From an uncultured beta proteobacterium (lineage in GTDB: Bacteria; Pseudomonadota; Gammaproteobacteria; Burkholderiales; Burkholderiaceae_C), in NCBI GenBank assembly GCA_903823025.1, contig CAIJRK010000058.1, positions 1 to 64,000 of the forward strand: a stretch of DNA of 64,000 bases, in the 5' to 3' direction. The position numbers and the translations under genes are program-made. The notes under the pieces are model-generated. The model saw only the letters and a program-made list of their open reading frames with translations. It had not been told where the DNA came from and searched no databases. This document shows positions 1-64,000 of this stretch, in pieces (position 1 is the stretch's first letter; each line of letters begins with the position of its first letter).

Positions 1-83
1 AATCCCCACAAAGCGTCAATCACTTTTTGCGCTTCTTCAAGCGTTTGGGGTTTCGGGCTGGCTTGCCGTAGATTAATTTGCAT
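1..83 (-). CDS. 5' end of an unidentified leftward gene (cut by window edge)
   Basis: An ATG at 81-83 on the minus strand opens a frame of 27 codons that leaves the window without a stop. The peptide starts MQINLRQASPKPQ and continues with an acidic-amphipathic stretch TLEEAQKVIDALWG. There is no convincing Shine-Dalgarno sequence upstream. The EAQ-x-x-ID-x-LW pattern resembles, from memory, the N-terminal helix of single-ORF IS66-family transposases, but 27 residues are too few to assign a function. Treat it as a hypothetical partial gene. Confidence 0.35.
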   Translation of the reverse strand, partial: MQINLRQASPKPQTLEEAQKVIDALWG

Positions 84-195
84 TGCTATCAATTCTGACC
101 TGTTTTTGCACAAATCCCGACAACACTATGAAATCAGTTGAGTAGTGGGGTGAACGCGTACCATAAACGACGTGTTTCAAGCCGTCGCATTGACG

Positions 196-699
196 CTATG
201 GCCTGCGAAAAGCCACGTTCTGAGCTGCCCAGTATTTGGATGACAAAGAATCCAGTCTGACTACGCCGCCCGTCGATGGCGCGTGGACAAAACGACCCTC
301 CCCAACATAAATACCCGCATGAGTGGCACTACCGCTTTGGGCAAAAAGAACCAAGTCACCCGAACGAAGATTCGGACTCCCTATCGGCTGGCCCCACGCT
401 TGCAATCTGGCGACTGTTCGAGGCGGCGCAACCCCGGCTCTTGTTTGGTAAACATGACCGATCAGCCCGCTGCAATCAAAGCCTGCAGCAGGCGTATTGC
501 CACCATACCGATACGGCGTGCCGACCAAGCCAATGGCATACAGAGTGACGTCATTGGCCTGCCCTGGCGACAGACGTGAGGGCACATTTTGTGTAAAAGC
601 AGAACCCTGTGAATTGGGAGACACTGTGCTGCATCCGCCGAGCACGCACATAAGCGTCACAGCAAACCAGACAGGATTGAGATTGTTGTAGGCTTTCAT
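196..699 (-). CDS. NlpC/P60-family cell-wall peptidase lipoprotein
   Basis: A 167-residue secreted lipoprotein with a C-terminal NlpC/P60 domain, a family of cysteine peptidases that cut peptidoglycan stem peptides. The start at 699 is chosen over the in-frame codon at 735 because it places a short hydrophobic signal peptide directly before a lipobox (LGGC, lipidated Cys23). The catalytic triad is visible: Cys76 in FDCSG, His127 in THAGIYVG and a third polar residue near His139. The spacing GTPYRYGG before the Cys is typical of the family. It is a single gene, convergent with the unknown gene at the left edge. It probably acts in the periplasm as a murein endopeptidase; its cleavage specificity cannot be read from the sequence. 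Confidence 0.85.
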   Translation of the reverse strand: MKAYNNLNPVWFAVTLMCVLGGCSTVSPNSQGSAFTQNVPSRLSPGQANDVTLYAIGLVGTPYRYGGNTPAAGFDCSGLIGHVYQTRAGVAPPRTVARLQAWGQPIGSPNLRSGDLVLFAQSGSATHAGIYVGEGRFVHAPSTGGVVRLDSLSSKYWAAQNVAFRRP

Positions 700-847
700 G
701 CCAGCTATTGTGCCCACGACGCGGCAAAGGTACACAATTCAGCGTTAACGGGCACACTCTTTACCAACGCTTCACTGAGCACCTCGTCCATCAATAAATT
801 CACACGGCATGATGCACGCTTGGCGTGTCAATTTTGGAATTTATCCC

Positions 848-1567
848 ATGAAAAAACTACTTCTCTTGTCGAGTCTCACGCTCACCAGCGGCCTGTGTCT
901 GGCACAGGAAATTGGACGGGTGATTTCATCAACCCCTGTCATGCAGCAAGTCGGCGTACCCAGAAACGTATGCACCACAGAACAGGTCGCCGTCCAGCGA
1001 TCCAAATCGGGGGCAGGCGCGCTGATGGGGGCGATTGCGGGGGGCGCGATGGGCAATGCCATCGGAGGGGGTAACGGCAAGGCCGCAGCCACCGTGATTG
1101 GACTCTTTGGCGGCGCGATTTTAGGCGATCAAGTGGAGGGCGCACCTCCCGCGCAATTTCAAAATGTGCAGCGCTGCACGACCCAAACTTATTATGAAAA
1201 TCGACCCGTGGCCTACAACGTGGTTTACGACTACGCTGGCCAGCAGTACGAGGTGCAAATGTCCCATGATCCGGGTTCAACCATTGCGCTTCAAGTGTCC
1301 CCCGTTGGCTCGAATGCACCAACAACAGGAACACGAGGCCGTCAAACTTATCAGCAGCAGCCGGTGTACGAACAACCCGTGTATGCCCAGCCGCCCGTCA
1401 TTGTTGTATCACCGCCCGTTTATTCCGGCTACGACAGCCGTCGTTATGCGCCCCCGATGGCCATTGAACTCAATTATCAAAACAGACGTGAGCACGATAA
1501 CCGGCACCGCAACGACTTTAGAAATGATCAGCGAGAAGATTTTCAGGATCGCCGTTACGGGCGTTAA
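848..1567 (+). CDS. Glycine-zipper 2TM domain envelope protein
   Basis: A 239-residue exported protein. The start at 848 gives a clean signal peptide (MKKLLLLSSLTLTSGLCLA) and is preferred over the codon at 809. After cleavage comes a glycine-zipper segment with repeated small residues (GAGALMGAIAGGAMGNAIGGG, then GLFGGAILGD) as in the SlyB/Rick-17kDa family. The C-terminus is rich in Gln, Pro and Tyr and ends in an Arg/Asp-rich tail. Such proteins sit in the outer membrane or periplasm and are linked to envelope integrity; the exact role here is unknown. The stop codon overlaps the stop of the convergent CBS gene. Confidence 0.8.
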   Translation: MKKLLLLSSLTLTSGLCLAQEIGRVISSTPVMQQVGVPRNVCTTEQVAVQRSKSGAGALMGAIAGGAMGNAIGGGNGKAAATVIGLFGGAILGDQVEGAPPAQFQNVQRCTTQTYYENRPVAYNVVYDYAGQQYEVQMSHDPGSTIALQVSPVGSNAPTTGTRGRQTYQQQPVYEQPVYAQPPVIVVSPPVYSGYDSRRYAPPMAIELNYQNRREHDNRHRNDFRNDQREDFQDRRYGR

Positions 1568-2235
1568 CCCCAAAGATCCAGGGGCGGGTCTGTAACAACT
1601 GCCCGCAAAATATCGGAACGCGACACAAAGCCGTTAACGACGCCCAGTTCATCTACCACGGGCAGTCCCGGCAGATTTCTGTCCAGCAACACTTGCGCTA
1701 CACGCCGAATATCGGTGTCCAGCGAAACGCTGGGCACTGGCGTCAACATAACCTCTGCGACACTTTGCGCCAATAAAGCCCGCCAGGCCAGGGCACTGCT
1801 GTCAGGCGTTGGCAAAGTCTCAGGGCGCAGCAAATCTGCCCGACACAGCAACCCCACCAGCGTCAAAGATTCATTCACCACAGGCGCCTGACCGACTGAA
1901 TGACTGGCGAGAATTTTCCAGGCCTGCAACACGGTTGAGGTGTGCGGGATGGTGATCACGGTGCGGCTCATCAAGGTTTTAACTTGCGTTAAAAGTTGAC
2001 GCGGCATCACCACGTTCTGCGTTTCTGCGTAGGTCGCTAACGCGTTGCGATGCGCCTCGTTGCTGGGTTCTTGTAACTCGGCGGCGACAAAGGCCTTGAA
2101 GTTGGGTTCAATGCCATCGCGCCCCACCCCCTGCATGGCATTGGAGCGATCAATAGCAGCCACCGCGCCAATCTGACGCAATTGCTCCATCGATCCCCGA
2201 AATAACTGTCCCGATATGCCATAAATTGAAAACAT
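1564..2235 (-). CDS. CBS-domain pair protein
   Basis: A 223-residue cytosolic protein with two CBS motifs, about residues 85-140 (from LMSRTVITIPHTSTVLQAW) and 155-215 (from VMLTPVPSVSLDTDIRRVAQ). The second ends in the usual GFVSRSDILRAVV signature. CBS pairs bind adenine nucleotides or S-adenosylmethionine and regulate partner proteins. The 80-residue N-terminus (FSIYGISGQLFRG) matches no enzyme I recognise, so this is a stand-alone sensor module. A GGAG lies about 6 nt before the ATG. No partner is evident nearby. Confidence 0.8.
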   Translation of the reverse strand: MFSIYGISGQLFRGSMEQLRQIGAVAAIDRSNAMQGVGRDGIEPNFKAFVAAELQEPSNEAHRNALATYAETQNVVMPRQLLTQVKTLMSRTVITIPHTSTVLQAWKILASHSVGQAPVVNESLTLVGLLCRADLLRPETLPTPDSSALAWRALLAQSVAEVMLTPVPSVSLDTDIRRVAQVLLDRNLPGLPVVDELGVVNGFVSRSDILRAVVTDPPLDLWG

Positions 2236-2299
2236 CGCTTACTCCGTCAGTGATTGACTCGGACTATAGCGCGGCCAGTGCCGACAATTTATATCCGGA

Positions 2300-3538
2300 T
2301 TAGTTGTGAGGCGGCAAAAACAAGGCCTGCAAGTCATTCAAGAAATCGAAACCCCGCACACTTGGTTTGGCGTGCGTCCAATCGCGCACGAGCAAGCCTT
2401 TGAGTTCGGCCTCTTCCAGTCCTTTTTGAATGGCGGTGATGGGCAAGCCGGTTCGTTCAAAGAATTGCTGCAAGGCAAACCCGTCTTTCAGCCGTAGCGT
2501 ATTCAGCATGAACTCAAATGGCAAGTCAGCACGACTGACCTCCTCGTCTTGCGCAATGCAATGGCCCGCCAGCGCTTTGTCCATATACAGACGCGGCTCC
2601 CGAAACCGGACCTGGCGTACCACGCGATGCGCAAAGCTAAGTTTGCTGTGCGCACCGGCGCCAATCCCCAAATAATCACCAAACTGCCAATAATTCAGGT
2701 TGTGATAGCAACGGTGGGCGTCCCGCGCATAGGCCGACACTTCGTATCGGTTCAGTCCAGACTGGCCCGTCATCTCGGTGATGAGGTCAAGCATGTCGTA
2801 AGCGGTGTCCTCTTCGGGGATGACCGGCGGGTACTTGGCAAAATAAGTGTTGGCCTCAATGGTCAGCTGGTAGATCGAGATATGCGGTGGCGCCAGCGCC
2901 AGGGCGGTGGTCATGTCTTCTTTGAGATCGGCCAGTGTCTGCCCGGGCAGCGCGTACATGATGTCCAGATTGAAGGTGTCAAAAGACTGCGCGGCTTCTT
3001 CCACGGCGGCAATCGCCTGCGAGCGGTCATGGACGCGCCCCAAAGTTTTTAAAAAATTATCGTTAAAGCTTTGCACGCCAACAGACAATCGGGTCACGCC
3101 TGCCGCTCGAAAAGCCCGAAATCGGTCTTTCTCAAACGTACCCGGATTAGCCTCCAGGGTAATCTCGCAAGCAGGCTCAAGCTGCAAACGTGCACGGATG
3201 CCACCCAACAGACGGTCGATAGCCTCGGGGGAAAACAGACTGGGCGTGCCGCCACCTATAAAAATGCTGTGAACCGTGCGGCCCCAGATCAACGGCAAAG
3301 AAGACTCCAGGTCAGCCATCAAGGCATCCAGATAACGCTGTTCAGGCAACGCGGCAGCCCGCATTTCATGCGAGTTGAAGTCGCAATAAGGACACTTTTT
3401 TAAACACCAAGGCAAGTGAATGTAGAGCGACAGTGGGGGCAAAGCAGTCAACTGCAGGCTACCGGGCCGCATGTAATGCTGAATATCGTGGGTTACCGCC
3501 ACTTCGGCGATGGGATTGACAGGAACAATCGGAATCAT
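2300..3538 (-). CDS. hemW: Radical SAM heme chaperone HemW
   Basis: A 412-residue radical-SAM protein of the HemW (formerly coproporphyrinogen oxidase-like) family, which inserts heme into respiratory proteins rather than oxidising coproporphyrinogen. The iron-sulfur motif CLKKCPYC is at residues 45-52, followed by an FIGGGTPS motif and the C-terminal HemN-like domain. The ATG at 3538 is preferred to the TTG at 3544; a shorter start at the internal MRPGSL is possible. It lies 15 nt after rdgB on the same strand, an order usual in Betaproteobacteria. Confidence 0.92.
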   Translation of the reverse strand: MIPIVPVNPIAEVAVTHDIQHYMRPGSLQLTALPPLSLYIHLPWCLKKCPYCDFNSHEMRAAALPEQRYLDALMADLESSLPLIWGRTVHSIFIGGGTPSLFSPEAIDRLLGGIRARLQLEPACEITLEANPGTFEKDRFRAFRAAGVTRLSVGVQSFNDNFLKTLGRVHDRSQAIAAVEEAAQSFDTFNLDIMYALPGQTLADLKEDMTTALALAPPHISIYQLTIEANTYFAKYPPVIPEEDTAYDMLDLITEMTGQSGLNRYEVSAYARDAHRCYHNLNYWQFGDYLGIGAGAHSKLSFAHRVVRQVRFREPRLYMDKALAGHCIAQDEEVSRADLPFEFMLNTLRLKDGFALQQFFERTGLPITAIQKGLEEAELKGLLVRDWTHAKPSVRGFDFLNDLQALFLPPHN

Positions 3539-3553
3539 GTTCAATGCGCCGGT

Positions 3554-4153
3554 TTACAGCCAACGCTCACGCATTAGCTCGACCATGGCGCGTGCCGCTC
3601 GGCCACGATGGCTATTGGCGTTTTTGACGTCGGTGGGCAATTGGGCAAAGGTCTGGCCAAATTCTGGAACAAACATCACCGGGTCAAAACCAAAGCCGTT
3701 GCTGCCCACGGGGGTTCGGGTAATTTCGCCAACAACGCGACCCACGGCAATCAGCGGTTCGGGGTCTTGGGCTGAACGCACCGCCACCAAAGTGCTCACC
3801 AACGCGGCGCGGCGATTGTCCACCCCCTGCATTTGTTCCAGCAAGGCGCAAACATTGTTGTCATCGCCTTTTTCATAGCCAAATTGCGTGGCGTAATACG
3901 CCGTGTCCACGCCTGGCAAGCCGCCAAAGGCATCGACACACAAACCCGCATCGTCCGCCAACGCAGGCAGACCGCTGATCTGGGCGGCGTGTCGGGCCTT
4001 GGCCAACGCATTCTCCACAAAGGAGTGAAACGGCTCGGCGGCCTCCGGGATGCCCAAGTCGCCCTGAGCGACCAACTCAAAATCCAAGGGGGCAAACAGG
4101 GCGCGCAGTTCTTTTAATTTACCGGGGTTGTTGGAAGCCAGAATAATTTTCAT
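3554..4153 (-). CDS. rdgB: dITP/XTP pyrophosphatase RdgB (HAM1 family)
   Basis: A 199-residue house-cleaning nucleotidase that hydrolyses dITP, XTP and dHAPTP to monophosphates and so keeps deaminated purines out of DNA. Family signatures are intact: SNNPGK at residues 7-12, the acidic DDAGLCVDAFGG loop (Asp67/68, metal and catalysis), GFGFDP and a C-terminal SHRGRA. The length is typical. It sits between the PP2C phosphatase and hemW. The ribonuclease PH gene that usually precedes rdgB is not present (see findings). Confidence 0.95.
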   Translation of the reverse strand: MKIILASNNPGKLKELRALFAPLDFELVAQGDLGIPEAAEPFHSFVENALAKARHAAQISGLPALADDAGLCVDAFGGLPGVDTAYYATQFGYEKGDDNNVCALLEQMQGVDNRRAALVSTLVAVRSAQDPEPLIAVGRVVGEITRTPVGSNGFGFDPVMFVPEFGQTFAQLPTDVKNANSHRGRAARAMVELMRERWL

Positions 4154-4206
4154 TAATAAATTGGGCCTTGGCCCCTGTCAGTTTTGTGAGAAAAAAGTGC
4201 GCTGTG

Positions 4207-5121
4207 TCAGCTCTTTTTAGCCGCAGACCGGCGAATGGCCTCATTGATTTCAGCAATGGAGCGTTCAATCGTCGCGTCGTCCATGTCGTCCATCGGCGCG
4301 TCCAGCCACCCGGCCTGAACCGTGGATGCAAAAACGCCGTCACTCACGGTATCGGTTGAAATACTGCCACGAGTCGGTATTTCACCATCCGGGGTCTCCC
4401 ACTCCATCGCAATGCAAGTCACGTTGTCACTGTGATCACCCGCTTTGTAAAGCGCTTTTTCAACCAGATCAGGCACGGCTTCACTAACAGGCTTATGTGC
4501 TAATTGGAAAGTAATATCAGCGTCGTCGAGACAGTCCCACAAGCCATCCGAGCACAGCATGAGTTTGTCACCTTGTTGCAAAACGACTGGGCCAGTCGCC
4601 TCAAACATCGGTTTGGAGGGCGAACCCAGGCACGTAAATAAGATATTACGATTAACAACTGCTGGCGCTTTCGAACTGGCTACCGCGCCCCGATGCTGTT
4701 CAAAGAAGGAGTGGTCCCGGGTTCGCGCCAGCAACTCACCCTGACGCACCAAATAAAGTCGGGAGTCGCCACAATGAATCCAACTCACGACGCCCGCCTG
4801 CACAACCGCCGCGACCATTGTGGTTCGAGGTGTTTCCAACAAACCTTTTTCAACCGCATATTGAAGAATTTGACGGTGCGCCGTCATTAAAGCGGTGGAT
4901 AAAAATGCACTCACATCCACCAATTTAGGTCGGGCTTCTTTTTGAAACATGGCGGCCATGGTCTGCAAGGCCAATTGCGCGGCTACTTCACCTTGAGGGT
5001 GACCACCCATGCCGTCCGCCAGTAAAAAGATGCCAGCGCCACGGGTATAACAATAGCCCATACGGTCTTCATTTTTTTCCCGGCCCCCTTTGCGGCTGAC
5101 CTGAAAGACAGAAAACTTCAT
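4207..5121 (-). CDS. PP2C-type (PPM) serine/threonine phosphatase
   Basis: A 304-residue metal-dependent protein phosphatase. PPM motifs are present: KNEDRMG near residue 17, ADGMGGHPQGE at 35-45 (metal-binding Asp36), CSDGLWDCLDD and HSDNVTCIA near the end of the domain. The last ~60 residues are a low-complexity acidic/basic tail. Its ATG overlaps the kinase stop by four bases (ATGA), so the two are translationally coupled and form an eSTK/eSTP pair, with this enzyme as the likely reverser of the kinase. Substrates cannot be inferred. Confidence 0.9.
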   Translation of the reverse strand: MKFSVFQVSRKGGREKNEDRMGYCYTRGAGIFLLADGMGGHPQGEVAAQLALQTMAAMFQKEARPKLVDVSAFLSTALMTAHRQILQYAVEKGLLETPRTTMVAAVVQAGVVSWIHCGDSRLYLVRQGELLARTRDHSFFEQHRGAVASSKAPAVVNRNILFTCLGSPSKPMFEATGPVVLQQGDKLMLCSDGLWDCLDDADITFQLAHKPVSEAVPDLVEKALYKAGDHSDNVTCIAMEWETPDGEIPTRGSISTDTVSDGVFASTVQAGWLDAPMDDMDDATIERSIAEINEAIRRSAAKKS

Positions 5122-6125
5122 TTGAGGGTCTCCACGGCACCCGTCAATTTTTCAACATGCTTGGGGCTGTCAGAGACGAGGGTGTCAAACTGAAGACGGA
5201 CTTTTTCACTCATGCTTAATTTGGTGTAACGAAGCTCATCGTCCCGGCTCAGCTCTTTTTGCAACGCAAACACAGACTGTGGCCGGGCGAGCGGGTCAAG
5301 CGACATACACCACAGCAGTATTTCAATCAGATTGTCTGAATAAACGCCACGCAAGCGAGCCAAGGCCGTGATCAAGCGATCTTTTTCAAGCCGCTGCGGC
5401 GCATCATTGGGCGGATAGCCCTGCATACACGCGTAAATACAAGCGCCAATAGCATAAATATCAGTCCACGGACCCATGGCAACATCGCGCCGATACATCT
5501 CGGGAGCGGCAAAACCGGGGGTGTACATCGGACGCATGAAATTGCCTTCTTTGCTCAATACTTCACGGGCGGCGCCAAAGTCAATGAGCACGGATTTGTT
5601 GTCATCGGTGATGAAAATATTGGCCGGCTTAATGTCGAGATGCAGCATTTTGTGCTGATGAACAATGCGCAAACCCCGCAAAATTTCATCAAACAGCGAC
5701 CGAATCGTTGACTCCCGAAAAATCTTGGTCTGTTTGAGGTCACGCGCCGTGATGATGAAATCCTGAAGGGACGCCCCTTCCAGATAATTCATCACCATAT
5801 AAACCGTTTCATTTTCCCGAAAGAAATTCATCACACTCACCACCGATGGGTGTGAAATCTGGGCCAGCGAGCGGCCTTCTTCAAAAAAACTTTTCAGACC
5901 CAGCCGATACAAAGAGAGTTTTTCAGGATAAATTTTGGGGAGTAACTCGCCAGGCGCCCGCGATGCCAGCGATGACGGCAAATATTCTTTGATCGCGACT
6001 TGCTGACCATCAGCATCCACGGCCAGATAGACAACGCCGAAGCCACCTGCTGCAACTTTTCGAATCACACGGTAGCCCCCAATTTGGGAGTCGGGGGGGA
6101 GTGGTGCGGGTTTAACCTTCGTCAT
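5118..6125 (-). CDS. Eukaryotic-type serine/threonine protein kinase
   Basis: A 335-residue cytosolic Hanks-type kinase with no transmembrane or PASTA region. Visible elements are the glycine loop AAGGFGVVYLA (residues 25-35), the ATP-anchoring Lys46 in VAIKEY, the catalytic loop HLDIKPAN with Asp164 (HLD in place of the usual HRD), the DFG motif at 182-184 and a C-lobe DIYAIGACIY. HLD marks a non-RD kinase, so activation-loop phosphorylation may not be needed. It is the first gene of a two-gene unit with the PP2C phosphatase and is transcribed divergently from yicC, 78 bp away. Confidence 0.9.
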   Translation of the reverse strand: MTKVKPAPLPPDSQIGGYRVIRKVAAGGFGVVYLAVDADGQQVAIKEYLPSSLASRAPGELLPKIYPEKLSLYRLGLKSFFEEGRSLAQISHPSVVSVMNFFRENETVYMVMNYLEGASLQDFIITARDLKQTKIFRESTIRSLFDEILRGLRIVHQHKMLHLDIKPANIFITDDNKSVLIDFGAAREVLSKEGNFMRPMYTPGFAAPEMYRRDVAMGPWTDIYAIGACIYACMQGYPPNDAPQRLEKDRLITALARLRGVYSDNLIEILLWCMSLDPLARPQSVFALQKELSRDDELRYTKLSMSEKVRLQFDTLVSDSPKHVEKLTGAVETLK

Positions 6126-6203
6126 ATTTTTAGAGTGCGTATCCGTTTGGCCTGCCTGAACCGGGTTATTCTCAGGTTTATTTCATTTGTTAAAAGAGAC
6201 GCA

Positions 6204-7121
6204 ATGCCAGTTTACAGTATGACTGGCTATGCCAGTGCCCAGCACAGCACAGCCAATTCCAACCCCGAAGCCGAATCCAAAAACACACCTGCCAGCCATC
6301 TTGGACTGGAAATCAGGTCGGTTAACAGCCGCTTTTTGGATATCTCCTTCAGATTATCCGAAGAGTTCCGCCCCTACGAGCCTGCGTTGCGCGAGCTTGT
6401 AGTTCGCCAACTCAAACGCGGCAAAGTCGAGGTTCGCATTGCCCTTGAAACGGCGACCCAAAACTCTTTTATTGAACCAACACCCCGTCTTTTGCAACGA
6501 CTCAATGCCGTGCAAGACAGCGTGAAAGCCTGGCTGCCAGAGGCCTCGCCCTTGAGCGTGGCAGACGTCATCCGGCTCTCTGTCAACGACACGTCTTGCG
6601 CTCACGATTGGCGTGAAGAGGTGCTTCAGCTCGCCGACGAAACCCTAAAAGAGCTGCTTTCAGCGCGTGAACGTGAAGGTGCGCGCCTTGCCACCATGCT
6701 GCTCGAACGCATCCACCAACTCCGTGTGTTGGCCACGCAAGCCGGACCGCTGGTGCCGCAACTGGTGACCCAACAGCGCCAGCGTTTTATGGAACGCTGG
6801 AAAGAGGCCATGGCCTTGACGGATGGCACCACCTTACCGGAGGCGGCACAGGACCGGGCCTTGACGGAAGCCACAGCATTTGCTATCCGCATTGATGTGG
6901 CTGAAGAAATCACCCGCCTGGACTCCCACCTGGACGAACTTGAACGGCTGATCAATAAAGGTGGAGAAATTGGCAAGCGACTCGACTTCTTGATTCAAGA
7001 GCTGCACCGCGAAGCCAATACCATGGGTTCAAAATCGGCGGCGTTGGAGTTAACGCATATTTCAGTGGACATGAAAGTTCTGATTGAGCAAATGCGCGAG
7101 CAGGTGCAGAACCTAGAATAG
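6204..7121 (+). CDS. yicC: YicC-family endoribonuclease
   Basis: A 305-residue member of the YicC/YloC family, reported to be an endoribonuclease affecting small-RNA stability. The conserved N-terminus [10 protein letters not shown] and the C-terminal block [21 protein letters not shown] are both present. The ATG at 6204 is chosen because it restores this N-terminus and has AAAGAGA upstream; the frame is open further upstream, but that part overlaps the kinase promoter side. The gene ends one base before the first possible gmk start, so the two are probably co-transcribed. Confidence 0.92.
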
Positions 7122-7158
7122 GGTGACTGTGTTAATCGCCGTCAAAAGGCTTCTCTTT

Positions 7159-7779
7159 ATGGACTATCCCGGAAATTTATTTGTAGTTGCAGCTCCCAGC
7201 GGAGCCGGTAAATCAAGCCTGGTCAAGGCTTTGCTAGAACTTGACTCTCATGTGCAACCCTCGGTCTCGCACACCACGCGTGCGCCCAGAGGACAGGAAA
7301 AGCACGGACGAGAATATTTCTTCGTGTCCGAATCAGAGTTCGACGCCATGGTTCAAGCTGGCGCCTTTGTGGAATGGGCCAACGTACACAACCACCGCTA
7401 TGGCACCTCCAGGAAAGCGATTGAAGAGCGCATGGCACAAGGTGCTGACGTCATTCTTGAAATCGACTTTCAGGGGGCTATTCAAATCAAGCAAATTTTT
7501 ACCAATGCCATCAGTATTTTCATACTGCCGCCCAGTTGGGAAGAGTTGCGCTCCCGACTGGAACGCCGCGGTGAAGATTCACCTGAAGTCATTGAACTGA
7601 GACTCAAAAACGCTGCCGTTGAGGTCGCACAAGTCCAAAAATTCGACTTCGTTATAATTAACGAGCTGTTTGACCGAGCGCTTTTTGACCTTAAAGCAAT
7701 CGTTCATTCGCAACGGCTCAAGTTCTCGGCGCAACGCCGGGCAAGAGCCGAAACATTCAAAGCACTGCAAATTCCTTAG
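7159..7779 (+). CDS. gmk: Guanylate kinase
   Basis: A 206-residue kinase that phosphorylates GMP/dGMP to the diphosphate with ATP. It shows the P-loop APSGAGKSS near residues 12-20, [18 protein letters not shown] (GMP binding) and the LID/hinge motif [11 protein letters not shown]. The ATG at 7159 gives the standard N-terminus; a GTG at 7123, just after the yicC stop, would add twelve residues and cannot be excluded. Followed by rpoZ after 29 nt, in the usual yicC-gmk-rpoZ-spoT order. Confidence 0.95.
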
Positions 7780-7808
7780 TGCATCCCCTTGGTCTCTCGG
7801 AGAATCTC

Positions 7809-8012
7809 ATGGCCCGTATTACCGTCGAAGACTGCCTTTTGCAGATTCCTAATCGCTTCCAACTGGTGTTGGCGGCCACCTATCGTGCACGCATGTTGAG
7901 CCAAGGCCACCTGCCTAAAGTCGAGTGCAAAAACAAACCCGCTGTCACGGCTTTGCGCGAAATCGCAGCGGGCAAAGTTGGTATTGAGATGTTGAAAAAA
8001 GTGCCTTTGTAA
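7809..8012 (+). CDS. rpoZ: RNA polymerase omega subunit
   Basis: A 67-residue omega subunit that helps assemble and stabilise the beta' subunit of RNA polymerase and contributes to ppGpp binding. The N-terminus [10 protein letters not shown] and the segment [12 protein letters not shown] match the family, and the length is normal for Burkholderiales. GGAG lies 8 nt before the ATG. It is followed by a strong intrinsic terminator, so spoT may also depend on its own promoter. Confidence 0.95.
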
Positions 8013-8026
8013 TCACTTTTGAAAAT

Positions 8027-8057
8027 AAAAAAAGCACCGCACGCGGTGCTTTTTTTA
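8027..8057 (+). terminator. Intrinsic terminator after rpoZ
   Basis: A 12-bp self-complementary stem, AAAAAGCACCGC paired with GCGGTGCTTTTT, ends in a run of seven T on the plus strand. It lies 15 nt after the rpoZ stop and would end the yicC-gmk-rpoZ transcript. The A-run on the 5' side means it could also work in reverse. Confidence 0.85.
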
Positions 8058-8165
8058 TGGGGTTATAGCAAATCTTCTTCAGCACGCTATATTTGAGGGG
8101 TGAGTCCACTTCTTAAATCCTCTTTCAGCAAAATTCCTGCCATTGGCTCAAATCATCCAGCCCCG

Positions 8166-10376
8166 ATGACAAGCCCGGCAGCGGTTAATGCCGCAGCAGC
8201 CAGTTTTGCCAGCCTGACGGCCAAACTTGACTACTTATCACCGCCCGATCTGGAGCAAGTTCGCCAAGCCTACCGCTTTGCTGACCAAGCTCACTTAGGT
8301 CAGCTTCGCAACAGCGGCGAGCCTTACATCACACATCCGATTGCCGTTGCTACGCAATGTGCCGAGTGGAAACTTGACGCCCAGGCCGTGATGGCCGCAC
8401 TGCTTCACGATGCCATCGAAGACTGCAACGTAACCAAAACTGACCTGATTGAGCTTTTTGGCTCTTCAGTGGCAGAACTCGTAGATGGCCTGACCAAGCT
8501 TGACAAGCTGCATTTCAACACTAGGGAAGAAAATCAGGCGGAGTCTTTTCGCAAAATGCTGTTAGCCATGGCGCGCGACGTGCGCGTCATCCTGATCAAG
8601 CTGGCCGACAGAACCCACAACATGCGCACCCTGTCAGACGCGCCACGCGCCAAGTGGGCGCGGATTGCGTCCGAAACCCTTGACATCTACGCACCCATCG
8701 CGCACCGACTAGGCTTAAACCAAACTTATCGAGAGCTTCAAAATCTCTCGTTTTGCCATTTACACCCGTGGCGTTTTGCTATTTTGACCAAGGCTGTCGC
8801 CAAAGCACGCAGCCGCCGGCGGGACTTGATTCAAAAAGTACACCGCGAGCTTGAGGCCGCCTTCACCACTAGCGGCATGAAAATCCGAATTGCAGGGCGT
8901 GAAAAAACACTGCATTCCATCTACCAAAAGATGCACGACAAACATCTGAGTTTTGCGCAGGTTACTGATATTTATGGCTTCAGGGTCTTGGTGCCCAGTG
9001 TGTCCGACTGCTACACCGCTTTGGGGACTTTGCATCAACTCTACAAGCCAGTGCCTGGCAAATTCAAAGACCACATCGCACTTGGCAAAATCAATGGCTA
9101 TCAGTCGCTTCACACCACGCTAGTTGGTCCTTCCGGCGTTAACGTGGAATTCCAGCTCCGCACGGAAGCGATGAATATCGTTGCTGAATCCGGCATAGCC
9201 GCGCACTGGCTATACAAGGTTAATAACCCGCAAGAAATGACCAACGGTGACCGTTTAGGCTCCAAATGGCTGCAGTCGCTCTTAGAAATTCAAGATGAGA
9301 CGCGGGATGCCGCTGAATTTTGGGATCACGTCAAAGTCGATTTATTTCCGGACGCCGTTTATGTGTTGACGCCAAAAAGTCAAATCATGGCGTTACCCAA
9401 AGGGGCAACAATCGTGGATTTTGCCTACGCTATCCACAGCAATGTTGGCGACCGCACGCTGGCCGCCAAGATCAATGGCGAACAGGTGCCTTTGCGCACC
9501 GAACTCAAAAATGGTGATGTCATTGAAATTATTACGGCACCCATTTCAACGCCCAACCCGGCTTGGCTGGGTTTTGTACGAACGGCGCGCGCACGGTCAA
9601 AAATTCGGCAGCACCTGAAAACGCTGGCGCAAGCAGATTCTGAGGGTTTAGGCGAAAAAATGCTGACCCAGGCGATTCGTGCCGAAGGCATCGAAAAGTT
9701 ACCTGATGACACCGAAAGAAATCAGTTCATTTGGGAAAAACTACTGCGTTTTAGTGGCAACAAGAACAAATCCGAGTTGTTAACGGATATCGGTTTAGGT
9801 AAACGCATTGCCAGTATTGTTGCCAAGCGCTTGTTAACCTTGCTGACCGAGCGCGGCGAAAAACAAGATGCCTTATTGCTTACCCGTGAACGCTACACAT
9901 CAAACGATACGGTTTCGCAAGGCAGCATTGTGCTCGACGGTAGCGAGAATGCGTCTGTTCAATTTGCACCTTGTTGCCGGCCAGTTCCGGGCGATGCCAT
10001 CGTCGGCTATCTGGGACGAGGGGAAGGGCTGATCGTCCATGCGGAAGATTGCGCGGTGGCCATCAAACTTAAAAACAAAGACAGTGAACGGTTTATCGGT
10101 GTGGATTGGTCCGAAGAGCCTGTTCGTTCTTTTGAAACCGAAATATTGGTGACTGTGACGAACGGAAAAGGCGTATTGGCTCGCGTCGCCGTCGCCCTGG
10201 CCAATGCAGAGGCAGACATTACGCACATCGACATGGAAGATGAGGCCGCACAAGATGCGTCTGATTTACGCTTCATTATTGCGGTACGTGACCGCAATCA
10301 GCTTGAAATTGCGCTGCACAATCTGCGAAGAACACCATCTGTCTTGAAAGCGCGCCGAACTAAAGAGTCGCTTTAA
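8166..10376 (+). CDS. spoT: Bifunctional (p)ppGpp synthetase/hydrolase (SpoT/Rel type)
   Basis: A 736-residue Rel-family enzyme that makes and degrades the stringent-response alarmone. From the N-terminus: an HD hydrolase domain with LLHDAIEDC (His/Asp at 81-82) and LADRTHNMRTL; the synthetase domain with GKINGYQSLHTT; a TGS domain around 385-445; a zinc-finger-like segment PCCRPVPGD; and a C-terminal ACT domain. The charge motif is KFKD (residues 299-302), the basic version typical of bifunctional enzymes rather than the acidic EXDD of RelA. The ATG at 8166 is preferred, with a GTG at 8100 as alternative. It follows the rpoZ terminator. Confidence 0.93.
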   Translation: MTSPAAVNAAAASFASLTAKLDYLSPPDLEQVRQAYRFADQAHLGQLRNSGEPYITHPIAVATQCAEWKLDAQAVMAALLHDAIEDCNVTKTDLIELFGSSVAELVDGLTKLDKLHFNTREENQAESFRKMLLAMARDVRVILIKLADRTHNMRTLSDAPRAKWARIASETLDIYAPIAHRLGLNQTYRELQNLSFCHLHPWRFAILTKAVAKARSRRRDLIQKVHRELEAAFTTSGMKIRIAGREKTLHSIYQKMHDKHLSFAQVTDIYGFRVLVPSVSDCYTALGTLHQLYKPVPGKFKDHIALGKINGYQSLHTTLVGPSGVNVEFQLRTEAMNIVAESGIAAHWLYKVNNPQEMTNGDRLGSKWLQSLLEIQDETRDAAEFWDHVKVDLFPDAVYVLTPKSQIMALPKGATIVDFAYAIHSNVGDRTLAAKINGEQVPLRTELKNGDVIEIITAPISTPNPAWLGFVRTARARSKIRQHLKTLAQADSEGLGEKMLTQAIRAEGIEKLPDDTERNQFIWEKLLRFSGNKNKSELLTDIGLGKRIASIVAKRLLTLLTERGEKQDALLLTRERYTSNDTVSQGSIVLDGSENASVQFAPCCRPVPGDAIVGYLGRGEGLIVHAEDCAVAIKLKNKDSERFIGVDWSEEPVRSFETEILVTVTNGKGVLARVAVALANAEADITHIDMEDEAAQDASDLRFIIAVRDRNQLEIALHNLRRTPSVLKARRTKESL

Positions 10377-10411
10377 AAGAGGATTCACTTCAAATTTGGA
10401 TGGCGTCTTCT

Positions 10412-10436
10412 GCCTCCAAACACGTGGAGGCCTTTT
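10412..10436 (+). terminator. Possible weak terminator between spoT and the helicase gene
   Basis: GCCTCCA and TGGAGGC form a 7-bp GC-rich stem with a 6-nt loop, followed by CTTTT on the plus strand, 36 nt after the spoT stop. The U-tract is short, so efficiency is uncertain. The rest of the 127-bp gap shows no other clear signal. Confidence 0.45.
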
Positions 10437-10503
10437 AGCGGAGGTTTTTCGGTTCCCGCACCCGTGTACCGGGAGGTGGTCTGGCGTCATTAACCCTTAA
10501 ATA

Positions 10504-12651
10504 ATGAGTATTTTTTTGACCTCTGAAAACTTAAAAACCCTGTCGCTGGCCGCCTTTGATCAAGTGGTGAAGGCGACCTCCGGCTTTCGTTCGCGCCCTG
10601 GCCAGCGCGAAATGGCGCAGCGTATTGCCAGCAACTTATCTGGCGTGACGCTGGGCGAGCACCCCAATCCCGGCAAAGCCATCACCGTCATTCAGGCAGG
10701 AACGGGCGTGGGCAAGTCGGCGGCTTATTTGTCCACCACTGTGGCCTTGGCGCTCGCGCTCAAAACCCGGGTCGTCATCTCCACCGCCACCGTTGCGCTG
10801 CAAGAGCAACTCATGACCAAGGACTTACCCGCGCTGGCTGCCGTGCTGGAAACGCCCTTTGTTTACGCCTTGGCCAAAGGGCGCGGTCGCTACGTGTGCA
10901 AGCTCAAACTGGAACGGCTGGTGGGCTTGGACGGCGAAGCTGAAGAAGATTTATTTGGGGTGGATGAAGACCTGCCACCACCACGCGCCGCATTCGCCAA
11001 ACAGTTACAAGGAGAAGACCCCGAAGAGCGTCGCATGAAGTTGTATGACTCATTGGCGTCGGCTTTGGTTGGTGGCAAATGGGATGGCGATCGCGACAAT
11101 CTGGCCGAGCAGCCTGAAGCGCGTGATTGGTCATCGGTGGCGGCGGAGCGGCACACCTGCACGGCCCGGCACTGCCCACGCTTTCGGGACTGCAGCTACT
11201 ACAACGCACGCACCCAACTGGCCGAGGCCCAAGTCATTGTGGCGAATCACGATCTGGTATTGGCCTCGTTAGGCCGAAAAGCGTTGCCCGAGTTGGACAA
11301 CTGCCTGATTGTGTTTGACGAAGGCCATCATTTACCTGCCGTCGCGCTGGATCAGTTCTCCAGTGCCATGGATTTATCAAGTCTGCGCTGGCTGGATAAA
11401 TTGCCGAAAACCTTGCAAGAGGTCAGTGAAAAAATTCACGTTCAATTGGCGCAAGATGTGAGCACACTGGCGCAACAACTCAAAGTCGCCCTAGTTAATG
11501 TGGGGCGCATGGTCATGGAGTTGCTCACCGGTTATGACGGCGTTTACCGCTTCAAAAACGGTGTGCTGCCCGATGCGTTTATCGACCCAATCAGCTTGAT
11601 TCACGGCCATGCCTCAGGCATCTCCAAAGCACTGGAAGCCTTGGGCGCTGAGGTGAAGCTGCTAGCCAAAGAAGACCCCGAGCAAGCGGCGAGCTGTTCG
11701 CTGATGTACGCCAAACTGGGGCAGTTGGCCCCCAAGCTGGGCAGTGTGATCGACACCAGTAGCTTATTGTTGGAACACGGCCCGCAACCACTGGCCAAGT
11801 GGCTCAAGTCCGACACCAGTTCGGGGCTGGTCTTTTTGACCGCTCATGCCTGCCCCATCGTACCGGGCGATTTGTTGCGCCAAGCGTTGTGGAGCGAGGT
11901 GCGCGGGGCGGTAATTACGTCAGCATCGTTGACCAGTTGCGGCAGTTTTGATTATTTTTTGCATGAATCCGGTCTGGTCAACAACGCCCAGGTTTCAACC
12001 CTTGAAGTCGAAAGCCCTTTTAATTACAGCACCCAAGGCCAACTGATCGTGGTGGAAACTGAGGCTGATCCCAAAAATGCCGAGGCCTACACCCGTGAGA
12101 TGGTCACGGAGTTGATGTCGGATTTAAGCCGGGTTGAACACGGTGCGCTGGTTTTGTTTACCTCGCGGGCGCAGATGAAGGTGGCAGTGGAGGCGTTAAG
12201 TAGCGCCTTGCAAGATGCCGTTTTAGTGCAGGGCCAAATGGCGCGGGGCCGCTTGCTAGCCACGCATCAAGCGCGGATTGAGGCCGGGTTGCCTTCCATT
12301 ATTTTTGGTCTGCAGTCGTTTGGCGAAGGCCTGGATTTGCCGGGTAAATTATGTGAAACCGTGTTTATCACCAAGTTGCCTTTCAGCCCACCGTCTGACC
12401 CGGTGGAAGAAGCCCGTTCTGAGTGGCTCAAAAGCGTAGGGCGCGATCCGTTTTCTGAATTGGTAGTGCCCGCGACCGGAATCAAACTGCTGCAGTGGAC
12501 AGGCCGGGCGATTCGTACCGAGGATGATCAGGCCACCGTGATTTGCTACGACCGGCGTTTGCTGCGACAAAGTTACGGACGGCGCATGTTGCAGGGGTTG
12601 CCGCGTTATGCGGTGTCGCGTCGAGTTGGAGGCGTGGCCTTGGCGGTTTAA
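10504..12651 (+). CDS. dinG: ATP-dependent DNA helicase, DinG/XPD type
   Basis: A 715-residue superfamily 2 helicase of the DinG/YoaA group, iron-sulfur 5'-3' helicases that resolve structured DNA and R-loops. It has a Walker A variant AGTGVGKSAAY (about residue 64), the Walker B box FDEGHH, and the C-terminal motif QWTGRAIRTEDD. Cysteines consistent with a 4Fe-4S cluster lie between motifs Ia and II (RGRYVC; HTCTARHC; FRDC). No good Shine-Dalgarno sequence precedes the ATG. It stands alone; the structured RNA-like element begins within 20 bp of its stop codon. Confidence 0.88.
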   Translation: MSIFLTSENLKTLSLAAFDQVVKATSGFRSRPGQREMAQRIASNLSGVTLGEHPNPGKAITVIQAGTGVGKSAAYLSTTVALALALKTRVVISTATVALQEQLMTKDLPALAAVLETPFVYALAKGRGRYVCKLKLERLVGLDGEAEEDLFGVDEDLPPPRAAFAKQLQGEDPEERRMKLYDSLASALVGGKWDGDRDNLAEQPEARDWSSVAAERHTCTARHCPRFRDCSYYNARTQLAEAQVIVANHDLVLASLGRKALPELDNCLIVFDEGHHLPAVALDQFSSAMDLSSLRWLDKLPKTLQEVSEKIHVQLAQDVSTLAQQLKVALVNVGRMVMELLTGYDGVYRFKNGVLPDAFIDPISLIHGHASGISKALEALGAEVKLLAKEDPEQAASCSLMYAKLGQLAPKLGSVIDTSSLLLEHGPQPLAKWLKSDTSSGLVFLTAHACPIVPGDLLRQALWSEVRGAVITSASLTSCGSFDYFLHESGLVNNAQVSTLEVESPFNYSTQGQLIVVETEADPKNAEAYTREMVTELMSDLSRVEHGALVLFTSRAQMKVAVEALSSALQDAVLVQGQMARGRLLATHQARIEAGLPSIIFGLQSFGEGLDLPGKLCETVFITKLPFSPPSDPVEEARSEWLKSVGRDPFSELVVPATGIKLLQWTGRAIRTEDDQATVICYDRRLLRQSYGRRMLQGLPRYAVSRRVGGVALAV

Positions 12652-12660
12652 AGAGACACG

Positions 12661-13091
12661 TCCATCACCCGTCCTCAAGGGCGGGGCTTGTGAAACGAAA
12701 GTTCCACAAGCAAGATTAACCAACGACAGCGGCTAAAACTAAAGCGTTAGTCACCGCACGTTGGTAGCCGGTCATTAAGATACCCCCGCGAATGCTTCTT
12801 CAGCTCGCTACCCTGCAAGACAGTCATCCTGCTGACTGCCGTCGTTAAAGGCGCCGAATATTTGTTCGCGACTCGCAGAGTGAAAACCGGTTGTTGACAT
12901 CTCCGAAGGGAGCGAGGCTACGAATAGCTTTATCGCCAGGCTTTGACAAGCAAGCGTCGCACGACCCGGCAGGTTGAAAGCCTGCCCCGTATTTAACGGG
13001 TGGCAAAAATGGACGCGACAGGTACGCCACCAAAGCAAGGAATGCCCCGCATTCCACGCTCTACCTCCCTGGCCTAAAGGCCGGGTCTCAC
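12661..13091 (-). ncRNA. Candidate orphan HEARO/OMEGA-like structured RNA element
   Basis: This 430-bp gap has no believable protein, but read on the minus strand it is a near-continuous series of stem-loops. They include 13068-13085 (GGCC stem, TTTA loop), 13039-13055 (7 bp, GGG loop), 12999-13004 with 13026-13031, 12986-13000, 12968-12986, 12821-12838, 12763-12768 with 12807-12812, and 12719-12725 with 12759-12765, nested around a small CTAA/TTAG hairpin. Two adjacent stems close the 3' side, at 12687-12710 (10 bp, wobble only in the minus-strand RNA) and 12668-12685. The 5' boundary abuts GTGA (13088-13091). Boundary, order and the segment TGACCGGCTACCAACG agree, from memory, with HEARO RNAs, the guide RNAs of IscB. 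No IscB gene follows; dinG converges instead. An IS200/IS605-type end is the alternative. Confidence 0.5.
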
Positions 13092-13102
13092 GCGTAATTT
13101 CG

Positions 13103-13411
13103 ATGAGAACGATTTTTAAGTTTGTTGTGCAAGTCGTGATGCTGCTGGCTGGACTGGTTTTTTTAGCCAGTTTAGTAGTGGCAGCAATGTTTGTACTGGC
13201 CGTTTGGTTGCTACAGGCCTTATGGGCCAAGTTAACGGGGCAGCCGGTGCGGCCTTGGACTTTTTCCATGAACCGGCAGGCAATGTGGAGCCGTTTTTAT
13301 AGCGGGCAGACGCAAGGTCGTCCACCCAAGCGGGATGATACGAATGTGATTGACGTGGAGATCAAAGAAGTGAAAGAGGTCAAAGAGGTGAAGCCACCGC
13401 GTGACGATTGA
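13103..13411 (+). CDS. Small single-pass membrane protein of unknown function
   Basis: A 102-residue protein with one long hydrophobic segment (about residues 5-40), a basic middle region and a hydrophilic tail with the repeat KEVKEVKEVK. The start at 13103 places the membrane segment at the N-terminus and avoids reading through the structured element upstream. I do not recognise the family beyond a general resemblance to small hypothetical proteins of Comamonadaceae. It converges on rlmE with a 29-bp gap. The putative RNA element begins only 11 bp upstream of its ATG, so promoter sequence may have been displaced. Confidence 0.6.
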   Translation: MRTIFKFVVQVVMLLAGLVFLASLVVAAMFVLAVWLLQALWAKLTGQPVRPWTFSMNRQAMWSRFYSGQTQGRPPKRDDTNVIDVEIKEVKEVKEVKPPRDD

Positions 13412-13440
13412 TGGCGGCGGTCAACCTCACAGTTGGCGAA

Positions 13441-14115
13441 TCAACCCGCCTTCAGTCCTACACCTACCAAAAATGTTTCAGACGATTTGTCGCGTGAGGC
13501 TTTTGGTTTTAAAGGTTTGACCACCAAAAAAGTCTCCTTGAATCGTTTAACCAGTTGATCGTAAGCGCCGCCATGGAAAACTTTAACCACCAAGGCACCT
13601 TGCGGCTTCATATGGTTTTGAGCAAATTCAATCGCGAGTTCCACCAGGTTTTCAATGCGTGCTGCATCGGCTGACGAAATGCCTGACAAGTTAGGCGCCA
13701 TGTCTGACACAACAATATCAGCCAAGCGGCCCTTCATCTCGTCTGTTAATTGCTGCAAAACCTCCACCTCGCGAAAGTCACCTTGCAAAAAAACAACACC
13801 CTCGACTGGCTCCATCGGCAAAATATCCAGCGCGATGATGCTGCCGTTGAGTTCGCCCGCCGCCGCGCCGCCCGTTGTAGCCGTTTTGGGCGACATTTTT
13901 CGACGCACATACTGGCTCCAGGCGCCCGGCGTTGAACCCAGATCAACCACCAACTGACCGGGTTTGATTAAATTAAATGTTTCATCAATTTCTTTGAGTT
14001 TGTAGGCGGCGCGGGCACGATAGCCCTCCAACTTGGCCAACTTGACATAAGTGTCATTAATGTGGTCGTTCAACCACGCTTTGTTGACCTTGTTGCTTTT
14101 AGTTTTAACTTTCAT
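13441..14115 (-). CDS. rlmE: 23S rRNA (U2552-2'-O)-methyltransferase RlmE (FtsJ/RrmJ)
   Basis: A 224-residue SAM-dependent methyltransferase that modifies U2552 of the 23S rRNA A-loop late in 50S assembly. It has the N-terminal [13 protein letters not shown], the SAM motif [14 protein letters not shown], the catalytic Asp in [11 protein letters not shown] and the Lys of the K-D-K-E tetrad in VVKVFHGG. Divergent from yhbY with 28 bp between starts, so both promoters overlap. In related genomes ftsH follows rlmE; here a convergent hypothetical gene does. Confidence 0.95.
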
Positions 14116-14143
14116 TTTTACCTTCGTGACCGATAATACCGGG

Positions 14144-14617
14144 ATGCCCCAAATTCAATTGACCCCTGCTCAACGCAAAGTACACCGTGCCGAAGCTCAC
14201 CATCTTGATCCTGTCGTGATGGTGGGCGGTGACGGTCTCACTGCCTCTGTTAAAAAAGAAACTGACGCCGCCTTGAACGCCCACGGACTGATCAAAGTTC
14301 GTGTCTTTTCTGACGACCGCGTCGCGCGAGAAGCCATGTTTCAAACGCTCGCGGACGAACTTAACGCCGCGCCTATTCAACATATTGGCAAACTCTTGGT
14401 GCTCTGGCGCCCCACGCCAGAACGGGAAAAAACGGTTGACGAAGACCGTATGCCCGGCCCCCGTGACTTTAAAGTCCTTAAATACAGCAAGCGCGGCGGC
14501 CAACGCCCCGAAGTCAAAACATTGCGGGTGCTTGGCAACCAGCGCCTGACAGCAGGCGGTCAAGTCAAACGCGCCAAACCTAAACAAATCAGCGTCAAAA
14601 AACGCAGTCAGACCTAA
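14144..14617 (+). CDS. yhbY: YhbY family (CRM-domain) RNA-binding protein
   Basis: A 157-residue protein whose first ~95 residues form a CRM domain ([28 protein letters not shown], then LIKVRV and [10 protein letters not shown]), which binds pre-50S ribosomal RNA. Many YhbY proteins end near residue 97; here about 60 extra basic residues rich in Lys, Arg and Gln follow and may add RNA contacts. The ATG at 14144 is chosen over upstream codons that would overlap rlmE. The stop overlaps the stop of the convergent DUF4149 gene by three bases. Confidence 0.9.
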
Positions 14618-15033
14618 ACCATCTGGCGCGGCGACATTAACTTCCAGCATGTCGCCGTAGCGCACAGCCACTGCAGCACATACATCACGCTGCCAAGACT
14701 GTGCCAAAACCGTAAATTCTCGCGTGCCACTATCTGTGGCGCTACAACCCACTCAGACAACAGCGCAAGCACCATTCCAATCAAGACAATCACCGCAACT
14801 GCGCGCGTGACGGCAACTGCCATGCTTCTTGATTGAGTTAACGTCATCTGCAGCAACAAGCCTGCGCCACACAACACAGAAACCCAAGTTTGTGCCGCAA
14901 ACAACTTGCCCGCCATACCACCCGCCAACGCGGGTGTCGGCAGATACATAAATAGCAAGGGCACTACTAAAAATCCGATAGTCGTCAAGCTACCCCACCA
15001 CAGGGCCGCGATCCAGACGGGCAGACGAGCCAT
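14614..15033 (-). CDS. DUF4149 membrane protein
   Basis: A 139-residue inner-membrane protein with four predicted helices: IAALWWGSLTTIGFLVVPLLF near the start, WVSVLCGAGLLLQM, AVAVIVLIGMVLALLSEWVV and a C-terminal one around WHSLGSVMYVLQWL. It matches the DUF4149 family of unknown function. The ATG at 15033 is preferred to a GTG one codon earlier. It starts four bases after the greA stop and is surely co-transcribed with it, a conserved neighbourhood in Burkholderiales. Confidence 0.82.
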   Translation of the reverse strand: MARLPVWIAALWWGSLTTIGFLVVPLLFMYLPTPALAGGMAGKLFAAQTWVSVLCGAGLLLQMTLTQSRSMAVAVTRAVAVIVLIGMVLALLSEWVVAPQIVARENLRFWHSLGSVMYVLQWLCATATCWKLMSPRQMV

Positions 15034-15037
15034 CACG

Positions 15038-15514
15038 TTAAATATAGCTAACGGCCATCACTTCATAGCGTTTGATGCCGCCGGGCGCTTGAACTTCAGC
15101 AGTATCGCCTTGTTCTTTGCCAATCAAGGCCCGGGCAATGGGGCTGCCAATATTGACCAAACCTAGCTTGATGTCAGCCTCGTCTTCCCCGACGATTTGA
15201 TAAGAAACCACATCACCCGACGCTTCGTCTTCAAGCTTGACGGTAGCCCCAAACACGACGCGACCGTCTGCATCCAGATCAGCCGGATCAATGACCAGGC
15301 ACACCGACAACTTGCCTTCAACTTCCTGAATTCGGCCTTCAATAAAGCCTTGCCTATCTTTGGCAACCTCGTACTCCGCGTTCTCGCTCAGATCCCCTTG
15401 CGCACGCGCCTCGGCAATCGCATTGATAACCCAGGGACGGTCAACCGTCTTGAGTTTATGCAGCTCGGCTTTGAGCTTTTCTGCGCCGCGTTTTGTAATA
15501 GGAATGGTCGCCAC
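15038..15514 (-). CDS. greA: Transcription elongation factor GreA
   Basis: A 158-residue factor that rescues backtracked RNA polymerase by stimulating transcript cleavage. The N-terminal coiled coil carries the acidic tip ARAQGDLSENAEYE, and the C-terminal domain carries GSPIARALIGKEQGD. A GTG start at 15514 is chosen: it gives the family length and the N-terminus ATIPITKRGAEKL, and GGAG sits 6-7 nt upstream. An ATG 15 codons earlier is open but has no such signal. Downstream of carB and upstream of the DUF4149 gene. Confidence 0.93.
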   Translation of the reverse strand: MATIPITKRGAEKLKAELHKLKTVDRPWVINAIAEARAQGDLSENAEYEVAKDRQGFIEGRIQEVEGKLSVCLVIDPADLDADGRVVFGATVKLEDEASGDVVSYQIVGEDEADIKLGLVNIGSPIARALIGKEQGDTAEVQAPGGIKRYEVMAVSYI

Positions 15515-15575
15515 GTATTGCTCCGCTTTCGTTTTAAGTGTTTGTATGTTTGAATCCACGCCCTGAAAAAGGCGA

Positions 15576-15604
15576 ATCTGGAAGAGGCCATCCCTCTTCC
15601 AGAT
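15576..15604 (-). terminator. Strong hairpin between carB and greA, possible terminator
   Basis: ATCTGGAAGAGG and CCTCTTCCAGAT form a perfect 12-bp stem with a 5-nt loop. On the minus strand it is followed within 5 nt by a CTTTTTC tract. A second hairpin (CCTCCC/GGGAGG, 15614-15628) lies just before it in the transcript. Together they could attenuate read-through from carB into greA; the U-tract is displaced, so the call is tentative. Confidence 0.5.
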
Positions 15605-15652
15605 GAATTTTATCCTCCCAAAGGGAGGTTTCAGACTGCCGTTGGTTTTAGA

Positions 15653-18600
15653 TCAATCAGCAGTCAGCTGGGCGTGCATTTCCTGAATAGAAATCACGTC
15701 CAGATGGTCCATGTGCGGCATCCCCTGGACGGCTGCTTCAGCACCGGCAATCGTCGTGAATGTCGTCACTCTGGCTAGCAAAGCCGAAGTCCGAATCTGA
15801 CGTGAGTCAGCAATGGCATTGCGCCGCTCTTCGACGGTTGTCACCACCAGCGCAATTTCATTGTTTTTGATCATGTCAACAACGTGGGGACGCCCTTCTG
15901 TGACTTTGTTGACGACCGCACAAGAGACACCCGCCGCGTTCATCGCTGCTGCGGTGCCCTTGGTGGCAACCACCGCAAACCCCATGGCAACCAAAGCGCG
16001 TGCCACTTCAATAGCGCGCGGTTTATCGTTGTTTTTCACCGATACGAACACCTTGCCAGCAGGCTCACCCGTGGCCGTAAACGGCCTTGGCAATTTGGTG
16101 CCAGCCCCCATTTGCGACTTCACAAACGCTTCGCCAAATGTTTTTCCTACGCCCATGACCTCGCCAGTGGACTTCATCTCCGGGCCGAGAATCGTATCCA
16201 CACCGGGGAACTTAACAAACGGAAAAACCGCTTCTTTCACACTAAAGTAAGGCGGCGTCACTTCACGGCCAATACCTTGCGAGGCCAATGACTGACCCAC
16301 CATGCAGCGTGCAGCTACTTTAGCCAACTGAATGCCGGTAGCCTTGGACACAAAAGGCACGGTACGCGAGGCACGCGGATTGACTTCCAGAACAAAGATC
16401 ACATCTTTGCCCTCAATATTCTGAATCGCAAACTGCACATTCATCAGGCCAACCACATTCAGGGCTTGCGCCATGGCTGCAGTTTGACGTTTGATCTCGG
16501 TTATCGTTTCAGCGCATAAGCTGTAGGGCGGTAACGAGCAGGCTGAGTCACCGCTGTGTACGCCCGCTTGTTCGATGTGCTCCATCACGCCGCCGATAAA
16601 TGTACTGCCTTCGACGCCTGGTGAACCCGCATCACGAATGCAATCGACATCGCACTCAATCGCATCATTCAAAAAATGATCCAGCAGCACAGGCGAGTCG
16701 TGGCTGACCTTGACGGCCTCACGCATATAACGCTCCAAATCGCGTTGTTCATGCACGATTTCCATAGCACGACCCCCCAGCACGTAACTGGGACGCACCA
16801 CCAGCGGATAACCCAAGGCAGCGGCTTTTTCCAGCGCTTCAGGCTCGGTGCGCGCGGTGGCGTTGGGCGGCTGACGCAGACCTAATTCGTGCAGCAATTT
16901 TTGAAACCGCTCGCGGTCTTCAGCCGCGTCAATCATGTCGGGGGATGTGCCGATGATGGGGACACCATTGGCTTCCAGATCAAGAGCCAGCTTCAAAGGG
17001 GTTTGGCCGCCGTACTGAACAATCACGCCATACGGCTTTTCTTTATCCACAATTTCGAGCACATCTTCCAGCGTGAGTGGCTCAAAATACAGACGATCCG
17101 AGGTGTCGTAGTCGGTAGAAACTGTCTCGGGGTTGCAGTTGACCATGATAGTTTCATAGCCATCTTCACGCATGGAGAGCGCGGCGTGCACACAGCAGTA
17201 ATCAAACTCGATACCCTGACCAATGCGGTTGGGGCCACCGCCCAGCACCATGATTTTTTTCTTATCCGTAGGCGCCGCTTCACATTCGCTGTTTTCTGCT
17301 TCGTAGGTTGAATACAGATAAGCGGTGTTGGTTTCAAACTCAGCAGCGCAGGTGTCAACGCGCTTGTAAACCGGACGCACGCCCAAGGCAATGCGTTTTT
17401 CGCGAATAGCGGTATCGGTCGTTTTCAACTGACGCGCCAAGCGACGGTCGGAAAAGCCTTTCTGTTTGAGTGCGCGCAAGGTCGTCGCATCAATGGCATC
17501 CAGCGTGGTGGTTTCCAGTTCCAGCTCAATTTTGACAATCTGCTCAATCTGAACCAAAAACCAACGGTCAATTTTGGTCAGCGCAAAGACTTCTTCAACG
17601 CTCATGCCCTGTGCAAACGCATCACCCACATACCAGATACGCTCGGGGCCGGGCTGACCCAGTTCTTTTTCAAGCACTTCGCGGTCTTGCGTTTTTTCAT
17701 TCATGCCGTCCACGCCGACTTCCAGACCGCGCAGGGCTTTCTGGAACGACTCCTGGAACGTGCGCCCAATGGCCATCACCTCCCCCACCGATTTCATTTG
17801 CGTCGTCAAACGACTGTCTGCCGCAGGAAATTTTTCAAACGCGAAACGTGGAATTTTGGTGACGACGTAGTCAATGCTGGGTTCAAAACTGGCGGGCGTG
17901 GCGCCGCCGGTAATGTCGTTGCGCAACTCGTCCAGCGTGTAACCCACGGCCAGTTTGGCGGCAATCTTGGCAATAGGAAAACCGGTCGCTTTAGAGGCCA
18001 GCGCCGAAGAGCGCGACACCCGTGGATTCATCTCAATGACCACCATGCGACCGTCTTCGGGGTTAATCGAGAACTGCACATTGGAGCCACCCGTGTCCAC
18101 CCCAATTTCACGCAGCACGGCCAAAGAGGCGTTGCGCAAAATCTGGTATTCCTTATCGGTCAGCGTTTGTGCCGGTGCTACGGTGATGGAGTCACCGGTG
18201 TGCACGCCCATGGGGTCGAGGTTTTCAATCGAGCAGACGATGATGCAGTTGTCGGCCTTGTCGCGCACCACCTCCATTTCGTACTCTTTCCAGCCCAGGA
18301 GTGACTCTTCAATCAGCAGTTCGTTGGTCGGCGAGGCTTCCAGACCACGCTTGCAGATGACTTCAAACTCTTCCGAGTTGTAGGCAATGCCGCCGCCCGT
18401 GCCGCCCAGCGTAAAGCTGGGACGAATGACAGTCGGAAAGCCCAGGGTCTTTTGCACTGTCCAGGCTTCGTCCATCGAATGTGCGATGCCGGAACGGGCC
18501 GAACCCAGACCAATTTTAGTCATGGCGTCTTTGAACTTCAAACGGTCTTCGGCCTTGTCAATCGCCTCAGGACTGGCGCCAATCAACTCAACATTGTATT

Positions 18601-18928
18601 TATCGAGCACGCCGTGATGCCACAAATCAAGCGCGCAATTCAGTGCGGTCTGGCCGCCCATTGTCGGCAAAATTGCATCGGGACGTTCTTTGGCGATGAT
18701 CTTTTCGACTGTTTTCCAGGTGATCGGCTCAATGTAAGTCACGTCGGCCGTCGCCGGGTCGGTCATGATCGTGGCGGGGTTGCTGTTGATCAAAATGACT
18801 TTGTAGCCCTCTTCACGCAGCGCTTTGCAGGCCTGCACGCCCGAGTAGTCAAACTCGCAGGCCTGGCCGATGATGATCGGGCCAGCGCCAATAATCAAAA
18901 TACTTTTAAGGTCGGTGCGCTTAGGCAT
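15653..18928 (-). CDS. carB: Carbamoyl phosphate synthase large subunit
   Basis: A 1091-residue synthetase subunit that makes carbamoyl phosphate from bicarbonate, ATP and ammonia delivered by CarA, for arginine and pyrimidine synthesis. The two homologous ATP-grasp halves are visible: the first begins [21 protein letters not shown] and contains [16 protein letters not shown]; the second begins [19 protein letters not shown] and contains [18 protein letters not shown]-terminal MGS-like allosteric domain follows (from [12 protein letters not shown]). The start overlaps carA by eight bases, indicating translational coupling. Confidence 0.97.
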
Positions 18929-20111
18929 TCTTCTTCTCCATCAGTGCCGTGAAGCGGTCAAACAAATAGGCAATATCATGCGGGCCGGGCGAGGCCTCCG
19001 GGTGACCCTGAAAGCAAAACGCGGGCTTGTCAGTGCGCGCCAGTCCTTGCAGCGTGCCATCAAACAGGCTGATGTGGGTCGCACGCAGGTTGGCGGGCAA
19101 GGTCTTCTCATCCACGGCAAAACCGTGGTTTTGGCTGGTGATGCTGACGCGCCCGGTATCAAGGTCTTTCACGGGATGGTTGGCCCCGTGATGACCAAAC
19201 TTCATTTTGAAGGTCTTGGCCCCGCTGGCCAGTGCCATGAGTTGATGACCCAAACAAATGCCAAAAGTCGGCGTACCGGTTTCAATCAACTCGGCGATGG
19301 CCGCGATGGCGTAATCGCAAGGTTGCGGGTCACCGGGGCCGTTGCTTAAAAAGACACCATCCGGCTGGTACTTGAGCACCTCGGCAGCGCTGGTTTGTGC
19401 GGGCACCACGGTGATGCGGCAACCACGTTCAGCCAGCATTCGCAAAATGTTGAACTTGACCCCAAAGTCATAAGCCACCACATGAAACCTGGGCGCTATT
19501 TGCTCTCCATAACCGGGCTTGCCCTGCAGTTGCGGATGTGCCAACTGCCACTCGGTTTGCGTCCACGCATAGGGCGCCTTGACGGACACTACTTTAGCCA
19601 AATCTGTGCCCGTCATACTGGGCGCGGCTTGCGCCAGTGCCAACGCCCGGTCAATAGCAGTCTGGGTGATGGACTCGCCCGCTGCCAGAGCCAGAATACA
19701 ACCATTTTGCGCGCCATGCGTGCGCAAATGCCGTGTGAGTTGGCGGGTGTCGAGGTTGGCAATACCTACGGTATTTTGTTGTTCAAGATACGCTGGCAGC
19801 GTCATGCTAGCGCGAAAATTTGACACAACCAAGGGCACATCCTTGACGATCAGACCCGCAGCATGGACGCGCGAAGCTTCAACATCTTGCGTGTTAACGC
19901 CATAGTTGCCAATATGCGGATAGGTTAGGGTGACGATTTGCTGGCAATAGCTGGGGTCTGTGAGAATTTCCTGGTAGCCGGTCATGGCCGTGTTGAACAC
20001 GACCTCGCCAACTGTGGCGCCGGTGGCGCCAATAGAATTTCCAACAAACACTGTGCCGTCTGCGAGCGCCAGAATGGCGGGGGGGAAAGATCCCTGTAAA
20101 GACAAAAGCAC
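18921..20111 (-). CDS. carA: Carbamoyl phosphate synthase small subunit (glutaminase)
   Basis: A 396-residue glutaminase subunit that releases ammonia for CarB. The N-terminal CPSase domain starts [16 protein letters not shown] and contains [12 protein letters not shown]. The C-terminal class I amidotransferase has the nucleophile in [12 protein letters not shown] and the His/Glu pair in [15 protein letters not shown] at 20111, with GGAG 7 nt upstream, is preferred over an ATG fifteen codons earlier that has no ribosome-binding site. First gene of carA-carB-greA-DUF4149; a -10 element lies about 125 nt upstream. Confidence 0.95.
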
Positions 20112-20227
20112 TGGTTTCTCCGGAAGGGGTTTTCGGGTACGCCAAATCGCGCTCAAGAGACAATTCTTGGCTTGCTACTTAAAGGGGATTAGCTTGAAAA
20201 AGCTCTAGGCGTACAACATGCAATGAA

Positions 20228-20256
20228 GCCGCCCATTATATCCGAGGGGTCGCCAA
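20228..20256 (-). promoter_or_regulatory. Candidate sigma70 promoter of carA
   Basis: On the minus strand a consensus -10 TATAAT occupies 20240-20235; no strong -35 is seen at the matching distance (the region around 20258-20263 is only T-rich). It would give a leader of about 115 nt before the carA GTG, containing a small AGCTT/AAGCT hairpin. The 150-bp gap between carA and the methyltransferase stop holds nothing else I can identify. Confidence 0.45.
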
Positions 20257-20262
20257 TAAAGC

Positions 20263-21057
20263 TTATCGATCCAAAGCGGCAGTCGCGCTGGCGTGCAAAC
20301 AAATAGCAGCGGCGCAAGCGACATTGAGCGACTCTTCGCCGCCGGGTTGTGCAATACGCACATGCAAACGCGCCAAGCTTTCCAACTCGGCACACACGCC
20401 TTGTCCTTCATGTCCCAGCGCCCACACGCACGGCATCGGTAACTCATTTCTTTGCAGCGCCTGGTGTAAAAATGCGCCGCGATGTGAGCTGGTCACCAAA
20501 ATCGGCAGGGTCAGCGCAACCAAATCAGCCAACGTCACACGCTCAACAAGTTGCAAGCCCCAATGAGCACCCATGCCAGCGCGAAGCACTTTGGGACTCC
20601 ACAACGCCGCAGTGCCTTTCATGGCGATGATCTGCTTGAATCCAAAAGCAGAGGCACTGCGCAAAATAGCCCCGACATTACCCGCATCTTGCACACGATC
20701 CAAAATCACGGAGGCCATTTGGGGCTGCAAAGCGGCAGACGCGGGCAAGTCAAAAAGAAAACCCATGCTAGCCGACGACTCCAACCCGCTAATACCCGAG
20801 AACAAAGCATCAGGAATCACGATACTTTTGACGGCGGCTTGCCGCCACTCAATCGGAGCCAACGGCCAAAAAGATTCTGAAAAAACGCTGATGGCGGGCT
20901 TTATGCCCCGCGCCAGCGCAGCCCTGCACAAGTGGTCGCCTTCCACCCAAAACTGGCCTTGCTGACGATAGTCGGTGCTGCTTTGTGACAAGCGGCGCAA
21001 CGCTTTAAGAAAAGCATTGTCACGTGACGTGATGTGCTCAACGGGTGGGTGACTCAT
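20263..21057 (-). CDS. SpoU-family RNA 2'-O-ribose methyltransferase
   Basis: A 264-residue TrmH/RlmB-type SPOUT methyltransferase. The N-terminal substrate-binding domain ([30 protein letters not shown]) is followed by the knotted SAM domain with motifs [27 protein letters not shown] and [20 protein letters not shown]. Members methylate riboses in tRNA or 23S rRNA; the target cannot be decided here. The ATG overlaps the rnhB stop by ATGA, so it is the last gene of the long leftward cluster, as in many Burkholderiales. Confidence 0.88.
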
Positions 21058-21689
21058 GACAGCACCGCAGTCACAGGACGAAAGGTTTTGCGGTGCTGGG
21101 GACACGCCCCATGAGCCGCCAGGGCCGCCAAGTGTTGCGCGGTTCCATAACCTTTGTGTTTGGCGAACCCATATTGTGGATATTGAAGGTCTAGTTCAGC
21201 GCACCAGCGATCACGATGAACCTTGGCCAAAATTGAGGCAGCAGAAATCGCAGGTATGGTGGCGTCTCCTTTAACGATGGCCTCGGCATACATCTCCAGC
21301 ACGGGCAGGCGATTGCCATCCACTAAAACCTTGCTAGGCTTGAGTCGCAGGCCTTCTACGGCGCGACGCATCGCGAGCAGGGTTGCTTGCAAAATATTGA
21401 GTTTTTCAATTTCCTCGACACTGGCCTCGGCAATCGAGCAGCACAGCGCTTTAGCGCGGATTTCATGGAACAATTTTTCACGCCGCAGTGCCGTGAGTAT
21501 TTTGGAGTCCGCCAGGCCTTTGATGGGATTCAAATCATCCAGAATCACGGCGGCTGCCACCACAGGACCGGCCAAGGGGCCGCGCCCCGCCTCATCGACA
21601 CCTGCCACGAGACCGGGTCTGTGCCAAACCAGGGTGGCTTGTTGATACGTGACGGCTTGTTCAGCCTTGGAGGACTTGCTGGATCGCAT
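21054..21689 (-). CDS. rnhB: Ribonuclease HII
   Basis: A 211-residue enzyme that cleaves RNA in RNA/DNA hybrids and removes misincorporated ribonucleotides. The active-site motif [19 protein letters not shown] carries the Asp-Glu pair, and the later acidic residues lie in VLVDGN and HRDRW. It overlaps the end of lpxB by 29 bases and the following methyltransferase by four, so it is tightly coupled within the lipid A cluster. Confidence 0.95.
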
Positions 21690-22842
21690 GGGCGGCTATT
21701 CGAGGAGTGTCGCACTGCAATTGTTGATGCAGCACGGTAAATTTTTGTTGTAGGACCGTGATTTTTTCAGGCGTGACGTTTTGGGCATTGAGCCAGAGCA
21801 ATACAGCGTCAGCCAGCGACTGCGGTGTTGCCGCATCTTGCAGGAATTCAGGCACCACAAACTCCTGACAAAGGATGTTGGGCAACCCAACCCAAGGCTG
21901 CAACTTTTTGCGGCGCATGATCTGCCACGACATCCAACTCATGCGGTAGGCAATCACCATCGGGCGCTTGAACAAAGCGGCTTCCAGCGTCGCGGTGCCG
22001 CTGGCAATCAACGTGACATCACAAGCCGCCAACACCGTATGCGATTGACCTTCAACAATTTGCAGGTGCGCAAACAGACCACTGGCCCGCGCCGCCTGTT
22101 CAATCTGCGCCTTCAGGAGCGGCACGGCGGGCACAATAAATTTAACGCTCGCGTTCTTCTTTTTAACCAGGTTCGCTGCCTGAAAAAACAGGCCTGCCAG
22201 ATGCTGAACTTCAGAATGTCGGCTACCCGGCAAAATAGCCACGACCTGATCCTCATCCGACAAGCCCAGTGCGGCCCGGGCGCCCGCCCTGTCAGGCTGC
22301 AAGGGAATCACGTTGGCTAAGGGATGACCCACATAGGTGGCGGCAATCCCGTGCTGCGCCAGCAAAGCCGGTTCAAATGGAAAAAGACACAACACATGAT
22401 CAACACTGCGCCGGATTTTTTCGACCCGCTCAGGCCGCCAGGCCCAAATTGAAGGCGCTACAAAATGCACCGTCTTGATGCCTTCCGCCTTTAAAGCAGC
22501 GGCCAGATCAAGATTGAAATCAGGTGCATCGACCCCTATAAAAACGTCTGGCCGATCTTGCAAAAAACGTGTTTTAAGCTGCGTGCGGATGCCCACGATC
22601 TCACGGTAGCGACGCAAGACTTCCCAGCTATAGCCATGTACCGATAATTTATCGTGCGCCCACCAGGCAATAAACCCACGCTGGCACATCTGCGGACCAC
22701 CAATTCCGGCGGCCGTCATTAACGGCCAGCGTTCACGCAAACCGTCCAGCAACAAACCCGCCAGCAAATCGCCAGAGGCCTCGCCAGCCACCAGACCCAA
22801 CTTCAGCGGCGCGCGGCTGGCTGGCACGTTCAAGTGACTCAT
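21661..22842 (-). CDS. lpxB: Lipid-A-disaccharide synthase
   Basis: A 393-residue GT-B glycosyltransferase (GT19) that condenses UDP-2,3-diacylglucosamine with lipid X in lipid A synthesis, at the inner face of the inner membrane. Motifs include [38 protein letters not shown] and LPGSRHSEV. The ATG at 22842 is chosen; a TTG at 22866 would overlap lpxA. No strong Shine-Dalgarno sequence is seen at either. It follows lpxA in the standard lpxD-fabZ-lpxA-lpxB order. Confidence 0.95.
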
Positions 22843-22855
22843 CGAAAGGCGGCGT

Positions 22856-23650
22856 TCAACGGACAATGCCGCGCTGGAGTGAGGCGTCTTCCAGGAAGGC
22901 GAGCATCATTTCCACGTCCGGGCGGGACGCCGGATGCGCCGTCACCAAGTCAGCAATTCGAGCACGGGCGACCTGCAGCGTGAGGTCTTCGCGGTACAGC
23001 GCCTTGTGCATGAGCTTGACCGCTGAGACACGTTCCGGGGAAAACCCCCGGCGACGCAGACCTTCGTAGTTCATCGAACGCGCTTGCGCGGGCTGGCCCT
23101 GACACATGACAAAAGGAGGCAAATCAGCAAAAAGCAGCGTGCACATGGCGGTCAAACTATGGGCACCAATTTTGACGAATTGATGAACGACCGTGAAGCC
23201 ACCCAAAATCACCCAATCACCCACTTGAACATGACCCGCCAGCTGGGAGTTATTGGCAAAAATAGTGTGATTGCCAACGTGGCAATCGTGTGCGACGTGC
23301 ACATAAGCCATCAGCCAATTGTCATCACCCACACGGGTGACGCTGGTGCCGCCGGGCGAACCAATATTGAGCGTACAAAACTCACGAATAGTGTTGCGAT
23401 CCCCAATCACCAACTCACAAGGTTCACCCGCATATTTTTTGTCTTGCGGAATGGCCCCCAGCGAGTTGAACTGAAAAATATGGTTGTCGCATCCAATCGT
23501 GGTGTGCCCTTCCAGCACACAATGCGGTCCAATTGTGGTGCCAGCCCCTACTTTGACATGAGGGCCAATCACGGTGTAAGGCCCGACGGTGACCGAACTA
23601 TCAAGTTCGGCGCCAGTCTCAATAATCGCTGTGGGATGAATCAAAGTCAC
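22856..23650 (-). CDS. lpxA: UDP-N-acetylglucosamine O-acyltransferase
   Basis: A 264-residue left-handed beta-helix acyltransferase catalysing the first step of lipid A synthesis, transfer of 3-hydroxyacyl from ACP to UDP-GlcNAc. Hexapeptide repeats run from about residue 5 to 185, with the catalytic His region [13 protein letters not shown] and the C-terminal helical domain [10 protein letters not shown]. The GTG at 23650 gives the family N-terminus (TLIHPTAII) and is preceded by GAGGGA; a TTG at 23668 inside fabZ is less likely. Confidence 0.95.
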
Positions 23651-23660
23651 CCTCAATCCC

Positions 23661-24101
23661 TCAGGCAATGGCGCGCATGGCGCAGGTCAACTCCGCTTCT
23701 ACGGCGAGTTGGTTATCGACCAAGGCACGCCCTTTGAACTTGAAAATACCGGCTTTCATGCGCAGCAATTCAACCTCCAGAATCAACTGATCGCCAGGCC
23801 CAACAGGCCGTTTGAAACGGGCGCCATCAATGCCGGCAAAGTAATAAACCATCTCGTCACTGGGCGACGTGCCTAGCGCATCAAAGGCCAGCAGCGCGGC
23901 GGCTTGCGCCAGCGCTTCAAGCATCAGCACGCCTGGCATGACCGGACGATGCGGAAAATGGCCTTCAAAAAACGGTTCGTTAATGGTGACGTTTTTCAAA
24001 GCCTTGATGCTTATGCCTTTTTCAATTGACAACACGCGATCCACCAATAAAAAAGGATAGCGGTGCGGCAATTGCTTGAGAATTTGGTGAATGTCCATCA
24101 T
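23661..24101 (-). CDS. fabZ: 3-hydroxyacyl-ACP dehydratase FabZ
   Basis: A 146-residue hot-dog-fold dehydratase of type II fatty acid synthesis that converts 3-hydroxyacyl-ACP to trans-2-enoyl-ACP. The motif [13 protein letters not shown] and the active-site helix region [21 protein letters not shown] (His and Glu) are present. The start codon overlaps the lpxD stop (ATGA). Its position between lpxD and lpxA lets the cell balance phospholipid against lipid A, since both draw on the same hydroxyacyl-ACP. Confidence 0.96.
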
Positions 24102-25084
24102 GGTTGATCCAATATTTTTAAGTTGTCTTCCAGCACCCGAACACGAGCGCGCAAGCTATGAAGTTGTTTCAGTGAGGCTGCGTTTTTTTCCCAAGCCGTA
24201 TTCTCATCAATCGGAAATAGGCCGGTGTAATGCCCCGCTTTTTGAATTGAGCGGGTCACGACCGTCGCGGCAGAAATATTGACGTGGTCAGCCAGCGTCA
24301 AGTGGCCCAACACAATCGCACCGCCGCCAATCGTGCAATGCGCGCCTATCACAGCACTTCCGGCAACGCCGACACAGCCCGCCATAGCGGTGTGTTTGCC
24401 AACCCGCACGTTATGTCCGATTTGAACCAGATTATCCAGTTTGACGCCCTCTTCAATCACTGTGTCTTCCAAGGCACCGCGATCAATACAGGTGTTGGCA
24501 CCAATTTCAACATCGTTGTCAATGCGGACGGCCCCCAGTTGCTCTATTTTTTCCCAGGCACCTGCGTTGGGCGCAAAACCAAAACCATCTGCCCCAATCA
24601 CAACACCGGAATGCAACAAACACCGCTCACCAATAACGCAATCTTCACCCACTGTCACGCGTGCCTTGAGCTCGGTATCGGCGCCAATTCGGGCGCCTCG
24701 CTCAATCACACACAGGGCGCCAATACGCGCCCGTGGATGCAAAAAAGCGTCGGGATCAATCACGGCGCTGGGATGCACTTGCGGGCGAACCACCTGCACC
24801 CTGCTTTTTTTCCACAATTGCGTCAGACGGGCGAAATACAAATAGGGCTGGTCTGTCACGATGCAGGCCCCACGCGCCAAGGCTTGAATGCGCATGGCCT
24901 GCCCCACAATGATGCAGGCAGCACGGGAGGCTGCCAGCTGACTTTGGTACTTGGGATGACTGAGAAAACTTAACTGCTGAGAGGTTGCAGTTTCAAGCGG
25001 CGCCAAGCCTTCAATGTTGACCAGAGGGTCACCCAACAACTCACCCCCGAGAGCCTCAACAATTGAACCTAAACTTAAACCCAC
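24098..25084 (-). CDS. lpxD: UDP-3-O-(3-hydroxyacyl)glucosamine N-acyltransferase
   Basis: A 328-residue acyltransferase for the third lipid A step. A short N-terminal uridine-binding domain ([23 protein letters not shown]) is followed by hexapeptide repeats forming a beta-helix (about residues 105-285) that includes the catalytic His in [15 protein letters not shown], and by a C-terminal helix. The length is normal. It starts 23 bp after skp. Confidence 0.96.
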
Positions 25085-25107
25085 GTGCCGCCGACCTTAA
25101 TCCATCG

Positions 25108-25626
25108 TTATTTGGCGTTGCCAGAATTCAACGTCTTGATCACTTTGTCAGTGATGTCATGTTTAGGATTCACATAGACCGCATCTTGTAAAACCAGGTC
25201 GTACTTTTCGGATTCAGCGACTTGCTTAACAACCTTGTTGGCACGTTCAAGCACTTGCTGTAATTCTTCGTTTTTGCGAGCGTTCAGGTCTTCCTGAAAT
25301 TCACGACGTTTGCGTTGAAATTCACGATCCTGATCAACCAACTGCCGCTGGCGTGTGACGCGCTGCGCCTCTGGCAAAGTGGGTGCGTCGCGCTCAAACT
25401 TGTCAGCGTTGGACTTCAACGAAGCACCTTGATCCACCAACTCTTTTTCGCGTTTTGAAAATTCTTGCTCCAGCTTGGACTGAGCAGCTTTGGATGTGCT
25501 GGCTTCTCTGAAAATTCGATCAAGGCTGACAAAGCCAATACGAAAATCCTGTGCTTGAACCTGTGCAGACACAAGCAAGCCACCGAGGCAAATGCTGGTT
25601 AAGCATTGACGTAATAAATTATTCAT
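25108..25626 (-). CDS. skp: Periplasmic OmpH/Skp family chaperone
   Basis: A 172-residue exported chaperone with a signal peptide ending near AQVQA-QDF and a long Lys/Glu-rich coiled-coil hairpin (about residues 45-140), as in Skp trimers that hold unfolded outer-membrane proteins in the periplasm. Its ATG overlaps the bamA stop by one base (TAATG), so it is coupled to the BAM core subunit for which it ferries substrates. Confidence 0.93.
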   Translation of the reverse strand: MNNLLRQCLTSICLGGLLVSAQVQAQDFRIGFVSLDRIFREASTSKAAQSKLEQEFSKREKELVDQGASLKSNADKFERDAPTLPEAQRVTRQRQLVDQDREFQRKRREFQEDLNARKNEELQQVLERANKVVKQVAESEKYDLVLQDAVYVNPKHDITDKVIKTLNSGNAK

Positions 25627-27944
25627 TAGAAAGTTGTTCCAATTTGAAATTGCATAGTTTGTATTTTATCGCCATCAAACTTCTTGATGGGCTTGGCAAT
25701 CGCCAATCGCAAAGGGCCAATCGGCGAGATCCAGCTGATGCCCACCCCGACTGACGAGCGCAGGCTGTTGGCATTTTCATTGATAACCAATCCTTGGTCT
25801 GGCCCCGATACGCTCCCGATATCAAAGAAGGCATACATGCGCAAAGTGCGGTCATTGCCAGCACCCGGGAAGGGCGTCAACAATTCAGCATTCAGGTTGA
25901 ATTTTCGGGTTCCGCCAACAGAGGTTTCACCTAACAGTGAGCCTGATTTATCAATATCTCGTGGTCCGAGACTACCCTGCTCAAACCCCCGCACGGAACC
26001 CAGCCCACCGCCATAGAAGTTCTTGAACACAGGGTAGGACTTGCTGCCCAGTGCCGTGCCCCATCCCAGTTCGCCGTTAAACGCCAGGGTGTATTGCTTG
26101 TTGAGGGGAATGAATTCCTGGTATTGATAGGTGGCACGCAGGTAGCGCACGTCACCGGCTGGCGACCATTCAGCATTGGCGCGTTGATAGCGACCTGAAT
26201 TAGGCGCCAAGGCACTGTCACGGCGATCTCTTGACCAGCCAATAGTCAGAGGAATAGCCACGCTATCGATACCAAATTCGTCAATATGTGCCTGGTACGA
26301 AGACGGCAATAAAGTACCCGTCTTAATCGACGTCTGCTCGACACCGACTCCAAAGTAAACCGTGTCGGTTTCGGTAAACGGCACACCAAAGCGCACACTA
26401 CCACCCGAAGTCACGAGCTTGTAGTAACTCTGATCTTGATAGGGACTGGTTGTTCTGTGATAGACATCAAACGTACGCGAGACGCCATCAGCCGTAAAGT
26501 AGGGGTCTGTTGTGTTGAGAACTATCGCCCGATTGATCTTGCTGGTATTAACCTGAATGCCCAGCGCATTGCCAGACCCGAACGCATTTTCCTGCTTCAA
26601 ACCAAACGAGAGGCCCAAGCCGTCACCACTTGAAAAGCCTGCGCCCAAACTCAAACTACCCGTTGGTTTTTCAGACACATTAAGTGTCAAATCAACTTGA
26701 TCCGGCGAACCTGGCACTTCTTGCGTTTCGATAGCGACTTGATTGAAATAGCCCAATCGGTCGACACGGTCGCGTGACAGACGAATTTTGTCGCCGTCAT
26801 ACCAAGATGCTTCAAATTGCCGAAACTCTCGCCGCACCACCACATCGCGCGTGCGCGTGTTACCCGCTACATTGATTTTCCGAACATAGGCGCGGCGTGA
26901 AGGGTCAGCCTGTAGAACTAAAGCAACTTGGTTTGTGCTGCGGTCAATTTCAGGGCGGGCTTCTACGCGGGCAAAAGCGAACCCGAAATTACCAAAGTAA
27001 TCAGTGAATGCCTTGGTCGTTTTAGCAACTTCATCCGCATCGTAAGCCTGACCCGGCTGAATCGTCACCAGTGATTTAAATTCGTCGTCCTTGCCCAAGA
27101 AGTTACCGGCCAATTTAACGCCGCTGACGATAAAGCGCTCGCCTTCCGTGATGTTGATTGTGATGGCAATATCCGTTTTATTCGGCAGAATGGCGACTTG
27201 CGTGGACTCTATCTTGAACTCCAGATAACCCCGTGTTAAATAGTAGGAGCGCAAGGTTTCAATATCGGCATTGAGTTTGGCGCGCGAATACCGGTTTGAT
27301 TTGGTGTACCAGCTCAACCAGCCGCCAGTATCAAGATCAAACAGACCACGTAGCGTTGATTCACTAAAGGCCTGGCTACCCACAACCTGAATTTCACTAA
27401 TTTTGGCAGGCTCACCTTCAACAACCGTAAAAGTCAGGTTAACCCGATTACGCTCAATCGGCGTGACCGTGGTGAGCACCTCAGCAGCATACAAGCTGCG
27501 GTTAATGTATTGACGCTTGAGTTCTTGCTCTGCCCGGTCTAGCTGGGCTTTGTCAAAGGATCGGCCATCTGCCAACCCGACATCGCGCAAAGCCTTTTTG
27601 AGAATTTCTTTGTCAAATTCTTTGGTGCCGACAAACTCGACATCGGCAACCGTGGGTCGTTCTTCGACCACAACCACCAAGACATCGCCGCTAACTTCAA
27701 TGCGCACGTCTTTGAACAAGCCCAAACCAAAAAGCGTGCGAATCGCGCTTGATCCTTTTTCGTCGTTATAAACATCGCCCACCCGCACAGGCAACGACAC
27801 GAAGACAGTTCCAGGCTCTACGCGCTGCAAGCCTTCAATGCGAATGTCACGCACAGTAAAAGGATTAACAGCCCACGCCGAGCTGGCGACAAGAAGGGCC
27901 GCTACAGCAGATGCCGAGCGCCAGTGAGATCGTTTAAATTGCAT
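25626..27944 (-). CDS. bamA: Outer membrane protein assembly factor BamA
   Basis: A 772-residue Omp85 protein, the core of the BAM complex that folds beta-barrel proteins into the outer membrane. A signal peptide (MQFKRSHWRSASAVAALLVAS, cleaved near SSAWA) is followed by five POTRA domains (from FTVRDIRIEGLQRVEPGTVF to about residue 400) and a 16-strand barrel with the lid-lock motif VRGFEQGSLGPRD and a C-terminal aromatic strand ending in Phe. The ATG at 27944 is chosen for the signal peptide; one at 27992 adds sixteen residues with no better ribosome-binding site. Confidence 0.96.
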   Translation of the reverse strand: MQFKRSHWRSASAVAALLVASSAWAVNPFTVRDIRIEGLQRVEPGTVFVSLPVRVGDVYNDEKGSSAIRTLFGLGLFKDVRIEVSGDVLVVVVEERPTVADVEFVGTKEFDKEILKKALRDVGLADGRSFDKAQLDRAEQELKRQYINRSLYAAEVLTTVTPIERNRVNLTFTVVEGEPAKISEIQVVGSQAFSESTLRGLFDLDTGGWLSWYTKSNRYSRAKLNADIETLRSYYLTRGYLEFKIESTQVAILPNKTDIAITINITEGERFIVSGVKLAGNFLGKDDEFKSLVTIQPGQAYDADEVAKTTKAFTDYFGNFGFAFARVEARPEIDRSTNQVALVLQADPSRRAYVRKINVAGNTRTRDVVVRREFRQFEASWYDGDKIRLSRDRVDRLGYFNQVAIETQEVPGSPDQVDLTLNVSEKPTGSLSLGAGFSSGDGLGLSFGLKQENAFGSGNALGIQVNTSKINRAIVLNTTDPYFTADGVSRTFDVYHRTTSPYQDQSYYKLVTSGGSVRFGVPFTETDTVYFGVGVEQTSIKTGTLLPSSYQAHIDEFGIDSVAIPLTIGWSRDRRDSALAPNSGRYQRANAEWSPAGDVRYLRATYQYQEFIPLNKQYTLAFNGELGWGTALGSKSYPVFKNFYGGGLGSVRGFEQGSLGPRDIDKSGSLLGETSVGGTRKFNLNAELLTPFPGAGNDRTLRMYAFFDIGSVSGPDQGLVINENANSLRSSVGVGISWISPIGPLRLAIAKPIKKFDGDKIQTMQFQIGTTF

Positions 27945-27992
27945 TTTTAATAGTGAGAAGTCAAGTCGGTGTTCATCGTCAACACCTGACAT

Positions 27993-29357
27993 TTAGCCAA
28001 ATAAGCGGGTGACATCGTTGAATAAAGCGATAGACATCATGCCCAACAAGATGGCAACACCGCCCCGCTGCAAGCGCTCCATCCAAATATCCGAAACAGG
28101 TTTTCCTGTCAGACCCTCCCAAAGATAATACATCAGGTGACCGCCATCAAGAACGGGTAAAGGAAGCAAGTTTAATACGCCGAGACTGACACTAATCAAA
28201 GCCAAAAATATCAAATACTGTGTTAAACCCATGCCCGCCGATTTGCCCGCATAGTCGGCAATCGTCAAAGGTCCACTGAGATTTTTGAGCGAGGCCTCGC
28301 CAACCAGCATTTTCCCCATCATTTTGAGGGTTAGGACTGAAACATCCCATGTTCGAACCAGACCACGCCACAAACCTTCGGCCGGTCCGTATTGCACCAT
28401 CACCAGCTCAGGCATTGCACCGACATAGGCACCGATTTTGCCAACCCAGCGCTCACCTTCTTGCAAGGCTTCGGGTTTAACGGTAAGCGTGCGCTCTGTG
28501 CCGTCGCGGTTAATTCTCCAAACCGCAGAGATCGATTCATTATTTAAAACGGAAGCTCGAATAAGTTGGCGCAGTTGCTGCCCATCTACCACTGGCACGG
28601 CACCCACCTGCAGCACCACATCGCCTTCCCTTAACCCCGATTTATCGGCAGCAGCACCGACCAAAATCTCGCCGATTACCGGGAGGGAAAAGGGGCCAAT
28701 AATTCCGATTTTTTGAAATAATTCCGCATTGGCTTCGCTGGCATCCATCTCACTGAGCTTGAGTAGCACCTCGGTTTGCGTGGCGCGCGTGGGGCCGCTC
28801 ACAGCCAGGCGCACATCTTGCCCTTCGAGGGCACCACGGGTTAAAAACCAGCGGAGATCTTCAAACGATTCAACGCCTTGAAGCTCGTCGCCCTCAAATC
28901 CGATACCCTCAACCCGGTCACCTCCGACCAGGCCGCTCTGAATAGCCATTGAACCCGCGACAGGACTTGCCAAAACGGCGGCAGGATGCTGCATCCCTAT
29001 CCAATTCACCATCGCTGTCAACAATACCGCTAACAACAGGTTAGCGACAGGTCCGGCGGCCACAATGGCCACTCGCGAACGCAAAGGTTGCGTATTGAAG
29101 GCCAAATGTCGCTCATGCTCTGCCACAGGTGCTTCACGTTCGTCAAGCATCTTGACGTAGCCACCTAGCGGAAAAGCGGCCAGCACAAACTCAGTGGGTG
29201 AACCTTTGGGCTGCCAGCGAAACAAGACCTTGCCAAACCCGATTGAAAATCGCAACACCTTGACGCCACAGGCCACGGCTACCCGATAGTGGCCGTATTC
29301 ATGGACGGCAATCAATAAACCGAGCGCTAGGGCAAAGGATGCAATCGTTAACAACAT
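27993..29357 (-). CDS. rseP: Site-2 intramembrane metalloprotease RseP
   Basis: A 454-residue zinc protease that cuts anti-sigma factor RseA-type proteins and signal-peptide remnants within the inner membrane. The HExxH motif is His19-Glu20-x-x-His23 in the first helix. Two PDZ regions lie in the middle (around RVEGIGFEGDEL and SGLREGDVVLQVG), and the second metal-site motif NLLPLPVLDGGHL lies near the C-terminus with the last helices. Directly upstream of bamA with no gap, the conserved order. Confidence 0.95.
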   Translation of the reverse strand: MLLTIASFALALGLLIAVHEYGHYRVAVACGVKVLRFSIGFGKVLFRWQPKGSPTEFVLAAFPLGGYVKMLDEREAPVAEHERHLAFNTQPLRSRVAIVAAGPVANLLLAVLLTAMVNWIGMQHPAAVLASPVAGSMAIQSGLVGGDRVEGIGFEGDELQGVESFEDLRWFLTRGALEGQDVRLAVSGPTRATQTEVLLKLSEMDASEANAELFQKIGIIGPFSLPVIGEILVGAAADKSGLREGDVVLQVGAVPVVDGQQLRQLIRASVLNNESISAVWRINRDGTERTLTVKPEALQEGERWVGKIGAYVGAMPELVMVQYGPAEGLWRGLVRTWDVSVLTLKMMGKMLVGEASLKNLSGPLTIADYAGKSAGMGLTQYLIFLALISVSLGVLNLLPLPVLDGGHLMYYLWEGLTGKPVSDIWMERLQRGGVAILLGMMSIALFNDVTRLFG

Positions 29358-29378
29358 GCGCGCGCCTGTTAAATCTTG

Positions 29379-30569
29379 TTAAACGCCAAAACGGCGAACC
29401 ACCTGCGAGGCGGCTTCACGGGACAAACCATCCAGGGCCAACAAATCTTCCAGCGATTGGGGAGCGACGGGAATCACGGCTTCAAGCGTTTCCAGATTGA
29501 CCGCATGAATCTGATCAAAGCGTATTTGCCGATTCAGGAAAGCCGCGACAGCGACTTCGTTTGCCGCATTTAAAACGGCAGTCGAACCTGCAGGGGCTTT
29601 CAAAACCGACCAGGCCAGCTTCAAACCAGGAAACCGTTGCTCATGATCCTTGGAGTCAATGGATTCAAACGTCATATCGGCCATGGCGCCAAAATTCAGC
29701 GCTGCAGCCCCCGAACTCATCCGGTCCGGCCAGGACAGGCCGTAGGCAATAGGCACCTTCATGTCAGGCGTGCCGAGTTGCGCCACGACCGAATTGTCGT
29801 TGTACTGAACCATGGAGTGAATCACACTTTGGGGGTGAATCACGACCTCAATCTGATCCGGTCTGACGCCAAACAAAAAGTGCGCCTCAATGACTTCCAG
29901 CGCCTTGTTCATCATGGTGGCGGAATCAACTGAAATTTTGCGACCCATGACCCAGTTGGGATGCGCGCAAGCTTGTTCCGGCGTGACATCGCGCAAGGTC
30001 AACGGATCGCGTTGGCGAAATGGCCCGCCCGAAGCGGTCAAAATAATTTTGTCGATCTGACTTGACCAGACGCCCGCATCATCCGGCAAGGACTGAAAAA
30101 CAGCAGAGTGTTCGCTGTCAATCGGCAGCAACTTGGCACCGCCTTGCGCCACCGCCTGCAGAAAATAATCGCCACCCACCACCAGCGCTTCTTTGTTAGC
30201 CAGCAACAACCGCTTGCCTGCGCGCGCCGCACTCAAGCAAGAGGCCAGCCCAGCCGCGCCCACAATCGCGGCCATCACAACATCGACCTGTTCATGTGCG
30301 GCAATCATCGTGAGGGCCGAGGCACCCCAAAGCACCTGCGTTGTCAAGCCCAAGTCGCGGCATTGTCTGGCTAACACACGCCCGTGTGGCTCACTGGCCA
30401 TCACGGCAAACGCCGGTTTGAACTGAACACATTGACCAAGCATGAGGTCTGTTTGTGTGGCTGCACTCAGGGCAAACACCTCAAAACGTTGGGGATGGCG
30501 CATAACCACCTCCAGCGTACTCAGCCCAATCGATCCAGTTGATCCCAAAATTGCAAGACGTTGTTTCAC
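29379..30569 (-). CDS. dxr: 1-deoxy-D-xylulose-5-phosphate reductoisomerase
   Basis: A 396-residue NADPH-dependent enzyme that converts DXP to 2-C-methyl-D-erythritol 4-phosphate, the committed step of the non-mevalonate isoprenoid pathway. It shows the nucleotide-binding motif GSTGSIG at 9-15, LLANKEALVVGG, the metal-site region PIDSEHSAVFQ and the substrate loop ASGGPFR. The length is normal. Sits between cdsA and rseP. Confidence 0.97.
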   Translation of the reverse strand: MKQRLAILGSTGSIGLSTLEVVMRHPQRFEVFALSAATQTDLMLGQCVQFKPAFAVMASEPHGRVLARQCRDLGLTTQVLWGASALTMIAAHEQVDVVMAAIVGAAGLASCLSAARAGKRLLLANKEALVVGGDYFLQAVAQGGAKLLPIDSEHSAVFQSLPDDAGVWSSQIDKIILTASGGPFRQRDPLTLRDVTPEQACAHPNWVMGRKISVDSATMMNKALEVIEAHFLFGVRPDQIEVVIHPQSVIHSMVQYNDNSVVAQLGTPDMKVPIAYGLSWPDRMSSGAAALNFGAMADMTFESIDSKDHEQRFPGLKLAWSVLKAPAGSTAVLNAANEVAVAAFLNRQIRFDQIHAVNLETLEAVIPVAPQSLEDLLALDGLSREAASQVVRRFGV

Positions 30570-30588
30570 GCTTATAACCCAATCATTT

Positions 30589-31443
30589 TTAAGGCGTCAG
30601 CATTGAATGCAGCATCATCGCCAGCGGCAGTGTCGGCAATAAAGCATCCACCCGATCCAGAACGCCGCCGTGACCTGGCAGCAAACCGCTGCTGTCTTTA
30701 ACACCCGCACTGCGCTTGACCAGCGACTCAAACAAGTCTCCAACTACGCTCATCGCCGCCATAAAAATGACCACAACCAGCAGCAACCAGCCACTTTTCA
30801 GACCGATGGCGCTGAAAAAACTGAAACTTGTACCCGCCCAAACCTTGTCAGCGGCTTGCCAGGCAAAGGCCAGCATAACCACGCCAGCCATGCCACCCCA
30901 AACACCTTCCCAGCTTTTGCCAGGGCTAATGCTGGGCGCGAGTTTGCTGCGGCTGAAACGTCCAGCCAAGGCCTTGCCAGCAAAGTACGCAAAGATATCA
31001 GCGACCCACACCAGTGCCAAAATAGAAAGCAAAAAGTTGACACCCATCATGCGGGCTTGCGTCACCGCCAGCCAAACCAGCCAAAGCGCCAGCAAACCAG
31101 AAATCAGCCGAATGACACGCGGATGACCCGACCAGGCCGATACACCACGGTACAGCACCCAAGCGCCAGCGAACACCCAAGCCAGTCCGGCAAAAAGCCA
31201 CAGCAGCGTTAGCGATTGTTCAAGCAGCCCCAGCCACCAAGCGACCAGGCAAGCGAGGACACACGCCAGACCCGATAAAAATGAGGCTTGTTGACCAAAC
31301 CCATTCAAACGACCCCATTCCCAAGCGCCAGCAGCAATGAACAGCAACGCCAGTGCAGAAAAAGGCACGGGGGAGTGATAAAACAAAGCTGGCAACAAGA
31401 TGAGCAGCAAGACAAGAGCTGTGATCACGCGCTGTTTTAGCAT
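30589..31443 (-). CDS. cdsA: Phosphatidate cytidylyltransferase
   Basis: A 284-residue integral membrane enzyme that makes CDP-diacylglycerol from phosphatidate and CTP, the branch point of phospholipid synthesis. It has about eight hydrophobic segments and the C-terminal family signature around SVVGDLFESLVKR followed by KDSSGLLPGHGGVLDRVD. It starts only 89 bp after frr; the uppS gene that normally lies between them is missing (see findings). Confidence 0.95.
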   Translation of the reverse strand: MLKQRVITALVLLLILLPALFYHSPVPFSALALLFIAAGAWEWGRLNGFGQQASFLSGLACVLACLVAWWLGLLEQSLTLLWLFAGLAWVFAGAWVLYRGVSAWSGHPRVIRLISGLLALWLVWLAVTQARMMGVNFLLSILALVWVADIFAYFAGKALAGRFSRSKLAPSISPGKSWEGVWGGMAGVVMLAFAWQAADKVWAGTSFSFFSAIGLKSGWLLLVVVIFMAAMSVVGDLFESLVKRSAGVKDSSGLLPGHGGVLDRVDALLPTLPLAMMLHSMLTP

Positions 31444-31532
31444 CTAGTCATTTCAATCCATACAGGTGGTTAGCTTGCAGGGCAAGCGGTCAGCGGTTTT
31501 GCCTGATAAAAAACAAAGCCGTCAAAGACAAT

Positions 31533-32093
31533 TTATACAGCCATAAGATCCAACTCTTTGGCAGCCACTAACTGATCAATCGTGATGATGTGCCGGTCTG
31601 TTGTTTTTTGAATCTCGGACTCCGAGCGTTTTTGGTCATCTTCCGAGGCCAGCTTGTCTTTGACTGCCTTTTTAACAGCTTCATTGGCATCGCGACGCAG
31701 GTTACGCACGGCAATTTTGGCGCTCTCACCTTCGGTTCGAACTACTTTGGTTAGTTCTTTGCGGCGCTCCTCCGACATGGCAGGCATGGGTACGCGAATC
31801 AACTCGCCCATCGAAGAGGGATTAAGACCTAAATCGCTGTCGCGAATAGCTTTTTCAATCTTGGCGCTCATGCTCTTTTCCCAAGGCTGCACGCTGATGG
31901 TGCGCGCGTCAATCAAGGAGACATTGGCCACTTGACTGATCGGCAACATAGAACCGTAATAATCCACCTGAACCGCATCCAGCAAAGCTGGATTCGCCCG
32001 GCCTGTGCGAATTTTGGTCAGGTTGTTTTTAAAAGCAGCAATGGACTGATCCATCTTGACTTCAGCGGTGTTTTTTATTTCGGTAATCGGCAT
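31533..32093 (-). CDS. frr: Ribosome recycling factor
   Basis: A 186-residue factor that, with EF-G, splits post-termination ribosomes. The helical-bundle signatures [15 protein letters not shown] and [17 protein letters not shown] are present. The ATG at 32093 (N-terminus PITEIKN) gives exactly the usual length and has GAGGAA 7 nt upstream; an in-frame ATG six codons earlier is rejected for that reason. Downstream of pyrH in the rpsB-tsf-pyrH-frr order. Confidence 0.96.
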
Positions 32094-32153
32094 ATCACGT
32101 TCCTCACTCAACTATTTAAAGGGCACTTTGCACGGAGTGCAGTTTTGATAGGG

Positions 32154-32876
32154 TCAGGCATAAACTAGGGTGCCTTCGTCTTCTCCCATCACGACACGCT
32201 TGAGGGCGCCATGCTTGAAAATAGAGAATACTTTAACGGGTAGTTTTTGATCGCGGCACAGCGCAAACGCGGTGGCATCCATGATGCCCAGGTTTTGCGA
32301 CATGGCCGCATCAAACGAAATTTTGGCGTAGCGGATAGCCTCTGGATCTTTTTTAGGATCAGCCGAATAAACGCCATCAACCTTGGTCGCCTTCAGTACG
32401 ATTTCAGCCCCGATTTCAGCCCCCCGCAGCGCGGCAGCGGTGTCGGTTGTAAAAAATGGATTGCCCGTACCAGCCGCAAAAATAACGACTTTACCTTCTT
32501 CAAGGTATTGCAGAGCTTTAGGCCGAACATACGGCTCCACCACTTGTTCAATCGCGATGGCGGACATCACGCGCGCCACCAGGCCCGCTTTATTCATGGC
32601 GTCCCCCAAAGCTAACGCGTTCATGACGGTGGCCAACATGCCCATGTAATCGGCAGTCGCCCGATCCATACCGACCGAGCCGCCCGCGACACCGCGAAAA
32701 ATATTACCGCCCCCAATCACCACAGCGACCTCTACGCCCAAACGTGTGATTTCAGCCACTTCTTCAACCATGCGCACGATGGTGTCGCGGTTGATGCCAA
32801 ACGCGTCATCTCCCATCAAGGATTCGCCTGACAGCTTGAGCAAAATACGCTTGTAGGCTGGTTGGGCGATGGTCAT
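32154..32876 (-). CDS. pyrH: UMP kinase
   Basis: A 240-residue bacterial-type UMP kinase of the amino-acid-kinase fold, making UDP for pyrimidine nucleotide and cell-wall precursor synthesis, with allosteric GTP/UTP control. It contains [24 protein letters not shown] and the nucleotide-binding segment [20 protein letters not shown] lies 6 nt before the ATG. Separated from tsf by a 107-bp gap with a terminator-like hairpin. Confidence 0.96.
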
Positions 32877-32914
32877 GATGAACTCCTTGGTGTGATAAAT
32901 AGGAAACAGAATAA

Positions 32915-32953
32915 ATCCAAATTCAGCAGGCGTCTATCGCGCTGAATTTGGAT
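32915..32953. repeat. 13-bp perfect inverted repeat between tsf and pyrH
   Basis: ATCCAAATTCAGC (32915-32927) and GCTGAATTTGGAT (32941-32953) are exact inverted copies with a 13-nt loop. On the minus strand this stem lies just after the terminator-like hairpin at 32954-32976 and about 40 nt before the pyrH start. The T-tract after the stem on that strand is weak. It could be part of a tandem terminator, an mRNA stabiliser or a processing site. Confidence 0.6.
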
Positions 32954-32976
32954 AAAAAACCCGATTGCACGGGTTG
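32954..32976 (-). terminator. Intrinsic terminator after tsf
   Basis: On the minus strand AACCCG and CGGGTT form a 6-bp stem with a 6-nt loop, followed by TTTTAT, beginning 8 nt after the tsf stop. It would separate rpsB-tsf from the downstream pyrH operon; the stem is short, so partial read-through is likely. Confidence 0.65.
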
Positions 32977-32983
32977 TAGGCGA

Positions 32984-33907
32984 TTAGCTGGTTTGTTTAG
33001 CAGCAGCGACTTGAGCGGCGACTTCAGCGGCAAAGTCGTCAACCTTCTTCTCAATGCCTTCACCGACGACATACAACGTGAAAGCTTTCACAGTGGTGTC
33101 AGCGGTTTTGAGCATTTGTTCAACCGTTTGTTTGTCGTTCTTTACGAATGACTGGTTAAACAGAGACACTTCTTTCAGGAATTTCTGCACGCCGCCTTCA
33201 ATGCGTTTGGTCACAATCTCATCGGATTGAACAGATTTGCCTGCAGCCGTTGCAACAGCAGCGTCTTCAGCCGCTTTAGCAGCGGCGACCGAGCGTTCAC
33301 GGGCCACTAACTCAGCAGGCACATCGGCGCTGGACAAAGCCACAGGTTTCATCGCAGCGACGTGCATTGCCACATCTTTAGCGGCAGCCTCGTCACCTTC
33401 AAACTCGACCACCACGCCAATGCGCGTGCCGTGCAAATAAGAAGCCAGTTTGGCGCCAGAGGCAAAGTACTTGAAGCGGCGAAAACTCATGTTCTCGCCG
33501 ATCTTGCCGATCAGGCCAACGCGCACATCTTCCAGTGTCGGGCCAAAGCCGTCCTGGGTATAAGGCAAAGCGCCCAGAGCGGCCAAGTCAGCGGGGCCAT
33601 TCTTGGCGATCAATTCGGCAGCGGCATTGGCGATAGCCAAAAAGCTGTCGTTTTTGGTCACAAAGTCGGTTTCGCAGTTGACTTCGAGCAAAGAACCTAC
33701 GTTGCCGTCAATATAACTGGTCACCACGCCTTCAGCGGTAATGCGACCAGCAGCTTTGCCAGCTTTACTACCCAGTTTGACGCGCAACAACTCTTCAGCC
33801 TTGACCATGTCGCCTTCAGCTTCGGTCAATGCCCGTTTGCACTCCATCATGGGCGCGTCGGTTTTACCACGCAGTTCAGCGACCATGCTTGCGGTAATTG
33901 CAGCCAT
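32984..33907 (-). CDS. tsf: Elongation factor Ts
   Basis: A 307-residue nucleotide-exchange factor for EF-Tu. The N-terminal UBA-like domain [22 protein letters not shown] and the exchange motif [12 protein letters not shown] are clear, and the length is typical of Betaproteobacteria. GGAG lies 8 nt before the ATG. It follows rpsB after 86 bp with an intervening terminator-like hairpin, which probably acts as an attenuator. Confidence 0.97.
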
Positions 33908-33947
33908 ATTATTTCTCCGTACTCAGTTTGATTATTTATAAAGAACT

Positions 33948-33978
33948 AAAAAAAAGGGGCATAGAAGCCCCCTTTCTT
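33948..33978 (-). terminator. Attenuator/terminator between rpsB and tsf
   Basis: On the minus strand an AAAG-GGGC arm pairs with GCCCC-TTT (6-nt loop, one unpaired base) and runs into eight T. It lies about 15 nt after the rpsB stop. This placement inside the conserved rpsB-tsf operon suggests partial termination that sets the S2 to EF-Ts ratio. Confidence 0.7.
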
Positions 33979-33993
33979 AGGGTTGCAGAAAAC

Positions 33994-34746
33994 TTAAGCA
34001 GCAGCTTCGTTCACTTCAACAAATTCGTCAGCGCTTTCAGCCACAACAGCCTTGACGACATCGTCAACCATGTTGGTACGGCCTTCGATAACCGCATCAG
34101 CGATACCACGGGCATACAAAATCACGGCTTTGGAAGAGTCATCATTACCAGGAATGACGTAATCGATGCCTTCAGGCGAATGGTTGGTATCAACCACAGC
34201 GATCAGAGGAATACCGAGCTTTTTAGCTTCTGCAATCGCGATTTTGTGGAAACCCACGTCGATCACGAAAATAGCATCAGGCAACACGGTCATGTCTTGA
34301 ATACCACCAATGTCACGCTCAAGTTTGGCGATTTCACGGGCAAACATCAGTTGCTCTTTTTTGCTTAAGCTGTCCAGCCCGGCTTCTTGCTGGATCTTCA
34401 TGTCTTTAAGACGCTTGATGGAGGTCTTGACCGTCTTGAAATTGGTCAACATGCCGCCGAGCCAGCGTTGGTCAACATAAGGAATGCCAGCGCGTTGCGC
34501 TTCTTCAGCCACTGTCTCACGCGCTTGGCGTTTAGTGCCGACCATCAAAATGGTGCCGCGTTTAGCTGCAATTTGACGTGCAAACTTAGCAGCTTCCTGG
34601 AACATCGGCAACGATTTTTCCAGGTTAATAATGTGAATTTTATTGCGATGACCGAAAATAAACGGGGCCATCTTAGGGTTCCAGAAGCGGGTTTGGTGGC
34701 CAAAATGGACACCGGCTTCCAGCATTTCGCGCATGGTTACTGACAT
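33994..34746 (-). CDS. rpsB: 30S ribosomal protein S2
   Basis: A 250-residue ribosomal protein S2. Signatures [25 protein letters not shown] and the C-terminal [20 protein letters not shown]-type block (here [12 protein letters not shown]) are present. The ATG at 34746 is preferred because GGAG lies 6 nt upstream; an ATG four codons earlier is rejected. First gene of the leftward superoperon, preceded by a strong extended -10 promoter and a ~125-nt leader. Confidence 0.97.
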
Positions 34747-34870
34747 GATTAACTCCAAAGGTTAGGTCTAAAATCCAGTTCGTTTTTGCGCCCTTTAAAG
34801 ACACAACACCTTGATGAAACTGGTTTGCTACTTGTTTTTACCGAGCAGCCAGTAAAGGCCATTCAGTAAA

Positions 34871-34906
34871 GCCAAAAATTATAGCATTAGCCCCCTATCC
34901 AAGAGG
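34871..34906 (-). promoter_or_regulatory. Extended -10 promoter of rpsB
   Basis: On the minus strand TGCTATAAT (-10 TATAAT at 34883-34878 with the upstream TGn) is a consensus extended -10; the -35 region is weak, as such promoters allow. The predicted start near 34871 gives a ~125-nt rpsB leader, long enough for the S2 autoregulatory structure known from other Proteobacteria, though I cannot draw that fold with certainty. Confidence 0.65.
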
Positions 34907-34915
34907 AGTGCGACA

Positions 34916-35078
34916 ATGCGCTTGATGACTACCCCCGTGCTTTCAGAAAGCCATCCGCTGCAACTCGGTCCGCCGCATTGCCTCTCACATTGAACAGCTC
35001 CAGCAAAATAATAGCGACTTGCGCTTAACCAAACGAGCGTTAAAAGCCATTCGGCTTAAGCCAAAAAGGGTCTCATGA
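34916..35078 (+). pseudogene. Small frame-disrupted gene upstream of the dehydrogenase
   Basis: An ATG at 34916 with a strong AGAGGAG 8 nt upstream opens a 25-codon frame (MRLMTTPVLSESHPLQ, then LGPPHCLSH and stop at 34993). From about 34963, one frame further on, a second open stretch reads NSVRRIASHIEQLQQNNSD followed by LRLTKRALKAIRLKPKRVS and ends with a TGA overlapping the next ATG (ATGA at 35075-35078). Joining the two frames near 34963 would give one basic, helical protein of about 54 residues, translationally coupled to the dehydrogenase. Either an indel has broken a small gene or a +1 shift is used. The family is unknown. Confidence 0.45.
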
Positions 35079-36328
35079 AGATTGCAGTCATTGGTGCCGG
35101 CATCATCGGCATCACCACAGCCTACGAGTTGGCGTGTGACGGACACGAAGTTACAGTTTTAGAGCGGCGCGGTGCCGCAGCTGAAGAAACCAGTTTTGCC
35201 AACGCTGGCATCCTGGCACCTGGCTACATCACGCCTTGGGCAGCACCCGATATGCCAGCCAAGGTAATGCAGCACTTGTTCAGCCAGCACCCGCTCGTCA
35301 AAGTCGGGCTGCCGCTCACAACCCGCGAGCTATCCTGGATGTGGCGGTGGTATCGCGCCTGCAAACAGGCGTCTTATTTAAAGTACCGGACACGACTGCA
35401 GCATCTGGCGTTTTACAGCAGTGAGCGTTTGCACCAGATTACCGCCGATATGAAGCTGGACTACGAGCGCAGCAACGGTTACCTGGTACTTCTGCGTAGC
35501 GAAAAAGACAATCAAAAAATTCAGCCGGGTTTGCAAGTACTGCAAGAAGCGGGCGTAGCCTTCAAGGAAGTAACGCCGCTGGAGGCCCGCCAAATCGAAT
35601 CAGCACTCAGTGGGGAAACGCCCCTTTTTGGGGCTATTTATTTAGCGGAAGATGAAGTCGGCAACTGCCGCCAGTTTGCCCTGCTGTTGAAAAACGAGGC
35701 GCTTCGCATGGGCGTGAACTTCGCATTCAACACCACGGTCACAAAAATAACCTCCTCTGCAGGCATCGTGCTTGAGTTGGCCGACGACCCCCAGCCCCGG
35801 CAATTTGATGCCGCTGTTCTCTGTGCGGGTCTGGATTCGACCCGTTTGCTTGATGCCTTGCACCAGCCCCTGCCAATAGCGGCCATCCACGGCTACTCCG
35901 TGACGGCGACCCTGCGTGAGCCGCTCAACGCGCCCCGCAGCGCAGTGATGGATGAGCACTACCAAGTCACCATTTCACGCATGGGCAACCGTGTACGGGT
36001 CGCCGGTAGCGCTGAAATTGGCGGCGTGCCCGACTACAAACGACGCCCTGCGCTTCAAACACTCTACAAAGTTTTGAGCGACTGGTTTCCAGGCGCGGTC
36101 AACCTGTCAAGCGGCGTCCAGGAATGGAAAGGGACACGCGCCATGTTGCCCGATGGTTTGCCGATTTTTGGCGCCAGCCATGTCGCCGGACTATGGCTTA
36201 ACCTGGGACATGGCGCTCATGGGTGGACACTCAGTGCCGGATCAGCCAGAGCTTTGGCCGATTTAATGAGGGGCCGTACCCCCGACCTGGATGTCAGTGA
36301 CTTCGGCATTGGGCGACTCCACACTTAG
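35075..36328 (+). CDS. dadA: FAD-dependent D-amino acid dehydrogenase
   Basis: A 417-residue flavoprotein of the DadA family, which oxidises D-amino acids to 2-oxo acids and passes electrons to the membrane quinone pool. The N-terminal dinucleotide fold is VIGAGIIGITTAYELACDGHEVTVLER-like (GxGxxG at 7-12), with SFANAGILAPGYITPWAAPD as in DadA, and the C-terminal FAD contact NLGHGAHGWTLSAGSARALADL. The start overlaps the end of a small broken gene. No racemase is nearby. Other DAO-family substrates are possible, but the DadA-type N-terminus makes this assignment likely. Confidence 0.85.
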   Translation: MKIAVIGAGIIGITTAYELACDGHEVTVLERRGAAAEETSFANAGILAPGYITPWAAPDMPAKVMQHLFSQHPLVKVGLPLTTRELSWMWRWYRACKQASYLKYRTRLQHLAFYSSERLHQITADMKLDYERSNGYLVLLRSEKDNQKIQPGLQVLQEAGVAFKEVTPLEARQIESALSGETPLFGAIYLAEDEVGNCRQFALLLKNEALRMGVNFAFNTTVTKITSSAGIVLELADDPQPRQFDAAVLCAGLDSTRLLDALHQPLPIAAIHGYSVTATLREPLNAPRSAVMDEHYQVTISRMGNRVRVAGSAEIGGVPDYKRRPALQTLYKVLSDWFPGAVNLSSGVQEWKGTRAMLPDGLPIFGASHVAGLWLNLGHGAHGWTLSAGSARALADLMRGRTPDLDVSDFGIGRLHT

Positions 36329-36358
36329 GAGGGCGTTTCGTGAGGGACAATTCATGCT

Positions 36359-37201
36359 ATGAGCCCTGAACTTTCCCACAAGCTGGCCGCTGCTGTTGAG
36401 CGTATGCCCGCATTTCCCAAAAGTGTGCATAAAATCATGTCGCTGACCCGCGACATCAATTGCTCCCCCAAAGACATGGTGCAAGTCATTGACAAAGACC
36501 CTATCGTCACCGTCAAAGTGCTGCGTGTCGTCAACTCTGCCTATTACAGCCTGCCCAAGCAGATCACCTCCATTAATCATGCGGTGGTTTATTTAGGCTT
36601 TAACACGGTTAAAAATCTGGCCCTGAGCGTAGCCGCCATTGGCATCTTGCCCACCGACAACGATGCCGGATTTGATGGCCAGCAATATCTGGTTCATTCA
36701 CTGGCCACGGCGGCTATCGCCAAGCAACTCGCGCAACAGGTGGACGGGGCTGACCCGATGGATTGCTTTATTGCAGGTTTGCTGCACGACTTTGGCAAAG
36801 TCGTGTTTGCGCAGTTCATGCCGCAAGAATTTCGTCTGGCGTTGGAAAGCAGTCAGACACACGGCACGTCGCTGCATCTGGCGCTGCGTGAACTCATCGG
36901 AGCAGACCATGCGGTCGCAGGCGCGATGCTGGTTGAAAAATGGCACTTCCCCCCTGATCTGGTCGAAACCATTCGCCACCAGTACGGCCCGGAACTCAAA
37001 GACACACCCATGATCGCCTGTGTCTTTGCGGCCAATCAGATCAGTAAAAAACTGGCCTTTGGATTTGGTGGCAACCCTTGGGTTGAAGAACTCCCACCCG
37101 CACTGGTTCAGCGCTTGGGCGGTACATTGGACGACCTCATTGTGTCTTTGGGGGACTTGGCGCCCGTCTTTGAGGAAGCCCGACTGTTTTCTAGAATTTG
37201 A
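36359..37201 (+). CDS. HDOD-domain signalling protein
   Basis: A 280-residue cytosolic protein covered almost wholly by an HDOD domain (residues 8-260), a catalytically degenerate HD relative used in bacterial signalling. Diagnostic segments are LPKQITSINHAVVYLGFNTVKNLALS and the retained HDFGK. No output domain is attached. It starts 30 bp after the dehydrogenase, with a GAGGGA about 12 nt before the ATG, and is followed after 12 bp by the metallohydrolase, so these genes probably form one transcript. The function is unassigned. Confidence 0.85.
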   Translation: MSPELSHKLAAAVERMPAFPKSVHKIMSLTRDINCSPKDMVQVIDKDPIVTVKVLRVVNSAYYSLPKQITSINHAVVYLGFNTVKNLALSVAAIGILPTDNDAGFDGQQYLVHSLATAAIAKQLAQQVDGADPMDCFIAGLLHDFGKVVFAQFMPQEFRLALESSQTHGTSLHLALRELIGADHAVAGAMLVEKWHFPPDLVETIRHQYGPELKDTPMIACVFAANQISKKLAFGFGGNPWVEELPPALVQRLGGTLDDLIVSLGDLAPVFEEARLFSRI

Positions 37202-37213
37202 GGAGGAAAAACC

Positions 37214-38101
37214 ATGAAAGTCAGATTTTGGGGCGTGCGCGGGTCAATTGCTTCACCGGGACCGCGTACCGTGCGCTATGGCGGCAACACCACTTGCATC
37301 GAAATCCGCACCGACAACAACGAATTGATCATCATCGACGCGGGCACCGGTATCTTTCCCTTGTCGCAAACCTTGCTGACTGAGTTGCCATTGATCGCCA
37401 ACGTGCTCATCACCCACTCGCATTGGGATCATATTCAGGGTCTGCCGTTTTTTATTCCTAATTTCATTCCCGGCAACCTGCTGCGCCTGCACGGCGCGTT
37501 TGATCCGGTGTCGGGCAAAGGCGTCGAACACATCATGTCGGTGCAACTGCAATACAGCTACTTTCCGGTGCGTGAAGCCGAGATGAAAGCGCGCATTGAA
37601 TACGTCACGCTCACGCCTGAACAAAGCATCCAGATCGGCTCTGCCACAGTAACGCCCTACTTGATGAATCATCCTGTCATTGATTTCGGTTATCGCATTG
37701 AAGCCAACGGCAAGTCTGTTTTCTTTACCGGCGACCATGAACCGCCCCTCAATATCTATGACCCACAAGATGATGACTATGCCGAATACCAGCGCTTTGT
37801 CGATGACAAAAATGCAGCTATTCTGCGTGCCATGCAAGGCGTGGATGTGTTGATTGCCGACTGCTCCTACACGGCGCAGGAATATCCGGCCAAAAAAGGG
37901 TGGGGTCACGGCAGTTTTAACACCAGCATTCAATACGCCAAAAACGCGGGTGCCAAAGTGCTGTTTTGCACCCACCACGAACCCACTCGCAGCGACGACG
38001 CGCTGGACGAAGCCTTCCGACAAGTGCTCATCGAGCATCCACCCCAAATCGGCGGACCCGAGTATCGACTGGCTCGGGAAGGTGAAATTTACGAGTTTTA
38101 A
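37214..38101 (+). CDS. MBL-fold metallohydrolase (PhnP/COG1235-like)
   Basis: A 295-residue metallo-beta-lactamase-fold enzyme. The N-terminus MKVRFWGVRGSIASPGP with YGGNTTCIEI, the zinc motif THSHWDH (about residues 68-74), FTGDHEPP and the late His in CTHHEPTRSDD resemble cyclic-phosphodiesterase-like members. A very strong AGGAGGA precedes the ATG. Its coupling to an HDOD protein suggests a signalling phosphodiesterase, which is an inference only. The C-terminus is complete. Confidence 0.82.
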   Translation: MKVRFWGVRGSIASPGPRTVRYGGNTTCIEIRTDNNELIIIDAGTGIFPLSQTLLTELPLIANVLITHSHWDHIQGLPFFIPNFIPGNLLRLHGAFDPVSGKGVEHIMSVQLQYSYFPVREAEMKARIEYVTLTPEQSIQIGSATVTPYLMNHPVIDFGYRIEANGKSVFFTGDHEPPLNIYDPQDDDYAEYQRFVDDKNAAILRAMQGVDVLIADCSYTAQEYPAKKGWGHGSFNTSIQYAKNAGAKVLFCTHHEPTRSDDALDEAFRQVLIEHPPQIGGPEYRLAREGEIYEF

Positions 38102-38121
38102 CGTCATCCACAGACAACACC

Positions 38122-39582
38122 ATGCTGAAAATTGATCTCACTTTGCGCCAGGCTTTGTACAGCGTGGCCGCAACCCGCCGCCTCGAACAAGCGGCACAAG
38201 CAGCACTTCCAATACACACGCTTATGCAGCGCGCCGGGCTGGCCGTGGCGCAATTGGCGTTGGCGGTGGCGCCTCATGCGCAGCGTCTCTGGATCGCGTG
38301 CGGTCCCGGCAACAACGGGGGTGACGGGCTGGAAGCGGCCCTGCACTTGCAACGCTGGGGCAAATCGCCGGTCGTCACATGGTTGGGGGATCTGGACAAA
38401 ACACCGCCGGATGCAGCAGCGTCCTACCAACGAGCGCGGCAAGCCGGCGTGACCTTCAGCGACACGCCACCCCCGCACTTTGATTTCTGCATGGATGCGC
38501 TGTTAGGCATGGGCGCCAACCCGCAGGTGCCCACTGGTTGTATGGCCGAATGGATTCAACGAATGAACGCGAGTCATGTCCCCGTTCTAGCCGTGGATTT
38601 ACCCACCGGACTGCAAGCTGACACTGGCGTCATGAGCGACATCAGCGTTCAAGCCACACATACGTTGAGCTTACTCACACTCAAACCCGGCTTATTCACG
38701 GGCCACGGACGCGACGCCACCGGCACTGTTTGGTTGGCCGACCTAGACATCAGTCACGATGCCGGGACCACGCCCAATCTGGCAACGCCTACGGCCTGGT
38801 TAGCGGGCGCACCCGAGATGGTGGCTCGACGTCACGCCTCGCACAAAGGCAGTTACGGTGATGTGGCAGTGATCGGCGGCGCCCCCGGCATGACAGGTGC
38901 CGCCCTGCTGGCCGCCAGCGCCGCCTTACACGCAGGTGCGGGACGCGTCTTTGTCGGTTTACTCGATGGTGGCAGTTTGACTGTGGATATGACCCAGCCC
39001 GAACTGATGTTCAGACCCCTGGACGCACTGGACTTCAACGCCATGACGCTGGTGTGCGGCTGCGGGGGAGGTGAGGCAGTTCGTGTGCGGCTGGCACAAG
39101 TTTTAGCAACCACATCGCCCCTTGTACTTGATGCCGATGCGCTGAACGCCATCGCGGGCGACAAACAACTTCAAACCCAGCTGATCGCCCGCAGTCAACA
39201 ACTGGGAAGCACCGTGTTAACGCCTCATCCGCTGGAAGCGGCACGACTGTTGGGCAGCACGGTGGCACAGGTGCAAAACGACCGTCTCAACAGCGCTCAA
39301 CAACTGGCGCAATGTTTTGGCTGCACCGTCATTCTCAAAGGCTCGGGCACCGTGATTGCAACGCCTGGGCAGACGCCCGTAATTAACCCCACCGGCAACG
39401 CCCGACTGGCGAGCGCCGGCACGGGAGATGTATTGGCCGGTATGGTGGGCGCCTGTTTGGCCCGTGGATCAACCGCTTTTGAGGCCGCATGTCAAGCGGT
39501 TTATCGGCACGGTCTGAGCGCTGACCAATGGCCCTTTAGTGCGTCACTGGTCGGCGGATCGCTGGCCCGGCAGGTCAACTAA
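38122..39582 (+). CDS. nnr: Bifunctional NAD(P)H-hydrate epimerase / ADP-dependent dehydratase (Nnr)
   Basis: A 486-residue metabolite-repair enzyme. The N-terminal YjeF_N epimerase half (to about residue 215) has GPGNNGGDGLEAALHLQ and interconverts R and S hydrates. The C-terminal carbohydrate-kinase-like half has GSYGDVAVIGGAPGMTGA and the ATP/ADP-site motif ASAGTGDVLAGMVGA, and dehydrates S-NAD(P)HX. The fused arrangement is the usual bacterial one. Starts 20 bp after the metallohydrolase; convergent with rnr. Confidence 0.93.
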   Translation: MLKIDLTLRQALYSVAATRRLEQAAQAALPIHTLMQRAGLAVAQLALAVAPHAQRLWIACGPGNNGGDGLEAALHLQRWGKSPVVTWLGDLDKTPPDAAASYQRARQAGVTFSDTPPPHFDFCMDALLGMGANPQVPTGCMAEWIQRMNASHVPVLAVDLPTGLQADTGVMSDISVQATHTLSLLTLKPGLFTGHGRDATGTVWLADLDISHDAGTTPNLATPTAWLAGAPEMVARRHASHKGSYGDVAVIGGAPGMTGAALLAASAALHAGAGRVFVGLLDGGSLTVDMTQPELMFRPLDALDFNAMTLVCGCGGGEAVRVRLAQVLATTSPLVLDADALNAIAGDKQLQTQLIARSQQLGSTVLTPHPLEAARLLGSTVAQVQNDRLNSAQQLAQCFGCTVILKGSGTVIATPGQTPVINPTGNARLASAGTGDVLAGMVGACLARGSTAFEAACQAVYRHGLSADQWPFSASLVGGSLARQVN

Positions 39583-39617
39583 AGTTGTGCCTTCACCAAC
39601 CGAGACCCGGACTTGTA

Positions 39618-41894
39618 TCAAGTTCGACGGCGTGGCTTTTTCGCTTTGTCTTTGCCCTTGACTGAGGCTTGTCGGGCCGCCGCTTTCACACCTTGAACCG
39701 CTGACCTGGGGGTGCGGGGTAAAGGCTCTGCTATTTGGCGGGTGGCGCGCTTGGCAGGCGTTTTATCGGGCTGATCACTGGTGTTTGCGTGGCCCCTGCC
39801 CTCGCGTAAAACGCCTTTGTCCTTCATGGCACGAGAAGTTAAATTCTCACCTTCATGAATCAGCCGGAAATCAATACGGCGCCCATCCAGATCAACCCGG
39901 CTGACCTGCACGCGCACCCGAGTGCCGATGGCATAACGCATACCTGTGCGTTCACCGCGCAAGTCTTGGTGCATTTCATCAAACCGGAAGTAGTCGCCGC
40001 CCAACTCGGTGATGTGTACCAGCCCTTCAACGTACATCTCGTCCAGCGTCACAAAAATACCGAAACTCGTTGCCGAGCTGACCATGCCGTCATACGCTTC
40101 GCCCAGATGCTCATGCATATATTTGCACTTGAGCCACGCCTCAACGTCTCGACTGGCCTCATCAGCCCGGCGTTCATTGGCGCTACAGTGCAGGCCAGCG
40201 GCTTGCCAAGCTTGGGTTTCAGGGCTTTGCTTTTTAGGCTTTTGGCCTGGTTCAGCCACGCGGGCGGCTAATCCTTTTTCAAGTCGGCGTGACAGCTTGG
40301 CGTGGGCTTCACCCGGCGTTGGCAAGACCGGCAATTGATATTTGGTCTTGGCCAAGATTGCCTTGATAACACGGTGCACCAACAAATCCGGATAACGCCG
40401 GATGGGACTGGTGAAATGGGTGTAGGCATCAAACGCCAAACCAAAGTGACCGTTGTTAACCGGGGTGTAAATGGCCTGCTGCATGGAGCGCAACAGCATG
40501 GAATGAATTTGCTGCGCGTCTGGCCGGTCTTTAGTGGCGTTAGCAATGGCCTGAAACTCAGCCGTGACCGGGTCATCACTGATCGTCAGCCCCAAGCCTG
40601 TTGCTTTGAGGTAGTTACGCAAAATCTCAATCTTTTCAGGGGTCGGGCCTTCATGCACGCGAAACAGACCGGCGTGTTTGCTTTGGGCGATAAAGTCGGC
40701 ACTGCACACATTGGCCGCCAACATGGCCTCTTCAATCAGCTTATGGGCATCGTTACGGGTGCGTGGCACGATTTTCTCGATGCGCCCAGCCTCGTCGCAC
40801 ACAATTTGCGTTTCAACCGTTTCAAAGTCCACGGCGCCCCGACGAGCACGCGATTTTTGTAATGCTTGGTAAACACCTTGAAGATTCAGTAAATTCGGCA
40901 CACGCTCTTTGCGCTTTAAGGCCTCGGGACCGTGTGGATCCGCCAAAATTGCCGCAACTTCGTTGTAGGTAAAACGCGCGTGACTCCACATCACCGCAGG
41001 GTAAAACTGATAGGCCGATACGTCGCCCTCTTCAGTCACGACCATGTCACACACCATGCACAGACGCTCAACTTCAGGATTCAGTGAACACAGGCCATTA
41101 GACAATTTTTCAGGCAGCATCGGAATCACGCGACGCGGAAAGTACACGCTGGTGGCTCGGTCGTAGGCGTCAATATCAATCGCAGAACCGGTCTCGACAT
41201 AGTGACTGACATCGGCAATAGCAACCAGCAAACGCCAACCTTTCACGGCCGCTTTACCCCTGCCGATTTTGGTCGGTTCGCAATACACCGCATCATCGAA
41301 ATCGCGCGCATCTTCACCATCAATCGTGACCAGCGCAATGTCTGTCAAATCAACACGGCGCTTTTTATCTTGTGCACGCACAGTGTCGGGCAGCGTGCGG
41401 GCCAAGGCAATGCAAGCATCTGAAAACTCATGCGGCACGCTGAATTTGCGCACTGCAATTTCAATCTCCATACCGGGGTCATCCACCTCGCCTAGTATTT
41501 CTTTGATACGACCAACCGGCTGACCATATAAAGCGGGGACTTCTGTTAACTCAACCACAACCACTTGGTCGGGCTTGGCCGAGCCTGTGGCTATTTTGGG
41601 AATGAGTACATCTTGACCGTAGCGCTTATCTTCGGGCACAACAATCCAGATGCCGCTTTCTTGCAACAAGCGGCCAATGATGGGCTGCGCGGCACGCTCA
41701 ATAATTTCGAGCACGCGACCTTCGGGCCGACCCTTGCGGTCACTGCGCACAATGCGCACCTTGACGCGGTCTTTGTGCAGCACCGCACGCATCTCGTTAG
41801 GAGGTAAGTAGATATCGGATTGGCCGTCATCGCGTATCACGAATCCGTGACCATCACGGTGGCCTTGAACTGTGCCTTCAATCTCGTCCAGCAA
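39618..41894 (-). CDS. rnr: Ribonuclease R
   Basis: A 758-residue 3'-5' exoribonuclease that degrades structured RNA. Cold-shock domains (GTVQGHRDGHGFVIRDDG), the RNB catalytic domain with VTIDGEDARDFDDAVYC (metal-binding Asp cluster) and TSPIRRYPDLLVHR, a C-terminal S1 domain (GMVSSATSFGIFVTLDEM) and a basic Lys/Arg tail are visible. The N-terminal helix-turn-helix of E. coli RNase R is absent, as in some Comamonadaceae. The start is uncertain: the TTG at 41894 lacks a Shine-Dalgarno sequence, whereas AGGAAAGAGAG (41939-41929) sits 7 nt before an in-frame ATC at 41921, and no ATG or GTG exists before the upstream stop. Confidence 0.93.
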   Translation of the reverse strand: MLDEIEGTVQGHRDGHGFVIRDDGQSDIYLPPNEMRAVLHKDRVKVRIVRSDRKGRPEGRVLEIIERAAQPIIGRLLQESGIWIVVPEDKRYGQDVLIPKIATGSAKPDQVVVVELTEVPALYGQPVGRIKEILGEVDDPGMEIEIAVRKFSVPHEFSDACIALARTLPDTVRAQDKKRRVDLTDIALVTIDGEDARDFDDAVYCEPTKIGRGKAAVKGWRLLVAIADVSHYVETGSAIDIDAYDRATSVYFPRRVIPMLPEKLSNGLCSLNPEVERLCMVCDMVVTEEGDVSAYQFYPAVMWSHARFTYNEVAAILADPHGPEALKRKERVPNLLNLQGVYQALQKSRARRGAVDFETVETQIVCDEAGRIEKIVPRTRNDAHKLIEEAMLAANVCSADFIAQSKHAGLFRVHEGPTPEKIEILRNYLKATGLGLTISDDPVTAEFQAIANATKDRPDAQQIHSMLLRSMQQAIYTPVNNGHFGLAFDAYTHFTSPIRRYPDLLVHRVIKAILAKTKYQLPVLPTPGEAHAKLSRRLEKGLAARVAEPGQKPKKQSPETQAWQAAGLHCSANERRADEASRDVEAWLKCKYMHEHLGEAYDGMVSSATSFGIFVTLDEMYVEGLVHITELGGDYFRFDEMHQDLRGERTGMRYAIGTRVRVQVSRVDLDGRRIDFRLIHEGENLTSRAMKDKGVLREGRGHANTSDQPDKTPAKRATRQIAEPLPRTPRSAVQGVKAAARQASVKGKDKAKKPRRRT

Positions 41895-42078
41895 GCCGCT
41901 GGTTTGGCTAATATTTTTGATGTGGTAACTCTCTTTCCTGAAAGACTCAGGTGACGTAATGGTCAGGATGTCCTAACCGCAGATATTGTCGAAATTTTTA
42001 TGAAAAACTAACTTCTTTAAAGCCCCATTCGCTGAAAATAGCAAGCGACTCCTTAAGCTATGTTATATTACCACCCAT

Positions 42079-42163
42079 GCCCGGATGGCGGAATTGGTAG
42101 ACGCGCACGGTTCAGGTCCGTGTGCCGCAAGGTGTGGAGGTTCGAGTCCTCTTCCGGGCACCA
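42079..42163 (+). tRNA. tRNA-Leu (CAG)
   Basis: A class II tRNA with a long variable arm. The acceptor GCCCGGA pairs with TCCGGGC (42153-42159), followed by A and an encoded CCA. The anticodon stem CACGG/CCGTG encloses the loop TTCAGGT, anticodon CAG at 42113-42115. T-arm GGTTCGAGTCC is canonical. A -10-like TATATT lies at 42065-42070. Confidence 0.97.
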
Positions 42164-42169
42164 AAAAGT

Positions 42170-42206
42170 AAAGCCTCTTGTAATGTAGATTGCAAGAGGC
42201 TTTTTC
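42170..42206 (+). terminator. Terminator after tRNA-Leu
   Basis: AAAGCCTCTTG and CAAGAGGCTTT form an 11-bp stem with a 12-nt loop, starting 7 nt after the tRNA CCA, and end in a T-run on the plus strand. The A-run on the other side would let it also terminate leftward transcription. Confidence 0.85.
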
Positions 42207-42283
42207 TTTGGCATAACGCGTCATCAACTTTAGACATCTACCTGTGCCGTATAAGTAGATGCTATGTGAGTTAGTCGTGACGA

Positions 42284-43678
42284 CTAAAAAGGCTGGGCTA
42301 CCAAATCGTGGCCTTGCACGCCCACAATACGAGCCTTGGTAAATTCACCCACTTTCAATGTCTTGCTGATTTTTTCGGGCGGCAAGAGTTTCACGACACC
42401 ATCAATTTCAGGCGCGTCAGCATACGACCGACCTAGCGCCCCTTTTTTACCCAAAGCAGGCGCTGAGTCCACCAACACCTGCATCGTGGCTCCCATACGT
42501 TGCTGCAGTTTGGCCACAGACACGGTCTCGGCCACGGCCATGAAGCGCGCTCGACGCTCCTCCCTTAATTCAATGGGCAACATACCTGGAATATCGTTGG
42601 CAACAGCACCTTGCACCGGGCTGTAAGCAAAGCAACCCGCACGATCAATCCGGGCTTCTTGCATGAAATCCAGCAGATGAGAAAACTCTTCCTCTGTCTC
42701 GCCTGGAAACCCTGCAATAAATGTACTCCGCACCACAATATCGGGGCAGGCCTCACGCCATTTTTGAATGCGCTCCAGATTTCTCTCGCCGCTGGCGGGG
42801 CGTTTCATGCGTTTAAGCACATCCGGATGACTGTGCTGAAGCGGCACATCAAGATAGGGCAACACCAAACCAGCTGCCATCAGGGGAATAATCTCATCTA
42901 CGCTGGGGTAGGGGTACACATAATGCAAACGCACCCAGGCACCATACGGGGCCGCCATCTCGCCGAGTGCTTGTGTCAATTCAAACAGGCGGGTTTTAAT
43001 CGGCTTGCCGTCCCAAAACCCAGTGCGGTATTTAACATCAACACCATAAGCCGACGTATCCTGGCTGATCACCAACAACTCCTTGACCCCGCCTTCAAAC
43101 AGGGCACGCGCTTCATTGAGCACATCCCCAATAGGGCGCGAAACAAGGTCACCGCGCATGGACGGAATGATGCAAAACGTGCAACGGTGGTTGCAGCCTT
43201 CACTGATCTTGATATAGGCGTAATGCCGCGGTGTAAGTTTGATACCGGCAACGCCAAAAATATTAGGCACGAGATCCAGAAAAGGGTCATGCGGTTTAGG
43301 CAGATTTGCATGAACGGCGTCCATGACTTCTTGTGTTGCTTGCGGCCCGGTAACCGCCAACACACTAGGATGCATTTGACGCACCAGATTGCCGCCGCCT
43401 TCAGCAGATTTGGCACCCAGACAACCCGTCACAATCACCTTGCCATTGGCTGCCAAAGCCTCGCCAATGGTGTCCAAACTCTCCTTGACCGCATCGTCAA
43501 TGAAGCCGCAGGTGTTAACAATCACCAAATCAGCGCCTTGAAATGTTTTGGAGGTTTGATAACCTTCAGCACTGAGTTGCGTCAGGATTAGTTCGGAATC
43601 GGTTAACGCTTTAGCGCATCCAAGGCTTACAAAGCCGACTTTAGGCGCTTGATTGGTTTGTGTCGTAACGTCGCTCAT
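42284..43678 (-). CDS. rimO: Ribosomal protein S12 methylthiotransferase RimO
   Basis: A 464-residue radical-SAM enzyme that methylthiolates Asp88 (E. coli numbering) of ribosomal protein S12. The N-terminal MTTase domain has [16 protein letters not shown] and [12 protein letters not shown], the radical-SAM cluster is [18 protein letters not shown], and a C-terminal TRAM domain follows. The ATG at 43678 is chosen because an upstream alternative at 43723 overlaps phaR; no good Shine-Dalgarno sequence is visible. Lies 28 bp after phaR. Confidence 0.94.
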
Positions 43679-43706
43679 ATATTTGTATTCTTGGCTGTCG
43701 TGCGAG

Positions 43707-44240
43707 TTAGCGTTTGAGGCCAAAAGCGCCGAGCATCTGGCCGGTTTGTTTTTCCATCTGTTCTTGCATTTGCGACAGAATTATCTTGGATTGCTCTAGG
43801 TTGCCACCCATCATCCCCTGCAACACGGGCGATTGCAGGGCGACAAACTGGGTCCACATTTCAGGCGTCAATCCTTTGGATTGCTCTGAAAATTTGGTTT
43901 GAACCTCCATCAAGGACTGGATATTTTTTTCAAGATAACCCCCCATTAAACCTTGCATGGCATGGCCATAAAACCGGATCACATGGGATAGAACGGGCGC
44001 TGTAAACATAGGCGAGCCGTTGGACTCTTCTTCAAGAATAATTTGAAGCAAAATGCTACGCGTTAAGTCCTCACCGGTTTTGACATCAAGCACCACAAAA
44101 GACTCGCCCTCCATCACCAAATGCTTGACCTCTGTCAGCGTGATATAGGTTGATGTGTCGGTGTCATAAAGCCGACGATTGGGATATTTTTTTATAACGC
44201 GCTGCACAGCTTGTGTGTCAGTGGTTTTTTGTGTTTTCAT
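43707..44240 (-). CDS. phaR: Polyhydroxyalkanoate synthesis repressor PhaR
   Basis: A 177-residue regulator that binds DNA and PHA granules and represses phasin and other pha genes when no polymer is present. The N-terminal PHB/PHA accumulation-regulator domain ([21 protein letters not shown], then [25 protein letters not shown]) and the C-terminal helical part are present. Leftward, upstream of rimO. A perfect 6-bp palindrome lies 41 bp before its start. A probable PhaR site precedes phaZ 1.2 kb away. Confidence 0.93.
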
Positions 44241-44280
44241 TTGGATTCCTTTGGCTTAGACCAAAACCAAACAATTAGAT

Positions 44281-44296
44281 AGCTAAGTTTTTAGCT
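44281..44296. promoter_or_regulatory. Palindrome upstream of phaR
   Basis: AGCTAA (44281-44286) and TTAGCT (44291-44296) are inverted copies separated by GTTT, 41 bp before the phaR ATG, in the gap shared with tRNA-Val. It could be an operator for phaR or a small terminator for the leftward tRNA transcript. Nothing decisive distinguishes these. Confidence 0.35.
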
Positions 44297-44314
44297 AGAT
44301 TGATTCAGATATTC

Positions 44315-44363
44315 AGCATTTCCCCAAGAATCTGAAGACTGGTTATCTTCAGAGGGAAATGCT
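44315..44363 (-). terminator. Long hairpin abutting the 3' end of tRNA-Val
   Basis: On the minus strand the RNA reads, beginning with the terminal A of the tRNA CCA, AGCATTTCCC-TCTGAAGA, a 7-nt loop, TCTTCAGA, a 6-nt bulge and GGGAAATGCT: 18 perfect base pairs with one bulge. No U-run follows. It may be a terminator of unusual type or a structure guiding 3' processing of the tRNA. Confidence 0.5.
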
Positions 44364-44439
44364 GGTAGGCGCGATTGGACTCGAACCAACGACCCCCACC
44401 ATGTCAAGGTGGTGCTCTAACCAGCTGAGCTACGCGCCT
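44363..44439 (-). tRNA. tRNA-Val (GAC)
   Basis: A 77-nt tRNA on the minus strand. The acceptor AGGCGCG pairs with CGCGCCT, followed by A and encoded CCA. D-arm GTAGCTCAGCTGGTTAGAGC, anticodon stem CCACC/GGTGG around the loop TTGACAT (anticodon GAC), and T-arm GGTTCGAGTCC are all canonical. Confidence 0.97.
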
Positions 44440-44531
44440 AGGTTAATTCGATAGGCTGAATTATAGCCTGAATATTTATGACTTCGATTCATCACCCTAA
44501 AGAAAAAGACATGGATACGCCATAATTAGTT

Positions 44532-44547
44532 TTGACGTTAACGTCAA
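44532..44547. promoter_or_regulatory. 16-bp palindrome, LiuR-like operator
   Basis: TTGACGTTAACGTCAA is a perfect 16-bp palindrome ending 20 bp before the ATG of the short-chain dehydrogenase. From memory it resembles sites of LiuR, the MerR-family regulator of branched-chain amino acid and acyl-CoA degradation in Proteobacteria. The regulator itself is not in the window. Confidence 0.5.
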
Positions 44548-44567
44548 TTAATTTTTTGGAGATCAGT

Positions 44568-45326
44568 ATGGACATAGCAGGCAAAGTATTTATCGTTACA
44601 GGCGGCGCATCCGGTTTGGGTGAAGGCACAGCGCGTATGTTGGCCGCAAAAGGCGGGCTTGTAGTGATTGCCGACATGCAAGTTGATAAAGGTGAGGCCG
44701 TTGCTAAAGACATCGGTGGCGCCTTTGTTAAATGCGATGTCAGCAATGAAGCAGAGGGTCAAGCGGTCGTCGTCCAAGCCGTCTCCATGGGCAAACTCAT
44801 GGGCCTGGTCAACTGTGCAGGGATTGCCCCTGCTGAAAAAACGGTGGGGAAAAATGGTGCGCATAGCTTGGGTGGGTTTACCAAATGCATTACCGTTAAT
44901 TTGGTGGGTAGCTTTAATATGATTCGGTTGGCCGCGCAAGCCATGTCGCAAAACGAGCCAGAAGCAACGGGAGAACGAGGCGTCATGATCTCAACGGCCT
45001 CGGTAGCGGCTTATGACGGTCAAATGGGTCAGGCCGCCTACAGCGCATCCAAAGGCGGCATTGTCGGCATGACACTGCCCATTGCGCGCGATTTGGCGCG
45101 TAATGGCATTCGTAATATGACCATCGCGCCCGGTATTTTTGGCACGCCCATGATGTTTGGGATGCCACAAGAAGTACAAGATGCGTTGGCCGCCAGCGTG
45201 CCTTTTCCGTCACGCTTGGGAACGCCGCAAGACTACGCCAAGCTGGCCCAACATATTTTTGAAAACGATATGCTCAATGGCGAGGTCATCCGGCTTGATG
45301 GCGCCATTCGCTTGGCTCCCCGCTAA
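44568..45326 (+). CDS. Short-chain dehydrogenase, 3-hydroxyacyl-CoA dehydrogenase type II-like
   Basis: A 252-residue NAD-dependent SDR. Cofactor motif [10 protein letters not shown] at about residues 12-21, [12 protein letters not shown], and the catalytic Ser/Tyr/Lys set ([22 protein letters not shown]). The insertion GAHSLGGF and the overall pattern match HSD10/type II 3-hydroxyacyl-CoA dehydrogenases, which act in isoleucine and fatty acyl-CoA oxidation. GGAG lies 7 nt before the ATG at 44568. The LiuR-like palindrome in its leader supports a catabolic role. Confidence 0.85.
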
Positions 45327-45405
45327 AACGCGTATGCGCAGCAGGGTCACACAGGGCGTTCGCATGGAGAGACGACTCAACTCAAATTCGATCAGAACTG
45401 TTATA

Positions 45406-45416
45406 TTGCACTGCAA
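45406..45416. promoter_or_regulatory. PhaR-type operator upstream of phaZ
   Basis: TTGCACTGCAA has the TGC-N3-GCA dyad reported for PhaR binding sites and lies 22 bp before the phaZ ATG. The repressor gene is 1.2 kb away. The rest of the 112-bp gap holds no other clear signal. Confidence 0.5.
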
Positions 45417-45438
45417 CATTTTCTGAAAGTAAATCATC

Positions 45439-46773
45439 ATGCTCTACAAACTTTACGAAGCGCAACGTACCCTGATGGAGCCCTTCACCGATATGGCTCA
45501 ATCAGCGTCCAAGGCCTTTAACAATCCCCTGTCCATGCTGGGACGAAATCCATTGGCGCAACGCCTGTCAGCTGGCTACGACTTGATGCATCGGTTGGGC
45601 AAGGATTACGAAAAACCAGAATTTGGTCTGCGCACGATTGACGTGGATGGCGTAGAAATTGCCATCCACGAGCGCGTTGAACTTGACAAACCTTTTTGTG
45701 AGTTGCGTCGGTTCAAGCGCTTCAGTGATGATCTAACCACTCTGGGTAAATTGAAAGGGCAACCTGCCGTTTTGATCGTAGCGCCCTTGTCTGGTCACTA
45801 CGCAACGCTGTTGCGCGACACAGTCAAGACCATGCTGAAAGACCACAAGGTCTATATCACCGACTGGAAAAACGCACGTCTGATTCCCCAGTCAGAAGGT
45901 GAATTTCATCTGGATGACTATGTGAACTATGTGCAAGAGTTCATCCGGCACCTGCAAGGTATTTACGGCAATTGCCACGTCATCAGCGTTTGCCAACCAA
46001 CGGTGCCGGTGCTGGCTGCTATTTCACTGATGGCAACGCGTGGCGAGTTAACGCCCTTGAGCATGACCATGATGGGCGGTCCGATTGACGCCCGGAAATC
46101 ACCTACTGCGGTGAACAACCTGGCCATGACCAAAAGTTTTGAGTGGTTTGAGAACAACGTGATCTACCGCGTTCCCACCAACTTTGCGGGTGCGGGTCGT
46201 CGTGTTTATCCCGGCTTTTTGCAGCATTCCGGCTTTGTCGCCATGAACCCCAGCAACCATGCCAAGAGCCATTATGAATACTTCAAAGACTTGATTAAAG
46301 GTGATGACGTCAGCACCGAAGCGCACCGCAAGTTTTACGACGAGTACAACGCCGTGCTCGATATGGATGCCAACTATTACCTAGAAACCATCAAAGTCGT
46401 GTTTCAGGATTTCAGCTTGGTCAAAGGCACATGGGATGTCAAAAGCGTTGACGCAATCATGGAACGCGTTCGGCCACAAGATATCACCACCACGGCCATC
46501 TTCTCGGTTGAAGGTGAACTGGATGACATCTCCGGATCAGGCCAGACCGAAGCGGTCCACAGCATCTGCAGTGGGGTGCCACAATCACAACAGAAGCACT
46601 TGGAAGTACCAGGTGCCGGTCATTACGGCATCTTTGCCGGTCGGCGTTGGCGTGAAGTGGTGTATCCAGAAGTTAAATCATTCATTCTTAGCCACCAGCA
46701 GGCTGCAAAGCCAGAAAAAATAGTGCCTACTGAAATTAAAAATACACCCAAAAAAGTGACCAGCAACACTTGA
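45439..46773 (+). CDS. phaZ: Intracellular polyhydroxyalkanoate depolymerase
   Basis: A 444-residue alpha/beta-hydrolase that mobilises stored PHB granules. It belongs to the short-chain PHA depolymerase family that uses a Cys nucleophile: Cys185 in VISVCQPTVP, with the later Asp region GELDDISGSGQT and His in VPGAGHYGIFAGRRW. There is no signal peptide, as expected for a granule-bound cytosolic enzyme. A PhaR-type dyad sits in the leader, linking it to phaR. Its stop overlaps the next start (TGATG). Confidence 0.92.
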   Translation: MLYKLYEAQRTLMEPFTDMAQSASKAFNNPLSMLGRNPLAQRLSAGYDLMHRLGKDYEKPEFGLRTIDVDGVEIAIHERVELDKPFCELRRFKRFSDDLTTLGKLKGQPAVLIVAPLSGHYATLLRDTVKTMLKDHKVYITDWKNARLIPQSEGEFHLDDYVNYVQEFIRHLQGIYGNCHVISVCQPTVPVLAAISLMATRGELTPLSMTMMGGPIDARKSPTAVNNLAMTKSFEWFENNVIYRVPTNFAGAGRRVYPGFLQHSGFVAMNPSNHAKSHYEYFKDLIKGDDVSTEAHRKFYDEYNAVLDMDANYYLETIKVVFQDFSLVKGTWDVKSVDAIMERVRPQDITTTAIFSVEGELDDISGSGQTEAVHSICSGVPQSQQKHLEVPGAGHYGIFAGRRWREVVYPEVKSFILSHQQAAKPEKIVPTEIKNTPKKVTSNT

Positions 46774-47441
46774 TGAATGCACAAGCCGCCACACTTCTCG
46801 CGGCATTACCGCAAACGCAATGCACGCGCTGCGGTTATCCAGACTGTGCAACTTATGCGCAGTCAATCGTAGAAGACACGGCGGGTATTAACCAGTGCCC
46901 GCCTGGTGGTGCCCAGGGAATTGAGTGGCTAGCGGCCCTCACGGGCAAGCCTTTGACGCCCTTGAATCCTGCCAACGGCGCAGAGACGCCCCGGGCAGTC
47001 GCCTTTATTGATGAAGATTGGTGCATCGGCTGCACTTTGTGCATCAAAGCCTGTCCGACCGATGCCATCATGGGCAGTAACAAACGGATGCACACCATCA
47101 TTGAGGCCTACTGCACAGGCTGCGAATTGTGCTTGCCGGTTTGCCCGGTCGATTGCATAGAACTTGAAAACGTTACAAAAACCAAAACGGGTTGGGCTGC
47201 GTGGTCGCACTCACAGGCAGACTTGGCGCGTGAGCGCTACGTTTTTCACCGCGAACGACAAACGCGCGATCTTGATGAAAACGCGCAAAGGCTTGAAGCC
47301 AAAGCGGTGCTTAAACTGTCTGATTTAGCCAGTCATTCGCAGCACACGGATGCTGCCGTACTGGATAAAAAACGAGCGGTCATTGAAGCGGCATTGGCAA
47401 GAGCGCGCGCCAAGCGTGACGCGAGCGATAGCGATCAATAA
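46773..47441 (+). CDS. rnfB: RnfB/RsxB-type ferredoxin
   Basis: A 222-residue iron-sulfur protein. An N-terminal Fe-S domain of the 4Fe-4S type (TQCTRCGYPDCATYAQ, then INQCPPGG) is followed by two ferredoxin motifs, CIGCTLCIKACP and CTGCELCLPVCP. The C-terminal third is Ala/Arg-rich and helical. No other rnf gene is nearby and no N-terminal membrane helix is present, so it may be a stand-alone electron carrier, as in other Burkholderiales. It starts on the last base of the phaZ stop; coupling to PHB turnover is possible but unexplained. Confidence 0.85.
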   Translation: MNAQAATLLAALPQTQCTRCGYPDCATYAQSIVEDTAGINQCPPGGAQGIEWLAALTGKPLTPLNPANGAETPRAVAFIDEDWCIGCTLCIKACPTDAIMGSNKRMHTIIEAYCTGCELCLPVCPVDCIELENVTKTKTGWAAWSHSQADLARERYVFHRERQTRDLDENAQRLEAKAVLKLSDLASHSQHTDAAVLDKKRAVIEAALARARAKRDASDSDQ

Positions 47442-47450
47442 TTGATGGCC

Positions 47451-49772
47451 TTAAAACACCAGGTTCTTGTATATGCCACACCCAACAAACAAGTCATCCA
47501 GACTCTGAACGTAAGACATCTTGGTTTGGACCCGGCCAGTTGCCGGGTTGGTAATGTCGTATTCCACCCAGCCTGGCTCGGCGTTGGACTGCGTCATGAT
47601 GGCCTCTAGCAAGCCATCACCATCAATGCCTGCAATGTCTTGCACCCGCGTCCCCACTTTGGCGGGGTTACCACCAAAAGCCAGATAAGCCCCATGGCGG
47701 TCCAGTGCAAACATGTACATATCACGGTCAAAAAAAGCGTTTTCAACCTGTGTAAGTTGCTGCAGGAAAGCGTCGCGCGAGGTGCATTGGCGGCGATACG
47801 CCACCGCACGCTCCACCAATGTCATGGCCTCTTCTGCAGTGCCTTGCATCAGCTTGAAGCTGGCAACAGCCTCTGACAACGTGGAGGCACGCACCTCAAG
47901 GTCATTGGCTTGACTGACGGCACGCTCTACCACTACCGCATTTTGCTGCGTAATTTCATCGAGCTGGCGCACGGCGGTTGTGATTTCAGTCAGGCCCGCA
48001 CTTTGTTCAATGCTGGATGCCGAGATTTGCGACATGTTGGCCGCAACTCCCCTAATGCCCTCGACAATCTGCGTGATGTTGGTGCCAGCTTGACGTATTT
48101 GTGCCACACCGATAGCCACCTGCTCTGACGACGCCCCGATTAACTGCCGAATTTCTTTGGCAGATGCAGCAGAACGCTGTGCCAGCGAACGTACTTCGCT
48201 GGCAACCACGGCAAAACCACGGCCTGACTCGCCCGCTCTTGCCGCCTCAACGGCTGCATTGAGCGCCAGAATATTAGTCTGAAAAGCCAAACCATCAATC
48301 ACACTGACGATTTCATCCATGCGCCGGGTGCTGGACTGGATGGCCTCCACCGAACCGATAGCCTCAGCCATCGCTTGCGCGCCATGTTCAGCAACATCAC
48401 GCACGCCACTGGCCATCGTGTCAGAGCGTTGCGCCGCTGCCGCGTTGCCTTGCACCGTCAAGGACAGCTCCTCCACGCTGGCAGCAGTTTGCTCTAAGTT
48501 AGCCGCCTGTTGCTCGGTGCGACTGGACAAAGCCCGATTACCCAGCGCCAGACTGCTACCTGCATGTGACACCAGCGCCGAATTGCTGCGAACGCTGGCA
48601 ACCATGGCCGAGAGGTTAGTGACCATGGTATCCATCACATTGGACATATCGGCCAGCTCATCTTTACCTTGCATTCGGGCCTGTTGACGTAAATTGCCAC
48701 TGGCTGTTTGTTTCATAAAGTCCAGCACCTGACGCAAGTCCGCCATAAAACTAATGTGAAAAGACAGCATCAAATAAAGCATGACCAAAAGGCCCAGACT
48801 GCTGCCCACCGTCGTCAACCAGAACTGGCGGCTGACGGTGTCCATACGGGTCTGCAAAACATGGCTGACATGTGCTACCGCGCTGCGCTGATAAGCCGTC
48901 ACAGCCTCAATGGTTTGGGTGCCCCGCGTGAAAAAAGCTTGGGGTTCGCCGGTCAGGGTGTTGGCCGAAAAACGCTCGCGAGCATGTGCGGAAAACGAGG
49001 TAGTAGCCGCCAAAGCTTTGTCTGCCAAAGGCTCTATCGAACCAAAATCTTTCATTAAGGTCAAGGCATAGTGGGCATCGCGTGTCAGCAAATCCAGTAC
49101 TTCCAGCTTGGTACGCAAACTAATGGCACCGGCTTCATCCATTTCGGGCTGACTTAGCAGACCGGCCCCTTGACCGCGTAATTTACCAATCTGCTCCGTC
49201 CAGGGAATCATGCGCGAAACCACCATATCAATCACCATATAGGTGGCCGGGTCGGGGTCAAATAACAAATTCGATTGTTTGGCCAAACCATAAACAAAAC
49301 GGCCCAAGTCATCAATTAATGCCGTATGCAAGGCAAAACTGGCGGGCGCTGTTTTGCCATCCAGCGCCGACACCAGCCCATCAACGCGTGCGCGAAGGCC
49401 GCCCCACTCATTTTGATTAAGAGGCATCCGGGCAGACGCAAGCTGGCTGTCAAGCACATCGCGAGCGTGGCGCAAGGCCAGACGCGTAGTGTCTCGCCCT
49501 GTCTGCGCGGCGATGTTCCCGGAGAGCACCATGTTGGTTTGTCCACGATGGGTTTGCAGCTGTCGAATCAATTCACTGGCATCACTCGCCATGCCAATGC
49601 CTTGCAACTCATCGCGAGAAATGTCGAGTTCACGGGTTTGAACTGAAATTAATTGCGCCAGCACCACCAACATGGGAACGAGTAAAACCAGAGCCAGCAC
49701 CGTGAGTTTGGTGGAAAACCGCATCTTGCGCATGATCCACATACCGGTTGAAAAAAACTTTTTAACATCCAT
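47451..49772 (-). CDS. Methyl-accepting chemotaxis protein with extra C-terminal sensor-like domain
   Basis: A 773-residue chemoreceptor. TM1 is at about 22-43, followed by a ~270-residue periplasmic helical region, TM2 near 318-340 ([18 protein letters not shown]), a HAMP-like linker and the cytoplasmic signalling hairpin with the conserved tip [19 protein letters not shown]. After the signalling domain, where most receptors end, about 115 further residues read as a single-Cache-like fold ([29 protein letters not shown], then [18 protein letters not shown]). It is convergent with rnfB (9-bp gap) and 78 bp upstream of nothing else chemotactic. The ligand is unknown. Confidence 0.9.
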
Positions 49773-49850
49773 AACTCACACTCTCGACTTAAATTTAACT
49801 CCAAGCAATTTAACACTACTTTTTGCAGTTAAAAGCCCCGGAAAAACCCG

Positions 49851-50330
49851 CTAAAGCGCAGCAAATGCCAGCACAACATCAGGCGGTGCCTGTACCAGTT
49901 CTATCAAAACGCCCTCCCCCGCAATCGGGAATTCTTCGTTTGACTTCGGATGCAGAAAGCAGATGTCGTACCCCGCTGCCCCCTTGCGGATGCCGCCCGG
50001 CGCAAAACGCACGCCGTTGGCCGTGAGCCATTCCACCGCGCGCGGCAGATCGTCAATCCACAGCCCCACGTGATTGAGTGGCGTTGTATGCACCGCCGGT
50101 TTTTTGTCGATATCCACTGGCTGCATCAAATCGACTTCGACCTTGAAAGGGCCACGGCCCATAGTGCAAATGTCTTCGTCCACGTTTTCACGTTCACTGC
50201 GAAAAGTGCCGGTCACTTCCAGGCCCAACATGTCAACCCAGAGCTTTTGCAAACGGGTTTTGTCGGTGCCGCCGATGGCGATTTGCTGAATGCCCAGTAC
50301 TTTAAAGGGGCGAATCGTAGGCGTCGTCAT
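49851..50330 (-). CDS. VOC-family protein, candidate methylmalonyl-CoA epimerase
   Basis: A 159-residue vicinal-oxygen-chelate protein with two beta-alpha-beta-beta-beta units: [15 protein letters not shown] with metal-ligand residues and [17 protein letters not shown] with the second set, ending in LIELVQAPP. The ATG at 50330 leaves 4 bp to the propionyl-CoA carboxylase stop, so it is the last gene of the propionate operon. Context makes methylmalonyl-CoA epimerase the best guess, since the carboxylase yields the S and the mutase needs the R isomer. A glyoxalase-like role cannot be excluded by sequence alone. Confidence 0.75.
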
Positions 50331-50334
50331 GTCG

Positions 50335-52389
50335 TTACTCAAACTCGACAATGACTTGATCGACGGCCATGGATTCACCCTTGCTCGCGTTGATGGACTT
50401 GACAATGCCGTCAGCGGTGGCAAACAACACGTTTTCCATCTTCATCGCCTCAATCACAGCGACGCGTTCACCGGCCTGCACTTTTTGCCCCACTTGCACG
50501 GCCACTTCAACCAGCAAACCCGGCATAGGCGACTGCATAAAGCGACTCATATCAGGCGGCGCCTTGTAAGGCATCATGGCGTACAGTTCGGCGGCACGGG
50601 GCGACAGCACCAATGTGTCAATCTGCGTTCCGTTGTGCGAGACACGAATCGCCAGCGGATTTTTACCCGCCAAGCTGCCGCGTTCAACTTGCGCCGTGAA
50701 TGGCTCACCGTTGCAAGTGCCATGAATACGAACTTCACCCAAGCGATAGTTGCTCGATATTTTGTAGCTTCTGGTGCCGACGGCGATAGAACTAGCACCT
50801 GTTTTTTCGTCAAATTCCGTCACGCAAACGGGCGTCGGCGTCGTGTTACCTTGTTGACCCAAAGTCACCACGACAAAGTCCGTGGCAACTTCGACCTCAT
50901 GGCCTTCCATCTGACCACTGATGTTGGCAGCCCGGTTGCGGTATTTGCGGTTCACAAATGCAGCCAATGCAATCAACAAATCGGCGTCGTCATGCGGCAC
51001 ATCTTCGGCCCGGAACCCTTGCGAATAATTCTCGGCAATAAAGCCCGTGTTGAAGTCGCCTGAGACAAATTTTGGATGCGCCAACAAGGCCGCCTGAAAC
51101 GGAATGTTGCTGCTGATACCGCGAATCACAAAGCCATTCAGGGCTTCACGCATCTTGGCAATGGCATCCAGCCGGTCTTTGCCGTGAACGATCAGCTTGC
51201 CGATCATCGAGTCGTAAAACATCGGAATCTCACCACCGTCTTGCACGCCGGTATCGACCCGAACGCCCTGCCATTGGCTCGTGTCAGCGGCAAACATGGT
51301 TTCTTCAGGCGGCTGAAATTGCACCAAACGGCCCGTGGAAGGCAAGAAATTGCGAAACGGATCTTCCGCGTTAATGCGGCACTCAATCGCCCAGCCGTCG
51401 CGCTTGACTTCGGCTTGCGTCAAAGGCAGTTTTTCGCCAGCGGCCACGCGAATCATCAGCTCCACCAAATCCAGGCCCGTGATGCACTCGGTCACAGGGT
51501 GTTCCACCTGCAAACGGGTGTTCATCTCCAGGAAGTAAAAGCTTTGATCCTTGCCGACCACAAACTCAACTGTGCCCGCACTCTGGTAATTCACCGCTTT
51601 GGCCAGTTGCACAGCCTGCTCGCCCATCGCTTTGCGGGTCGCTTCACTGATGAAAGGTGATGGCGCTTCTTCAATCACTTTTTGGTGGCGGCGTTGAATG
51701 GAACACTCGCGCTCATTGAGATAAATCACGTTGCCATGACTGTCGCCCACCAACTGAATTTCAATGTGACGCGGTTCTTCAACGAATTTTTCAATGAACA
51801 CACGGTCGTCGCCAAAGCTGTTGCGTGCCTCGTTGCGACAGCTGGTGAAGCCTTCAAACGCTTCCTTGTCATTGAAGGCGACACGCAATCCTTTGCCACC
51901 ACCGCCAGCACTGGCTTTGATCATGACCGGATAACCAATACCCTTGGCGATTTCAACGGCCTCTTCAGGCGTTTCAATCGCGTGATTGACACCGGGAATG
52001 CAGTTCACACCCGCTTTACCTGCCAGCTTCTTGGACTCAATCTTGTCGCCCATGGCGGCAATTGAGTGATGTTTGGGGCCGATGAAGACAATGCCTTCTT
52101 CTTCCACGCGCTTGGCAAAGCCCGCGTTTTCGCTCAAAAAGCCGTAACCGGGATGCACCGCTTGGGCACCGGTTTGTTTGCAAGCCGCAATAATTTTATC
52201 GGCCAGCAAATAGCTTTCGCGGCTGGGTGCCGGGCCAATGTTGACGGCCTCATCGGCCAGCATCACATGGCGGGCGTCTTTGTCGGCGTCAGAATAAACC
52301 GCAACGGTTTTGATGCCCATTTTTTGGGCTGTTTTGATAACCCGGCAGGCGATTTCGCCACGGTTGGCAATTAGTATTTTTGTAAACAT
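50335..52389 (-). CDS. pccA: Propionyl-CoA carboxylase, biotin-containing alpha subunit
   Basis: A 684-residue biotin carboxylase/carrier subunit. The biotin carboxylase domain ([43 protein letters not shown]) is followed by the BT interdomain and a C-terminal biotinyl domain with EAMKMEN (biotin Lys about 650). ATP-dependent carboxylation of biotin feeds the beta subunit to give methylmalonyl-CoA. The ATG at 52389, with GAGGAAAG upstream, is chosen over an earlier codon that overlaps pccB. Confidence 0.93.
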
Positions 52390-52409
52390 TTTTTTCTTTC
52401 CTCGGGCCA

Positions 52410-53942
52410 TCAAAGCGGAATATTGCCGTGTTTGCGCCACGGATTCTCAATTTTTTTGTCGCGCAACATCACCAGCGAACGGCAGATGCGTTTGCGGGTT
52501 TCGTGCGGCAAAATCACGTCATCAATGAAGCCGCGAGCGCCCGCCACAAACGGGTTCGCAAAGCGGGCTTTGTATTCGGCTTCTCTGGCGGCCAGTTTGA
52601 CGGGGTCATTCTTGTCTTCACGGAAGATGATTTCGACCGCACCCTTGGCACCCATCACCGCAATTTCAGCATTGGGCCAGGCAAAGTTGACGTCACCGCG
52701 CAAGTGTTTGGAAGACATCACGTCATACGCGCCGCCGTAGGCTTTGCGCGTAATGACCGTAATTTTTGGCACCGTGCATTCGGCAAAGGCGTAAAGCAAC
52801 TTGGCACCATGTTTGATGATGCCGGCGTACTCTTGAACGGTTCCGGGCATGAAACCGGGCACGTCCACAAAGGTAATAACCGGAATGTTGAAGGCATCGC
52901 AAAAGCGCACAAAACGGGCAGCCTTGATGGAACTCTTGATGTCCAGACAACCGGCCAGCACCAGCGGCTGATTGGCCACAATACCTACGGTTTGACCTTC
53001 CATGCGGCCAAAACCAATAATGATGTTCTTGGCGTACTCCGGTTGCAACTCAAAGAAATCGCCGTCATCCAATATCTTGACGATCAGCTCTTTCATGTCA
53101 TAAGACTTGTTGGCACTGTCAGGCACCAAAGTATCCAGGCTCATGTCCATGCGATCAGCCGGATCACCGCCGCGGCGCACCGGCGCTTTTTCACGGTTAT
53201 TGAGCGGCAGGTAGTTGTAAAGACGGCGCAACATCAGCAGCGCTTCTACGTCGTTTTCAAAGGCCAGATCAGCCACGCCACTCTTGGTGGTGTGCGTGGT
53301 AGCGCCGCCTAATTGTTCTGCGGTGACTTCTTCATGCGTCACGGTTTTCACCACTTCGGGGCCGGTGACGAACATGTAGGAGCTGTCTTTGACCATGAAA
53401 ATAAAGTCAGTCATGGCGGGTGAATACACCGCGCCACCGGCTGAGGGTCCCATGATCATGCTGATTTGCGGCACCACACCGCTGGCCATCACATTGCGCT
53501 GGAACACGTCGGCATAACCGCCCAAGCTCGCCACACCTTCCTGAATCCGGGCGCCACCTGAATCGTTCAGACCAATCACTGGCGCGCCGACCTTCATAGC
53601 CTGGTCCATCACCTTGCAAATTTTCTCGGCATGGGCTTCGGACAAAGCGCCGCCAAACACCGTGAAATCCTGGCTGAACACAAACACCAAACGGCCATTG
53701 ATCATGCCGTAACCCGTAACCACGCCATCACCAGGAATCTTGTTGTCTTGCATCCCAAAATCGACGCAGCGGTGTTCGACAAACATATCCCACTCTTCAA
53801 ACGTGCCCTCATCAAGCAGCAACTCAAGGCGCTCACGGGCCGTCAATTTGCCCTTGCTGTGTTGCGCGTCGATGCGTTTTTGGCCTCCACCCAAACGTGC
53901 GAGTTCGCGCTTGGCTTCCAGTTTTTTAAGTATCTCTTGCAT
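52410..53942 (-). CDS. pccB: Propionyl-CoA carboxylase, carboxyltransferase beta subunit
   Basis: A 510-residue carboxyltransferase that moves CO2 from biotin to propionyl-CoA. The N-terminal half has [20 protein letters not shown] and the C-terminal half has the acyl-CoA and biotin motifs [20 protein letters not shown] and [15 protein letters not shown]. The best family match is PccB rather than AccD because of the length and the paired alpha subunit. Twenty bases separate it from pccA. Confidence 0.93.
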
Positions 53943-54005
53943 GGTTTTCTCTTTCAGAAGTCTTGATGATCTGTCTCGTTAATCGCTATTTATTTTTATA
54001 ACGAC

Positions 54006-55040
54006 TTACACGCTGCTCATGTGGGCCATGAGAAGATTTCGTGCTGCAGTCGAGGCTGCCATTCGACCTTCCAGAACCTCTTGAGTTAACTGGGGCAATA
54101 GCTGCTGTACCTGCGGATGTTGACGAAATGCTTGTTTCAAACCTGCGTCAATGCGTTCCCACATCCACGCCAGGGACTGGTGTTGACGGCGCGCAGCCCA
54201 CTGGCCATTAGCCGTTTGCAGACGTTGGAATTCCGTCACGGCCGTCCAAAATGTGTCCACGCCCTGCCCGTTCAAAGCGCTAAGTGGCAGGGCTTTAGGG
54301 TGCCAGGTTGCCTCGTCATGGCGACCAAACATGCCCAAGAGTTGCATGGCCGCCGTGATTTGCAACTGCGCACGTTGCGCGGCGATGGCGTCAATATCCG
54401 CCTTGTTGATCAGCACCAAATCGGCCAATTCCATCACGCCTTTTTTGATGGCCTGCAGATCGTCGCCCGCGTTGGGCAGTTGCATCAACACAAACATATC
54501 AGTCATGCCGGCCACCGCCGTTTCGCTTTGCCCGACGCCTACGGTTTCGACAATCACGATGTCGTAGCCTGCCGCCTCGCAAACCAACATGGCCTCACGC
54601 GTTTTCTCGGCCACGCCGCCCAGTGTGCCACTGCTGGGACTAGGTCGGATGTAGGCGTTTTCGTGCACCGAGAGCTTTTCCATGCGGGTTTTGTCGCCCA
54701 AAATGGAACCGCCTGAAACCGTGGACGAGGGATCAATGGTGAGTACGGCCACGCGATGACCTTGATCAATCAGATACAAACCCAACACTTCGATGAAGGT
54801 GGATTTACCAACGCCCGGCACGCCACTGATGCCTAAACGAAAAGACTTGCCCGTGTGTGGCAATAGCGTTGTGAGGAGTTCATCTGCCTGCGCCCGATGA
54901 TCCGCGCGGGTAGATTCGAGCAGCGTGATGGACTTGGCAATGGCACGACGTTGCGCACTGCCCGTCGAATTCACGATAGAGGCGACGGAAATCGGCGCGA
55001 GCACCCGATTTCGTTCTGCACTTTTTATGACCGTCGGCAT
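54006..55040 (-). CDS. meaB: Methylmalonyl-CoA mutase-associated GTPase MeaB
   Basis: A 344-residue G3E-family GTPase (also annotated ArgK or LAO/AO transport ATPase) that guards and reloads the B12 cofactor of methylmalonyl-CoA mutase. The P-loop is GVPGVGKSTF near residue 75, followed by DPSSTVSGGSILGDKTRM, ETVGVGQSE and the NKAD guanine-specificity motif. It lies between the mutase and pccB in the same direction, which fixes its role. Confidence 0.94.
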   Translation of the reverse strand: MPTVIKSAERNRVLAPISVASIVNSTGSAQRRAIAKSITLLESTRADHRAQADELLTTLLPHTGKSFRLGISGVPGVGKSTFIEVLGLYLIDQGHRVAVLTIDPSSTVSGGSILGDKTRMEKLSVHENAYIRPSPSSGTLGGVAEKTREAMLVCEAAGYDIVIVETVGVGQSETAVAGMTDMFVLMQLPNAGDDLQAIKKGVMELADLVLINKADIDAIAAQRAQLQITAAMQLLGMFGRHDEATWHPKALPLSALNGQGVDTFWTAVTEFQRLQTANGQWAARRQHQSLAWMWERIDAGLKQAFRQHPQVQQLLPQLTQEVLEGRMAASTAARNLLMAHMSSV

Positions 55041-55075
55041 GGTTGTTATAAATGAGGTTCTAACCGCAATTTCAT

Positions 55076-57232
55076 TCAGGCAATCGCCTTTTTGATTTGC
55101 TCCAGCACATCTTTGGCGCTGGCCGGAATGGGCGTACCGGGGCCATAAATACCTTTAACGCCGGCCTCGTAAAGCATCTCGTAATCCTGACGTGGAATCA
55201 CGCCGCCGACAAAAACAATAATGTCGTCGGAGCCTTGCTTTTTCAACTCGGCAATGATGGCGGGCACCAGCGTTTTGTGACCAGCGGCAAGGGTTGAAAC
55301 GCCCACCGCGTGAACGTCATTTTCAATCGCCTGACGCGCGCACTCTTCGGGCGTTTGGAACAGCGGCCCCATGTCCACGTCAAAACCAAGATCGGCAAAG
55401 GCCGTGGCAACCACTTTGGCACCCCGGTCATGACCGTCTTGTCCCAATTTGGAAATCATGACACGCGGGCGGCGGCCTTCGACTTCGGCAAAGGCGTTGA
55501 TTTCCGCTTTAAGCGCATCCCAGCCTTCGGCCGAGTCATAAGCGGCGGCATAGACGCCCGTTACCTTTTGCGTGTCAGCACGGTGACGACCGTAAATTTG
55601 CTCCATCGCATCGCTCACTTCGCCCACCGTGGCGCGCAGGCGCATGGCGTTGATCGTCAGTTCCAGCAAATTACCCGTGTTGGTTTCTGCCGCAGACGTG
55701 ATCGCGGCCAAGGCTTGTGCGACCAGGGCTGGATCACGCTTTTGCTTGATACTTTCCAGGCGAGCGATTTGGCCGTCACGCACTGCCACGTTGTCAATGT
55801 CGCGGGTTTCAATCACATCTTCGGTCTTGAGCTTGTACTTGTTGACCCCCACAATCACGTCTTTGCCGCTGTCAATGCGGGCCTGTTTTTCTGCGGCAGC
55901 GGCTTCAATTTTCAGCTTGGCCCAGCCGCTGTCCACGGCCTTGGTCATGCCACCCATAGCCTCGACTTCTTCAATGATTTTCCACGCGGCATCGGCCATG
56001 TCTTGCGTGAGTTTTTCCATCATGTAGGAACCCGCCCAAGGATCAATCACGTTGGTGATGTGGGTTTCTTCCTGAATGATGAGTTGGGTGTTGCGGGCAA
56101 TGCGCGAACTGAACTCAGTGGGCAACGCAATCGCTTCGTCAAAGCTGTTGGTGTGCAGCGACTGCGTGCCGCCAAACACGGCCGCCATCGCCTCAATCGT
56201 GGTGCGCACCACGTTGTTGTACGGGTCTTGTTCGGTCAGTGACCAACCCGAAGTCTGGCAGTGCGTGCGCAGCATCAGGCTCTTAGGCGCTTTGGCGTCG
56301 AAGCCTTTCATAATGCGACACCACAGCAAACGGGCCGCTCGCATCTTGGCCACTTCCAGATAGAAGTTCATGCCAATCGCCCAGAAAAAGCTCAGACGGC
56401 CGGCAAATTGATCCACGTCCATGCCTTTGGCAATGGCGGTTTTCACGTACTCTTTGCCATCAGCCAGCGTGAAGGCCAATTCCAGCGCCTGATTCGCCCC
56501 GGCTTCCTGCATGTGGTAACCGCTGATGGAAATCGAGTTGAACTTCGGCATGTTTTTAGCCGTGTACTCGATGATGTCGCCGATGATGCGCATGGACGGC
56601 GCGGGCGGATAAATGTAGGTGTTGCGCACCATGAACTCTTTCAGAATGTCATTCTGAATCGTTCCTGACAGCTTGTCCTGGCTCACGCCCTGCTCTTCGG
56701 CGGCGACCACGTAACCGGCCAGCACTGGCAATACCGCGCCGTTCATGGTCATGGAAACGCTGACTTTGTCCAACGGAATTTCGTTGAACAAAATCTTCAT
56801 ATCTTCCACCGAATCAATCGCCACGCCCGCCTTGCCGACATCACCGGTGACGCGCGGATGGTCGCTGTCGTAACCGCGATGCGTCGCCAGATCGAACGCC
56901 ACACTCACGCCTTGGCCGCCCGCTGCAAGTGCCTTGCGGTAAAACGCATTGGATTCCTCCGCTGTAGAAAATCCGGCGTATTGCCGAATAGTCCAGGGAC
57001 GCACAGCGTACATGGTCGCTTGTGGGCCGCGCAAGTAGGGCTCGAACCCTGGCAAGGTGTTGGCGTAAGGCAGGTTCTCGGTATCGGCGGCGGTGTACAG
57101 CGGCTTGACGGTGATGCCGTCGGGCGTGTGCCAATTGAGCGCATCGACATTGCCACCAGGCGCGGACTTGGCGGCCGCCTTGGCCCACGCCTCAAGATTA
57201 GCGAACTGAAATTCAGGATTTTTTTGGGTCAT
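55076..57232 (-). CDS. scpA: Methylmalonyl-CoA mutase
   Basis: A 718-residue B12-dependent mutase that converts (R)-methylmalonyl-CoA to succinyl-CoA. The TIM-barrel domain has [18 protein letters not shown] and [15 protein letters not shown]; the C-terminal cobalamin-binding domain has the DxHxxG ligand motif [12 protein letters not shown] near residue 600. It is the single-chain (homodimeric ScpA/Sbm-like) form. First gene of the mutase-meaB-pccB-pccA-VOC operon, divergent from the GntR regulator. Confidence 0.96.
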
Positions 57233-57279
57233 GACGGGGCCGTAGCAATAAGTTTATCGAACTGATCTAAAAAAGAACT

Positions 57280-57326
57280 TGTAGCGATTGAGTTGCAAAA
57301 GTGCTTTGTTTAAGAAATTGTAGCGC
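57280..57326. promoter_or_regulatory. Direct repeats between scpA and the GntR gene
   Basis: TTGTAGCG occurs at 57280-57287 and again at 57319-57326, 39 bp apart (close to four helical turns), in the 148-bp divergent gap. These are the only repeated 8-mers I see there and are candidates for binding by the adjacent GntR regulator; FadR-type sites are usually palindromic, so this is tentative. Confidence 0.3.
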
Positions 57327-57380
57327 ACGTTATTCATAATTATTAATTCAAAATATTGTTTCGTGTTTACAATCATCGCT

Positions 57381-58028
57381 ATGGTTGCACTTTCACTTGC
57401 CCCCCGAGCGCTCTATGAAGAGGTTGCCGAACGCTTACGTCAAAGAATTTTTAATCGTGAGCTAGCGCCTGGCAGCTGGATTGATGAATTGAAAATTTCC
57501 GAGGCTTACGGCATCAGCCGTACCCCTTTGCGCGAGGCCCTCAAGGTCCTGGCCGCCGAAGGCCTGATCACGATGAAAGTTCGGCGCGGCGCTTACGTCA
57601 CAGAAGTATCCGAACAAGATTTGTACGACGTCTATCACCTCCTCGGCTTGCTGGAGTCGGATGCGGCAAGCGTCGTGGCTACGCAGGCGACAGCAGCTCA
57701 GCTTGAAGAACTGCAAAAATTACACGACGAGTTAGAAACAGCAGCCCAACCTGGCCAGCAAAATCGTGAACTATTTTTTGAGATCAACGAACGTTTTCAT
57801 ATGCGACTTTTGGAGATTGCCAATAACCGTTGGCGAGATCAGATGGTGGCCGACTTGCGCAAGGTTATGAAACTCAACCGTCACAACTCACTACTGAAAT
57901 CCGGACGTATTGAAGAATCGTTGAGTGAACATCGTGCCATCATGGCAGCCATCACGGCGCGAGATGGAGCACTTGCCATGCAGCGAATGCAAGAACATTT
58001 CAAAAACGGCTTGGAAGCAGCGAATTGA
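57381..58028 (+). CDS. GntR-family transcriptional regulator (FCD type)
   Basis: A 215-residue repressor or activator with an N-terminal winged helix (ELAPGSWIDELKISEAYGISRTPLREALKVLAAEGLI-like, residues 30-65) and a C-terminal all-helical FCD ligand domain with the metal-site pattern around DLYDVYHLLGLLE, FHMRL and SEHRAI. The ATG at 57381 is preferred to a GTG at 57363. It is divergent from the propionyl/methylmalonyl-CoA operon and is its most likely regulator, responding to an acyl-CoA or organic acid. Confidence 0.85.
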   Translation: MVALSLAPRALYEEVAERLRQRIFNRELAPGSWIDELKISEAYGISRTPLREALKVLAAEGLITMKVRRGAYVTEVSEQDLYDVYHLLGLLESDAASVVATQATAAQLEELQKLHDELETAAQPGQQNRELFFEINERFHMRLLEIANNRWRDQMVADLRKVMKLNRHNSLLKSGRIEESLSEHRAIMAAITARDGALAMQRMQEHFKNGLEAAN

Positions 58029-58045
58029 TCTGAAAGATTTTTTTG

Positions 58046-58069
58046 AATCTCATGTGAATTCATGAGATT
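58046..58069. repeat. 9-bp inverted repeat after the GntR gene
   Basis: AATCTCATG and CATGAGATT are inverted copies with a TGAATT loop, between the GntR stop and the tRNA-Arg 3' end. The T-run lies 5' of the plus-strand stem and becomes an A-run on the minus strand, so it is not a standard intrinsic terminator on either strand. Confidence 0.5.
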
Positions 58070-58074
58070 GATGA

Positions 58075-58149
58075 TGGTCCGCCCGGAGGGAATCGAACCC
58101 CCATGATCGCTTTAGAAGAGCGATGTCCTATCCGTTGAACGACGGGCAG
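58075..58149 (-). tRNA. tRNA-Arg (TCT)
   Basis: A 75-nt tRNA on the minus strand. Acceptor CTGCCCG pairs with CGGGCGG (one U-G wobble), then A and encoded CCA. Anticodon stem TCGCT/AGCGA encloses CTTCTAA, anticodon TCT. T-arm GGGTTCGATTCCC is canonical. Confidence 0.95.
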
Positions 58150-58167
58150 AATTTAAGAGAGAAGATA

Positions 58168-58244
<77 letters not shown>

Positions 58245-58352
58245 ACTTGACGTTATTGTAACGGATCAAATCACCTAATTTGCCGAAATATAAAAAGCAA
58301 TTTCACAAAGTCAGGGTTTGCCGTGTTGCATTCTGTCGGCTACAGTCTGCTG

Positions 58353-59117
58353 ATGTCCTCTCAACTCCCTTCGCTTGCATGGCTTGAGCCGGGTCAAGAC
58401 TTTCCACCTGTCCGTCAAGCTTGGGGGGGGAACTCTCCAGCATCCGGGCTGCTTGCCGCTGGCGGTGCATTAGACGTTGACACCTTGCGCGACGCCTATA
58501 GCCACGGTATTTTTCCGTGGTTCAGTGAAGGGCAACCTATTCTGTGGTGGAGTCCCGATCCCAGAATGGTGCTTGATGTTGCTGAATTCCGACTTCACCC
58601 GTCACTCAAAAAAACACTGGTCCGATTTAGCCAAACACCTGATTGTGAAATCCGAATTGACTCGGACTTTGAACAAGTCATTCGAGCCTGCTCAAGCAGC
58701 CCAAGGGTGGAGCAGGCAGGCACATGGATCGTGCCCGACATGATGGCGGCTTATATTAATTTGCATCAAACCGGCTTTGCCCACAGCGTTGAGGTCTGGA
58801 TAGAGGGGCAACTTATGGGTGGCCTGTACTGCGTGGCACTTGGTCAATCTGTATTTGGTGAATCCATGTTTAGCAAAGCCAGCAACGCCTCCAAAATTGC
58901 CTTGGCGGCACTGGTTGGATTTTGTCGCCATCATGGGATTCGTCACATTGACTGTCAGCAAAACACCAAACATCTAGCCTCTTTGGGTGCCCGTGAAATA
59001 TCACGCGATTTATTTTTAAAGCAAGTCGCGTATGGACTTATCCAACAGGCGCCAGTTTGGCAGTTTGATGCCCTGCTCTGGCAAGAACTGTGGCCTTCAA
59101 AATTAACATCCACATGA
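58353..59117 (+). CDS. aat: Leucyl/phenylalanyl-tRNA--protein transferase
   Basis: A 254-residue N-degron transferase that adds Leu or Phe to N-terminal Lys/Arg (or modified Met), marking proteins for ClpS-ClpAP. Family blocks [41 protein letters not shown] and [19 protein letters not shown] are intact. The ATG at 58353 is preferred to a GTG at 58323. Its stop overlaps the start of bpt (ATGA). Confidence 0.94.
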
Positions 59118-59863
59118 CACACCTGAAAGACCTTCCCGATCAAACGCTGCAGTTTTATACAACGGTGCCGTATCCTTGCAGCTATTTACCTAACAAACAG
59201 GCGCGCTCGCAAGTGGCAACCCCCAGCCACCTGATTAATACAGAAACTTATGCAGCTTTGGTCGGCCAAGGTTTTCGGCGTAGTGGCCTGTTTACCTACC
59301 GACCCTACTGCGATGGCTGTCGCGCCTGTGTTGCGTTGCGCGTGCTGACCTATGAATTTAAGCCTGACAGAAGCCAGCGGCGGGCTTGGATGCAGCACTC
59401 AACGCTGCTGGCCCACGTCATGAACTTGAGTTTTGTGCCAGCGCACTACCAGCTTTATCTGCGCTACCAACAAGGGCGACATGCCGGTGGTGATATGGAT
59501 CAGGACAACATTGACCAATACACTCAATTTTTGTTGCAAAGCCGGGTCAACTCCCGCTTGGTCGAGTTTCGTGAGCCACTTGCCGATGGCACGCCAGGCG
59601 CTTTAAAGATGGTGTCTCTGATTGATGTGCTAGGTGATGGACTTTCAGCGGTTTACACCTTTTATGAACCTGAACCCCACCACAGTTACGGCACCTACAA
59701 CATTCTGTGGCAGATCGAGCAAGCCAAGCTGCTCAATCTGCCTCATGCTTATTTGGGGTATTGGATTCGGGACAGTCAAAAAATGAACTATAAGGCCCGA
59801 TTTTTACCCGCCGAGCGCCTTATCGCGGGGGCGTGGGTGAACGCAGCGCTTGCAACTGATTAA
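59114..59863 (+). CDS. bpt: Aspartate/glutamate leucyltransferase (Bpt/Ate1 family)
   Basis: A 249-residue aminoacyl-tRNA-protein transferase that adds Leu to N-terminal Asp/Glu. The N-terminal domain has the CxxC-like [15 protein letters not shown] segment, and the C-terminal catalytic domain has [24 protein letters not shown] and [16 protein letters not shown]. It overlaps aat by four bases, completing the two-branch bacterial Leu/N-degron pathway. Convergent with pmbA, overlapping by four bases at the stops. Confidence 0.93.
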
Positions 59864-61254
59864 CTGCCCGCCACCTTCATCCGGTTCACCAGAATTGAGC
59901 CGACCGTTTTAGCGCCATAGTTGTAAGCGTCTGCACCGACCGCCTTGATGCCTTTGAGCATGGTTTTCATGTTGCCCGCAATCGTAATCTCTTGCACCGG
60001 GAAAGCAATGCGGCCTTTTTCCACCCAGAAACCGCTGGCACCGCGTGAATAATCGCCAGTCACGTAGTTCACGCCGCTGCCCATTAAGTCAGTCACAAAT
60101 AAACCGGTGCCCAGTTTTTCCAGCATCGCATCCAGATCATCCCCTGCCCGCGTCAGGCGCGACGTCAACGTCAGATTGTGCGAACCGCCCGCGTTACCCG
60201 TGGTTTTCATGCCCAACTTGCGGGCCGAGTAACTACCCAAAAAGTAACCCTGCACACAACCGGCTTCGACCACTTGCCGCGCTTTAACCCGGACCCCCTC
60301 ATCATCAAACGGCGAACTGCCTTTGCCACGTTTAACAAACGGATCTTCCAGAATATCAATGTGCTTGGGCAACACTTGCTTGCCCAGAGAGTCCAGCAAA
60401 AACGAACTTTTGCGGTACAAAGCGCCGCCACTGATGGCCTGCACAAAACTACCCAGCAAGCCAGCGGCCAACGGAGACTCAAACAAAACCGGACATTCAA
60501 TCGTGGCAATCTTGCGCGCACCCAAACGGCTTAACGCACGTTCAGCAGCATAGCGACCAATGGCTTCAGGCGAAGCCAAGTCGTCCGGGTGACGCATCGA
60601 GCTGTACCACGCATCGCGCTGCATGTCGTTGCCCTTGCCCGCAATCGGCGACACCGACAGGGAATGCCGCGAACTGGCATACCCCCCCCGAAAACCTCGC
60701 GTGTGGGCGCTGAAAAAATGCGATTGTTGGGCTGATACGCCCGCGCCTTCGCTGTTAGTAATGCGCTTGTCGGTTTGCAAAGCCGCCGCCTCGCACGTCA
60801 TGGCCAATTGCGCGGCCTGCGCACTGTCAATGGCCCAAGGGAAAAACAGATCCAAATCCGTGCGCTGCTTGGAGGGCGGCGCCACGTCTTTGGCAGAGGG
60901 CAAACCAGCCATCGGGTCTTCGGCGGTGAAGCGCGCAATGTCATAGGCCGCTTGCACGGTTTGCTCAATAGCGACTTGGGAAAAGTCGGAGGTATTGGCA
61001 TTGCCACGGCGTTTGCCTAAGTAAACCGTGACGCCCAAAGACTTGTCACGGTTGCGTTCCACGTTTTCCAGCTCCCCTTTGCGCACGGAAACGCTCAGGC
61101 CACAGCCCTCGGACGCTTCCGCGCCAGCGTCGGTGGCGCCCAGCTTTTTGGCGTGCGCCAACGCGGCGTCCACCAAGTCTTCAAAATAAGGGCGGCTATA
61201 GCTGAAGCCGGTGTCAGCACGAGGCTGGACGGGGGTCGTATTGGGTTTCTTCAT
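59860..61254 (-). CDS. pmbA: Metalloprotease PmbA/TldE
   Basis: A 464-residue TldD/PmbA-family protein, partner of TldD in degrading unfolded peptides such as CcdA and in maturing peptide natural products. PmbA lacks the HExxxH of TldD, as seen here. Family features include [27 protein letters not shown] near residue 40, [15 protein letters not shown] and the C-terminal [25 protein letters not shown]. The ATG at 61254 is chosen over an upstream codon that would overlap the divergent yjgA start. tldD is not in the window. Confidence 0.92.
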
Positions 61255-61318
61255 ATCGGAGGCTATGATACTTGGCTCTGCAGAACTCTGTGCCCGTCTC
61301 TTCCCCATTTTCCTTACC

Positions 61319-61942
61319 ATGTCACGCAAATTCAAAAAAGGCTATTTCGTCAGAGGTGAGTTCGTCGCCGAAGGCAGCGAACGCGATCTGGAACTCAAAC
61401 GCGAACTCAAAGGCACCGATGACCAAAGTCGCACCGATCTCAAACGCGAAAGTACCGAACTGCAAAAGCTGGGTGAAGACCTGCTGACGCTGCGGGCCGA
61501 TCTGATGAAACGATTGGACTTGACTGAAAAGCTCAAGGACGCCGTATTAGAAGCCAAACGCATCACCAATTTTGAAGGCAAACGCCGCCAAATGCAGTTC
61601 ATCGGCAAGCAAATGCGGCTGATTGATCCTGTCGTGCTGGAAACAGTTCGTGCCGCTTTAACCGAACAATTCAGTGGCTCCGCGCACGAGAACCTCGTGC
61701 TGCACCTGGCCGAAACCTGGCGCGACCGCCTAATGGCTGGTGATGAAGCGTTTGGCGAATGGGTCATCAAACACCCGGACACTGACTCGCAACAACTGCG
61801 CGCCCTGATTCGCCAAGCCCGCAAAGATGCCACACCTGAAAAACCCGGTGAAGCCGTGCGCCATGGCCGGGCTTATCGCGATATTTTCCAAATTGCGCGT
61901 GAGCAATTGGCTGACAAAGACGAGTCGGATGACGCGCCATGA
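61319..61942 (+). CDS. darP: Ribosome-associated protein YjgA (DarP family)
   Basis: A 207-residue helical, charged protein of the YjgA/DarP (DUF615) family, which associates with late 50S assembly intermediates. The segments SRTDLKRESTELQKLGEDLL, RITNFEGKRRQMQFIGKQMR and WRDRLMAGDEAF are typical. The ATG at 61319 is chosen to match the family N-terminus; it is divergent from pmbA, and its stop overlaps mog by ATGA. Confidence 0.92.
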   Translation: MSRKFKKGYFVRGEFVAEGSERDLELKRELKGTDDQSRTDLKRESTELQKLGEDLLTLRADLMKRLDLTEKLKDAVLEAKRITNFEGKRRQMQFIGKQMRLIDPVVLETVRAALTEQFSGSAHENLVLHLAETWRDRLMAGDEAFGEWVIKHPDTDSQQLRALIRQARKDATPEKPGEAVRHGRAYRDIFQIAREQLADKDESDDAP

Positions 61943-62550
61943 CCGGCACCGCCAACCCGGCATTTGACCGCATCAAAATTGGCATTGTCTCCATCAGCGA
62001 CCGGGCGTCTGCGGGAACGTATGTTGATAAAGGTTTGCCCGCTTTGCAAGACTGGCTCACGCGTGCCTTACAGAATCCACTTCAATTTGAGCCTCGGCTC
62101 ATCCCGGACGATCAAGCCAGCATCAGCGCCACACTGATTGAACTGGTGGATGCCGGTTGCGCGTTGGTGCTGACCACCGGCGGCACCGGCCCGGCCCCGC
62201 GTGACGTCACACCCGAGGCCACACTGGCCGTGGCGCACAAGGAAATGCCGGGGTTTGGCGAACAAATGCGCCAGATCAGCCTGAAGTTTGTGCCGACCGC
62301 AATTTTGTCGCGGCAGGTGGCCGTGATTCGGGATCAGAGCCTGATCATCAACCTGCCGGGCCAACCCAAGTCGATTCAGGAAATACTGGAAGGCCTGCGC
62401 GATAGCAACGGCGACATCCTTATGGCTGGCTTGTTTGCAGCGGTGCCTTATTGCATTGACCTGATTGGCGGCCCGTACCTGGAAACCAACAACGACGTTT
62501 GCAAGGCTTTTCGGCCTAAAGCGGCGATTCGCCAATATCCAATCGGCTGA
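61939..62550 (+). CDS. mog: Molybdopterin adenylyltransferase
   Basis: A 203-residue MogA-type enzyme that adenylates molybdopterin before molybdate insertion. It carries KIGIVSISDRASAGTYVDKG at the N-terminus and the signature TTGGTGPAPRDVTPEAT, with INLPGQPKSIQEILEG later. The length is typical. It is coupled to darP by a four-base overlap and convergent with cysE (1-bp gap). Confidence 0.94.
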   Translation: MTGTANPAFDRIKIGIVSISDRASAGTYVDKGLPALQDWLTRALQNPLQFEPRLIPDDQASISATLIELVDAGCALVLTTGGTGPAPRDVTPEATLAVAHKEMPGFGEQMRQISLKFVPTAILSRQVAVIRDQSLIINLPGQPKSIQEILEGLRDSNGDILMAGLFAAVPYCIDLIGGPYLETNNDVCKAFRPKAAIRQYPIG

Positions 62551-62551
62551 A

Positions 62552-63325
62552 TTACTTACCCACCAGCTGATTAAGTTTTTCCGCCTCAAAGTGCTCGCTC
62601 AGAGCGGCATCGCCTGGCACGCAATTGGTGGCTGACCGGTTGGCCTGCAGAATTTCAATCGACTTCCACAACAAGGCAATCTGATGCTCTTGCGTTGACG
62701 CGTTGTCAATCAAACCCCGCATGGCTTGGCTCAGGGGGTCATCGCTTTGCGTTAAACCATAGGCAGAAAATCCCATTTTGGACGCCGCTTCTTCCCGCTT
62801 GACATCTGTATCGGCCTGAATAATGCGCGCCGGGTTGCCCACCGCCGTGGCACCTGCGGGCACCGGTTTGGTCACGATGGCATTCGACCCCACTTTGGCA
62901 CCATCACCCACCGTGAAGCCGCCCAATATTTGCGCGCCAGCCCCAATCACCACATTGCGCCCCAGCGTCGGGTGACGTTTAACACCCTTGTAAAGCGAGG
63001 TGCCGCCCAACGTGACACCTTGATAAATGGTGCAACCGTCGCCAATTTCAGCCGTCTCGCCCACCACCACGCCCATCGCATGATCAAAGAAAACGCGTTC
63101 GCCAATCTTGGCGCCGGGATGAATTTCAATCCCGGTCAAAAAACGTGCAATATGGGAAATAAAACGGCCCAGCCACTTCAGATCATGGCGCCAGCACCAA
63201 TGGGCGCGCCGGTACAGCACCAGCGCATGTAAACCCGGATAGCAAGTGAGCACCTCCCACAGGGTACGGGCCGCCGGGTCGCGGTCCAGAATGCATTGAA
63301 CGTCGGAACGTAGTCGAGAAAACAT
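62552..63325 (-). CDS. cysE: Serine O-acetyltransferase
   Basis: A 257-residue acetyltransferase making O-acetylserine for cysteine synthesis. A short helical N-terminus is followed by hexapeptide repeats (about residues 65-165) with the active-site segment [25 protein letters not shown]. The C-terminal ~85 residues are unusually long, beyond the helix that in E. coli carries the feedback-sensitive tail. It lies 9 bp after trmJ, an order common in this group. Confidence 0.93.
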
Positions 63326-63334
63326 TTTTTCAGT

Positions 63335-64000
63335 CTAGCTTTTTAAGGGTTCTGCTGCGTCAGACAAGGGCTTCAAGCCCGGCGATGTCTGATCCATCAT
63401 TTTGGCGATGCCCCGAAGCATATGAATTTCTTCCTGCGTGACGCCTGCCCGGTTCACCAATTGATTGAGTCGAGGCATTAATTTTTTAGGCGCCAACGGG
63501 TCAAGAAAACCAATACTGATTAATGACTGCTGCCAGTGCGCCAACATGCCCGCGACTTGTTGCGCATCGGCCAACACGGGCGTGGCGGTGGCCGCTTCAA
63601 CGGCATAAGCGCCCAGGGTCAAACGCCACTCGTAGGCAATAACTTGCAAAGCCGCCCCCAAGTTGAGTGACCCAAACTTGGGATCACTCGGAATACACAG
63701 GGCCGCATGACAGCGATAAACGTCTTCATTGCTCATGCCAAAACGCTCACAGCCGAATAGAAAAGCCATGCCTTGTTCAGAATTCGCAAGACTGCTTTGC
63801 CCTGCGCTCATAAGCGTCTCTTTTTTCGCCAGCGCCTCGAAATGCTCACGCGGCGTCACGGTCGGCGGACCAAAGTCACGCGGCGTCATGGCGGTGGCGC
63901 ACAAATGTGTCATGCCGTCCAAGGCCTCATCGAGCGTGGCGACAATGCGGGCGTTTTTAAGCACATCGAGCGCGCCGCTGGCCCGTTGAATGGTTTCTTC
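63335..64000 (-). CDS. trmJ: tRNA (cytidine/uridine-2'-O)-methyltransferase TrmJ, C-terminal part
   Basis: A gene cut by the right edge; 221 codons from the stop at 63335 are seen, in an open frame that continues upstream (EETIQRASGALDVLKNARI). The SPOUT-type segments LFGCERFGMSNEDVYRCHAAL and IPSDPKFGSLNLGAALQVIAYEW are those of TrmJ, which methylates position 32 of several tRNAs. The C-terminal extension with LNQLVNRAGVTQEEIHMLRGIAKM is also a TrmJ feature. The N-terminal motif lies outside the window. Confidence 0.92.
   Translation of the reverse strand, partial: EETIQRASGALDVLKNARIVATLDEALDGMTHLCATAMTPRDFGPPTVTPREHFEALAKKETLMSAGQSSLANSEQGMAFLFGCERFGMSNEDVYRCHAALCIPSDPKFGSLNLGAALQVIAYEWRLTLGAYAVEAATATPVLADAQQVAGMLAHWQQSLISIGFLDPLAPKKLMPRLNQLVNRAGVTQEEIHMLRGIAKMMDQTSPGLKPLSDAAEPLKS

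What the first reader, a model, noticed from the sequence alone, without database searches (positions are those of the whole stretch)
12661..13091. Orphan HEARO/OMEGA-like structured RNA element without an IscB gene
Seen: 430 bp without a credible protein but with about ten well-formed stems when read on the minus strand. Several compensate only on that strand: the 12687-12710 stem has a G-U pair in the minus-strand RNA and an A/C mismatch in the plus-strand RNA. The element begins at a GTGA and ends at two adjacent GC-rich stems. Recalled, not computed: HEARO RNAs (guide RNAs of IscB, the ancestor of Cas9) have this size, multi-stem layout, an integration site next to ATGA/GTGA, and core segments resembling TGACCGGCTACC and the TTTAGTTTTAGCCGC region. 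IscB normally follows such an RNA on the same strand, but here dinG converges, so the element would be a solo, nuclease-free copy that might be served in trans.
Basis: partly seen in the sequence, partly recalled or inferred. Interest (0 to 1): 0.78.

Follow-up and report, generated by a model that had tools for sequence, protein, structure and literature searches.

The report
Nuclease-less IscB guide-RNA mini-transposon
This 443-base stretch is the remains of a mobile element that carried the guide RNA of IscB, the ancestor of Cas9, but has lost the nuclease gene; its relatives very often sit exactly in front of a host gene's start codon.

Summary
The HEARO (IscB omega-RNA) model covers window 12660-12918 on the PLUS strand (33.6 bits, E 5e-5; cut-off 83). 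The same genome holds a 74%-identical copy that passes the cut-off and is followed by iscB; the window's right end matches the iscB 3' end plus terminal hairpin of another copy (86%). The element, 12660-13102, is a deletion derivative: omega-RNA, a few iscB codons, right end. An intact IscB lies elsewhere in the genome. Fifteen congeneric dinG loci lack the element. The copy looks worn.

Relatives show a broader pattern: these elements lie in sense just 5' of a host start codon, the RTGA (or ATGG) that fits the known target-adjacent motifs. 25 of 38 mapped insertions abut a called gene start, against 3% of control sites. The left flank, which becomes the guide, often holds a ribosome-binding site (18 of 38; not in the window). 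In eight elements the iscB stop overlaps the host start. I did not find this pattern in the papers I could reach; the founding papers were not held.

The parts
10504..12651 (+). dinG, the co-directional gene upstream; its end and the 8-nt spacer would supply the guide
   Evidence: ORF; next to the downstream ORF in 15 of 17 congeneric loci
12644..12659 (+). putative guide segment of the omega-RNA (about 16 nt just outside the element); holds the dinG stop codon
   Evidence: left boundary shared with other copies; guide length is recalled knowledge of IscB. No SD motif by the test
12660..12918 (+). HEARO / IscB omega-RNA scaffold, partly degenerate (3 of 8 pairs of the first stem non-standard; terminal GTCAA reads GTCCA)
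   Evidence: Rfam RF02033 33.6 bits, E 5.2e-5, model 1-211; 74% identical over 258 nt to the C41 copy that scores 90.2 bits
12919..12992 (+). 3' part of the omega-RNA region and a hairpin at 12968-12986; the joint of the deletion that removed the iscB body lies at or near its end
   Evidence: comparison with the C41/C80/C21 layout; fold
12993..13018 (+). relic of about the last nine iscB codons, stop TGA changed to CGA
   Evidence: 86% identity of 12993-13107 to the iscB 3' end plus right end in C56
13019..13102 (+). right end of the element with subterminal hairpins (terminal one at 13068-13085), ending CACGCGTAATTTCG
   Evidence: shared with C56, C12, C62, C36, C21
13103..13106 (+). ATGA: presumed transposition target and TAM, and start codon of the next gene
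   Evidence: TAMs NTGA, NTG and NTGG of IsrB orthologues in PMC9581776 (passages)
13103..13411 (+). downstream gene, 102-aa probable small membrane protein conserved in the genus
   Evidence: homologues in 17 other genomes of the genus, 42-62% identical; no Pfam family

Best explanation
The element is a nuclease-less deletion derivative of an IscB-encoding IS200/IS605-type transposon. [quoted passage not shown] Inferred: it was inserted at ATGA by a Y1 transposase acting in trans; it is transcribed from the dinG side, so that the host sequence just upstream becomes the guide; an IscB made elsewhere in the genome could load this RNA and cut the empty allele (dinG end plus ATGA), favouring retention of the element. 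Because the left end is mutated and the model score is low, this copy is somewhat more likely to be a decaying relic than a working guide. The confidence given is for the identity, not for present activity.
For: Rfam HEARO on the plus strand only. Homology to copies with iscB in the same genome: 74% over 258 nt to C41, which scores 90.2 bits and is followed by iscB, and 86% over 118 nt to the iscB end and right end in C56. A hairpin like these right ends follows an open Y1-transposase frame on C33. The element is absent from all 15 congeneric loci in which dinG and the ORF were both found. Open IscB frame on C21 with RRXRR and HNH domains. Comparable elements with omega-RNA and no significant iscB match in two other genomes of the order: G357 (329 bp, 58.2 bits) and G305 (383 bp, 92.4 bits, over the cut-off).
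Against: The score is below the Rfam gathering threshold (33.6 against 83). Three of eight pairs of the first stem are non-standard and the terminal GTCAA is GTCCA, so function is doubtful. No transcript data. The iscB of the closest (C41) subfamily is cut by contig ends, so its intactness cannot be seen. Other derivatives have lost part of the omega-RNA (C80 and C86 in this genome; the 380-bp element in G395), so keeping the scaffold is not a rule.
Confidence: 0.88

Rival explanations
1. One reading: a HEARO RNA on the minus strand, starting at GTGA near 13091 and ending near 12661, with dinG converging.
For: The minus strand has the lower absolute folding energy (-171.8 against -151.5 kcal/mol).
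Against: z-scores are alike on both strands; the HEARO model hits only plus; iscB-bearing copies are collinear on plus.
Confidence: 0.03
2. Same origin, but a dead relic: a MITE-like IS200/IS605 remnant whose omega-RNA no longer does anything. This differs from the best explanation only in present activity. I raised it slightly after one search showed that one supposed solo element (G395) has a truncated omega-RNA.
For: Mutated left end, 33.6 bits, broken pairs in the first stem; other copies in this genome are plain relics (C12, C62, C36, C23); omega-RNA truncated in C80, C86 and the G395 element.
Against: Here the omega-RNA is kept nearly full length while the coding part is gone, and this anatomy recurs in G357 and G305, the latter with an omega-RNA over the cut-off.
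Confidence: 0.55
3. A cis-regulatory RNA or leader of the downstream gene, unrelated to IscB or domesticated from it.
For: It lies directly upstream of the start codon in sense.
Against: Absent from 15 of 15 congeneric dinG-ORF junctions; homologous to iscB elements at unrelated genes.
Confidence: 0.04

Closest known systems
HEARO RNA / IscB omega-RNA (Rfam RF02033)
   Same: Full-length covariance match on plus, same left boundary as other copies, RTGA at the far end, homologous copies with iscB in the same genome
   Different: No iscB; score below the curated cut-off; some pairs broken
IscB / IsrB-encoding IS200/IS605 transposons (ISC)
   Same: Hairpins near both ends, RTGA at the right end, iscB C-terminal codons before the right end
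   Different: Nuclease body deleted; no transposase inside
Standalone omega-RNAs in genomes that have IscB elsewhere (Altae-Tran et al. 2021; recalled, paper not held)
   Same: omega-RNA locus without a nuclease gene in a genome with IscB elsewhere
   Different: Both ends of the element and the deletion are visible here, and the place is a start codon; expression unknown
Non-autonomous IS200/IS605 derivatives (MITE/PATE/REP-like; recalled)
   Same: Small element with both ends and no transposase
   Different: Keeps a nearly complete guide-RNA scaffold

Membership tests
HEARO / IscB omega-RNA | Homology to the RNA covariance model over its length | tested here: met
   RF02033 model 1-211, E 5.2e-5, but 33.6 bits against a curated 83; bridge: 74% identity to the C41 copy at 90.2 bits
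HEARO / IscB omega-RNA | iscB/isrB ORF directly downstream on the same strand | tested here: not met
   Only about nine terminal codons remain; tblastn of two IscBs finds nothing significant in the window. I therefore call it a derivative of such an element, not a complete one
HEARO / IscB omega-RNA | Location next to ATGA/GTGA (recalled from Weinberg et al. 2009, paper not held) | tested here: met
   ATGA at 13103-13106 right after the right end
HEARO / IscB omega-RNA | Transcribed RNA whose 5' end guides IscB | not testable with these tools
   No RNA-seq or biochemistry
IS200/IS605 transposon | Subterminal hairpins near both ends | tested here: met
   Hairpins 12668-12685 and 13068-13085; same type in other copies
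IS200/IS605 transposon | Own Y1 (TnpA) transposase | tested here: not met
   None in the element; four Y1 matches elsewhere in the genome, one of them over the whole domain in an open frame
IS200/IS605 transposon | Insertion without target duplication, seen against an empty site | tested here: inconclusive
   Relatives lack the element, but their spacers differ too much to align the exact junction

The most novel reading that the evidence does not exclude
IscB/HEARO elements are start-codon transposons. They come to rest in sense between a host gene's ribosome-binding site and its start codon, because the motif RTG(A/G) is at once the transposition target, the nuclease's target-adjacent motif, the host start codon and, in part of the family, the place where the iscB stop codon forms (ATGA or TGATG overlap). 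This puts the guide, which lies outside the element, under a host promoter, and in that part of the family can keep the host gene translated by coupling to iscB. Nuclease-less omega-RNA elements such as the one in the window obey the same rule and may live off IscB made elsewhere.
Probability: 0.55. Interest if true: 0.75.

Novelty: new member of a known kind. Interest (0 to 1): 0.52.

Why it matters
The element itself is a modest find: a guide-RNA element that has lost its nuclease, with both ends mapped. The wider pattern matters more. If IscB elements sit at start codons as a rule, this would explain why their motif is RTGA, how a guide that lies outside the element gets transcribed, and perhaps how a 1.6-1.8-kb insertion in front of genes such as obg or lepB is tolerated. 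It also gives a simple test of whether guide transcription or gene tolerance decides where these relatives of Cas9 settle.

Tried and rejected
Minus-strand HEARO: rejected. Rfam at curated thresholds found only four tRNAs in the window. A second right-end motif match in the window (41293-41307, minus) is chance: it lies inside an RNase R-like ORF (name from my own reading of the sequence). HEARO is rare in this family: 4 of 250 genomes, own included; the IscB N-terminal domain is in 13 of 399 genomes of the order, 10 over the cut-off.

Results against the start-codon reading. In one search, of 38 insertions with a usable left flank 25 were classed as start, 9 as coding (C21, L037, L055, L088, L092, L097, L098, L149, window) and 4 as noncoding (L087, L095, L158, L160); two more elements (L082, L089) were left out for want of a left flank. 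Pfam supports a gene from this codon for L037, L055, L087, L098 and L149, and C21 and the window I also take as real starts on other grounds; L095 and L158 are followed by ORFs of 13 and 18 aa and are real exceptions; L092, L160 and also L161 (classed as start, 150 aa, no Pfam match) are doubtful; for L090 the true start may lie 12 nt downstream. In the own genome 5 of 7 right ends precede an ORF of 100 aa or more; C36 and C23 do not. Of 19 plasmid IscB elements (18 regions that I picked from the 40 hits listed, 85 records matching in all, plus a second iscB in one region), 6 have the annotated CDS start exactly at the RTG after the right end and 1 three bases off in frame; in the other 12 it is not so or I could not place the right end. 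Right ends were placed by eye on the conserved terminal motif, not by ORF, except L173 and L180, where the annotated start guided me. Copies in one genome are not fully independent, so the p-values are optimistic.

Coupling is at most part of the story: of 50 junctions, 7 show an overlap of 1 or 4 nt and an eighth does so by annotation; in 17 (15 of G268, 2 of G395) the stop is 27 nt before the start, a distance beyond the about 20 nt at which PMC10666635 (abstract and outline seen) reports coupling almost lost; C21 has 26 nt and 13 others 50-93 nt. The window itself has no SD motif in its left flank by the test, and no GGAG in its right end.

I first counted the 380-bp element of G395 (L161) as a solo omega-RNA; one search shows it keeps 74 aa of iscB-like sequence from its base 123 on and has a truncated omega-RNA, so I dropped it.

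Literature searches whose listings showed nothing on start-codon insertion (lists are capped; only listings seen). Weinberg 2009, Altae-Tran 2021, Kapitonov 2016 and a 2023 Nature paper on guide RNAs and transposon spread (title recalled) were not held, so an earlier description cannot be excluded.

Full report
What is there. The stretch 12660-13102 is a 443-bp element between dinG (10504-12651, plus) and a 102-aa ORF that starts at 13103. Rfam at curated thresholds gives nothing here, but the permissive scan gives HEARO RF02033 on the plus strand, 12660-12918, 33.6 bits, E 5.2e-5, whole model. That scan, which covered both strands of 12400-13400, lists no HEARO match on minus. The two strands fold about equally well against shuffles (z -2.86 plus, -2.66 minus), so a strand argument from one G-U pair does not hold.

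Relation to IscB. The own genome (G000, 3.47 Mb, 89 contigs, unnamed) has five HEARO matches, two of them over the cut-off: C21 (99.9 bits) and C41 (90.2 bits). It has RRXRR (IscB N-terminal) matches on C21, C41, C80 (two pieces) and, barely over the cut-off, C31. The C21 gene is an open frame of 467-470 aa with RRXRR and HNH domains. The window's omega-RNA is 74% identical over 258 nt to C41, whose iscB runs off the contig end; its right part is 86% identical over 118 nt to the iscB 3' end and right end at the start of contig C56. So the window element is a full element minus the iscB body, with a relic of about nine last codons. The scaffold is worn: three of eight pairs in the first stem are non-standard and the terminal GTCAA reads GTCCA.

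Insertion. A protein search with the downstream ORF matched 18 of 40 genomes, the own one included. Of the 17 other loci, 15 have dinG next to the ORF and no element; the distance between the aligned parts is 54-203 nt. The element is therefore a lineage-specific insertion. In the window the dinG stop is followed by AGAGACAC, the element, and ATGAGAACG. The left flank fails my SD test, so I cannot say that an SD was parted from the start codon here.

Other nuclease-less elements. In ten genomes searched, 42 HEARO matches were found, 21 of them in G268. Elements with both ends, an omega-RNA and no significant iscB match occur in G357 (329 bp, omega-RNA 58.2 bits, followed by an Rrf2-family gene start) and G305 (383 bp, 92.4 bits, followed by a 66-aa ORF without Pfam match). 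G268 has elements of 596 and 779 bp with only pieces of iscB. IscB N-terminal domains in frames of 360 aa or more exist elsewhere in G357, G305 and G268. A 380-bp element in G395 has lost part of the omega-RNA and keeps an iscB tail.

Start codons. In 40 elements whose right end I placed by its conserved terminal motif, the next bases are ATGA in 35, ATGG in 4 and GTGA in 1. An ORF caller run on the empty sites put this codon at a gene start in 25 of the 38 with a usable left flank; 9 were classed as coding and 4 as noncoding. Of 2564 control sites (the same motif in the same flanks, both strands) 81 were starts (3.2%); among starts plus noncoding sites the control fraction is 31% against 25 of 29. 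Binomial p is about 1e-28 and 1e-9, optimistic because copies within one genome are related. Of 36 ORFs that begin at this codon and were scanned, 26 match a Pfam family at E up to 0.001, and in many the domain begins at residue 3-8 from profile position 1 (Obg, class-V aminotransferase, Rrf2, HAD, response regulator, flavodoxin, epimerase, MFS), which shows that the starts are real. An SD-like motif lies in the left flank in 18 of 38, against 15% of 2844 control sites (p 2e-6). The nearest upstream gene called is on the same strand in 23 of 38, in 14 of these within 40 nt, as in operons.

Overlap with iscB. The iscB stop codon shares one base with the host start in L036, L038, L163, L164 and L165, and lies inside RTGA in L084 and L037; annotation shows a one-base overlap for the first iscB in L166. 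These are the overlap types (ATGA, TGATG) described for translational coupling in PMC6728339 (passages) and PMC10666635 (abstract). In 17 elements the gap is 27 nt, in C21 26 nt and in 13 others 50-93 nt, where coupling is doubtful. Known TAMs fit: IsrB orthologues use NTGA, NTG or NTGG (PMC9581776, passages).

Reading. The guide of the HEARO RNA is its 5' spacer region (PMC9755519, passages), and in these elements that is outside the left boundary. A promoter inside the element cannot transcribe it. A place in sense inside a host transcription unit solves this, and start codons are a common RTGA in such places. Whether the transposase prefers such sites or selection keeps only these is open. 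If tolerance alone mattered, a place between SD and start would be a poor one, which argues for guide transcription, for an RBS supplied by the right end (GGAG in L037, L038, L084), or for coupling. This part is inference.

Verdict. The window element is ordinary in kind, a nuclease-less derivative of an IscB transposon, probably decaying. The start-codon pattern behind it is strong in the elements I mapped from this order, weaker in the plasmid sample (7 of 19), and I could not check it against the founding papers.

Noticed in passing
window 12974-13411 (+): The reading frame of the downstream gene is open back through the element's right end to a TTG at 12974, giving a 145-aa ORF; C21 shows the same kind of in-frame extension. 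An annotation pipeline could call a false N-terminal extension here.
   Followed up: partly
L023 (G000:C33:12596-12958): An open Y1 transposase frame is followed by a hairpin like the IscB right ends and then ATTTTGATAA, so this TnpA may mobilise the iscB elements in trans.
   Followed up: partly
L088, L089, L090, L097 (G395): A subgroup of elements abuts ATGG instead of ATGA, alongside ATGA elements in the same genome; an IsrB of a Burkholderiales bacterium is reported to use NTGG (PMC9581776).
   Followed up: partly
L171 and L180 (plasmids): iscB elements sit between parA and parB, at the parB start codon, in a Deinococcus and a Trichormus plasmid.
   Followed up: no
G268 contigs C20-C22: One 2.4-Mb genome holds 21 HEARO matches, several elements with the same length of 1588 bp, in front of genes such as a signal peptidase, a class-V aminotransferase and a sigma-54 response regulator; this suggests recent activity.
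   Followed up: partly
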